Made by a program: the position numbers and the translations under genes. 29,965 bases of DNA, taken from IMG/VR virus record IMGVR_UViG_3300040801_001809, positions 1-29,965 of that record; one strand, 5' to 3'. Below, piece by piece: positions 1 to 29,965 of the stretch. Position 1 is the first letter of the stretch; each line of letters starts with the position of its first letter. The notes beneath the pieces were generated by a model. It saw only the letters and a list, made by a program, of their open reading frames with translations. It made no database searches and was not told where the DNA came from. The stretch comes from a virus.

Positions 1-43
1 AATCACATAAAGGATTTAAATGTAGACTTTTTACAGAAGCAGA

Positions 44-1120
44 TCAACGAGGTGTCAACTGGGGAATTTGATAAGCAGCTTCATAATGTTTCATCATGAT
101 AGGATCTTCTAGCCATCTATTGTTTACAAATTCGTGCTGCTTATTGATAGTATCATAATACTTCTCTTCATTACCCAAGATATCTTGAATTGCTTGATAC
201 CATGCGTCCGGATCGTTTTCTACTAAATTTGGACAGTTTGTTTGATCATACGGACCAATACCATTACCAATTGTAGAACATAAAGCTGGAATGTTCATAG
301 CTGCATATTCAAGATATTTCAAATCAGATTTAGCATAATTGAAAAGACCATCTTTAATTGGTGCCAACGCTACATCTGCTTGAATTTTTTGCATCATTCC
401 TGGATATTCCCAGAATGAAGACCAAGGAATAAAACTAATACGTCCATTCTGTTTATATTTTTCTAGTTTTGGAGGCATACACCCCACGAACAACCATTCG
501 AACTCATCAGTAGTAGCTTCTATCATTGGAAGTAAGAACTCCAAATCCCCACCAGGACCAACGTGTGATGCAGAACCTGCCCATAAAATAACAGGCTTAT
601 CTTTTTGTGGTCGCTTATCCAGAGTGAAGTCGGGATTCCATAAGAATTTAGGTAAAGTATTTGGAACTACGGCTGAATGACGAATACCAAATTCTCTTTC
701 ATAAAAATGTTTTAAGAATTTTGTACTAAAAGTCACAAGATGTGACATCTTCATGATTTCTAATACATTATCTCTTCTCGTCTTAGTATAGAATTGATAT
801 GCTGCGACATTCTGTGGCTCAATACCATGAACAATATCATCTAGTTCATATGCAATTCTACTTGGAGAACCAGTACCGTCAATACATCTCCTGTATTCCC
901 AAATACAACGCTTTTGATTTTCTGTACATTGTCTCTGGAACCTAATATAGTGTGAACCTTTAATCAAATTTAAATCAAAAACAAATTGATACATAAAGCT
1001 AACATTCCAACCCTTTTTAGCTGAAAGGTATTCCATTGGAACCATTGTTCTATAGAAACCACAACCATTTTTATCAGAGGGAAAACATACAATATTTCTT
1101 GGATTCTGATTTTCTTCCAT
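44..1120 (-). CDS. GT-B fold glycosyltransferase
   Basis: 358 residues, ATG start with a GGAG ribosome site about 12 bases upstream. The C-terminal half looks like a GT-B glycosyltransferase (GT1/GT4 type): a PVILWAGS strand at about 178-185 opens the nucleotide-sugar domain, and a region near 250-280 (ADVALAPIKDG, then KSDLKYLEYAA) corresponds to the family's acidic donor-binding segment. No signal peptide or membrane segment is seen, so it should be cytoplasmic. In T4-like phages such enzymes modify DNA bases or virion proteins, but acceptor and sugar cannot be read from the sequence. It has its own sigma70-like promoter (1152-1179) and diverges from gp55. Confident as a glycosyltransferase, not as to substrate. 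Confidence 0.8.
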   Translation of the reverse strand: MEENQNPRNIVCFPSDKNGCGFYRTMVPMEYLSAKKGWNVSFMYQFVFDLNLIKGSHYIRFQRQCTENQKRCIWEYRRCIDGTGSPSRIAYELDDIVHGIEPQNVAAYQFYTKTRRDNVLEIMKMSHLVTFSTKFLKHFYEREFGIRHSAVVPNTLPKFLWNPDFTLDKRPQKDKPVILWAGSASHVGPGGDLEFLLPMIEATTDEFEWLFVGCMPPKLEKYKQNGRISFIPWSSFWEYPGMMQKIQADVALAPIKDGLFNYAKSDLKYLEYAAMNIPALCSTIGNGIGPYDQTNCPNLVENDPDAWYQAIQDILGNEEKYYDTINKQHEFVNNRWLEDPIMMKHYEAAYQIPQLTPR

Positions 1121-1151
1121 TTAAGGTTCTCCAATTTTATGATTAGCTCTA

Positions 1152-1179
1152 ATTATACTGCAACATTTTTTATTTTCAA
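1152..1179 (-). promoter_or_regulatory. sigma70-like promoter for the glycosyltransferase
   Basis: On the minus strand TTGAAA (1179-1174), a 16-base spacer and TATAAT (1157-1152), followed about 25 bases later by the GGAG/ATG of the glycosyltransferase. Confidence 0.65.
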
Positions 1180-1226
1180 TAGTAATGTATTAGTGAAAAA
1201 TAAATGGAGTTTGATAAAATAACATT

Positions 1227-1234
1227 TATAAATA
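1227..1234 (+). promoter_or_regulatory. T4-type late promoter upstream of gp55
   Basis: Exact TATAAATA octamer 33 bases before the gp55 start. The core is palindromic, so the minus strand reads TATAAATG at 1230-1223, a one-mismatch late promoter pointing at the glycosyltransferase. A late promoter before the late sigma factor itself suggests positive feedback. Confidence 0.7.
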
Positions 1235-1259
1235 GCCAACTTTTTAGGGGAGTATGGAT

Positions 1260-1907
1260 ATGGAAGAAATGGACGAGAACATAAATGACGGAGTTCGTAA
1301 TCGTAAGCGTGGAAAAGGAAAAATCAAAATCACAAAACGCCAACATGTAAATAATAAAGAATTGGTGCAAGAGCTTATTGATTTTAAAGCCACTATCGAA
1401 AAACAACGTGAACAAAAAGATAAAGAAGTATTCAAGATTTTAGAAGAAAAGCGTAAGATCGAAGATGAATTAGAAAGATTAAATAATCTTAAGCGTCCAT
1501 CTAAAAAGAAGATAGAACAATTTGAAATTGAGCTTACTAAAATCAATAAAAAGCTAGAGGCTCGCCAAGCTAAAGAATGTTGTGGACAAGCTTCAGAAAG
1601 ATTGGGAGAGATCTTCATAGATCTCGTTGAAAACTATGCTACCAAATCTAATTTCTCAGGATATACTTACCTTGAAGAAATGAAATCTCGTGCTATTTTC
1701 TTCTTATTACGCTATAGCCCATCATTTAATCCTGAAAAGAGTAAAAACGCATTCGCTTATTGTACACAAATCGTGAAAAACGCATTTATCCAAGTTATCA
1801 AAAAAGAAAAGAAGCGTTCAGAAGCCAAGAAGCAATTTGTAGAAGATTATTATAGAAATAAAGACTTTACCAGAAAAGACGACGATCTATTCTTTGGAAA
1901 TACATGA
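1260..1907 (+). CDS. 55: Late-transcription sigma factor, gp55-like
   Basis: 215 residues from ATG 1260, preferred over ATG 1254 because GGGGAG (1247-1252) is then 7 bases upstream. T4 gp55 is a minimal sigma factor that directs host RNA polymerase to TATAAATA late promoters with the sliding clamp and gp33. Recognisable blocks: VNNKELVQ near the N-terminus, then NFSGYTYLEEM, and FNPEKSKNAFAYCTQIVKNAF followed by KKEKKRSEAKK, all close to T4 gp55. Between them lies a Lys/Glu-rich coiled-coil insertion (about residues 45-110) that T4 gp55 lacks, making this protein longer than the 185-residue T4 version. It sits directly upstream of gp47/gp46, with 51 bases between. Confidence 0.88.
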   Translation: MEEMDENINDGVRNRKRGKGKIKITKRQHVNNKELVQELIDFKATIEKQREQKDKEVFKILEEKRKIEDELERLNNLKRPSKKKIEQFEIELTKINKKLEARQAKECCGQASERLGEIFIDLVENYATKSNFSGYTYLEEMKSRAIFFLLRYSPSFNPEKSKNAFAYCTQIVKNAFIQVIKKEKKRSEAKKQFVEDYYRNKDFTRKDDDLFFGNT

Positions 1908-1936
1908 TAGACTATATCCCCTATTCGTGTTATAAT
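1908..1936 (+). promoter_or_regulatory. sigma70-like promoter for gp47/gp46
   Basis: TAGACT (1908-1913), 17-base spacer, TATAAT (1931-1936) with an extended -10 TGT (1928-1930). The predicted start of RNA, near 1943, falls just before the right arm of the inverted repeat at 1916-1951. Confidence 0.6.
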
Positions 1937-1951
1937 ATACGTCTAGGGGAT
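1916..1951. repeat. 8-bp inverted repeat around the gp47 promoter and SD
   Basis: ATCCCCTA (1916-1923) and TAGGGGAT (1944-1951) are perfect reverse complements with a 20-base spacer holding the -10 element. The right arm contains the AGGGGA Shine-Dalgarno of gp47. RNA started at the local promoter lacks the left arm; RNA read through from gp55 has both and could hide the SD. It could equally be a DNA operator. Confidence 0.65.
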
Positions 1952-1958
1952 TATCTAC

Positions 1959-3053
1959 ATGAAACTGTTATTAATTAGCGACATACATTTTGGTGTTAGA
2001 AAGAATTCTGAAACATACCTAAACATCATGGAAAATTTCTTCTACAAGTTGGTGTCGTCAACTGTAGAAAAAGAAGACATTGATCAATTATGGATTCTTG
2101 GTGATCTGTTTCATGATCGCCATTTGATCAATTCACATATTAAAAATGCAGTGTTTAGAGTGTTTGACTTTTTACTTGAAAAACACCCACACTTAATAAT
2201 TAACGTACTTATCGGAAACCACGATATATATTACAAAAATAGTCTTTCTGAAACATCTCTCAGAATGTTCTTCGAATATCATCCACGATTAAAGATAGTT
2301 AAATCATTTGAAGAACATGACCTTGATGGTTGTAAGACAGCAGTATTTCCATGGCTTTGTGAAAATAGCCTTGAACATGAACAATTTATGGCAATCTACA
2401 ATGAATATGAAGAAACTGGTATAAAGCAATACGATTTATGCCTTGGTCACTTTGAAGTTCATGGATTTGAAGTTGTTCGTGGGGTTAATTTTGAAGGGAA
2501 TATTAAAACAAGCCATTTCGAAGCATTCAAAGATGTATTCTCTGGTCACTTCCACCTAAGACAGAAGAAAGGAAATCTTCAGTATCTTGGATGTCCATAT
2601 GAAATGGATTGGGGCGATTATGGTGATAAGAAAGGTTTGACTATTTATGATACTGATACAAGAAAAGTCAAATTCATTCATAATAAAATGAGTCCTCGAC
2701 ATGTTAAACTCCATGTATCAAAAATCAAAGATGATGTCAAATTACTTGGTCTAGCAAAAAATGCATGGGTCAAATTCTTTATTGATGAGCATATTAAAGA
2801 TGATAAACGCATTGAATATGAAACCATACTTGAGTCATATAACCCAATCTCATATGCTGTTATTGATGAAGTAGAAGGTACTGAGATTGAAGATGATGAT
2901 ATTGACATCGATTCTGAATTCGAAGGTAATGAACTTAATTATATGAATGAGTATATGGAACAATTGGATAATAACGATCCAGATTATACTGACAATGATC
3001 TTAAGCTCTATGCTCATGAACTATATCAGAGAAGTTTGAAGGAGAATGATTAG
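1959..3053 (+). CDS. 47: Recombination nuclease subunit gp47 (SbcD/Mre11-like)
   Basis: 364 residues; the calcineurin-like phosphoesterase subunit that with gp46 resects DNA ends to start recombination-dependent replication. Metal-site motifs appear in order: SDIHFG (D8, H10), GDLFHDR, IGNHD, LGHFEVHG and FSGHFHLR. It is longer than T4 gp47 (339) because of an acidic C-terminal region (EIEDDDIDIDSEF and onward). The ATG follows AGGGGA by 9 bases. Its stop overlaps the GTG start of gp46 (TAGTG), so the two subunits are translationally coupled. Expression probably comes from the sigma70-like promoter at 1908-1936. Confidence 0.93.
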   Translation: MKLLLISDIHFGVRKNSETYLNIMENFFYKLVSSTVEKEDIDQLWILGDLFHDRHLINSHIKNAVFRVFDFLLEKHPHLIINVLIGNHDIYYKNSLSETSLRMFFEYHPRLKIVKSFEEHDLDGCKTAVFPWLCENSLEHEQFMAIYNEYEETGIKQYDLCLGHFEVHGFEVVRGVNFEGNIKTSHFEAFKDVFSGHFHLRQKKGNLQYLGCPYEMDWGDYGDKKGLTIYDTDTRKVKFIHNKMSPRHVKLHVSKIKDDVKLLGLAKNAWVKFFIDEHIKDDKRIEYETILESYNPISYAVIDEVEGTEIEDDDIDIDSEFEGNELNYMNEYMEQLDNNDPDYTDNDLKLYAHELYQRSLKEND

Positions 3054-4885
3054 TGAAATTGTTCATTAAAAGTGCAGAAATAAAAAACTTTCTTAGTGTT
3101 GGATCTCAACCAATAACAATCGAATACAAAAGTGGCATACATGCTGTCACTGGGCATGTTGTGGGACAACCAACAAATAACGGAGTAGGTAAATCTACAT
3201 TATTTGTCGATGCTGTTGTCTTTGCTTTCTTTGGTAAAAGTATTCGTGGACTCAACAAAGCCAAGATGATTAATAGTATCAATGATTGCGATTGTTATGT
3301 ACATCTTAGATTTGAAATCGATGGACATCCTTATCGTATTGAACGAGGTATTAAGCCTGACTATCTTCGATTAATAGACGAAGTTGAAGAAGAAGAAAAT
3401 AAGAACAAGAAAAAGAATGAAAAAGAAGATAAAGAAAAATCTGCTAAGAAATTAACTCAAAGCGATATTGATGAAAAGCTTGGTGGTATGTCTTTAGAGA
3501 GCTTCAAGAACATGATTACTTTGAATATTAATTATTCAACCCCATTCTTTAAAATGTCAGTAGGTCAAAAGAGAGATTTACTTGAAAACATTATGAATCT
3601 ATCTGTATTTGGAAGAATGTTTGAAAAAGTTAAAGAAGATTATAATGGTTTAAAACGAGATATTAAAGAATTAGAATCTGATATCAAACACATGCTTAAG
3701 TCATATACTGATCGCGTCAATACATTCAAAAAACTTGAAACTATGAAGAAAGAGTTTGAAGAATCTAAAGCTGAAGAGATTGAAGAATTCAATGCTAAGA
3801 TCTTGGAATTAGAGAATAAAAAGAAATCGATTTCTATTCCCGATAAAGATTTTGAATCTATCAGAGACAAAATTAATTCAAGATTACAATCAATAGCGTC
3901 TGAAATTTCAAAGAATGAACATATAGTCGATACCAACGATTCAAATATACGAAAAAATAATAAAAAGATTGAACGTATGAAAGAGAGTCCTGTATGTTCT
4001 GTATGTAACAACCCAACAGATTCAGAACATAGTGCTAAACATGAAGCCGAGATTAATGAAGAAAATGAAGGATATCAGACTGCCATTTCAGAAGCTGAAA
4101 ATAATTTAAAGACTCTTAAGGAAGAAAAAGATCAATTGCGAGAAAAGCTTACTAAAGCTAAAGAAGCAGTAGCTAAAGTCGAAAAGTTAAAATTAAACAA
4201 ACAAAAAATTGATAATTACTTGTCTTCATATAAAGAAAGACTAGAGAAAGCTCAGTCAAAAGAATTTGATATTGAAGTTATTGATAAAAACGAGTTGATT
4301 AAAGATAAGAAAGAACTTGAAGATAAGAAAGCTGAATACGCTGAAGTCAAAAAGAAGTTTAAGTTGGCAGATAGAATGAAGCAGATCCTTGGTGATGGCG
4401 GAATTAAAAACTATACTATTAGAAAGATCTTACCATATCTCAATAAGAAGATGAACCAACATCTCGCTATGCTCAATGCCAATTATACAATATCTTTTGA
4501 TTCCCAATTGAAAGAATTATTGAAATCTCGCAATCGTGATGAATTTACGTATGAAAACTTCTCAGGTGGTGAACAAAAGAGAATTGATATTGCTTGGATG
4601 TTTACAACTGTTAGTGTGGCAAAGATGCGTAATTCTGTTGATTGTAATCTTTTAGTTCTAGACGAAGTTCTTGATTCTTCAATGTGTTCTAATGGTATTG
4701 GAATGTTGATGAAGTATCTCAAAACAGAATTTAGACAAAATAATAGTGATCATTGCGTCTATATTATTACACATAAATCTGAAATTGGTGAAGATGACTT
4801 TGATTCTATCATTCGTCTTAAGAAAGAGAATGGTTTCACTAAGATCGATTCAATTGAAGAACTTGATCCAGTCATCCAAGTCTAA
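3053..4885 (+). CDS. 46: Recombination nuclease ATPase gp46 (SbcC/Rad50-like)
   Basis: 610 residues, GTG start overlapping the gp47 stop, with GGAG upstream. SMC-type ABC ATPase that partners gp47. Visible: N-terminal Walker A (NNGVGKSTLF, about residue 43-52), long coiled coils, a zinc hook with C315-x-x-C318 near the middle, the signature FSGGEQKRIDIAW and the Walker B LLVLDEVLD near the C-terminus. T4 gp46 is 560 residues; the extra length is largely a Glu/Lys-rich insert at about 107-140. It begins the same way as T4 gp46 (KNFLSVG versus KNIMSVG). Confidence 0.94.
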   Translation: MKLFIKSAEIKNFLSVGSQPITIEYKSGIHAVTGHVVGQPTNNGVGKSTLFVDAVVFAFFGKSIRGLNKAKMINSINDCDCYVHLRFEIDGHPYRIERGIKPDYLRLIDEVEEEENKNKKKNEKEDKEKSAKKLTQSDIDEKLGGMSLESFKNMITLNINYSTPFFKMSVGQKRDLLENIMNLSVFGRMFEKVKEDYNGLKRDIKELESDIKHMLKSYTDRVNTFKKLETMKKEFEESKAEEIEEFNAKILELENKKKSISIPDKDFESIRDKINSRLQSIASEISKNEHIVDTNDSNIRKNNKKIERMKESPVCSVCNNPTDSEHSAKHEAEINEENEGYQTAISEAENNLKTLKEEKDQLREKLTKAKEAVAKVEKLKLNKQKIDNYLSSYKERLEKAQSKEFDIEVIDKNELIKDKKELEDKKAEYAEVKKKFKLADRMKQILGDGGIKNYTIRKILPYLNKKMNQHLAMLNANYTISFDSQLKELLKSRNRDEFTYENFSGGEQKRIDIAWMFTTVSVAKMRNSVDCNLLVLDEVLDSSMCSNGIGMLMKYLKTEFRQNNSDHCVYIITHKSEIGEDDFDSIIRLKKENGFTKIDSIEELDPVIQV

Positions 4886-4888
4886 ATG

Positions 4889-4896
4889 TATAAATA
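4889..4896 (+). promoter_or_regulatory. T4-type late promoter
   Basis: Exact TATAAATA directly after the gp46 stop codon, 18 bases before the next start; a GGAG ribosome site lies between. It would drive the 99-residue protein and the zincin. Confidence 0.75.
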
Positions 4897-4913
4897 TGGG
4901 TTGGAGATATATT

Positions 4914-5213
4914 ATGCCTAAGAATCCAAATTCAAATAGTGATAATGATGAAGCACGCAGAGCCCTTCGACTTCGTATCCGAGAAACATTCCAAAGTGAT
5001 GATGAAAATCGTCAGAAGAATGTTGATCATGCTCAAAGGAACAAAGATGAAGAAAACGAAGATGAAGAGCGACTAGACGAAAAGAAGAAAAAGAAGAAAA
5101 AAAGAAAGACCAAGCGTGGTAGAGGTGGATATCTTTGGGGTCCATGGTTTGGTGGATACGAAACTGGTGCTTCTGGAGGTGATGCTGGGGGTGATGGCGG
5201 CGGAGGTGAATAA
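4914..5213 (+). CDS. Small Lys-rich / Gly-rich late protein, unknown
   Basis: 99 residues from ATG 4914, chosen because GGAG lies about 10 bases upstream and the late promoter at 4889 excludes longer forms. Composition is striking: an Asp/Glu/Arg-rich N-terminal half, a run of Lys/Arg (about 57-70), then a Trp/Gly segment (GGYLWGPWFGGYETG) and a Gly/Asp tail. No family is recognised. The basic run suggests nucleic-acid contact, and late expression suggests a virion or internal head protein; both are inference. The stop overlaps the next ATG (TAATG), so it is coupled to the zincin. Confidence 0.6.
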   Translation: MPKNPNSNSDNDEARRALRLRIRETFQSDDENRQKNVDHAQRNKDEENEDEERLDEKKKKKKKRKTKRGRGGYLWGPWFGGYETGASGGDAGGDGGGGE

Positions 5214-5941
5214 TGGAATTTGATTTTGAATCTAGCATCGATAAAAAGAAGCTTCAAGAATCTTTAAGTGAAGAAATTCTTAAAGAAGATGCAGATGGTC
5301 CTAAAGACAGAGTAAAAGATATTGTTAAATTTATTATTAAATCTTCAAAAGATAGAAAACTTGGTGGGACTGAACATGATACTCTATTTGTTTTAGACAC
5401 TGCTAAAGAAAACGCTGAATCTCTTTTACTAGAAAACAAAAACATCAATGTATGGATCGAAGCAGTTCAAAACGACCAAGTTGTAAACAAGTATTTGTTT
5501 GAAAACTTTGGATGGTCTGCAATGTCCGGAAATCGTGCCATTAATAAAGGTCATGCAACTTATTTGGCAGAAGAGTTGAACTACTCTGAAGATCATCAGA
5601 CTATGCTTCAACGTTATTTGGATCACTGTGCAGAATTTCTTGGATTAGAAGAACTACCAGAGATACATCTCATTTATAAGAGGGATGAAGATATGACAAC
5701 TGGAGCGTATGATCCTCAAAATTATCAAATTCGTGCTCTGGCTGGGGGTCGTGCATTCGCTGATGTATTAAGAACTATTGCACACGAACTAGTACACCAT
5801 AAACAAAATCTCCAAAATAGATTAGTGGGAGAAATCCCAGTAGTAGGTGGAGAAATCGAAGATGAAGCTAATGCAGTTGGCGGACAAATGATAAAATCAT
5901 TTGGGACTCAAGAAGATAATGATCTTATTTACGAACTATAA
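5213..5941 (+). CDS. Late zincin metallopeptidase
   Basis: 242 residues with GGAGGTGAA just upstream. The C-terminal third has the zinc-protease signature HELVH (H191, E192, H195) in TIAHELVHHKQ, followed some 20 residues later by EIEDEA (E214/E216/E218), a candidate third zinc ligand as in gluzincins. The preceding YDPQNYQIRAL fits the strand before the active-site helix. The N-terminal 110 residues are not recognised and are rich in [L/I]xE triplets, the motif cut by the T4 prohead protease. Transcribed from the late promoter at 4889. Substrate unknown; a virion or injected protease is possible. Its 3' end overlaps the convergent adenosyltransferase gene by 6 bases with no terminator between them. 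Confidence 0.75.
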   Translation: MEFDFESSIDKKKLQESLSEEILKEDADGPKDRVKDIVKFIIKSSKDRKLGGTEHDTLFVLDTAKENAESLLLENKNINVWIEAVQNDQVVNKYLFENFGWSAMSGNRAINKGHATYLAEELNYSEDHQTMLQRYLDHCAEFLGLEELPEIHLIYKRDEDMTTGAYDPQNYQIRALAGGRAFADVLRTIAHELVHHKQNLQNRLVGEIPVVGGEIEDEANAVGGQMIKSFGTQEDNDLIYEL

Positions 5942-6487
5942 TACAGTCTGATCCCAAATTTCATCATGCGTTACATATCTAGCAAGTGTAAACAATAAAT
6001 CTGAGCAACGATTCAAGAATATTAAACAATTCTCATTGAATTCTCCACACTCACTATATGTTATCCAACATGAGCGTTCTGCTCTTCTTGCTATAGATCT
6101 ACACAAATGCAATTCATGATTTGGTATGATAAAATTACCAAGAGCATCCAATTTATTATGGATTCTCTCTATACAATTCTCTATATGCTCTATGTGTGTT
6201 TCGTTTATTCTAAAATTGGTTTCACTATCCATAGGCGTAGCACAATCAGTCCCAGCTACAAATAACATGTGTTGTAACCAAGTTAAAACACGAATGCATT
6301 CATTCCTTTTAATTGAACAAGTGACTTTTATATTCTTTGAGGCTATACCTATTGAACTATTAAGCTCATCAATATCACCGATAGCTTGAACGCGAATAGA
6401 TGTCTTTTTGTCTTTTGTACAATCTGCAAGCATTGTACACCCTTTGTCTCCATATTTGGTGAATGGTAACGGTGAATTATTTGCCAT
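5936..6487 (-). CDS. pduO: Cob(I)alamin adenosyltransferase, PduO type
   Basis: 183 residues from ATG 6487 (GAGGAG about 10 bases upstream; a longer form would run back into the release-factor gene). PduO/MMAB-type enzymes transfer adenosyl from ATP to cob(I)alamin, giving adenosylcobalamin. ATP-site motif TKYGDKGCTML (10-20), then IGDIDELNSSIG (36-47), RSIARRAER (130-138) and FLNRCSDLLFTLAR (157-170) are characteristic. The start lies one base after the release-factor stop (TGA-T-ATG), so it is co-translated in the RNR operon. The obvious role is to make the cofactor used by the class II RNR encoded upstream. Confidence 0.9.
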   Translation of the reverse strand: MANNSPLPFTKYGDKGCTMLADCTKDKKTSIRVQAIGDIDELNSSIGIASKNIKVTCSIKRNECIRVLTWLQHMLFVAGTDCATPMDSETNFRINETHIEHIENCIERIHNKLDALGNFIIPNHELHLCRSIARRAERSCWITYSECGEFNENCLIFLNRCSDLLFTLARYVTHDEIWDQTVL

Positions 6488-6488
6488 A

Positions 6489-7158
6489 TCAATATAACTC
6501 CTCAATATATCCTTTAAAATACAATTTAAGTGGAATTGACTTTCCATTTAAATGATTAACAACCTGACTATTTTGTTCTTGAACAGTTCTAATCTTATCA
6601 CCACGTAGACCGGTTCCAACTTGTTCTTTTCTGATAGCAGATCGAATATCATGTTGTTCAGATTCTTTAGATTTCTTAATCTTTTCTATTAAACGTTGTA
6701 ACGCAATGTCTTTATTTGCGTTTTGACAACGTTCGTCTTCACTTTGAGCAGTAATTCCTGTTTCGTAATGTGTCAACTCAACTGCACTCTCTACTTTATT
6801 TCTATGTTGACCACCTTTCCCAGATGCCTTATACGTTCTCATTCCATATTCCCATGGTTTTAAATCAACTTCAATCTTTTCTTTGTGGTCAAGAACTGCA
6901 CCAGTAACAGATGAAGTATGAACTCTTCCTTTCTTTTCTGTAGGAGGAACTCTTTGCCATCTATGACCCCCAGCTTCACTTAGAAATACGTCAGATTTCT
7001 TTCCATGAACTTCAAATGAAATGAATCCAGGCAACTCTTTTACGAGTTTAACCTCAAAGACACTCCTTGGCAGCAAACTTGCTGTAAATATTGAATAACT
7101 TTTCTACTAAGTCTTTGGCATCTCTGCCACCTTCACCTTGTCTTATTTCTACAATCAT
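6489..7158 (-). CDS. Short class I peptide release factor, made by +1 frameshift
   Basis: Two frames joined by a +1 shift give about 222 residues. Frame one starts at ATG 7158 (GAGGAG 7 bases upstream) and encodes MIVEIRQGEGGRDA up to a CTT codon (residue 34) followed by TGA at 7056-7054. Skipping one base continues at GAG 7055 through GGHRWQRVPPTEKKGRVHTSS to the catalytic GGQ (about 115-117). The joined protein matches release-factor domains 2-4 without a gap, but lacks N-terminal domain 1, as PrfH-type factors do. The recognition tripeptide is PPT (71-73), the PxT form of RF1 (UAA/UAG), not the SPF of RF2. It hydrolyses peptidyl-tRNA on ribosomes; whether it reads stop codons or rescues stalled ribosomes is open. 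It sits between RNR and the adenosyltransferase. Confidence 0.85.
7054..7068 (-). promoter_or_regulatory. Programmed +1 frameshift site, prfB type
   Basis: On the minus strand: AAGGAG (7068-7063), TGT, then CTT TGA G. This reproduces the bacterial prfB arrangement (SD-like AGGGGG, three bases, CUU UGA) including the spacing. It lies exactly where the release-factor frame must change. Confidence 0.88.
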
Positions 7159-7264
7159 TTTCTTTCTCCTCATATGGACAATTTCGACAACCATTATAAC
7201 AACAATGCCCTCTCTTGAGAAGAAATTCTCTTGAGAGGGCACCATTTTCGTCAAATATAGATTC
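7133..7264 (-). CDS. DUF5522-like Cys-rich reading frame, no clear start codon
   Basis: 43 codons directly after the RNR gene that read ESIFDENGALSREF, LLKRGHCCYNGCRNCPYEE and a short tail. The KRG-CC-x-x-GC-x-x-CPY pattern is that of the small DUF5522 family (from memory). No ATG or GTG is in frame; the nearest non-ATG candidates are ATA inside the frame, or CTG and TTG within the RNR gene, none with a good ribosome site. The frame is exactly +1 to RNR, so skipping the first base of the RNR TGA would fuse the two. It overlaps the release-factor start by 26 bases. It may be a real gene with an odd start, a frameshift extension of RNR, or a remnant. Function unknown. Confidence 0.5.
   Translation of the reverse strand, partial: ESIFDENGALSREFLLKRGHCCYNGCRNCPYEEKENDCRNKTR
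7193..7201 (-). promoter_or_regulatory. Extended -10 promoter before the release factor
   Basis: TGT TATAAT on the minus strand (7201-7193), 35 bases before the release-factor ATG. No good -35 is seen, but the TGn extension matches the other non-late promoters here. Confidence 0.45.
7207..7240. repeat. Long hairpin between RNR and release factor
   Basis: GCCCTCTC at 7208-7215 pairs with GAGAGGGC at 7233-7240; inside, GAGAA (7217-7221) and TTCTC (7226-7230) close a 4-base loop. There is no following T-run, so it is not a standard terminator. On the minus strand TTTCTTCTC (7225-7217) is also complementary (one G-U) to the release-factor SD region GAGGAGAAA (7171-7163), so two structures could compete. 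Confidence 0.6.
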
Positions 7265-9692
7265 AGGCTGCTGATGTTGGTTCAGTGTCTGTTGGATTTT
7301 CAAACTTTTTTGTTTCGTTTTGTTTTTCTTCGATTGCACGACCGAGATCTCCAAACTCACATTTGTTCCCTGCACATCCGTCTGCACCTATAGTAGAAAC
7401 ATCCAATTCATATGCTTCTTCTACAACATTAGACCAATCAATATCAACATATTCACGCTTAAGATCACACCAAAGCTTCCAATTGTGGACATCTTTCATG
7501 AGATAAGTACAACGACGAACATCACCATCACAGTAACGATCTGCAAACTGCTTAACACGACGAATCCAATCAATTTTAAGATTAGTCTTGTTCCACAATT
7601 CAAGTGTATCGTGATATTCAGAAACCTCCTGGGCATACTCAGATAACTTGACAGCCCATTCTTTATTATTATATCCATTTTTGGCCGGAAGATTAGGTTC
7701 TTCAGGTTTGTCGCTTTCAGTAGGGGTTTCACCTATACCAAGAACACTATCACATGCTGCCCAAAGATTATTATCAAATGCCTTTAGACCATCAACAATC
7801 AATCCAGATGCCATCATTGCACCATCACCATACTCTTTAACCATTTGTTTTGGAGTATATACAGTACACATAGGAGCTTGTGGGTAATCCTTGTCTCCAG
7901 AATTTGGAAGAAGTGAAATTCCAGCGAACCACTTTCGGTTTTCATAAATATATCCTTCAACATCATCCCATTCTTCAGGTTTAACATTAATAGTATTTGA
8001 AACGTTGTGTCGTAGCCATGGAGCAACACATCTTTCATGTCGAGTACCAGCTTCAACCCAATTCTGTTGAGTCAATTGAACGTGGTTGAGAAGATCAACT
8101 GCACCTACTTGGTTTTTAGTTTTTGCTCCCTTTGGAACTTCACACAAGAACGTAATGACTTCATCAGTCTTATTTGCAGACCAAACAGACTCTTCAACTG
8201 CAAGAGGATTATGCTTCTTAAAATGTTGAAGTGGGAATTCAAGCTTATTAGCTTGAACTCTTCTGAAATACATGTCTGCGTGGTGTGGATGTACACCAGA
8301 TGCAGTACCAAGAATACAAGAAGTTGTGCCTGCTGGCTTAACACAAGTTGCACGAGCACATGGGTTAGTACCAATTGCTGCTGCAATCTTTTCATTTATA
8401 TCAAGAATTAATTGAGCACCTTCACGTTGAATTTCTGGATCAAAGTTGATTTCTGGACAATCCATCATTCCAGTCATTGAAACACCCAGCAAAGCTTCAC
8501 GCTGTACAATCTCATTAGTTGCAGAATCTAGATAATCAAAAGTATCATAAGCAGCTTGAAGGGTACCAATAATTGCAGCAGCTTTACATGATTCCATAAA
8601 TCGTTCACGAGTGTCAGTCTTCTTACCATTTATCTCGCACAAATTGCAAAATTGCCAACCAGTACGACCATCTTCTGTATATGCACGCATACCGATTTCA
8701 ACACATGGATTATATAATGCTTCAGTATCATCACTCCAAACAAAGCCAGGTTCACCGAATTCTTTAACAGATTTCATGATATTTGCAAAGTCTTCTTTTG
8801 AAGTTTTATCACGAATAAGAAGCACAGAATTATTGGAGCGACCTCGTTGGGGGTTGTCAGTAAACCAAGATCCAGTTTTTGCATTAAGCATTTCTTCATC
8901 ATGTGGAGAGAATAAACAAATAGTAGCAGATCTACGAATACCACCTGAAATAACCGCATCAGATGCATGCATAATAATATCATATGCATCAATTGGTTTA
9001 AGTCTATTCTGACCTTCTTCAGTGATCCGTCTATCAATTAATGCTTCAATCTTTTCAATTGATCGGATTAAACTAGATGGACCTGGAGCTTTACCACCCC
9101 AAGAAATTGGAGCACCTTCTGGTCTAATTTGACTAAAGTCAAACTTAACATTGTAGCCACTGTAATCTTCTAGTTCTCCATAGTCATATGAATTGAAATA
9201 ACCACCTTCAGTGAAGTAACTTTGCATCAAGACACCAATAGCATCTGCCCATCCTTCAATGCTATCAGGGACTACAAATAATTTTTCACCTTTTGTTCTT
9301 GGTTGGATGTCTGGAAGTTTATCGATATGATGTGTTTGAACAGAAAACCCTGTACCACAACCACATAGTAATAAGTACATACATTCTTGGAAGAAACGAG
9401 GTCGGTCTACATACGAGACGGTACAATTATACATTTTGGCAGTCTTTTGAAGAATAGGTTCTCCTCCAAATTGAAGTGCTCTTTGAGATCCCAACACTCT
9501 CTTCTTTTTGACCATTTCTTTTGACCATTCAAAGTCTTCTCTAAAAGAATCTAGTTTTTCTCCAAACTTCTTCTCGTGCATAGCAAATACTCTATCAACT
9601 TGCTCATTCCACGTTTCTCTCCTCTTTTTCTCTTTATCATGTAATGCATATTTTGAATATTGAGTATAATCTGCTAACGCTTTGTAAGACAT
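7263..9692 (-). CDS. nrdJ: Class II (adenosylcobalamin-dependent) ribonucleotide reductase
   Basis: 809 residues from ATG 9692, preceded by AGGAGG; an upstream TTG at 9713 is rejected. One-chain RNR of the Lactobacillus leichmannii RTPR type. Visible: the first redox cysteine region MYNCTVSY (C90), the FCNLCEI Cys cluster (349-354) where the family keeps its radical-site cysteine (exact equivalence not assigned), the loop CVKPAGTTSCILGTASGVHP, and a C-terminal C-x4-C pair (CAGNKC, about 773-778) that relays electrons. A 31-residue tail follows the pair. It reduces ribonucleotides for phage DNA synthesis without oxygen or iron, but needs adenosylcobalamin, which the adenosyltransferase downstream can provide. 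T4 itself uses class I NrdAB. First gene of its minus-strand operon. Confidence 0.92.
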   Translation of the reverse strand: MSYKALADYTQYSKYALHDKEKKRRETWNEQVDRVFAMHEKKFGEKLDSFREDFEWSKEMVKKKRVLGSQRALQFGGEPILQKTAKMYNCTVSYVDRPRFFQECMYLLLCGCGTGFSVQTHHIDKLPDIQPRTKGEKLFVVPDSIEGWADAIGVLMQSYFTEGGYFNSYDYGELEDYSGYNVKFDFSQIRPEGAPISWGGKAPGPSSLIRSIEKIEALIDRRITEEGQNRLKPIDAYDIIMHASDAVISGGIRRSATICLFSPHDEEMLNAKTGSWFTDNPQRGRSNNSVLLIRDKTSKEDFANIMKSVKEFGEPGFVWSDDTEALYNPCVEIGMRAYTEDGRTGWQFCNLCEINGKKTDTRERFMESCKAAAIIGTLQAAYDTFDYLDSATNEIVQREALLGVSMTGMMDCPEINFDPEIQREGAQLILDINEKIAAAIGTNPCARATCVKPAGTTSCILGTASGVHPHHADMYFRRVQANKLEFPLQHFKKHNPLAVEESVWSANKTDEVITFLCEVPKGAKTKNQVGAVDLLNHVQLTQQNWVEAGTRHERCVAPWLRHNVSNTINVKPEEWDDVEGYIYENRKWFAGISLLPNSGDKDYPQAPMCTVYTPKQMVKEYGDGAMMASGLIVDGLKAFDNNLWAACDSVLGIGETPTESDKPEEPNLPAKNGYNNKEWAVKLSEYAQEVSEYHDTLELWNKTNLKIDWIRRVKQFADRYCDGDVRRCTYLMKDVHNWKLWCDLKREYVDIDWSNVVEEAYELDVSTIGADGCAGNKCEFGDLGRAIEEKQNETKKFENPTDTEPTSAA

Positions 9693-9889
9693 TCTGTTTC
9701 CTCCTGACGGCAATTTTAAGGTAGAAGATCCATATTTGGATTCTATTTCAAGTTAAGTTTAATTAGGTTTTTATGTTGAATTTAAGTGATATGTATCGCG
9801 TTCTTCAAGCATAGTGATTGTATTTATCACGGGTAATTTCATTTCTTCCTAACAAAAATTGTTACTATATATTGTATAATTAAGTATCA

Positions 9890-9918
9890 ATTATACCATA
9901 CAGTGTAGTTTAAATCAA
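9890..9918 (-). promoter_or_regulatory. sigma70-like promoter of the RNR operon
   Basis: Minus strand TTGATT (9918-9913), 17-base spacer, TGG-TATAAT (-10 at 9895-9890). It leaves a leader of about 190 bases before the RNR ATG, with two small hairpins (ATCCA/TGGAT near 9729-9742 and GTGAT/ATCAC near 9822-9838). GATAAATA, a one-mismatch late octamer, also occurs on the minus strand in this leader. Confidence 0.65.
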
Positions 9919-9943
9919 GAACGATGTTTACGATACAATAAGA

Positions 9944-9951
9944 TATAAATA
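9944..9951 (+). promoter_or_regulatory. T4-type late promoter
   Basis: Exact TATAAATA 23 bases before the start at 9974, with AGGGAG between. It stands back to back with the RNR promoter. Confidence 0.78.
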
Positions 9952-9973
9952 ACTAAAAGAGGGAGAAAAGTGT

Positions 9974-11656
9974 ATGACAATTGAGCAGAAATTGGAAAAT
10001 CTTCTTTTTGAAGATGAAAGAAGAATAGTCACATTTGAAGAAGTGATTGATATTCTTACAGACCATCTCCCAAGATTAAAAATAGAAGAATTGAAAAATG
10101 TTGGAAGAAAGTGGGGAAGTCCAAATCCAATCCCATTTGATTATGGTGAACTTCCAGATCTTATTAATCCAGCAGACAATATGGGTTGGGATGTTATTAT
10201 TGCACCTGACGCAGATAAAAATCATAAGTTCTTACGAATAACTGGTTATGTGCCGGTCAATGATAATGCACACCTAATTCCACCACCAAATGGAAATAAA
10301 CCTGGAAATCATAAACTTATTTTGGGTGAGTTTGGAAAAACTAGCAATGGCTCAATGATCAAATTAAAAAAATGGTTCCAAGATTTAAATCAATTTGATG
10401 ATATCGTATTTCTTAATCAAAATAATTCGAACATGTATCATCATGCGTGGAAACGTAAAAAATCTGTCTTGAAAGAAAGCCATGTTATGTATTATGCAGG
10501 AACAAGTACAAATAATAAAGTAAAAGATAAATTAAGCATTTGGAACAAAGAGCCTGTTATCGTAACCGCAGATATAAACGAAGCAAGAGATATTGCTAAA
10601 GATGTATGTCGTCGCAACGGGGGAAATCCTGTAATTTATAAAGTCCAACCAATGGGTAAAATGCTACCAGTTCACGATAACTCTACTGTCACATTTATTG
10701 TCGATACAGCAAATGTTGTAGGTGAACTAGACGAAAGTTGGGAAAAGGCTACTTTTGGTTCGTATAAGTTAGGTCATGTTAACGATGGTCGTTGGGGTGG
10801 CGTAGCAGTGGGACCAACAGCTAAGAAAATGGTTAATCGCTTAAAAGAATCTCTTGACAAAGGCGGAACTCGTGCTACAAGTCTTTTTTCACATTTACTT
10901 TTAGAGAAGGATGAAAAAATGGACTATAGAGTATTCTGCGATATGGATGGAGTTTTAGTTGACTTTGCTGGAGGGTTCAAAAAGCGTTTTGATCAAACAA
11001 GCCTTGCAGATAAAATTCAACTAAAAGATGAGGCTGTGAATGGTAATATCGAAAAGCAGCTAGAAGCCTATTTCCGTTCTATCGCAAAGAATGAAAAAGA
11101 AGCCAAAGCTGCCAAGCATCGTGCTAAAGCTTACTTCTGGGCTGTAGTTCCTGGACTTGATCTTGGGTTCAAAAAGCGTGCTCAATATACACCAGAAGAC
11201 TGGTCAGAATACGAAAAACGTACCCTTGACTTCTGGACAGGTATGGAATGGCTTAAAGAAGGTGATCGTGAAGTTGGAAAAGAATTATGGAACTATTTAA
11301 CAGATCTTAAGAAGTCTGGAAAAATTTCAGAATTGAATATTCTTAGCTCACCATCGTCTGATACCAAGATGCCAAATGCAAAAACTGGTGAAATGGAAAG
11401 TCGTAATCTTGCCCGTGAAGGAAAAATGATTTGGTTACGTTCCCAACCAGAAATAGTCCGTTCTGTAGATAATATTATCATTAAAGCCAATAAATTTGAA
11501 GAAGCAACTGGACCTGGAGATATTCTGATCGATGATACTGAAACAAAGCTTTATGGTAATGAGAAAAAGAAAGGTTGGGAAGATGCTGGAGGAACTGGTG
11601 TCCTTTATGTTAATTTAAACGATACACTCCAGCAACTTAAAGATATAGGTCTTTAG
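9974..11656 (+). CDS. Late multidomain protein with C-terminal HAD phosphatase
   Basis: 560 residues. Three parts can be seen. Residues 1-165 are unrecognised and begin MTIEQKLENLLFE, ending in an [L/I]xE triplet (L11-F12-E13) like the capsid-targeting peptides of T4 Alt and internal proteins. Residues about 170-305 begin YYAGTS and continue IVTADINEARDIA and GGNPVIYKV, resembling the start of some ADP-ribosyltransferase-like domains, although the usual His is Ala here; a weak assignment. Residues 316-560 form a HAD domain: DMDGVLVD (D323, D325) and DILIDDTETK (D520, D521) with a following Trp and GGTGVLY, as in 5'(3')-deoxyribonucleotidases. Transcribed alone from a late promoter and closed by a terminator. 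A packaged, injected enzyme is a fair inference; deoxynucleotide scavenging is the alternative. Confidence 0.7.
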   Translation: MTIEQKLENLLFEDERRIVTFEEVIDILTDHLPRLKIEELKNVGRKWGSPNPIPFDYGELPDLINPADNMGWDVIIAPDADKNHKFLRITGYVPVNDNAHLIPPPNGNKPGNHKLILGEFGKTSNGSMIKLKKWFQDLNQFDDIVFLNQNNSNMYHHAWKRKKSVLKESHVMYYAGTSTNNKVKDKLSIWNKEPVIVTADINEARDIAKDVCRRNGGNPVIYKVQPMGKMLPVHDNSTVTFIVDTANVVGELDESWEKATFGSYKLGHVNDGRWGGVAVGPTAKKMVNRLKESLDKGGTRATSLFSHLLLEKDEKMDYRVFCDMDGVLVDFAGGFKKRFDQTSLADKIQLKDEAVNGNIEKQLEAYFRSIAKNEKEAKAAKHRAKAYFWAVVPGLDLGFKKRAQYTPEDWSEYEKRTLDFWTGMEWLKEGDREVGKELWNYLTDLKKSGKISELNILSSPSSDTKMPNAKTGEMESRNLAREGKMIWLRSQPEIVRSVDNIIIKANKFEEATGPGDILIDDTETKLYGNEKKKGWEDAGGTGVLYVNLNDTLQQLKDIGL

Positions 11657-11686
11657 GCCGTAAGGATAATAAATAATTTAATTATT

Positions 11687-11724
11687 AAGACCATTTGAGA
11701 AATTTCTTAGATGGTCTTTTTTAT
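11687..11724 (+). terminator. Rho-independent terminator
   Basis: AAGACCAT (11687-11694) pairs with ATGGTCTT (11711-11718), the intervening bases form AGAAA/TTTCT, and a T-run follows. It closes the 9974-11656 transcription unit. Confidence 0.85.
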
Positions 11725-11772
11725 TTAAATATAAGATTAATCTCTATTACAGATCATAAGGTACGAAGTCAT

Positions 11773-11797
11773 AAAAAAGATTCCCTTCTTGGGAAAA
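11773..11797 (-). terminator. Terminator-like hairpin at the RNA 3' end
   Basis: On the minus strand TTCCC (11795-11791), 5-base loop, GGGAA (11785-11781), TC and six T (11778-11773). The stem is short, so strength is uncertain. Confidence 0.5.
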
Positions 11798-12097
11798 TTC
11801 TGAGGATCGGGAAAGGGTTCACATGGACCTCTACATAAACTTCGTGCATACGCAGAGTTTATGACTCTAAAAGGATATGTGACTCAGTAGCAGCTACAAC
11901 CCAAATGCTTATCGTCTGTTGGATGCCTTTTGGTTTCAGACGCTAGCAGAAGCTTTTCCCAGCGTGCAACTCATCACGCCCACCATACTATTCGTCTGCT
12001 AGAGCAAACAGCATGATCTTCTTCTGTGTTTTTTCTGAACGAGATGGGGAATACCCATCCATGGGAACATCAGCTAAAACCCCTGAGTTGTCTATGA
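11775..12097 (-). ncRNA. Candidate structured non-coding RNA, about 320 nt, unknown class
   Basis: The gene-free 11725-12151 stretch is much richer in GC (about 47% over 11881-12060) than its surroundings. Helices include CTAGCAGA/TCTGCTAG (11943-11950 with 11995-12002), CGTCTG/CAGACG (11913-11918 with 11937-11942), GCGTG/CACGC (11962-11966 with 11975-11979), AGAGT/ACTCT (11854-11858 with 11864-11868), GATGGG/CCCATC (12043-12048 with 12054-12059) and GTACGAAGT/ACTTCGTGC (11761-11769 with 11839-11847). The loop CAACTCA (11967-11973) is complementary to TGAGTTG (12084-12090), a possible pseudoknot. A near-consensus promoter (12104-12132) and a terminator-like hairpin (11773-11797) place it on the minus strand, though the helices would also form on plus. 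No tRNA, tmRNA, RNase P or riboswitch signature was found. Confidence 0.55.
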
Positions 12098-12103
12098 CTA
12101 TCA

Positions 12104-12132
12104 ATTATAAACAGAGCAGGGCATTTTATCAA
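12104..12132 (-). promoter_or_regulatory. Near-consensus sigma70 promoter for the RNA candidate
   Basis: Minus strand TTGATA (12132-12127), 17-base spacer, TATAAT (12109-12104): the best sigma70 match in the window, with no coding sequence downstream for over 400 bases. The -35 lies in the loop of the plus-strand terminator. Confidence 0.7.
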
Positions 12133-12148
12133 CCCTGTTTTATTTTTT
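12113..12148 (+). terminator. Plus-strand terminator blocking entry into the minus operon
   Basis: AGAGCAGGG (12113-12121) pairs with CCCTGTTTT (12133-12141, two G-U pairs), then ATTTTTT. It would stop rightward transcripts before they run antisense through the GT2, uvsW and uvsY genes. Confidence 0.65.
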
Positions 12149-12151
12149 CTA

Positions 12152-14041
12152 TCAGGCTTGTAAAATAAGTGGTTGGCCTTTAAGTTCTTTCTGTATATAA
12201 TCTGGAGTTGCGAATATTACAATAGACTTTCCATTACACATGGCAGTTGTGGTCCTCCAATGTGTTATACCTTTTTGCTTTGCATAAATATGCCAAGATT
12301 TCAAATGTTTAACAAACTCTGCAAATTTTTTCCTATCGTAGATATTTTTAGAACCATCAGATTTATGATGACAATATGCTTCAATTGCATATGATTTCAA
12401 ATTTCTTATATGGGCTTGTGTACAAATATCAATTCCATAAAAATGGAAACTTGTTAAATTATTTTCACTAAATCTTAAGTCTTTTGCTTTTTCTGTTATA
12501 AGACATAACTCATCCAGCGAATCAACTTCAGCAACTGGCTTGTCAGCATCGATATATTCTTGTACATCTTTAAGCTTCTGTCCATTTGAATCTAATAGAT
12601 AAAATGCACTCTTATGATTATCCAAGAATACCCCAGCAGGACCAAGAACTCCCCATGGAATGCGTCTATTATTTAATTCAGATATATGGTCTTTTATTTT
12701 CTGCAAAAAATCTGGAGTAACCACAATATCATCGTGGCAATATATGATATATTTTCCATTCGCTAAATCAGTGGCGTTATTATATGCTTGAAAAATATTA
12801 TCATACATATTGAAATAATTAGGTATACCTATAAATTCTATTGTATGATCACCTTTTTGATTGTCAAAACTTTGAAGCATTTCTTTGTAATCTTCATAAT
12901 TATATGCCAAAGTTACAATAGTGAAATCAACATTCGCTGGAGTTTTTCTTCTCCATCCATGAACATCACATTTTCTCTTTAGATATGCAGTGTCTTGTCT
13001 CATACTATTCCAACGATTTGGGTCTGGACCTTTTCCAAATCTAGAAGCATTATCTATGTGATAAATTTCAGCTTTACGGTTACAATAATTAAACTTACCT
13101 GTAGTTTGTGGTATTTTAATCATTAAATCGACATCTTGGAATATATCCCCATATTTTTCATCAAATCCACCTACACTTTTAAAATCTTCTGTTCTAACGA
13201 GACAACCAGCAGCAGTATTACCATCAACGAGAGATACTCTAGTTTGTTTTTCTGGAATTTGAGTTTTTCTAAGTCCCAGATTTAAATGTCCTGCTGTTCC
13301 GGGTCTATGTTCACCTGAAGGTTGGAAAATAAACTGCCCATCATGCTGAATTCTATCATCTGGATAATACATTCTTGGTCCAACAGACCCTACATTATTA
13401 ATAATAGCAATCTTCATCATCTCTGTTACATAATCATTGATGGCTTTAGTGTCATTATTTTGGATAAGAAAGTAATCAGTTTTTATGTGCTTTACCACTT
13501 CATTGTAATTTCTACTAAAATGATAGTCTGGTAATTGAATAAACCGATAACCAAATCCTTTATCTTTGCACGATGACTGAACTTTTTCATAATATTTTCT
13601 AACATTTGGATCTGTAGTTCCAGTATCACAAATAGTAATAGTTGTGTTTGGATAGTTAACCCTAGATAAAATAGTTTCGCAGCAGTCTTTTATAAGATTT
13701 AAAGAATCTTTTGTTAAAATTGCAATCGATACACTAGGCAATCTACCTAAATCTTTCATCTTTTTATGGTATGAAAGTTCTTTAGATATTTGTGGTGAAA
13801 AGCTTGAAACTGATCTTACAGGCTGAAGAACAGTTTTTGTTTCTTTTGGTGGTAATGGTGGAGGTTTTGGTCCACTTGTTTTTGGTAAAATTGTTCTTTT
13901 TTGTGCATGAATTAATTCCAAACCTGGAATTGATGCAAGAGATTCTGGACCATGGATAGTTTGACCGGGATTTATTGGCCTTCTCGACCCATTAATCATT
14001 GCACGAATAATTTGGTTCGTTGTGTTTTTATATACAGCCAT
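12152..14041 (-). CDS. Tandem family-2 glycosyltransferase (two GT-A domains)
   Basis: 629 residues from ATG 14041, which overlaps the uvsW stop (TGATG). N-terminal module of about 48 residues (AVYKNTTNQIIRAMINGSRR), a proline-rich linker (PKPPPLPPKE), then two GT2 domains. Domain A (about 100-335) has VSIAILTKDS, LIQNNDTK as the nucleotide-sugar acidic site, and GGFDEKYGDIFQDVDL as in rhamnosyltransferase-like GT2 enzymes. Domain B (about 370-620) has FTIVTLAYNYEDYKEM and YIIYCHDDIVV, where the CHDD matches the acidic motif of a second GT2 subfamily. It may build a two-sugar unit on DNA or a virion protein; the acceptor is unknown. Last gene of the uvsY-uvsW operon. Confidence 0.82.
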   Translation of the reverse strand: MAVYKNTTNQIIRAMINGSRRPINPGQTIHGPESLASIPGLELIHAQKRTILPKTSGPKPPPLPPKETKTVLQPVRSVSSFSPQISKELSYHKKMKDLGRLPSVSIAILTKDSLNLIKDCCETILSRVNYPNTTITICDTGTTDPNVRKYYEKVQSSCKDKGFGYRFIQLPDYHFSRNYNEVVKHIKTDYFLIQNNDTKAINDYVTEMMKIAIINNVGSVGPRMYYPDDRIQHDGQFIFQPSGEHRPGTAGHLNLGLRKTQIPEKQTRVSLVDGNTAAGCLVRTEDFKSVGGFDEKYGDIFQDVDLMIKIPQTTGKFNYCNRKAEIYHIDNASRFGKGPDPNRWNSMRQDTAYLKRKCDVHGWRRKTPANVDFTIVTLAYNYEDYKEMLQSFDNQKGDHTIEFIGIPNYFNMYDNIFQAYNNATDLANGKYIIYCHDDIVVTPDFLQKIKDHISELNNRRIPWGVLGPAGVFLDNHKSAFYLLDSNGQKLKDVQEYIDADKPVAEVDSLDELCLITEKAKDLRFSENNLTSFHFYGIDICTQAHIRNLKSYAIEAYCHHKSDGSKNIYDRKKFAEFVKHLKSWHIYAKQKGITHWRTTTAMCNGKSIVIFATPDYIQKELKGQPLILQA

Positions 14042-15510
14042 CAATCTTTCTCCAGATAAATCTCATCGACTGCAATATCAAATTGAGATCTTGTATAGAT
14101 ATCTATCCTTTTTTGCAGATGTTTGTCTGCATATGTCAAGTCATCACCGATATCATACAATGTTAATCTATTTTTTTCTTTATGCAAACGTAATCCACGA
14201 CCTATAGACTGGAGAGTTCTAATTTTAGACTTTCCTGCTGATCCAAAAATGACAGCATGGAGTCTTTTAATAGAAATACCAGTTGAGAATACTCCATATG
14301 TAGCAACAATAACACATTTTTTGTTCTTGTTTACAAATTGACGTATTTCTTCGCGTTTATCTGGATGGGTTTCACCAGTAACTAAGAAAATATGTCTATC
14401 ATCACCCATCGTTTCCATCATTTCGACTAAATTCTCAGCATGAGCGATATGATCAACCAAAACTAAGCAGTTATGGTCCACTTCATGGTGTTTATTAACA
14501 ATAAATCTCAAAACTTTGTTACGAGGCTCATATTCTTCCAAAAATTTACGTTCTTCATCGTAAGGAAGCCCTTTAGCAAGCTTTTTAGTCTCTTGTGAGT
14601 GGAAAATATAAGCAATTTTGATCAAAATGTCTGATGCATGTCCAGCATCAATCAAATCTTTAGCTGTTACTCTATGAACGACTGGTCCGAGAGCACCTTC
14701 AATACGCATTTTATCAACTTTTGGATCTGGGAGCGTACCAGTACAACCAATTCGTGTAGTTGCATTGATCGCATTCTCTGCAACACTTCGGACAGTGTCA
14801 CCTCTTAAGTTGTGGACTTCATCGCAAATAATCATATCGAATTCTTTGACGAAATCTCGCTGTTTGCACATTGATTGCCAAGTTGAAATGATAATTTGTT
14901 CTTCTGTGTCTTTCTGAGCACCATAAAAATTACCAATCCATTCTGGAGGAACTCCATATTCGATAAAATCGTTGGTTAACTGTTTAACAAGTCCAGTACT
15001 TGGGACAAGAACCAAAACTTTCTTGTTTTGCTCTTTCAATAGTTTGTACATAATGATTAGAGACATGGTAAGAGACTTACCAGCAGATGTTGCATGTTCA
15101 ATAATGCATCGATTATATTTTAAAGCACGCAATGCACCTTCAACTTGGTGTTGATATGGAACCCATTGTTCCCCATCTTCATTTTTACCCATCCAAGTCT
15201 CAGTAACTTCTGCAAAATCATCAGCTTCAAAACGTTCAGTTAATTCTGGATCAACTATTATTTCTAATCCATCTTGTTTAACGTACTTGTAGACATATTT
15301 CATTAAACCAATAGGGAATATGCCATTCTTTTGCATAAAATAAATCTTACCGTCCCACATACCCATCTTATATTTAGGCATGAAACGGTAATTTTCTACA
15401 TACACCGAAAGGTAATTGTAGAGTTCACCAAAAATGCTTGGATGATTGGTTGTTACTCTAGCTGATATATTATTATGCTTCTCTATTTTCAGCCAGCGTT
15501 TATTTGACAT
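14041..15510 (-). CDS. uvsW: UvsW-like recombination helicase
   Basis: 489 residues. SF2 helicase; T4 UvsW unwinds R-loops, regresses stalled forks and migrates branches, shifting replication from origins to recombination. Motifs: Q-motif-like PYQHQ (119-123), Walker A ATSAGKS (140-146), DEVH box (230-233), GCTGT (motif III), and QSIGRGLRLHK (motif VI). The N-terminal 100 residues (MPKYKMGMWDG) match the T4 UvsW DNA-binding domain. ATG lies one base after the uvsY stop, as expected for the conserved uvsY-uvsW pair. In T4 uvsW is late; here only the sigma70-like promoter upstream of uvsY is visible. Confidence 0.93.
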   Translation of the reverse strand: MSNKRWLKIEKHNNISARVTTNHPSIFGELYNYLSVYVENYRFMPKYKMGMWDGKIYFMQKNGIFPIGLMKYVYKYVKQDGLEIIVDPELTERFEADDFAEVTETWMGKNEDGEQWVPYQHQVEGALRALKYNRCIIEHATSAGKSLTMSLIIMYKLLKEQNKKVLVLVPSTGLVKQLTNDFIEYGVPPEWIGNFYGAQKDTEEQIIISTWQSMCKQRDFVKEFDMIICDEVHNLRGDTVRSVAENAINATTRIGCTGTLPDPKVDKMRIEGALGPVVHRVTAKDLIDAGHASDILIKIAYIFHSQETKKLAKGLPYDEERKFLEEYEPRNKVLRFIVNKHHEVDHNCLVLVDHIAHAENLVEMMETMGDDRHIFLVTGETHPDKREEIRQFVNKNKKCVIVATYGVFSTGISIKRLHAVIFGSAGKSKIRTLQSIGRGLRLHKEKNRLTLYDIGDDLTYADKHLQKRIDIYTRSQFDIAVDEIYLEKD

Positions 15511-15511
15511 A

Positions 15512-16015
15512 CTACATCATTCCTAATTCTATTTTAACACTTTCTATCACATTTTTAATCGCAAACCCACGATCACGAATCATAATAGTTACGTTTTCAA
15601 GATACCCCACTAATGCTTCTTGAACTTTCACGAGCTTATTTATGGCAATATAGCAAGGATGTGAATAAACATATTTACTTAAAGCAGCTTCAGACTTAAG
15701 TTTAGAAGAGATGTCGGAATGATTTCTATAATAATCAAATAATTCACCTTCTATTTTCTCTCTATTAATCTTTAAATCATTAACTGCGATCCTCTCTTCT
15801 GCGAGACGACTTGTATATGTGTGAAATAGGTGAATGTTTCTATTACTTTCAGCAACCATATTCGTTTTGTCGATTGGGGTAAGAGCTTCTTCAATTTCAT
15901 TTTGCAGTTTCTCAAATTTTTCCATAGCCTTAGAAACAATTTCTTTCATTTTGTCAGTATATTTGTCAACTAACTCTTGTTTTTGGTACTTTAATAGAGT
16001 TTTATCATTAAACAT
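15512..16015 (-). CDS. uvsY: UvsY-like recombination mediator
   Basis: 167 residues, largely helical. The C-terminus (LENVTIMIRDRGFAIKNVIE) matches the T4 UvsY C-terminus (IKSRGFAIKHIQ), and the position directly before uvsW supports it. UvsY loads the UvsX recombinase on gp32-coated single strands. It is longer than T4 UvsY (137) through an N-terminal coiled coil (KYTDKMKEIVSKAMEKFEK). GGAG precedes the ATG. UvsX itself is not in this window. Confidence 0.8.
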   Translation of the reverse strand: MFNDKTLLKYQKQELVDKYTDKMKEIVSKAMEKFEKLQNEIEEALTPIDKTNMVAESNRNIHLFHTYTSRLAEERIAVNDLKINREKIEGELFDYYRNHSDISSKLKSEAALSKYVYSHPCYIAINKLVKVQEALVGYLENVTIMIRDRGFAIKNVIESVKIELGMM

Positions 16016-16039
16016 AGTTTCTCCAACATTTAAAAATAA

Positions 16040-16047
16040 TATAAATA
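16040..16047 (+). promoter_or_regulatory. T4-type late promoter for the 16116-20227 operon
   Basis: Exact TATAAATA, 69 bases before the ATG at 16116. It lies inside the leader of the oppositely directed uvsY transcript. Confidence 0.7.
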
Positions 16048-16072
16048 AGATAGAATGTGTAAATATAGTGTC

Positions 16073-16078
16073 ATTATA
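16073..16078 (-). promoter_or_regulatory. -10 element for uvsY-uvsW-GT2
   Basis: TATAAT on the minus strand, 58 bases before the uvsY ATG; no convincing -35. The start of RNA would be near 16066, so the uvsY leader crosses the plus-strand late promoter. Confidence 0.5.
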
Positions 16079-16115
16079 CTAGATTGAACAAAAAAGTATT
16101 GTGGAGAGACATCAA

Positions 16116-16523
16116 ATGGACAATGTAAAGTTACGTTTAGAAAAGAAGTTAGAAGAGATTGAACTCCAAAAAAGAATTGAGAGTGGAAATGTCCTTTCTC
16201 GTGATGATATCAAAGTTCTTTTTGAAGTTTTAAAGAATGCAGACCAAGAAGTTGCTCCATTATTGGAAGCGACAGAAGTTTTATGTGATAATCTTCTTCA
16301 TACTGATTATGTGCTGGCAGAAACCCAAATTAAATCAATTCTTGGTTACTACAATATTCTAGAAGGATACGATATTATCAAGTCTCGACATCAATATTTT
16401 TTCACTGAAGAAAGAAAGTTAGTCAAGAAGCCATACTTCGCACCAGGGAAACTGGAAAAAGAAAAAACTTCTCTTAATGAGAATAATATCTTCCGAAAAC
16501 TGGGAATGAAAGATGAGATTTAA
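16116..16523 (+). CDS. Small helical late protein, unknown
   Basis: 135 residues from ATG 16116; GGAG is 9 bases upstream, so the in-frame GTG at 16101 is rejected. Mostly Lys/Glu/Leu helix at the start (KLRLEKKLEEIELQKRIE), then a region with many acidic and hydrophobic residues and a basic C-terminus (PYFAPGKLEKEKTSLNENN). No family recognised. First gene of the late operon; its 3' end overlaps the next start by 11 bases. A small virion or scaffold component is possible but not shown. Confidence 0.6.
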   Translation: MDNVKLRLEKKLEEIELQKRIESGNVLSRDDIKVLFEVLKNADQEVAPLLEATEVLCDNLLHTDYVLAETQIKSILGYYNILEGYDIIKSRHQYFFTEERKLVKKPYFAPGKLEKEKTSLNENNIFRKLGMKDEI

Positions 16524-18063
16524 TGATTATTACAAACTTTCTGTATTAATGGAAAGTAATATTCAAAATAAACTTGAGCAAAATTTAAGACCTCAACTTG
16601 TGACTGATGTCATGACTATTTTGAATAATAATCCATCTAGTCCTTTGGTGAAATATATAGTAAAAAGAGCAAAAGATCCAAAGAGCGTTAAGAAGCAAGA
16701 ATTTTTGGTGTCTAATGTTGGAACTCTTGAATCATATAAAATGGATCCTGGAGTTTATGAAAAACTTTTAGATGTAAAAGCTGGCGATGTCGGCCCAGGG
16801 GAAGTATTAATCGCCCTTACATCTGGAAAATGGGTAGGTGGAACTGGTGGAGATACTGATGTACTTATTGATGGGCTTGGAGAAGCGGAAGTTAAGTATC
16901 TTGGACCATTTGCACACTCAACAAATGTTCCTTTTGGTGGAAAACGAGAACGTCTTATAAAAGATACTGATTTTGATATAGTTACAAAATCAATAGCAAA
17001 AATAGCAAAACAAAAACCAGAAGTGTTGAAGAAAAATCTTCAAGAAAAAGAAGTTCAACACTTTTTAGATGATACCATTGATCAAATTTTTGTTCATGAT
17101 GAGAACTTATCCACCAATAGTTTAAGGATCATGGCTAGATTACTACGAAACGCAGAAGAAAATGGTGATAAAACGTTTTCTAGTAAAGGAATTACGTTTG
17201 AAAGATTAAAGGATGCGATGGAAACTGCTATCAAAGATGCAGTAGGTGATGCAGAATATCTTATGTTTCTTGGTGAACGTACAGACCCAGATGAAGTTGG
17301 TGAACAACTTGAAGGTCAGTACTATATAATGCCAAAATCAGAAGTCAAATATTACATGTTTTATAGACTTTATAAAAATCATAGAATTAAGATTGCTCCA
17401 TTTGCAACTGAATCTGAATTTTTTGAAAAAACTATTACAGAAGAAGAAACATTATTAGAAATGCCACTCGTTCATAATTATGAAGATCAAGAATCTGGGT
17501 CAGAGAATCCAGAAAACTGGGATCCTATTGATATTTTCACAAATGATTATAAAAAAGATGAAGAAAACATAGTATGGTCAAGCGGAGACACTGAAATTCG
17601 TGAAGTTGTTGACATTGAATATGATGTTGATGATAAAATTATCAATTATGGACTGTTCAAAGACGGTAATCTCGTCTCTGCTACTCAAATTGATGTAATA
17701 AATGGTGATAAATTTAGTGTTGAAGGTCTTATGCCAATCGTTTCACGATCAGCAACATTAGAAAGTGAAAGAGGTCAAGGATATTCAAAATTCTTAACTA
17801 AGTTTTTGCTTAAAAAATATGGAAAACTTGCATCTGATTTAGAACTGTTTACCAGAAAATCTAATAGGTTTGGAGGTTCTGTATCTAAATGGGTTAAGTC
17901 TTTACCAAAAATTTCTAATGTTTTTAATTTTGATGAAAATACTAGAACATATTCAGAATTTGATGCTGACGCAGCAATAAATGGAAAAGATGCTGGTGAT
18001 ATCCGTTTTGTGGCGTTCGATAAATCATATTCAATAGACAAATTACCAATGGGAGATGAATAA
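16513..18063 (+). CDS. Late protein with nuclease-like and GNAT-like domains
   Basis: 516 residues. The first 14 residues (MRFNDYYKLSVLME) end in an LxE triplet and look like a T4 capsid-targeting peptide. At 96-128 GPGEVLIALTSGKW, then GDTDVLIDGLGEAEVKY gives a D116/D120 ... E126-x-K128 pattern typical of PD-(D/E)xK nucleases. The middle (200-320) is unrecognised. The C-terminal third has NGDKFSVEGLMPIVSRS followed by ERGQGYSKFLTKFLL (419-433), matching the acetyl-CoA loop RxxGxG/A of GNAT acetyltransferases. Both domain calls rest on short motifs. A packaged effector is the favoured reading; a structural protein with decayed enzyme folds is the alternative. TAATG overlap with the next gene. 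Confidence 0.6.
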   Translation: MRFNDYYKLSVLMESNIQNKLEQNLRPQLVTDVMTILNNNPSSPLVKYIVKRAKDPKSVKKQEFLVSNVGTLESYKMDPGVYEKLLDVKAGDVGPGEVLIALTSGKWVGGTGGDTDVLIDGLGEAEVKYLGPFAHSTNVPFGGKRERLIKDTDFDIVTKSIAKIAKQKPEVLKKNLQEKEVQHFLDDTIDQIFVHDENLSTNSLRIMARLLRNAEENGDKTFSSKGITFERLKDAMETAIKDAVGDAEYLMFLGERTDPDEVGEQLEGQYYIMPKSEVKYYMFYRLYKNHRIKIAPFATESEFFEKTITEEETLLEMPLVHNYEDQESGSENPENWDPIDIFTNDYKKDEENIVWSSGDTEIREVVDIEYDVDDKIINYGLFKDGNLVSATQIDVINGDKFSVEGLMPIVSRSATLESERGQGYSKFLTKFLLKKYGKLASDLELFTRKSNRFGGSVSKWVKSLPKISNVFNFDENTRTYSEFDADAAINGKDAGDIRFVAFDKSYSIDKLPMGDE

Positions 18064-18311
18064 TGAAAGAGCCAAGTCAGCCAAATTATGATCTAAATGC
18101 TGTTGCATGTCCTCACTGTGGAAGTGAAAAAACTGAAAATGTAACTGAAGAAAAAAATGTAGATGAATTAGGTACTCCAGATTTTACAAAATATGTTTGT
18201 AATGATTGTGGAGAAAATTTTATTCCTGCAATGGAATCTGAAAGAAGAAAATTGTGGTCTAAAAAGGTTCGAATCAATGGTTATAACGAAGGTAAATCTT
18301 GGAGAGATTGA
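18063..18311 (+). CDS. Zinc-ribbon protein
   Basis: 82 residues with two Cys pairs, CPHC (17-20) and CNDC about 30 residues on, as in zinc ribbons of transcription or DNA-binding proteins. Its start overlaps the previous stop (TAATG) and it lies six bases before the RuvC-like gene. A DNA- or polymerase-binding accessory role is plausible; no specific family is recognised. Confidence 0.65.
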   Translation: MKEPSQPNYDLNAVACPHCGSEKTENVTEEKNVDELGTPDFTKYVCNDCGENFIPAMESERRKLWSKKVRINGYNEGKSWRD

Positions 18312-18317
18312 TCTGAT

Positions 18318-18836
18318 ATGAAAGTTGTCGGTATTGACCCTGGAATTAGTGGTGGATTAGCAGTTTGCGAAGATGGCAAGATCATTGGTGCCAGTGCCAT
18401 GCCTGCACATAAAGTTACCCCTGTAAAAAAGTCATATAATTTTGTAAATTTTGATTTGGTGTCGAAATTCTTAAAAGCAAACGAACCAGATGCAGTATAC
18501 ATTGAACTCGTTGGTGCTCGCCCAGGTCAAGGTGTAACATCAATGTATAATTTTGGGTTTTCTACTGGTGGTATCCATGGAGTGTGTTCAGCATTATCTA
18601 TCCCTCTCTATACAGTACCCCCACAAGAATGGAAGAAGGTTGTATTTGGATCACGAAAAGGTGACAAAGAAGATGCTATTAAATTTTGCCAAACCAACTG
18701 CCCAGATATTTCATTAAAAGCGACCAAGAGAAGCAAAAAAGATTCAGATGGGATTGCTGATGCTATATGCATTTCAATATATGGGATGCGACAAGCGTTG
18801 ATTAATATAAATAATGACAGCGATGGAGAAAAGTAA
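18318..18836 (+). CDS. ruvC: RuvC-like Holliday junction resolvase
   Basis: 172 residues with the RNase H-fold RuvC arrangement: VVGIDPGISGG (D7), a second acidic strand VYIELVGA (E63) and the C-terminal pair in KDSDGIADAICISIYG (D144, D148). GGIHGVCSALSIPLYTVPPQEWKK is typical of phage RuvC-like proteins. In T4 the resolvase is the unrelated endonuclease VII (gp49), expressed late so that branched DNA can be packaged. The late-operon position suggests this protein fills the gp49 role. GGAG lies about 13 bases upstream. Confidence 0.87.
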   Translation: MKVVGIDPGISGGLAVCEDGKIIGASAMPAHKVTPVKKSYNFVNFDLVSKFLKANEPDAVYIELVGARPGQGVTSMYNFGFSTGGIHGVCSALSIPLYTVPPQEWKKVVFGSRKGDKEDAIKFCQTNCPDISLKATKRSKKDSDGIADAICISIYGMRQALININNDSDGEK

Positions 18837-20227
18837 TGAATAAGAAAGCTTCTTACCGTGGTCAACTATTCGAAGTTATAGATCAAGATGAAATATATGT
18901 AACCTTAGAAGGTTGGGGGTACAAGAAACGAGTCTTGAAAGATGATATTCTATTTGAAGAAGAACCAGAAGATGATCTTCCAGAAGAATATCCAGATCGT
19001 GAAATAGTCACAGATGCTCCTGAAGATACACTTCCAAATGAAATTCCAGATAGAAGTCTGAAACTGGATGAGATGGATGTTTTATCTCAAGTTGATCCTG
19101 CAACTGCTCAGAAAATTGCACAAAAACAATCGCAAAAATCTCAATTAAGAGACAAAGAAGCAAAGATTGACCAAGAAATCGCTCAAATGACTAAGATTGG
19201 AATGAAGAAAAAAGAAGCTGAACAGAAGAAACTGGATAAACAAAATAAAGGTCCTGGCATGATAAGTAAAGCAGGGTCAGCTATTAAATCAGGAATTAAA
19301 TCTGTTGGGCAAGCCATAGGTCTTGCTGAAGAACAAGGAGATGAAGACATGGAAAAGCGTACCACTATGGATGGAGACGAATGGGACAAGTATAAAGAAC
19401 AAGGAGTCGATGTTGACCCAGAATCCCATGCAGAAACTCAAGAAACCAATGATGATCGCATGAAGCTTGCTTTGCAAGGGCTTCGACGTACATTTAGACA
19501 GAAGCTCAATGAACTTGATGATCTTCTTGAGATGGCTGAAGAAGACGAAGAGATTCTAGCTGAAGATGGTGCTGTAGAAGAAGATGAAGTTCCTGAGAAC
19601 GCAGAAATCCATGTTGATCCTGATCGACCATCTGATGATGTAAATTATCGCAGCACTGATAACTATTATGATAACCTTGATGCTGAAGAAGATACTGACT
19701 TCGAACAAGTAAATGAAGAAGATCATGATGAAGAAGAGGATGACGCTGAACAGCTAGATGAAGAAGGTGCAGGAACTGCTTCTGTTGCTGGTCCGGGTGT
19801 TGCAGATGCTACTGTCAATCAAGCAATTAATGGTCAGCAAGGTGTTGCAGTTTATCCAGGAAGAATGGGTATTGGAATGCAAAGAAGAAAGATTGATGAA
19901 ACATTCTTCAAGTTGTCTGATGATGAAGTTGTATTAAAAGAAGCCCATGTTCCAACAATCAATCGTCACAGAGTAGCAGATAAAGTTGAAGAGCAATTAG
20001 ACCCAATGACTGAATCTGATTGTACTGGAGTCCAACGCCGTAAGGCAAGAATGGAATCTATTGGTAGATATGCAACTCTTCGTGAGTGTGCAATGTTTAT
20101 TGCAGAAAATAGATATGCATGTGGCGAAGGATACGTTCCAAGAGAGAAGAAGCTTGAAGCTGCAACTGTTTTGGAAATGATGAAAAAGAAAAACTCTAAA
20201 TTAATGCGTGAAATTAGAAAAGCTTGA
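18836..20227 (+). CDS. Acidic late protein carrying a gp23 N-arm-like segment
   Basis: 463 residues. N-terminal 45 residues form a small beta-like domain (YRGQLFEVIDQDEIYVTLEG). Then comes a low-complexity, strongly acidic region with a Lys/Gln coiled coil (about 95-140). At 307-346 is a segment that begins with an LDE cleavage-like triplet (307-309) and continues GTASVAGPGVADATVNQAI and NGQQGVAVY, almost the same as the start of mature gp23 in this window. The last 110 residues are basic and helical with several Cys. Family not recognised. Late position, acidity and the gp23-like piece suggest a head or core protein processed by gp21. TAATG overlap with RuvC; the rnh promoter overlaps its stop. 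Confidence 0.65.
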   Translation: MNKKASYRGQLFEVIDQDEIYVTLEGWGYKKRVLKDDILFEEEPEDDLPEEYPDREIVTDAPEDTLPNEIPDRSLKLDEMDVLSQVDPATAQKIAQKQSQKSQLRDKEAKIDQEIAQMTKIGMKKKEAEQKKLDKQNKGPGMISKAGSAIKSGIKSVGQAIGLAEEQGDEDMEKRTTMDGDEWDKYKEQGVDVDPESHAETQETNDDRMKLALQGLRRTFRQKLNELDDLLEMAEEDEEILAEDGAVEEDEVPENAEIHVDPDRPSDDVNYRSTDNYYDNLDAEEDTDFEQVNEEDHDEEEDDAEQLDEEGAGTASVAGPGVADATVNQAINGQQGVAVYPGRMGIGMQRRKIDETFFKLSDDEVVLKEAHVPTINRHRVADKVEEQLDPMTESDCTGVQRRKARMESIGRYATLRECAMFIAENRYACGEGYVPREKKLEAATVLEMMKKKNSKLMREIRKA

Positions 20228-20251
20228 TAGAACACGATCTTGTGGTATAAT
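20224..20251 (+). promoter_or_regulatory. sigma70-like promoter of rnh
   Basis: TTGATA (20224-20229), 16-base spacer, TGG-TATAAT (20246-20251). It overlaps the stop codon of the preceding gene. RNA should start near 20258. Confidence 0.7.
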
Positions 20252-20276
20252 ATGCTCTAAATTGGAGTATATTATA
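20246..20276. repeat. 12-bp inverted repeat joining rnh promoter and start
   Basis: TATAATATGCTC (20246-20257) pairs with GAGTATATTATA (20265-20276), one G-U, 7-base loop. The left arm is the -10 element; the right arm and adjacent loop base hold the GGAG Shine-Dalgarno (20264-20267) and reach the first base of the rnh ATG. Confidence 0.75.
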
Positions 20277-21313
20277 TGAAGACGCTATTAATTGACTATA
20301 ATCACATGTGCTACAGAAGTTTCTTTGCATGCCGCAGAGACATCGAAGATGTTGGCTGGGGATACTTTAAGCATGTTATGTACAATTCTATTTTCTCATT
20401 TTGCCATCGCTTTGAGCCAGATCAAGTAATTGTCGCGGCTGATAGCAAACAAAATTGGCGTAGACAAGTCTATCCAGAATATAAGAGGAATCGTAAAGAA
20501 AGAAGAGATGCCCAAGATGATGTAGACTGGGAAGGTCTATATAATGCAATGGATGAGCTTCTTAAAGAGATGAAAGTCTACTTCCCATTCATGGTTTTGA
20601 GAATTCAATATATGGAAGCTGATGACATTATTGGTGCTTATGTTCGTAGCCATCCAGACGAAAAATGCACTGCTATTACTTCTGATGGTGACTATCTTCA
20701 ATTGTTAAGATATAAAAATGTTCAAGTATTTGATCCAATGAAGAATAAATTCATGAAAACTGATGATCCTCTTAAAGCACTCAAAGTCAAAATTTTGCAT
20801 GGGGATACTGGAGACAATATTCCAAATATTATTAAGCGTCAAATGAAAGATCCTGCCGTCAAAAAACGTCTTGGTGAAAAGACTGCTGAAAAATATGTAG
20901 AAGATAATTCTAAGTTAAAAGCATTATTTGAAGATAAAACTATCTTAACTGAGCAAGTTCTCAATGAAGATGGTGAGCCAGAATTAGATGATGAAGGTAA
21001 TGAAAAGATTAACACAGTTTTAATTACTGAAAATGTTGATGGTGAAGAAAAGGAAGTTCCTTTAACTCTTGGTAAGCAAGCTAAAATTGGATATAAGAGA
21101 AATTCTATACTTATTGATCTTCAACATATTCCAGACAAACTTATTCAGATAATGGACAGAACCATTGATGAATATATTTTTGCAGACGGAAAAGACATTT
21201 TTCAATATTTCGCAAAAAATAAATTTAGAGAATTTGTGCATAAGATGGATTATGTTGAAAAAGCTATAAAGCCATTGGTTGAATATAATCAGCAGAGAGA
21301 AGTGTTTGGATGA
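20276..21313 (+). CDS. rnh: T4-type RNase H (5'-3' exonuclease, FEN family)
   Basis: 345 residues (T4 rnh 305). Removes lagging-strand primers. Metal-site motifs: LLIDYNH (D7), WRRQVYPEYKRNRKE, DWEGLYNAMDELLKEMKVY, YMEADDIIGAYV, ITSDGDYLQL and ILHGDTGDNIPNI, all matching T4 RNase H in order. An insert of about 40 residues (TEQVLNEDGEPELDDEGNEK) near 225-260 explains the extra length. Own sigma70-like promoter with an inverted repeat over the start. The following gene overlaps by four bases (ATGA). Confidence 0.92.
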   Translation: MKTLLIDYNHMCYRSFFACRRDIEDVGWGYFKHVMYNSIFSFCHRFEPDQVIVAADSKQNWRRQVYPEYKRNRKERRDAQDDVDWEGLYNAMDELLKEMKVYFPFMVLRIQYMEADDIIGAYVRSHPDEKCTAITSDGDYLQLLRYKNVQVFDPMKNKFMKTDDPLKALKVKILHGDTGDNIPNIIKRQMKDPAVKKRLGEKTAEKYVEDNSKLKALFEDKTILTEQVLNEDGEPELDDEGNEKINTVLITENVDGEEKEVPLTLGKQAKIGYKRNSILIDLQHIPDKLIQIMDRTIDEYIFADGKDIFQYFAKNKFREFVHKMDYVEKAIKPLVEYNQQREVFG

Positions 21314-21729
21314 CCAATGTTCCATCGATTAGTGTTTTGAACAGCAAAGCGATATACTATGATCCTAATTCTACTAGCCCCATAGAGCCACCAGAAGAAG
21401 AAAAAATGGCTCTAGAGTGGCAGCATTATTATGGAATACATCGTTTTAAAATCGATTTGGAAAATACATGTCATCATGAAGCCCATAGACTTATTTGGAA
21501 TAGTGATCGATCATATGAAGCTATGCAAACTTGGAAGCAAGAATTACACCAATCAATAGAGCATTTGCTTCACGAGAACTCAATGATACAATACCTGCAC
21601 AATGTCAAAATTAATATTGAAATTGAGAAAGAAGGCGATGACTATTGGGCTCTTGTAGATGTTCATTTTAATGACGAGCACTTTCGATATCATCAATCAA
21701 TTTTAAATATTTCAGATATTAAGTTCTGA
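21310..21729 (+). CDS. Small protein downstream of rnh, unknown
   Basis: 139 residues, start overlapping the rnh stop (ATGA), so translationally coupled. His- and Trp-containing helical middle (CHHEAHRLIWNSDRSYEAMQ) followed by beta strands (NVKINIEIEKEGDDYWALVD). No family recognised; no signal peptide or membrane segment. Its last 18 bases overlap the convergent gp4 gene, and no terminator separates them. Confidence 0.65.
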   Translation: MTNVPSISVLNSKAIYYDPNSTSPIEPPEEEKMALEWQHYYGIHRFKIDLENTCHHEAHRLIWNSDRSYEAMQTWKQELHQSIEHLLHENSMIQYLHNVKINIEIEKEGDDYWALVDVHFNDEHFRYHQSILNISDIKF

Positions 21730-22173
21730 TTCTGTTATAAGCCTAAAACGAATATCTCTATTATCACAATATGCTTTAGCAGCTTTCCATTTAGCTTGAT
21801 TTACAGCCCAAGTCTTTTTCTCGTAGAGAATAGTCTTGGGTTTTTTGTTTCCGTGAGCTTTAGGTGGTTGGGTTTCTCGTTTTGGTTTGACTTCAATTAA
21901 ATCAATTTGATACTGATCTGGTCCAGTTCTATATTTGATTAAAAAGTCTGGATAATATCTGGATGGTCTACCCGTTAAAGGGTTTATATATCCTATTGCA
22001 AGGGATTCTGAACTCCATTCGATCACAGCCTCAGTTTTATCTAAAAAACGCATGAACTTCAATTCATACGATGAACGATATACAATGGGTGTTTTACCTT
22101 TGTACTTCTTTGGGTTCTCTGGGGTGAATATCCCCTTTTGAAACTGTGATCTCCTCCCTCTCCCCACTGGCAC
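21712..22173 (-). CDS. 4: Head-completion nuclease gp4
   Basis: 153 residues, GTG start at 22173 with AAGGAG 6 bases upstream. Close to T4 gp4 (gp50/65), which is needed to finish DNA-filled heads before tail joining and has an endonuclease-like fold. Catalytic pattern: E37 in YRSSYELKF, D76 in RYYPDF, E94-V-K96 in LIEVKP. The C-terminal KTWAVNQAKWKAAKAYCDNR is nearly identical to the T4 protein. It faces rnh and diverges from the head operon. Confidence 0.93.
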   Translation of the reverse strand: MPVGRGRRSQFQKGIFTPENPKKYKGKTPIVYRSSYELKFMRFLDKTEAVIEWSSESLAIGYINPLTGRPSRYYPDFLIKYRTGPDQYQIDLIEVKPKRETQPPKAHGNKKPKTILYEKKTWAVNQAKWKAAKAYCDNRDIRFRLITESELNI

Positions 22174-22199
22174 AATAATCTCCTTAAAATCTCTTATTT

Positions 22200-22205
22200 A
22201 TTATA
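22200..22205 (-). promoter_or_regulatory. -10 element for gp4
   Basis: TATAAT on the minus strand, 26 bases before the GTG; weak -35 (TCGAAA at spacing 16). Confidence 0.4.
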
Positions 22206-22241
22206 CAATAATAATAGTGTTTTTCGATGAACGTAAAGACT

Positions 22242-22249
22242 TATAAATA
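22242..22249 (+). promoter_or_regulatory. T4-type late promoter of the head operon
   Basis: Exact TATAAATA, 79 bases before gp20. It forms the left half of a palindrome: ATAAATATT (22243-22251) and AATATTTAT (22259-22267). Confidence 0.75.
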
Positions 22250-22260
22250 TTATCTATGAA

Positions 22261-22268
22261 TATTTATT
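22261..22268 (-). promoter_or_regulatory. Opposing late promoter for gp4
   Basis: AATAAATA on the minus strand, one mismatch from the octamer, 87 bases before the gp4 start and facing the plus-strand promoter. Confidence 0.45.
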
Positions 22269-22327
22269 CAAATGACTTTATGAGAATTTCTTTTTTTGTG
22301 CTAAAATGATGCAAGGAGCAAATAAGA

Positions 22328-23974
22328 ATGGCAGACCTTTTTAGAAAAGTAGTCCAACCATTTGTTCGCAGGAACAGATGGACTAAAGCTCAGCAGCAAC
22401 AACACTTTAAACGATTGTACAATACGTTTGACGCCCAAGGTGACAAGTACAAGCGTCAAAATATTCCCGGTGCTACTGATCTAGAAGATGTTACAACTGT
22501 ATCCTCTGCTGAATTCCAACAGCAAGCTGGTCATTGGAATAATTTTGTTTATAATGCTGAACCTGGAAAACTCAATAGATTAAAAGTCTATAGAGATATG
22601 TCATTTTTCCCAGATATCGCTTTTTGTCTGGGTGAGATAGAAGATGAAGCTATAAACTTTGATGCCCAAAATAACTTTATATCTCTTGAAATAACCAATA
22701 AAAGATTACTTCAAAATGATAATATTGTTGCAAACCTTGTCAAAGAATGGGAATATATCATTCATGATGTTATGAATGCTCCAGAAAATGTTAATGAATG
22801 GTTTTCAGAATACATGATTGATGGAGAAATATTTTTTGAAAAAATTGTAGACCCTATTACAGCAAGAGATCGTGGTATTGTTCGAATCAAGAGACTTCGC
22901 CCAGAATACACATATCCAATATGGGAAGAGATTGAATCTGAAGAAATCCATCAATTCATCCATAAAGCAGATGCAAACATTCTTATTATGCCACCTGAAA
23001 TGGTTGCATATGCAAATTCTGGTATTTACTTTTATGAAGATAGATATACAAAGACAGTTCTTTCATGGTTAGAGAAAGCCAAGGTTGACTATCGTAAACT
23101 TAAGCAACTTGAAGACTCCCTAGTTATCTATCGTCTTGTTCGTGCTCCAGAACGTAGAGTTTTCAAAATTGAAGTTGGTAAACTTCCAAAGCAAAAAGCT
23201 GAAGCATATACTCGTGAATTAATGAGAAAGTATCGTCAGCGTAAAACATATAATCCAGAATCTGGTGAAGCTGGTGCAATATATGATCCACAGGCAATGA
23301 TTGAAGATTTCTTCTTCCCACAACAAGATGGTAAAGGAAGTTCAATCGAAACTCTTCCTGGTGGAGATAATCTAGGTCAAATTGATGACGTTCTATACTT
23401 TAGAAAGAAGCTCTTCCAAGGTCTTCGTGTACCAATTTCCAGAATGAACGAAGAAGCTGGATTCTCTCTTGGTGATACATCTGATATTACCAGAGATGAA
23501 GTTCGCTTTTTCAAAATGACACAAAAGTTTGTTAATCGTTTCGCTAGCATATTCAAACAAATATTTATGAGTCACTTAAGACTTAAAGGGTATGCCGACG
23601 AATTTAATATTACTGAACATGATATTCGCATCAGAATGCACCATGACAATCTTTTCCAAGAGTACTTAGAGTCCAATATTGTGGCGATTCGTACTGAGAA
23701 TCTTGAGAAACTCATGCCATACGCTGAAAGTGAAGATGATACCAAGCCACTTCTATCTAAGAAGTTCTTAATGAAGCGTTTCTTGAAGCTTTCTGCTGAA
23801 GATTGGGAAGAGAATGACAAATATCTTGAACTAGAAGAACAAGAAAGACTTGAGTCTGGTGGTGGTACAGGGGGCGATGATGAAGGCTTGGGTGACTTAG
23901 GCGACGAGTTGGGTGACTTAGGTGGAGGAGACGAAGGCGGCGACGAAGGAGCTGACCTTGATAGTTTCGCATAA
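22328..23974 (+). CDS. 20: Portal protein gp20
   Basis: 548 residues (T4 gp20 524), ATG after AAGGAG. Forms the dodecameric ring at the head vertex through which DNA is packaged and to which the neck binds. T4-like portal blocks are visible: CLGEIEDEAI, GEIFFEKIVD, FRKKLFQGLRVPISRM and LGDTSDITRDEVRFFKM. The C-terminal 40 residues are a Gly/Asp repeat (GDLGDELGDLGGGDEGG) not found in T4. First gene of the head operon. Confidence 0.94.
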   Translation: MADLFRKVVQPFVRRNRWTKAQQQQHFKRLYNTFDAQGDKYKRQNIPGATDLEDVTTVSSAEFQQQAGHWNNFVYNAEPGKLNRLKVYRDMSFFPDIAFCLGEIEDEAINFDAQNNFISLEITNKRLLQNDNIVANLVKEWEYIIHDVMNAPENVNEWFSEYMIDGEIFFEKIVDPITARDRGIVRIKRLRPEYTYPIWEEIESEEIHQFIHKADANILIMPPEMVAYANSGIYFYEDRYTKTVLSWLEKAKVDYRKLKQLEDSLVIYRLVRAPERRVFKIEVGKLPKQKAEAYTRELMRKYRQRKTYNPESGEAGAIYDPQAMIEDFFFPQQDGKGSSIETLPGGDNLGQIDDVLYFRKKLFQGLRVPISRMNEEAGFSLGDTSDITRDEVRFFKMTQKFVNRFASIFKQIFMSHLRLKGYADEFNITEHDIRIRMHHDNLFQEYLESNIVAIRTENLEKLMPYAESEDDTKPLLSKKFLMKRFLKLSAEDWEENDKYLELEEQERLESGGGTGGDDEGLGDLGDELGDLGGGDEGGDEGADLDSFA

Positions 23975-23999
23975 AATAAAAATTTCATAGGAGAAAACA

Positions 24000-24206
24000 A
24001 TGTCAAATGAACCATTAAAACAATTTTTGGCAGCAATTGCAAGAGACGATTACGTTGAAGCAGACAAACATTTTCCAAATGTTGTAAAAACAGCTACAAA
24101 TAATGTTATAAATAAACGTAAGCCAGCAATATTAGACGCTATCAATGCAAATGCATCAGAAGTAGCAAACAAGACTCTAAAGGATGCTGATAAACCTGGA
24201 GAATGA
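24000..24206 (+). CDS. 67: Prohead core protein, gp67-like
   Basis: 68 residues after AGGAG. Position between portal and protease is that of T4 gene 67/68, and the N-terminus (PLKQFLAAIARDDYVEADKHF) resembles T4 gp67 (LIEAIKSNDLVAARKLF). A minor scaffold component degraded by gp21 in T4. The acidic C-terminal tail of T4 gp67 is absent. Stop and next ATG are one base apart. Confidence 0.7.
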   Translation: MSNEPLKQFLAAIARDDYVEADKHFPNVVKTATNNVINKRKPAILDAINANASEVANKTLKDADKPGE

Positions 24207-24207
24207 T

Positions 24208-24915
24208 ATGACTCTTGTATTAATCACAGAAGCAGAGAACTACTTTGATCGACCAATGGAAGTTATTGTTGAGCAAACCAAGCTTGATGATGGTAGAACT
24301 TCCAGACAATATTTTATGGAAGGTCCATTCATTCAGACTGAAATAAAAAATAGAAATGGTCGAAACTATGGGTTAGATCTCATGACTAGATGTGTAGACA
24401 AATATAAGAGGGAAAGAATGGACCCTAATTTTGGTCTTCGTTCTTTTGGTGAACTTGGACACCCTGAAGGTGTTGAAATTAATTTAGATAAAGTTTGTAT
24501 GTATACCACCAGTTTGGATTGGCAAGGTAAAGACTGTATTGGTAAAGCGAAAGTTTTAACCAATCACCCATGCGGAAGAATTCTACAAACTTTCTTAGAA
24601 GATAAATTAAGAATTGGTGTATCAACTCGTGGTCTTGGTGCTCTTTCAGAAGATGAGAACCCAGATGGATCTAAAGATGTTGATGCATATGAAATGATCG
24701 CAATCGATGCTGTCGCTGACCCTTCTGCACCAAAAGGATTTGTAGACGGTATCTTAGAAAACAAACAATACATTGTAAAAGACGATGGTGTTATTTTAGA
24801 ATGTTATGAAGGTTTACAACAAAAAGTGAGTGTTCTACCAAGAAAATTAGAAGAGCGTGCCCAGCACTTTGCTAACGCATTAACTGAGTTTTTGGATGGA
24901 ATAAAAAAATCTTGA
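24208..24915 (+). CDS. 21: Prohead protease gp21
   Basis: 235 residues from ATG 24208; GGAG 6-9 bases upstream and the preceding gene's stop favour this over ATG 24184. Serine protease that cuts scaffold, gp23 and internal proteins after [L/I]xE during head maturation. Catalytic His85 in GELGHPEG and Ser139 in GVSTRGLGAL correspond to T4 His85 and Ser140; IAIDAVADPSAP follows. TEIKNRNGRNY matches the T4 AEVVNRNKRLY strand. Confidence 0.94.
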   Translation: MTLVLITEAENYFDRPMEVIVEQTKLDDGRTSRQYFMEGPFIQTEIKNRNGRNYGLDLMTRCVDKYKRERMDPNFGLRSFGELGHPEGVEINLDKVCMYTTSLDWQGKDCIGKAKVLTNHPCGRILQTFLEDKLRIGVSTRGLGALSEDENPDGSKDVDAYEMIAIDAVADPSAPKGFVDGILENKQYIVKDDGVILECYEGLQQKVSVLPRKLEERAQHFANALTEFLDGIKKS

Positions 24916-24935
24916 AATTAACACGCATTTGAATT

Positions 24936-24943
24936 TATAAATA
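24936..24943 (+). promoter_or_regulatory. T4-type late promoter of gp22-gp23
   Basis: Exact TATAAATA 34 bases before gp22, giving the scaffold and capsid genes a second, closer promoter; TAGGAGAC is the ribosome site. Confidence 0.8.
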
Positions 24944-24976
24944 ATAGGTGATTCAACGATTATAGGAGACGCTGCT

Positions 24977-26122
24977 ATGGCAAAGTCAGATAATAACGCT
25001 AAGAATGTTCTTGAAGCTCTGCTTGAAGGAACTGATTATTCAGAAGTTTTAACAGAACAACAGAGAACAAAACTTACTGAGCTTATTAATGAAACTGTTG
25101 ACGCAAGAGTATCTGCAAAAGAAACTCTTCTCACTGAAGAGTTCGAAAAGAAAGAGACAGAACTCAAAGAGTCAGTTGAGGCTGAAAAGCAGCGTTTACT
25201 AACTGAAGCTGAAGAAAACGAGAAGGTTCTCGTTGAGCAAGCTGAAAGCTACAAGAAAGAACTTGAAGAAGCTGCATTACGTCAGACTAAGGAATTCAAG
25301 GAAAATGCTGAAGCTAAGCTTGCTGAAAAAGCTGAATTACTAAGAGAAAAGTTGGAAAGTATGGTTTACGCTGAAGCTAAAGCATACAAAAAAAAGAAAG
25401 ACGCAGCCCTTGTAGAAGAGGTTAAACAATTTAAGGGTGAAATGATCGAAAAGGTTAGTGACTATATGGAAGCTAAGCTTGAAGACATGATCCCACATGA
25501 AATTTTGGAGTCTGCGGCTAAGTTGGACGTTTATGAACCACTTGTCACTGGTATTATGGAGAACTTCTCCAGAAACTTTGTCAAGCTTGATGATACATCA
25601 TATCAATTGATTAAAGAGTCCAAAGAACACATTACACGCCTTGAAAATGATCTCCAAGCTGAGAAGAAGCGAAACATCACTCTTCTCAAGGAGAAGAAAG
25701 AAGTTGAAAAAAATGTGAAAGTCGAGGCACTCACTGAAGGACTCACTTCAGATCAACGCTCAAGAGCAAAGAAGCTTCTTGAAGGTTTTGACGCAGACGA
25801 ACTTGATGGTCGTTGGGCAAAGGTAAGAGACATTGTTCTTGAATCTGAAAGAAAGCCAGCACCAAAGAAGACTGAAAAGAAGCCAGAACAGAAGACTCAA
25901 CCACTCAACGAGAACGATGATAAGAACACCAAGAAAGATGAACCAGCAAAGACACAGCAAGATGACGCTGTTATCAACATGCAAGTCAAGAAGGTTCTCA
26001 AAGAAGGTGTTGTAGAAGATGAGAAGCCAGAAGTTAAGAAAGAATCTGAAACTCTTAATGAAAGTGAACAGCGTGTTCAACAGTGGGCATCTAAAGTCAA
26101 GCCAAAATATATGAACGGATGA
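24977..26122 (+). CDS. 22: Prohead scaffold protein gp22
   Basis: 381 residues, almost all Glu/Lys/Ala coiled coil (for example KKETELKESVEAEKQRLL), as in T4 gp22 (269 residues). Identified by composition and by its place between gp21 and gp23. LTEGLTSDQRSRAKKLLEGF near 255-275 is a conserved-looking block. The C-terminus (LNESEQRVQQWASKVKPKY) may carry the capsid-binding end. Many LxE triplets agree with destruction by gp21. It is longer than in T4 through a charged linker (about 290-350). Confidence 0.88.
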   Translation: MAKSDNNAKNVLEALLEGTDYSEVLTEQQRTKLTELINETVDARVSAKETLLTEEFEKKETELKESVEAEKQRLLTEAEENEKVLVEQAESYKKELEEAALRQTKEFKENAEAKLAEKAELLREKLESMVYAEAKAYKKKKDAALVEEVKQFKGEMIEKVSDYMEAKLEDMIPHEILESAAKLDVYEPLVTGIMENFSRNFVKLDDTSYQLIKESKEHITRLENDLQAEKKRNITLLKEKKEVEKNVKVEALTEGLTSDQRSRAKKLLEGFDADELDGRWAKVRDIVLESERKPAPKKTEKKPEQKTQPLNENDDKNTKKDEPAKTQQDDAVINMQVKKVLKEGVVEDEKPEVKKESETLNESEQRVQQWASKVKPKYMNG

Positions 26123-26172
26123 ATTGAAATTTAACTTAACAAACAAAAACTTTCTACAGGGGAGAAAAAATC

Positions 26173-27534
26173 ATGAAAATGACTACAGAAATGTTACTTG
26201 AAAAGTGGGATCCTATGGTCGCACACATCAAGTCAGAAAGAAAGCAGGTTCTTACTGCAAAACTTCTTGAGAACGAAGAGAAGTGGTTTAACAAGCAGAT
26301 TCTAACTGAGTCTGGTACTGCTGCTGAAGCAGGTGTTGGTTGTGCAGATGGTACTGTCAACCAGGCAATTCACGCACAACAGGGTATTGCTAAGTACATG
26401 GGTATCGCAATGCCACTCGTTGCTCGTGTTTTCCCAGAGCTTATCACTAACGATCTTGTTGGTGTTCAGCCAATGTTCACTCCAGTTGGTCTAGCATACG
26501 CATTGCGTTATCGCTACCAGAGTGGTGACGTTGCTGGTGTCGAAGCTGCATACAACACTGTTTACCAACAGTACTCTGGTTCTGTCGATGCATCTGCTGC
26601 TGACATCACTGGTAACGCAGCAATCGCTCAGTACGGTAACCATGAGACTATTGGTACTGGTGGTGCAGTTGCTGACATCACTGGTAATGGTCTTACTCAG
26701 GGTGCTAATGGCTACCCAACAGCTTATGGTGAGCGTCTCGACACTCTCAATAAGGTCTGTGGTGGCGAAACTGATAGCATTCGTGAAATGGGTCTTACTA
26801 TTGAGAAGAAAGAGATCACTGCTCACACTCGTAAGCTCAAGGCTCGTTGGACTCTTGAAGCTCAGCAAGACTTGGCAAACATGCACAATGTTGACGTTGA
26901 AGAAGAGTTGACTGACCTTCTTGCATACGAGATCGCAGCAGAAATCGATCTTGAAATCAAGAACAGAATCATCTACCGTGCAGTTCAGGGTGGTGTTCTT
27001 ACTTGGGACTATGGTACTGTTGGTGTTGCAAATGGTACTGCTGATGGTCGTTGGGAACAAGAGAAGTTCCGTACTCTCTACACTGTCTTCTTGAAGGCAT
27101 CAAACGAGATTGCAATCGCAACTCGTCGTGGAGCAGGTAACTTCATCATCGCTTCCCCAGGTGTTGTCGCTGCTGTCGAGTCTCTCGACAACTTCTTGAT
27201 CGCACCAGTTAGTGCAAGCATGAACACTGAAGTTAGTGGTGTAGCTAAGGTCGGTACTCTTGGTCGTTTCACTGTCTATCGTGACAGCTTTGCAGCAGAA
27301 GACTACGCAGTAGTTGGCTACAAGGGTCCAAAGGACAACGATGCTGGTATCGTTTACTGCCCATATGTTCCAGTTATGTTCAGCCGTACTACACAGGTTG
27401 AAAGCTTCCAGCCAGTTATTGGTGTCATGACTCGTTATGGCATCTGTGATAACTTGTTCGGTGCTGAGAACTACTATCGCTTCATCAAGATCGTCGGTCT
27501 ACAGAACTCCAGCTTGGCTGGTTCTCGTAACTGA
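26173..27534 (+). CDS. 23: Major capsid protein gp23
   Basis: 453 residues after GGGGAG. HK97-fold capsid protein; the N-terminal propeptide (MKMTTEMLLEKWDPM and on) should be cut by gp21 after LTE (L44-T45-E46), so the mature protein starts SGTAAEAGVG. T4-like blocks follow: ELITNDLVGVQPM, KAARW-type KLKARWTLEAQQDL, EIDLEIKNRII and DNLFGAENYYRFIKI. Codon choice differs from its neighbours (many GGT, CGT, AAC, CTC), giving higher GC, as expected of the most abundant phage protein. Followed by a strong terminator. Confidence 0.96.
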   Translation: MKMTTEMLLEKWDPMVAHIKSERKQVLTAKLLENEEKWFNKQILTESGTAAEAGVGCADGTVNQAIHAQQGIAKYMGIAMPLVARVFPELITNDLVGVQPMFTPVGLAYALRYRYQSGDVAGVEAAYNTVYQQYSGSVDASAADITGNAAIAQYGNHETIGTGGAVADITGNGLTQGANGYPTAYGERLDTLNKVCGGETDSIREMGLTIEKKEITAHTRKLKARWTLEAQQDLANMHNVDVEEELTDLLAYEIAAEIDLEIKNRIIYRAVQGGVLTWDYGTVGVANGTADGRWEQEKFRTLYTVFLKASNEIAIATRRGAGNFIIASPGVVAAVESLDNFLIAPVSASMNTEVSGVAKVGTLGRFTVYRDSFAAEDYAVVGYKGPKDNDAGIVYCPYVPVMFSRTTQVESFQPVIGVMTRYGICDNLFGAENYYRFIKIVGLQNSSLAGSRN

Positions 27535-27560
27535 TCTGACTTGATCAGATAGAAACCATA

Positions 27561-27594
27561 AAAAGTGGGGAAGTTTAACTTCCCCACTTTTTTT
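27561..27594 (+). terminator. Strong rho-independent terminator after gp23
   Basis: AAAAGTGGGGAAG (27561-27573) pairs with CTTCCCCACTTTT (27579-27591), 5-base loop, T-run to 27594. Confidence 0.95.
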
Positions 27595-27620
27595 ACCTAT
27601 TTATTTCCTTAATATATAAG

Positions 27621-27628
27621 TATAAATA
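27621..27628 (+). promoter_or_regulatory. T4-type late promoter of the fibre-like gene
   Basis: Exact TATAAATA 54 bases before ATG 27682, just beyond the gp23 terminator. Confidence 0.78.
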
Positions 27629-27681
27629 AAGTTGAACTTTAAATACATTCACATCTCTGGATAGTGGAAAGGGAGCTACGA

Positions 27682-29529
27682 ATGGCTGACGAATGGGTAG
27701 TAAGAAAAGGTCTGATTATCAGACCTCTTGAAGGCTTTACTAATGAAGTCTTACTTGTCGATGCAAATGGAAAAGTTATAGCTTCTGGAGTAACACTAGA
27801 AAATATTACTGGTGGCATTAGTGGAAACTATACTCTTTTAACAAACAACGGGTCTGATATTGAAACCATGGAGTTGAGTGGTGGAATTCCAACTTCATTA
27901 GTTCCAGATGCTTCTGGAGCTTATGATTTGGGATCACCAGATAGACCTTGGAGAGAATTATATCTTACAGGTAATACAATGTACCTTGATGGTCAACCTA
28001 TTGCTATAGATGGAAATAGACTAACATTTCAAAACACAAAAACTCTTGCGTACACTGACGAGATTAGTGCTAGTGTATCATCTGAATTGAATAAGTATCA
28101 ACCATCTACAGTATCAAGAAGTATAAATTCGGCTTCCCATGGATTTAGCACTGGAGATGTTGTTACTCTCAAAAATCCAACTCAATATTGGTTCGGCTTT
28201 GATGTTGGTTCTCCTGTTACTCCAGGTACTTTTTCTGTGAGTAATTTTAATGGTTTCGGTGCTGGTGCTGCATATAACACTGGTTATCCAAATGGAAGTG
28301 GAAACTATGCTGAATTTGATGGAAATGGCAATATAACACAACTTCATGGTCATATTGTTTATAGTTTCATTCCAGAAAATGACACTGACTGGAATGCAGA
28401 CTTTTCATCTTCTGGACTTACTAATAACAAATCTAACATTGGTGATAACGCTGGCGAAGGTATCTTATGGATATTAGACGAGGGTAATGGATTTGATCCA
28501 GATACTGCAAGAGGTATTCTTGCACTTCAAACAGTCGGAGGTACAGAACATAAAGTCTATGTAAGAGACACCATAGGGGGAGATTGGATACTTCAAAACA
28601 CATATTCTGGTAGACTCGCCCAAAATGGTACATCAAATAGACATGTTGCCATAATAAGAAGTTTTTCAACAGTTACTCTTTCAAGAGAAGCTTCATGGAG
28701 TGAATCTATTACTTTTGATGCTGATGATCTAACAGATAAAAAGATTTATGCTGGATTCTTTGTAGCAACTTCTTCTGAAAGAAGAGCTTTAGTTACTGAT
28801 AGTACATGGAAACCCGACGAAACAACTACATTCTGGACTCTCGCTCAGTCAGACGATAATGAGAAAAACGGATTGATCGGTGTAGCAAATGTCAAAGATG
28901 GCAACAATTTTGATATCTATACTGGTGGATATATAGATTTTCTTAGCGGACTAACAGAAGGTAAGATATATTATCTTAGCACCACCCCAGGAGAAGTTAG
29001 AAGCACAAAACCATCGTCAGGAAATATAATTCAAGTATACACTGCTCTTTCTTCTACAGAGGCGATAATAGGTTCTACAACGGTAGTTGAAAAGGAAGAA
29101 AAAGCTACAAGCATAACTTTTGGCGATCTAGGCGATGTGGATGTAACTACTGTTCCTGTATCTGCTGGTCAATATCTTGTATATGACGGAACTAATTTTG
29201 TCAATGCTTATGATGAGTATAGCAGATCTGAAGCAGCTACTAATAAGACATGGATTGATGGAAAGAGAATTTATAGAAAGGTACTAGATTTTGGAGCACT
29301 TCCTAATAATACTTCAAAAGAAGTCGCCCATGGTATAACAGGGCTTGATCAATTTACAAGTATTTCAGCAATATCAACTGATGGAACCAATACTTTAGTG
29401 CTTCCATACATTGGTGATGGGACAGATTCAATAAATGTATTCAGATCTGGATCTAATATTCGTATCACAACTAATGATAATAGAAGTTCCCATCAATGCG
29501 ATGTTATACTTGAATATACAAAGTTATGA
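27682..29529 (+). CDS. Fibre-like / receptor-binding virion protein
   Basis: 615 residues from ATG 27682, chosen over GTG 27664 because AAAGGGAG lies 7 bases upstream. N-terminus is beta-rich; a segment YDLGSPDRPWRELYLTGNTM (about 80-100) is the repeat seen in many phage tail fibres. The middle (150-420) is Gly/Ser/Thr-rich and unrecognised. The last 95 residues, from WIDGKRIYRKVLDFG through VAHGIT to DVILEYTK, are a terminal domain common in marine phage tail proteins (from memory). Own late promoter. It may be a tail or head fibre; the partner is unknown. Confidence 0.72.
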   Translation: MADEWVVRKGLIIRPLEGFTNEVLLVDANGKVIASGVTLENITGGISGNYTLLTNNGSDIETMELSGGIPTSLVPDASGAYDLGSPDRPWRELYLTGNTMYLDGQPIAIDGNRLTFQNTKTLAYTDEISASVSSELNKYQPSTVSRSINSASHGFSTGDVVTLKNPTQYWFGFDVGSPVTPGTFSVSNFNGFGAGAAYNTGYPNGSGNYAEFDGNGNITQLHGHIVYSFIPENDTDWNADFSSSGLTNNKSNIGDNAGEGILWILDEGNGFDPDTARGILALQTVGGTEHKVYVRDTIGGDWILQNTYSGRLAQNGTSNRHVAIIRSFSTVTLSREASWSESITFDADDLTDKKIYAGFFVATSSERRALVTDSTWKPDETTTFWTLAQSDDNEKNGLIGVANVKDGNNFDIYTGGYIDFLSGLTEGKIYYLSTTPGEVRSTKPSSGNIIQVYTALSSTEAIIGSTTVVEKEEKATSITFGDLGDVDVTTVPVSAGQYLVYDGTNFVNAYDEYSRSEAATNKTWIDGKRIYRKVLDFGALPNNTSKEVAHGITGLDQFTSISAISTDGTNTLVLPYIGDGTDSINVFRSGSNIRITTNDNRSSHQCDVILEYTKL

Positions 29530-29543
29530 TAAATACATAAATA
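29528..29543 (+). promoter_or_regulatory. Two tandem late-promoter-like octamers
   Basis: GATAAATA and CATAAATA side by side, each one mismatch from TATAAATA, starting two bases before the end of the fibre gene. The only gene they could serve starts at 29657. The 29530-29656 gap otherwise holds only short frames without start codons. Confidence 0.45.
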
Positions 29544-29656
29544 GTTCTAATAACCAGCAGAAATGCGTGTCGTAAAGACGAAAAAATTCAATTAAATCAG
29601 CAACAACTCAAGAAGAATTAGATTCAATCGTAGATAATAGATAATGGAGCAAAATT

Positions 29657-29965
29657 ATGTATGAAAAAACAATTGCAAATGACCATTTAATATTTGAGAT
29701 TTCTCTTCCTGGAACATTGACTAAAGTATCTACTTTGTTATCTCCAGCAGATAAAATCGAATATGACAATAAATTATCTGAACATATCGAAGGATATCCG
29801 AATGGATATCGCAGAGTTGTCGTAGATGGATATATTGTATCTGAGTCTACTCTTTATGTTGCTCACAAATCTGGTGGTGCTGAAGATTCCATTGCTGCTA
29901 ATATTCAATATACATTTCCAGTTTCTGACTGGTTAGAGAAATCTTATGTAAGAGGTTCTGGTACT
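29657..29965 (+). CDS. Start of an unknown late protein (cut by window end)
   Basis: 103 codons open to the end of the window from ATG 29657, with GGAG 8-11 bases upstream. Begins MYEKTIANDHLIFEISLPG, continues with beta-rich sequence and ends in WLEKSYVRGSGT. No family recognised. Position after a fibre-like gene suggests another virion protein. Confidence 0.7.
   Translation, partial: MYEKTIANDHLIFEISLPGTLTKVSTLLSPADKIEYDNKLSEHIEGYPNGYRRVVVDGYIVSESTLYVAHKSGGAEDSIAANIQYTFPVSDWLEKSYVRGSGT

Follow-up and report, generated by a model that had tools for sequence, protein, structure and literature searches.

Feedback through a stop codon inside a release-factor gene is a textbook case of regulation, known for RF2 and its gene prfB. 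In RF1, the PxT recognition motif predicts that UGA is not read. When bacterial genomes were surveyed, UAG was absent from the prfB motif and prfA, the gene encoding RF1, had no programmed shift (PMC12421855). According to a 2016 review, neither release-factor genes with an early stop followed by continuation in the same frame nor a UAG/RF1 counterpart were then known, a giant-virus gene excepted (PMC5009743). RFH, a short class I factor, has been reported to be always paired with an upstream rtcB-like gene (PMC1586002), and phages with alternative codes have been reported to encode RF1-type factors (PMC10746230).

Here we analysed a short release-factor gene in a 29,965-base virus record of a T4-like phage; this whole stretch of DNA is referred to below as the window. 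The gene resembles prfB in having an SD-like run three bases before CTTT, an in-frame stop and a continuation in the +1 frame, usually at TGAC among its relatives. In contrast to prfB, the family gene is of the RF1 type and lacks domain 1, and its site lies in domain 2 and is thus not an inherited prfB site; moreover, UAG is present at 20 of 90 sites, against none in the prfB survey (PMC12421855). RF1 is the best-scoring full-length family (NF001859, 185 bits; TIGR00019, 180 bits) and shares PxT and GGQ with the window protein, but the latter lacks domain 1 and stays far under the equivalog cut-offs (400 and 423), and its gene has a putative programmed frameshift, unlike prfA in the same survey. 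Like PrfH/RFH, it is a class I factor of about 200 residues without domain 1, but it reaches only 71.5 bits against the TIGR03072 cut-off of 166.65 bits. It is phage-encoded and RF1-type, as are the factors of UGA-recoding phages (PMC10746230), whereas the window uses the standard code and the factor appears to be gated by a frameshift. No published match was found for phage release factors with frameshifts in a search that left most subscription papers and preprints outside its reach, and earlier reports may exist.

Methods

Scanning viral contigs with the single sequence yielded no relatives, and an alignment was needed as query. With a seven-sequence alignment, 54 loci were found in viruses; with a 16-sequence alignment, the scans yielded at least 80 viral ones and 43 from assemblies of bacterial genomes. 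The search patterns were [I][VIL]EIR.. and E.GG[HQ]RWQ, and the family counts depend on these two peptide patterns; as they omit the shift site, they exerted no selection for it. Search alignment A2 was made from shifted members only, which biases it toward their close kin. The two halves of each protein were found with separate profiles, and the frames were then compared. After removal of near-copies at least 147 non-redundant sequences were retained. For the tree, the first 52 residues were left out.

The interrupted gene

The gene lies on the minus strand (Table 1). Its start codon is the ATG at 7158-7156, from which the 0 frame encodes MIVEIRQGEGGRDAKDLVEKLFNIYSKFAAKECL and then meets the TGA at 7056-7054. 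The context of the frame break (7068-7053) is AAGGAG-TGT-CTT-TGA-G, with the slippery CTT (7059-7057) as codon 34 and the TGA as codon 35. The +1 frame picks up at GAG (7055-7053), reads EVKLVKELPG... and ends at 6489, so that the product joined by a +1 shift has 222 residues. In an alignment with an RF1 of known structure (E = 3e-38) the joined protein shows neither a gap nor a repeat at the joint. The Pfam PCRF match begins at profile position 103, and there is a match to the RF-1 domain as well; domains 2 to 4 of a class I release factor are thus present and domain 1 is absent.

A sequence-only reading had described the AAGGAG, the three-base spacing, the CTT TGA G and the gapless +1 homology, all of which are confirmed here. 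It had also called the recognition loop RF1-type, in agreement with the PPT at 6947-6939 and with RF1 as the best-scoring family. The loss of domain 1 that it proposed is borne out by the start of the PCRF match and by the frame upstream of the ATG, open only as far as 7254, and the placement of the shift site away from prfB's codon of about 25 holds too, since the site is at codons 34-35 in domain 2.

Table 1. Positions of the elements of the interrupted release-factor gene in the window
Feature	Position	Strand	Remark
Whole interrupted short release-factor gene	6489..7158	-	222 aa joined by +1 shift
GAGGAG ribosome-binding site of the release-factor gene	7166..7171	-	read from sequence
0-frame ORF, 34 codons and TGA, start of domain 2	7054..7158	-	
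Internal SD-like AAGGAG, 3 bases 5' of the slippery codon	7063..7068	-	SD-like in 80/90 relatives
Slippery CTTT (CUU codon and U of the stop)	7056..7059	-	90/90 relatives with the site
In-frame TGA, codon 35	7054..7056	-	relatives: UGA 67, UAG 20, UAA 3
+1-frame part: remainder of domain 2, domains 3 and 4, stop codon	6489..7055	-	
PPT tripeptide, RF1-type PxT recognition motif	6939..6947	-	
GGQ peptidyl-tRNA hydrolysis motif	6807..6815	-	

Genes for a gp20-type portal, a prohead protease, the major head protein, an SbcCD-type nuclease, a helicase and a ribonucleotide reductase were recognised in the window. TGA ends 14 of its 25 ORFs, which indicates the standard code, and an altered code with UGA as a sense codon was rejected for the window. 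No matches were obtained when the window was scanned against Rfam and for tRNAs. The ribonucleotide reductase gene (7263-9713, minus strand) has a weak match to the B12-type insertion domain, and a cobalamin adenosyltransferase gene (5936-6547, minus strand) overlaps the 3' end of the release-factor gene; the two probably form a B12-dependent nucleotide-reduction cluster. An inverted repeat at 7206-7241, with a 4-nt loop and 16-nt arms that are 88% complementary, lies between the ribonucleotide reductase and release-factor genes; on the minus strand TTGTTGTTATAATGG comes after it, and this arrangement is terminator- or promoter-like. A small Cys-rich DUF5522-like ORF (7133-7387, minus strand; LKRGHCCYNGCRNCPY) overlaps the start of the release-factor gene. 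It was rejected as a partner of the release factor, its motif being found near none of the 146 other sequences.

Relatives of the gene

Among the 147 listed sequences, 90 have a +1 shift at the codon used in the window, four have one ten codons later, 41 are unshifted with one or two in-frame UGA codons, 11 are uninterrupted and one is odd (L060). Three of the uninterrupted sequences (L181, L183 and L184) have PAT or SPF loops, cluster together on the tree and are probably ordinary RF1 or RF2. About 143 of the 147 belong to the short release-factor family; 135 of them are interrupted, and the relatives that are uninterrupted at this point are a small minority of eight members.

Members were found in huge phages, in Nannocystis, Minicystis, Archangium and Achromobacter and on Variovorax megaplasmids. 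The nearest relative among the matches listed is L010, with 67% amino acid identity and the site AAGGAGTGTCTTTGAC. A 485-kb uncultured phage (LR745208.1) has a relative at 39% identity with CGG AGG GGT CTT TGA C at the corresponding place in the alignment and a shortened recognition loop (HRVQR-TSNGRIHSS). In four members (L002, L037, L038 and L054) the stop-recognition loop is shortened with no recognisable PxT, and GGQ and the shift site are kept; five (L015, L031, L048, L133 and L149) have RF2-like SPL, SPT or SPG loops within this RF1-type family. The sequence of Nannocystis pusilla Na p29 (L166) has an extra frame change relative to four other Nannocystis, which is probably an assembly error.

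Six genomes with a member also carry a prfA match above the cut-off and a second full-length release-factor match, which makes the short factor an extra one. In a draw of 113 genomes from the phylum of Nannocystis there was one clear member, that of Nannocystis itself (G020), with more than 230 bits and a broken frame, the other matches being ordinary RF1 or RF2. The gene is therefore sporadic and probably moves horizontally. No RtcB was found beside the release-factor gene among the window genes examined; in the complete genomes whose coordinates were compared (L144, L164, L166, L170 and L176) the nearest lies more than 170 kb away, and it is absent from 7 of 30 genomes. With the cut-off missed in the window and RtcB distant or absent in the genomes, identity with RtcB-linked PrfH was rejected for all members tested.

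Conservation of the shift site

CTTT is present at all 90 shift sites, whereas CTT accounts for 155 of 1247 Leu codons (12%) elsewhere in the same genes. The consensus of the 90 sites is CGGAGGGGT CTT TGA C. By a simple SD-like test, 80 of the 90 carry an SD-like motif at the site, against 0-22 at twelve other offsets; the remaining ten have no recognisable SD. The site and its SD are thus kept among homologues. The stop is UGA in 67 cases, UAG in 20 and UAA in three, and the site lies 32-47 codons from the chosen ATG. The base 3' of the stop is C in 65 cases and T in one. No UGA shift site is followed by T (0/67), compared with 27% of other UGA stops in the same loci. When Asp follows the shift, it is encoded by GAC (44) and never by GAT, compared with 635 to 382 elsewhere in these genes.

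Both sides of the site are coding. Between the window and L010, 15 of 21 differences before the joint fall at third positions of the 0 frame, and 86 of 157 after it at third positions of the +1 frame; sister pairs show the same bias towards third positions, those of the 0 frame upstream of the site and those of the +1 frame downstream of it.

Members with other interruptions

In the 41 unshifted interrupted members the in-frame UGA codons occupy codon 34, 35, 36, 41, 44, 45, 48 or 49, and none of the 41 has UAG or UAA there. None of these UGAs is followed by T (0/49 versus 30% at other UGA stops). A U at position +4 has been reported to lower readthrough (PMC5289835). On the megaplasmids of Variovorax sp. 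SRS16 and WDL1 the annotation splits the gene in two; both retain the UGA despite six other base differences between them. In Rhizobium leguminosarum pRlX5 and a Bosea plasmid the in-frame UGA follows CGT and GCT. For the member on the Bosea sp. RAC05 plasmid pBSY19_1 (L189), the annotation gives a hypothetical protein read from the opposite strand, and next to it lie a Cas6/CasE gene and a HipA-type toxin.

Four members, in Achromobacter anxifer (L169), Novimethylophilus (L180), L172 and L182, have a CTT TGA shift ten codons further on, at codon 45. In three of them the context is CGGGGNNAYCTTTGACC, with a CGGGG run, and is very prfB-like. On the tree these members group with those having in-frame UGAs, apart from the main shift group. 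This placement makes separate origins likely, although support is not good for every branch between them.

Alternative explanations

Metagenome contigs often contain errors that break a frame by one base, and the interruption could have been such an error or a decayed gene. However, the same codon and CTTT recur in 90 independent sequences, finished genomes among them, and the constraint described above acts on both sides of the site. Interrupted members also occur in finished or isolate genomes, namely in Minicystis rosea (L144), Archangium (L176), Nannocystis (L164, L170, L174 and L179) and Achromobacter (L169). Sequencing error is thereby refuted for the family, and we regard error or decay as practically negligible. 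For the relatives with in-frame UGA, an altered code (UGA read as Trp or Gly) would mean that these genes have no switch. UGA-avoiding phages are known (PMC10746230), and none of the few ORFs listed for the AT-rich L003 and L005 ends in UGA. In the subset of members examined, other open frames of some further AT-rich loci also contain a small number of in-frame UGAs. Against this, no ORF of these two low-GC loci other than that of the release factor has a mid-gene in-frame UGA, and UGA ends about half or more of the ORFs in L178, L131, L136 and L154, so that a changed code is not the explanation for these six; the two Variovorax megaplasmids carry the gene as two annotated genes. An altered code is quite improbable for the in-frame group as a whole. 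At least several of its members are in standard-code genomes and, judging by these comparisons, probably pass the stop by readthrough; selenocysteine or another recoding may also be involved.

More difficult to settle is what the early stop senses. By its PPT motif, the product of the window gene would be unable to read UGA, and the sequence-only reading had proposed a factor that reads UAA and UAG only, with the UGA site measuring host RF2 and the factor being made when UGA termination is slow. UGA is indeed the commonest stop at the site (67/90), it is used by all 41 readthrough-type members, and most members have a PPT loop. Yet UAG or UAA is found at 23 of the 90 sites, 13 of these 23 relatives having PPT, and UGA is simply the commonest stop in these loci generally (615/1080). 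Moreover, UAG is scattered over the tree, with 18 changes against a mean of 19.1 for shuffled labels, so that stop identity at the site is nearly free, and it tracks local usage: loci with a UAG site use UAG more often as an ordinary stop (0.33 versus 0.19, p = 0.005) and UGA less. This free drift weakens a sensor specific for host RF2, which is unlikely and finds no support as a general rule, but which may hold for this phage, with its UGA site and PPT loop. The pattern fits sensing of slow termination at any stop, or a factor that has broad specificity and represses itself. Under such autoregulation the short factor would read the stop present at its site, or perhaps all three stops, and would repress its own production. 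This would account for the way in which UGA, UAG and UAA replace one another freely at a single site, and the loops in the family do vary (PPT, PPN, PPG, SPT, SPL, SPG and shortened). It is nevertheless at odds with the RF1-type PxT, and the link between loop and stop is weak (p = 0.035 for the six SPx cases compared with all others, kinship uncorrected) and was not relied on. We consider autoregulation a tentative possibility, doubtful as it stands though somewhat better placed than the RF2 sensor.

Proposed mechanism

The explanation that we consider likely, from comparison of sequences, is that of a short RF1-type factor gated at an early stop by a +1 shift, acting as a reserve release factor controlled by the rate of termination. 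A ribosome reaching CUU-UGA would either terminate after 34 residues or slip. We infer that slow termination would allow a slip from CUU to UUU, aided by the internal SD-like AAGGAG, and that the rate of shifting would hence depend on release factor; the +1 frame would then give the 222-residue factor, which is predicted to release peptides. The full-length factor would rise whenever release at the stop of the site is slow, whichever the stop. The common feature of the family would be an early stop to be bypassed, not UGA, with bypass by a +1 shift at CUU-UGA, CUU-UAG or CUU-UAA or, apparently, by readthrough of an in-frame UGA. We lean, with less assurance, towards a wider reading in which these are reserve release factors of phages and scattered bacteria, switched on by slow termination, whose early stop has been replaced repeatedly, by a +1 shift at two positions and with any stop, or by UGA readthrough at several other positions.

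Conclusions

If this explanation is true, the family would be a second, apparently independent case of stop-codon feedback in a release-factor gene, this time of the RF1 type, in which the site can also be UAG or UAA and the bypass can also be readthrough, and would include the UAG-gated and readthrough-gated release-factor genes called unknown in the 2016 review. Stop-gated control would then be a general solution rather than a peculiarity of RF2. The finding also points to a third release factor, overlooked because annotation splits its gene in two, as in Variovorax SRS16 and WDL1. The sites would provide a natural set for asking what phages and bacteria gain from extra termination capacity.

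Follow-up and report, generated by a model that had tools for sequence, protein, structure and literature searches.

What does a phage make from a near-consensus promoter that is followed by no protein gene? The question is raised by a virus record of 29,965 bases (IMG/VR IMGVR_UViG_3300040801_001809), the whole of which is the window analysed here and which encodes T4-like capsid, UvsW and UvsY proteins. Between the end of one gene at 11656 (plus strand) and the end of another at 12152 (minus strand) lie 495 nt without a gene, in agreement with an earlier reading made from the letters alone (the sequence-only reading), which had noted a gene-free stretch of over 400 bases with a GC content above background; the predicted RNA part of this gap has a GC content of 0.45, compared to 0.36 for the whole window. 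Upstream of this RNA, on the same strand (minus), lie a uvsY homologue (15512–16015, identified by a protein family match), a uvsW homologue (14041–15510; UvsW_N and ResIII domains) expected to encode an R-loop/branched-DNA helicase, and a glycosyltransferase (GT) gene (12152–14044; Pfam Glycos_transf_2). The far side of the gap is occupied by a convergent gene (9974–11656, plus strand) without a Pfam family.

The promoter (12104–12132, minus strand) is predicted to be of the sigma70 type, with −35 TTGATA at 12132–12127, a 17-nt spacer and −10 TATAAT at 12109–12104, and matches the consensus at 11 of 12 positions. The sequence-only reading had given TTGATA-N17-TATAAT without a strand and had ranked it as the best sigma70 promoter of the stretch; the motif and its 11/12 match hold, but the rank is shared with TTGAAA-N16-TATAAT at 1179 (minus strand) and TTGATA-N16-TATAAT at 20224 (plus strand), which match equally well. 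Judged by coordinates, these two promoters lie upstream of protein genes. The promoter after the GT gene implies an RNA start near 12097 on the minus strand, and the predicted structured non-coding RNA of about 320 nt would accordingly span 11774–12097 (minus strand), its ends placed by the promoter and by a U-run.

Beginning at its 5′ end, this RNA would comprise the following parts, all on the minus strand. The 5′-end strand ACAACUC (12085–12091) is assigned to a pseudoknot with the loop of hairpin PB by complementarity and by comparison with relatives; the 7-base complementarity that had been proposed from the sequence is present as 7 Watson–Crick pairs between CAACTCA (12090–12084) and TGAGTTG (11973–11967). 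Helix P2 (12027–12069), formed by UGUU (12069–12066) and AACA (12030–12027) and preceded by an A-tract, has equivalents by inspection in the relatives L002 (GUGUU/AACAC) and L007 (CGGUU/AACCG). Hairpin PA (11982–12017) joins AUCAUGCUGUUUG to CGAAUAGUAUGGU by 13 pairs, and its core helix is kept in both of these relatives. Folding and complementarity define hairpin PB (11962–11979; GCGUG/CACGC), whose loop AUGAGUUG would pair with the 5′ end, and folding and covariance models define hairpin PC (11913–11942; CGUCUG/CAGACG), with the loop motif ACCAAAAGGCAUC (CAWAAGRYA in relatives). Domain D (11815–11902) has an outer helix GGGUU/AACCC, an inner helix CACAU/AUGUG and a variable hairpin CAUAAACU/AGUUUAUG; the inner hairpin was assigned by inspection, and an alternative 9-pair stem is also possible for it in the window. 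The U-run hairpin that had been described at the 3′ end is present (11771–11795; TTCCC-AAGAA-GGGAA at 11795–11771, then TCTTTTTT) and resembles a terminator, but its stability is low (z = −0.5) and the nearest relative does not keep the 5′ arm.

Comparison of the folds to those of shuffled sequences shows that PA is exceptional (z = −3.92) and that PB and PC are moderate (z about −1.9), whereas the stability of the whole RNA strand is unremarkable (z = −0.95) and lower, relative to shuffles, than that of the opposite strand (z = −2.45). Because the RNA strand scores so low and the opposite strand higher, single-sequence folding is insufficient to identify a structured RNA, and the case for the predicted structure rests instead on comparison among relatives.

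Relatives with the uvsY-uvsW-GT block were gathered by searches with the GT and UvsW proteins; their GT is between about 34–35% and 66% identical to that of the window. At the same syntenic place in L002, the nearest relative, the gap aligns to that of the window over 332 nt with 69.6% nucleotide identity. A covariance model built from these two sequences only (R1) recovered the syntenic gap of L007 in a search of 160 kb from 13 sources (E = 5.3 × 10−12). When a model of all three sequences (R2) was applied to 10 unseen loci (107 kb), the top two matches were in L011 (E = 0.016) and L019 (E = 0.05), both exactly within the syntenic gap, and the next match scored 8.2 bits. Applied to a further 33 UvsW loci (339 kb; L041 and L042 among them), R2 gave a single match (E = 8.9), and in whole contigs it found only chance-level places besides L002, L007 and L011. 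The model R3 gave one match among 42 other loci (L019, E = 0.22) and did not detect L003, L004, L010, L012, L018, L041 or L042; its match of 16.4 bits in the L007 contig was rejected as noise, as it lies inside a protein gene. By these models, membership in the predicted RNA family is firm for the window, L002 and L007 and suggestive for L011 and L019; the 7 others among the 12 syntenic gaps compared were not detected. The 12 comprise the window and the relatives named above; L021 was left out because it duplicates L019 over the stretch compared, no gap follows the GT gene in L025 and L026, and L027 has a partial GT. In L007, where an extra 175-aa gene lies between the GT gene and the RNA, the gap was counted from the stop codon of that gene.

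Sequence searches reached little of this family. When the RNA gap was compared to 50,697 phage records at the nucleotide level, no match was significant (best E = 0.1). Two exact-pattern scans of viral contigs returned the L002 contig as the sole match, and a looser PC-hairpin pattern returned 27 stretches, among which R3 confirmed the RNA only in the L002 and L007 contigs; the remaining stretches look like chance matches. The GT alignment matched 298 stretches of genome contigs, none of them a relative; phage records gave only partial matches to the GT protein and no match to the protein of the convergent gene.

Further features of the window and the related loci were noted. The gaps of L004 and L010 are alike (67% over 427 nt, with re-paired hairpins in common), and their structured RNA looks different, with a conserved loop GAATTTAT and, near the 5′ end, a U-rich loop and an A-rich tail that possibly form a triple-helix pseudoknot. 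L041 and L042 have the promoter in common and, by inspection, a re-paired hairpin. A ribonucleotide-reductase gene in L004 (9138–12201) is, also by inspection, seemingly broken by an intein-like segment and a GIY-YIG-like open reading frame. In the window (6489–7254, minus strand) and in L002 (2544–3210, minus strand), a release-factor gene with RF-1/PCRF domains lies in two frames that meet at AAGGAGTGTCTTTGA, and the downstream frame carries on the homologous protein. At the split site AGGAG, which is Shine–Dalgarno-like, is followed by CTT TGA; we take this arrangement to resemble the programmed +1 frameshift site of bacterial RF2, but it lies in a shorter protein and within the PCRF domain.

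The gap could instead harbour a known RNA or a small gene. At gathering scores, Rfam 15 gave no match in the window, in ten related loci or in seven 20-kb stretches of the L007 contig, and at E values up to 10 the window and related loci gave only sub-threshold chance matches, nothing meaningful among them; ARAGORN found no tRNA or tmRNA gene in the window and ten related loci, and the tRNAs of the L007 contig begin more than 60 kb from the RNA. The candidates 6S RNA, RNase P RNA, group I introns and the RNAs of RNA-guided nucleases, being without any Rfam signal, were dropped, and ROOL, GOLLD and OLE had no covariance-model match in a search with the whole Rfam library. PMC12286853 describes ROOL and GOLLD as large folded RNAs that phages carry and whose function is unknown, and the predicted gap RNA is like them and OLE in being a large folded RNA. 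It differs in having no Rfam match, in being at most about half as large as ROOL, and in adjoining uvsW in a locus without a tRNA. A search of one open-access literature library found no description of the RNA among the entries listed, which does not prove absence elsewhere. No long open reading frame is common to the window and L002, whose only peptide matches are short, local and frame-shifting, and a protein-coding gene in the gap was rejected for want of a conserved frame. The predicted RNA of the gap is not a catalogued RNA.

In an alignment of four sequences (A14), 97% of 70 cells were paired and 3 of 21 pairs were compensated (both sides changed), whereas controls with slid partners had no compensated pairs and 13–44% paired cells; the observed covariation score was reached by 13 of 500 shuffles. 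A14 was used for the counts because some helices are misplaced when three or five sequences are aligned with MAFFT; as a model-fitted alignment of four rows, it biases such counts towards structure. We regard the covariation as modest but real, and in the variable hairpins, too, pairing is retained despite unrelated sequences among relatives. Pairing between the 5′ end and the PB loop recurs at coherent positions and with different sequences in the window, L002, L007 and L019, and was not found in L011. Mismatched pairings of the 30-nt and 85-nt stretches also give helices of 6–7 bp, whereas the coherent position is rarely reached by shuffles (P = 0.012 and P = 0.026); it is this position alone, and not helix length, that argues for the pseudoknot. 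Of the three outcomes that the sequence-only reading had named as counting against an RNA (no covariation, no transcript, a conserved hidden coding frame), the comparison bears on the first and the third and found neither: compensatory changes are present, and no hidden coding frame is conserved between the window and L002.

On the RNA strand and within 90 nt of the GT stop codon, the promoter motif TTGNNN-N15..18-TATAAT occurs in 10 of the 12 syntenic gaps, an arrangement found in 0.3–1.9% of shuffled stretches for each gap; the two exceptions are L007 (TATAAT with a poor −35) and L019 (TATGAT). In L002, TTGAAA-N16-TATAAT stands at the matching place, is of the same class as the promoter in the window, and lies approximately 8–12 nt upstream of the conserved RNA 5′ end. 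The L007 contig (332 kb) contains 65 TTGNNN-TATAAT promoters; their spacer is usually 16 nt, and they are concentrated in one arm, on the plus strand, so that this class resembles the ordinary and, as we infer, early promoter of the phage.

These results bear on the possibility that the gap is a conserved spacer without RNA function, in which an old intergenic stretch folds by chance next to an unused promoter. Such a reading would account for the low z-score of the whole RNA, for the seven gaps that the models did not detect, and for the noise that R3 produced within a coding gene. It is, however, very improbable in view of the exact recovery of an unseen relative by R1, of compensated pairs set against none in the slid controls, and of the promoters in 10 of 12 gaps. 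Comparison of the loci shows a near-consensus, predicted sigma70-type promoter at a syntenic place directly after the uvsY-uvsW-GT block, and, in three phages or more, a homologous predicted RNA of about 0.3 kb with a pseudoknot between 5′ end and loop. The original proposal, a structured RNA of no known class behind a near-consensus promoter, is supported by the L002 homologue (70%) and by the R1 match in L007, and we consider it very probable that the gap holds a real, structured transcription unit. Beyond the original proposal, the analysis adds the strand, the synteny of the promoter, an AT-rich tract past the RNA, and closeness to the GC-skew minimum.

The AT-rich tract lies just beyond the RNA (11661–11760), where the GC content of 0.19 is among the lowest 0.1% of 100-nt windows in the 30-kb window; the stretch directly beyond the RNA has a GC content of 0.19–0.21. 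In most members, the lowest-GC 100 nt of nearly the whole locus falls in the gap, at or beyond the RNA. A tract downstream of the promoter is seen in the window, L002, L003 and L007, and in L003, where it immediately follows the position of the RNA, no other place in the 137-kb contig is as rich in AT; in the L012 contig it is not distinctive, as 41 places are as low in GC. Some gaps also contain tandem repeats: a 19-bp unit (8.3 copies) and a 28-bp unit (2.8 copies) in L003 (L133 8618–8857), a 42-bp unit in L041, and a 48-bp unit (4.2 copies, 99% identity) at positions 201–402 of the L042 gap, between promoter-proximal hairpins and a strong terminator-like hairpin. In three large contigs, the cumulative GC-skew minimum lies at 107, 159 and 104 kb and the RNA at 112.2, 162.7 and 108.4 kb (distances of 5.2, 3.7 and 4.4 kb, respectively). 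The skew minimum is not independent evidence, because gene orientation flips at the same divergence point.

Our leading, though tentative, explanation is that the gap contains an R-loop origin, primed by transcription, for which the RNA serves as a structured preprimer. Host RNA polymerase would transcribe the RNA early, and the RNA would fold during its synthesis. Either the 3′ portion of the RNA or a read-through transcript would stay hybridized to the AT-rich tract that follows, and the resulting R-loop would prime leading-strand synthesis and later be removed by UvsW, which is encoded next door. Such an origin would be similar to oriF of T4 but with a folded preprimer, as in the principle of ColE1 RNA II. 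The RNA II preprimer is a folded, sigma70-transcribed RNA of a few hundred nucleotides upstream of the replication start; the predicted gap RNA is like it in its sigma70-type promoter, fold and size, and unlike it in having no sequence relation to it by Rfam. That a folded, pseudoknotted preprimer at a uvsW-linked origin of a T4-like lineage is the phage counterpart of the RNA II principle seems to us possible but rather unlikely.

For T4, a review (PMC3016281) places oriE, oriF and oriG near switches of transcription strand and skew. It reports that oriF depends on a promoter together with an A+T-rich element, that the promoter used at oriE is an early one, and that R-loops at origins are unwound by UvsW. 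The gap resembles oriF, or ori(uvsY), as described there in its uvsY/uvsW linkage, sigma70-like −10, AT-rich tract downstream in the window, L002, L003 and L007, proximity to a transcription and skew switch, and UvsW as the potential R-loop remover. According to the same review, oriF has a MotA middle promoter and requires neither a structured RNA nor any particular RNA sequence. The gap differs in its near-consensus −35 and in its predicted folded RNA with conserved helices. The sigma70-like promoter of an R-loop origin is represented by the predicted promoter. Against an origin, the skew minimum may merely reflect coding strands, the AT-rich tract is ordinary in the L012 contig and intergenic DNA is AT-rich anyway, and in the window the weak terminator-like hairpin separates the RNA from the tract. 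Strong RNA folding, moreover, tends to disfavour R-loops.

The conserved fold is explained equally well by a trans-acting phage RNA, made early, stable and folded, that acts during takeover by binding or sequestering a ribosome or a protein of host or phage, its place beside uvsW being an inherited linkage. Helix-level conservation with a compact pseudoknotted core would suit this function, as would a dedicated early-type promoter (TTGANN-N16-TATAAT promoters cluster in the 120–200 kb arm of the L007 contig), and ROOL and GOLLD, as described in PMC12286853, are a precedent for large folded RNAs of phages. The fixed place is not accounted for, however: position is kept in very diverged phages (GT identity of 35–37%), whereas in 7 of the 12 gaps the sequence has diverged too far for the models to recognize it, and because position is kept while sequence drifts, a cis element suits better. 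We consider a trans-acting RNA nearly as likely as the R-loop origin.

Another cis function, as a regulatory or 3′-end element between convergent units (for termination, or for control of the facing gene by an antisense RNA), would agree with the RNA being aimed at the 3′ end of the convergent gene in the window and L002 and with terminator-like hairpins on both strands of the gap. We judge it improbable, given that the RNA has its own predicted promoter and conserved internal helices far from the gene ends, and that the facing gene varies, being by inspection gp46/47-like in L011 and L012 and another GT-like gene in L041 and L042.

If the preprimer reading is true, the phage would encode an R-loop helicase beside that helicase's own substrate, and the RNA would evolve fast in sequence but keep its promoter and position. 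A function is known for few phage RNAs, and to our knowledge the origins of large T4-like phages other than T4 are unmapped. Covariance models that start from gene order can uncover RNA families beyond the reach of sequence searches, and a promoter-driven, folded RNA fixed beside an R-loop helicase is a concrete, deletable candidate for an origin primer or an early RNA effector. Diverse relatives, too, have a promoter and gene-free DNA at this position, a hint that the RNA may serve to initiate replication or to take over the host.

Follow-up and report, generated by a model that had tools for sequence, protein, structure and literature searches.

The analyzed window, a whole IMG/VR contig of 29,965 bases, contains a candidate cis-acting RNA lock at the start of the rnh gene. 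We propose, with a probability of roughly 0.7, that this lock ties the translation of rnh to its own sigma70-like promoter and silences late read-through RNA. The rnh gene (20276..21313, + strand) encodes a T4 RNase H-type 5'-3' exonuclease of 345 amino acids (PHROG 107, E 5e-44; Pfam PF02739, E 2e-22). In a tblastn search, its product matched the RNase H of T4-like phages. The PF02739 domain scored above the cut-off, whereas PF09293, the C domain of T4 RNase H, scored slightly under it (21.7 vs 25).

The promoter of rnh comprises a -35 hexamer, TTGATA (20224..20229, + strand), which overlaps the upstream gene's TGA stop codon, and a -10 hexamer, TATAAT (20246..20251, + strand). With 11 of 12 consensus matches, a 16-nt spacer and an extended-TG element, this promoter (TTGATA-16-TATAAT) was the joint best among 76 promoter-like sites in 18 kb. 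An earlier note on this DNA described a 12-bp stem with one G-U pair, whose left arm is the -10 region and whose right arm covers the Shine-Dalgarno (SD) sequence and touches the ATG. The sequence and RNAfold bore out each part of this description. The left, antisense arm TATAATATGCTC (20246-20257, + strand) begins with the TATAAT hexamer, the loop is TAAATTG (20258-20264, + strand), and the right arm GAGTATATTATA (20265-20276, + strand) spans the SD GGAG (20264..20267, + strand) and the A of the ATG (20276-20278). The 12 pairs are contiguous, and RNAfold lengthened the stem to 15 pairs by adding a G-U at each end. The fold of the 31-mer was -12.8 kcal/mol (z -6.9), and none of 200 shuffles was as good. 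The whole 30-kb window contained three stems that were 12 bp or longer and had a loop of 10 nt or less; 30 shuffled windows contained a mean of 0.17 and a maximum of 1.

All opening and fold energies refer to isolated RNA at 37°C. The long RNA includes the promoter, and the short RNA begins at approximately 20258-20259, the start expected from the position of the -10 box, such that the left arm lies 5' of it. The predicted cost of opening the rnh start region was 14.9 kcal/mol in the long RNA and 3.1 kcal/mol in the short RNA (shuffles, 4.7±2.1; p 0.001). These energies agree with the proposal in the same note that the SD is hidden in the former and open in the latter. The note also stated that no terminator precedes rnh, and we found no intrinsic terminator (a G+C-rich stem plus a T tract) at 20246-20276 or between 20227 and 20276. 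The upstream gene ends at 20227, 19 nt 5' of the stem, and, thus, a terminating ribosome is not expected to reach the stem.

The surroundings of rnh are of the late type. The upstream gene (18836..20227) is on the same + strand, and no terminator separates it from rnh. The T4-type late promoter TATAAATA at 18806..18813 (+ strand) is the likely source of RNA entering rnh, and another copy at 16040..16047 (+ strand) belongs to the upstream operon. TATAAATA occurs nine times in the forward orientation in the window and never in the reverse, always 5' of + strand genes (control counts were 4 and 2). This placement is as expected of T4-type late promoters. A gene for a gp55-type late sigma factor (1254..1907, + strand; PHROG 234, E 3e-29) lies 5' of gp47 and has TATAAATA at 1227. 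The T4-type head genes encode a portal protein (22328), a head maturation protease (24184) and a gp23-type capsid protein (26173); UvsW helicase and gp46/gp47 are also encoded. The rnh gene sits downstream of late-type promoters and among head genes. By portal protein, the nearest known phages are only approximately 31-34% identical, and a near-identity DNA search of phage records with the window sequence returned no match. We considered the rnh -10 box as a late promoter. This candidate was ruled out because the box is unlike TATAAATA and because a TTG-type -35 recurs at a distance of approximately 16 nt in nearly all relatives.

From these features, we infer an RNA start, the timing of promoter use, late read-through and a translational effect as follows. 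RNA from the rnh promoter would start at approximately 20258-20259, lack the left arm and leave the SD and AUG open. RNA reading in from the late operon would carry the -10 box as RNA, fold over the SD and AUG and keep ribosomes off. Late read-through would then yield little RNase H, and RNA initiated at the promoter, probably early or middle in infection, would be translated. Of the explanations considered, this one, which the earlier note had put forward, has the best support. Its design principle would be simple: since every longer RNA bears the antisense arm, the promoter would label the RNA that it starts as translatable.

Viral contigs were searched for relatives with capsid and RNase H queries, and 27 distinct rnh upstream regions, including that of the window, were obtained. 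Searches of the viral contigs with the rnh protein alone or the upstream ORF alone returned no relatives; the capsid protein search opened the family. The RNase H proteins are mostly 30-50% identical. Since upstream regions of such proteins do not align, we used tests based on stems, donor start regions and opening energy instead of alignment covariation. A sigma70-like promoter was present in nearly all 27, with a TTG-type -35, usually a 16-nt spacer, and a -10 box that ends 6-35 nt upstream of the gene start. The -35 box of L088, the closest relative (RNase H 82% identical), is TTGAAC and is likewise built on the upstream stop codon. The -10 box ends 17-35 nt before the ATG in 18 of the 27, and these have an SD. 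In the other nine, without a clear SD, it ends 6-7 nt before the ATG (L151, L024, L106, L136, L135, L112, L104, L101, which carries a weak GGA, and L100). These nine, about a third of the family, probably produce leaderless mRNA, judging from this spacing.

A gene ends 29-131 nt upstream of rnh in all 27 regions. Gene calling placed it on the strand of rnh in 23 regions and gave an ORF on the opposite strand in the other four (L031, L098, L134 and L100), which may be spurious antisense calls. TATAAATA was found further upstream in 24 of the 27. Read-through into rnh is plausible in this family because at least 23 of the 27 have the upstream gene in the orientation of rnh and a T4-type late promoter is usual.

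The earlier note held that the lock would be contradicted if relatives with the same promoter had lost the pairing. Across the 27 relatives, the pairing was kept far above chance; the best stems between the -10 region and downstream sequence summed to 332, compared with 203±20 in dinucleotide shuffles (maximum 258 of 500), 212±26 with donor start regions (maximum 290) and 200 for mirror repeats. However, it was largely lost in L017, which has kept the promoter and encodes an RNase H 99.7% identical to those of L016 and L094; eight paired bases are reduced to approximately four, with no excess over shuffles. Other pairings are used in L138 and L088, and in the latter the arm has moved to TCTCCA/TGGAGA, right after the -10 box, with the SD still covered. 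Little or no pairing specific to read-through RNA was found in L105/L095 and L031.

Clear pairings of different sequence were found in L018 (CCATATAAT/ATTATATGG), L098 (TATAATAAA/TTTATTATA(TG)), L134 (TTATAATGGTC/GACCATTATGA), L019 (ATCATAGATAG/TTATCTATGAT), L030 (GACGTATAA/TTATATGTC) and L094 (TATAATTG/CAATTATA), as well as in L092, L137, L112, L104 and L024. That differing sequences achieve the pairing favours a folded RNA rather than an operator bound by a protein. The palindrome might otherwise be a DNA operator for a dimeric repressor that overlaps the -10 box; an inverted repeat across a -10 box is typical of operators, and the reverse strand of the rnh palindrome pairs too. However, no sequence is common to the relatives, their loops range from 3 nt to more than 20 nt, and complementarity rather than sequence has been kept, and we regard a DNA operator as very improbable.

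The opening energies pointed in the same direction as the stems. The mean cost for the 18 SD-type leaders was 8.85 kcal/mol in the long RNA and 3.58 kcal/mol in the short RNA, with an excess over shuffled upstream sequence of z about 7; z ranged over 4.5-8.5 depending on the RNA start and flank chosen. When the -10 box was held fixed in all 27, the excess was smaller (z 3.7), which indicates that the AT-rich box itself is part of the signal. The partners of the start region were concentrated in the -10/discriminator region, with a peak from -4 to +15 relative to the -10 box, and were 2.7-3.4 times the null over 0..+11; this peak sits in the part that is mostly missing from RNA of the gene's own promoter. 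A chance or mutational origin, in which AT-rich -10 boxes and start regions pair by composition or through template switching, is compatible with this drop, and TATAAT and TATTATATG are nearly complementary unaided. However, the shuffle, donor and mirror controls were all exceeded, 212 control genes without a nearby promoter showed no opening excess (z -1.3), and the hairpin is associated with the absence of a terminator. We consider such an origin to be quite unlikely.

We also asked if pairing with the start is a general property of nearby promoters in these genomes. This idea was rejected because the excess for other sigma70-like genes was only weak (z 2.9; with the box kept, 1.4). Taken together, late-promoter genes had a clear excess (z 4.8), but it was differently placed. 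A head-region gene of approximately 590 amino acids (MPRPKP...), which retains a sigma70-like promoter within late DNA in most relatives, showed no pairing excess with its start (L088 12730, L089 9952, L090 10020, L102 9964, L109 10032 and L113 11411). Separately, strong hairpins confined to read-through RNA were noted at other sigma70-like genes, at L090 11838 (173 amino acids) and L099 11994, an example being TATAATATAACTT/GAGTTATATTATG over the start codon.

The hairpin varied with terminator context. An intrinsic terminator lies between the upstream gene and rnh in 16 of the 27 regions and is absent in 11, including the window. The hairpin excess was 4.33 kcal/mol without a terminator and 1.44 kcal/mol with one (one-sided Mann-Whitney p 0.005; p 0.0009 after the removal of near-duplicates), although terminator presence follows two clades and, thus, the data points are not independent of descent. 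The 11 regions without a terminator have a predicted hairpin in nine cases, of which L017 is the weakest, and a leaderless start in two (L151 and L024). A hairpin or leaderless start in 11 of 11 fits a need to stop the translation of rnh from upstream RNA. Three devices, used singly or in combination, seemingly serve the same end in the relatives: the hairpin, a closely preceding terminator, and a leaderless start, which would leave read-through RNA without an SD. In seven loci (L031, L098, L096, L097, L034, L136 and L135), we observed a fused terminator-promoter, in which the right arm of the upstream terminator is the rnh -35 box (TTGACC/TTGACT) and the T tract is the spacer.

The stem in read-through RNA might instead serve mainly to form or protect the 3' terminus of the late mRNA from the upstream gene, through RNase processing or by blocking an exonuclease, with the hiding of the SD as a by-product. 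A terminator occupies the same place in relatives, and either structure would end the late message. We find this role improbable, since the stem has no U tract and sits on the start region rather than anywhere in the gap, and since the family-wide signal is the cost of opening the start region.

The stem may also be a translational operator or thermosensor within the main rnh mRNA, bound by a phage protein and unrelated to read-through. In T4, autoregulation at the start region is frequent among replication genes (PMC3014915), as in the gp43 and gp32 operators, and the rnh stem is stable. However, the left arm lies 5' of the expected RNA start in most relatives, and leaderless relatives cannot carry the hairpin at all. 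Moreover, arms, loops and loop lengths vary between relatives, which leaves no fixed binding site, and the strength of the hairpin depends on the presence of a terminator. An operator or thermosensor is, in our view, unlikely.

The lock on read-through RNA may have a second example in the window. The gp47 gene (1959..3053, + strand) encodes an SbcD-like nuclease subunit (PHROG 100, E 1e-73) and has a TAGACT-17-TATAAT promoter (-35 TAGACT, 1908-1913; -10 TATAAT, 1931..1936; + strand). An 8-bp left arm, ATCCCCTA (1916..1923, + strand), lies in the promoter spacer, and the right arm TAGGGGAT (1944..1951, + strand) is the SD of gp47. The predicted opening cost was 19.2 kcal/mol in the long RNA and 1.6 kcal/mol in the short RNA (0 of 500 shuffles), and, on the basis of this fold, gp47 appears to have a lock similar to that of rnh. 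The closest gp47 relative, L210 (70% identical), has a different 15-bp stem, TTGATTTCTGATATA/TATATCAGGAGTCAA, which overlaps the -10 box and the SD; its opening cost was 18.1 kcal/mol long and 4.7 kcal/mol short, beating 500 of 500 shuffles. A comparable stem was present in L216, and no such stem was found by eye in the remaining gp47 relatives.

We tentatively extend the reading to a clade-wide rule, to which we give slightly less than even odds: sigma70-driven replication genes located within late operons, namely rnh and, in the closest relatives, gp47, would be locked in late read-through RNA. The lock would take the form of a hairpin with a promoter-encoded 5' arm, a terminator stem that doubles as the -35 box, or a leaderless start. 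If this rule is true, it represents a reversed, convergent counterpart of the hairpins of T4 late genes, and late transcription must not yield RNase H. The reversed case would be kept in logic rather than in sequence, with early replication functions barred from late RNA as actively as the opposite. This raises the question of why RNase H must not be made late.

In T4 and its relatives, hairpins silence read-through RNA of e, soc, 49, I-TevI/II/III, segB and Aeh1 mobE (PMC3014915, PMC2988022), as the earlier note had stated for e and soc. The effect of the hairpin is approximately 100-fold for e (PMC3014915, PMC2988022). A review reports that all genes with such T4-like read-through hairpins are late (PMC2988022), and this contrast agrees with the reversal that the note had proposed; in rnh, the direction appears to be opposite. 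In T4 e, soc and I-TevI, as predicted for rnh, the local promoter encodes the 5' arm, the long RNA hides the SD and AUG, and RNA started at the promoter does not; for rnh, the pairing of SD and AUG in the long RNA is a predicted fold, and the absence of the arm from the promoter's own RNA follows from the expected start. The T4 genes have the late promoter TATAAATA and their early or middle read-through is silenced, whereas rnh is a replication gene in a late operon with a sigma70-like promoter. Its local promoter is TTGATA-16-TATAATATG, the nine TATAAATA sites of the window are elsewhere, and its gene context is not that of a late gene in early or middle transcripts. Since its promoter differs from TATAAATA and it does not appear to be a late gene, we regard the rnh lock as a reversed variant rather than a member of the T4 class. 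The known T4-like read-through hairpins concern late genes only, and the putative rnh lock appears to be the reverse. A literature search for such a mechanism in rnh returned nothing.

The rnh gene of T4 itself (NC_000866, 149787-150704) encodes the same enzyme family and has a promoter-like TATAAT 29 nt before the ATG. It is divergent from gene 34, and, therefore, no same-strand late operon reads into it. Its fold was weak and non-significant (7.6 kcal/mol long, 4.2 kcal/mol short; p 0.07). The classic form of the lock seemingly occurs in the same phages. An HNH-type endonuclease gene at 4040 on the minus strand of L091 combines TATAAATA with a 20-bp hairpin that covers its start (27.0 kcal/mol long vs 3.2 kcal/mol short), and, by its sequence, looks like a classic T4 homing-endonuclease lock.

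The transposase genes of IS10 and IS50 have a cellular-type promoter near the gene start, and RNA from outside folds over the start. In IS200, a stem-loop occludes the ribosome binding site (PMC3196728). Protection from outside transcription is similar in these elements and in the proposed rnh lock. However, they encode transposases of mobile elements, their arms are the IS ends, and they have no phage time programme; the likeness to rnh is one of logic. The rnh product belongs to the RNase H family and is not an IS transposase.

Other features of the window were also noted. Residues 298-348 of the product of the upstream gene (18836-20227; GTASVAGPGVADATVNQAINGQQGVAVYPG) match the N-terminal region of the major capsid protein of relatives (tblastn E ~1e-8); they are also similar to the corresponding region in the capsid protein of the window itself (26173-27534). 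This segment is perhaps a shared prohead-targeting or protease segment. Between the capsid gene and the gene at 27664, a stem of 15 bp that has T tracts on each strand (27560-27592) resembles a bidirectional terminator. On the minus strand, a 12-bp stem at 6524-6553 (ATTTAAATGGAA/TTCCACTTAAAT) contains the ATG of gene 5936-6547, also on the minus strand, within that gene's own coding start. This gene overlaps an upstream release-factor-like gene, and, thus, translational coupling may open its stem.
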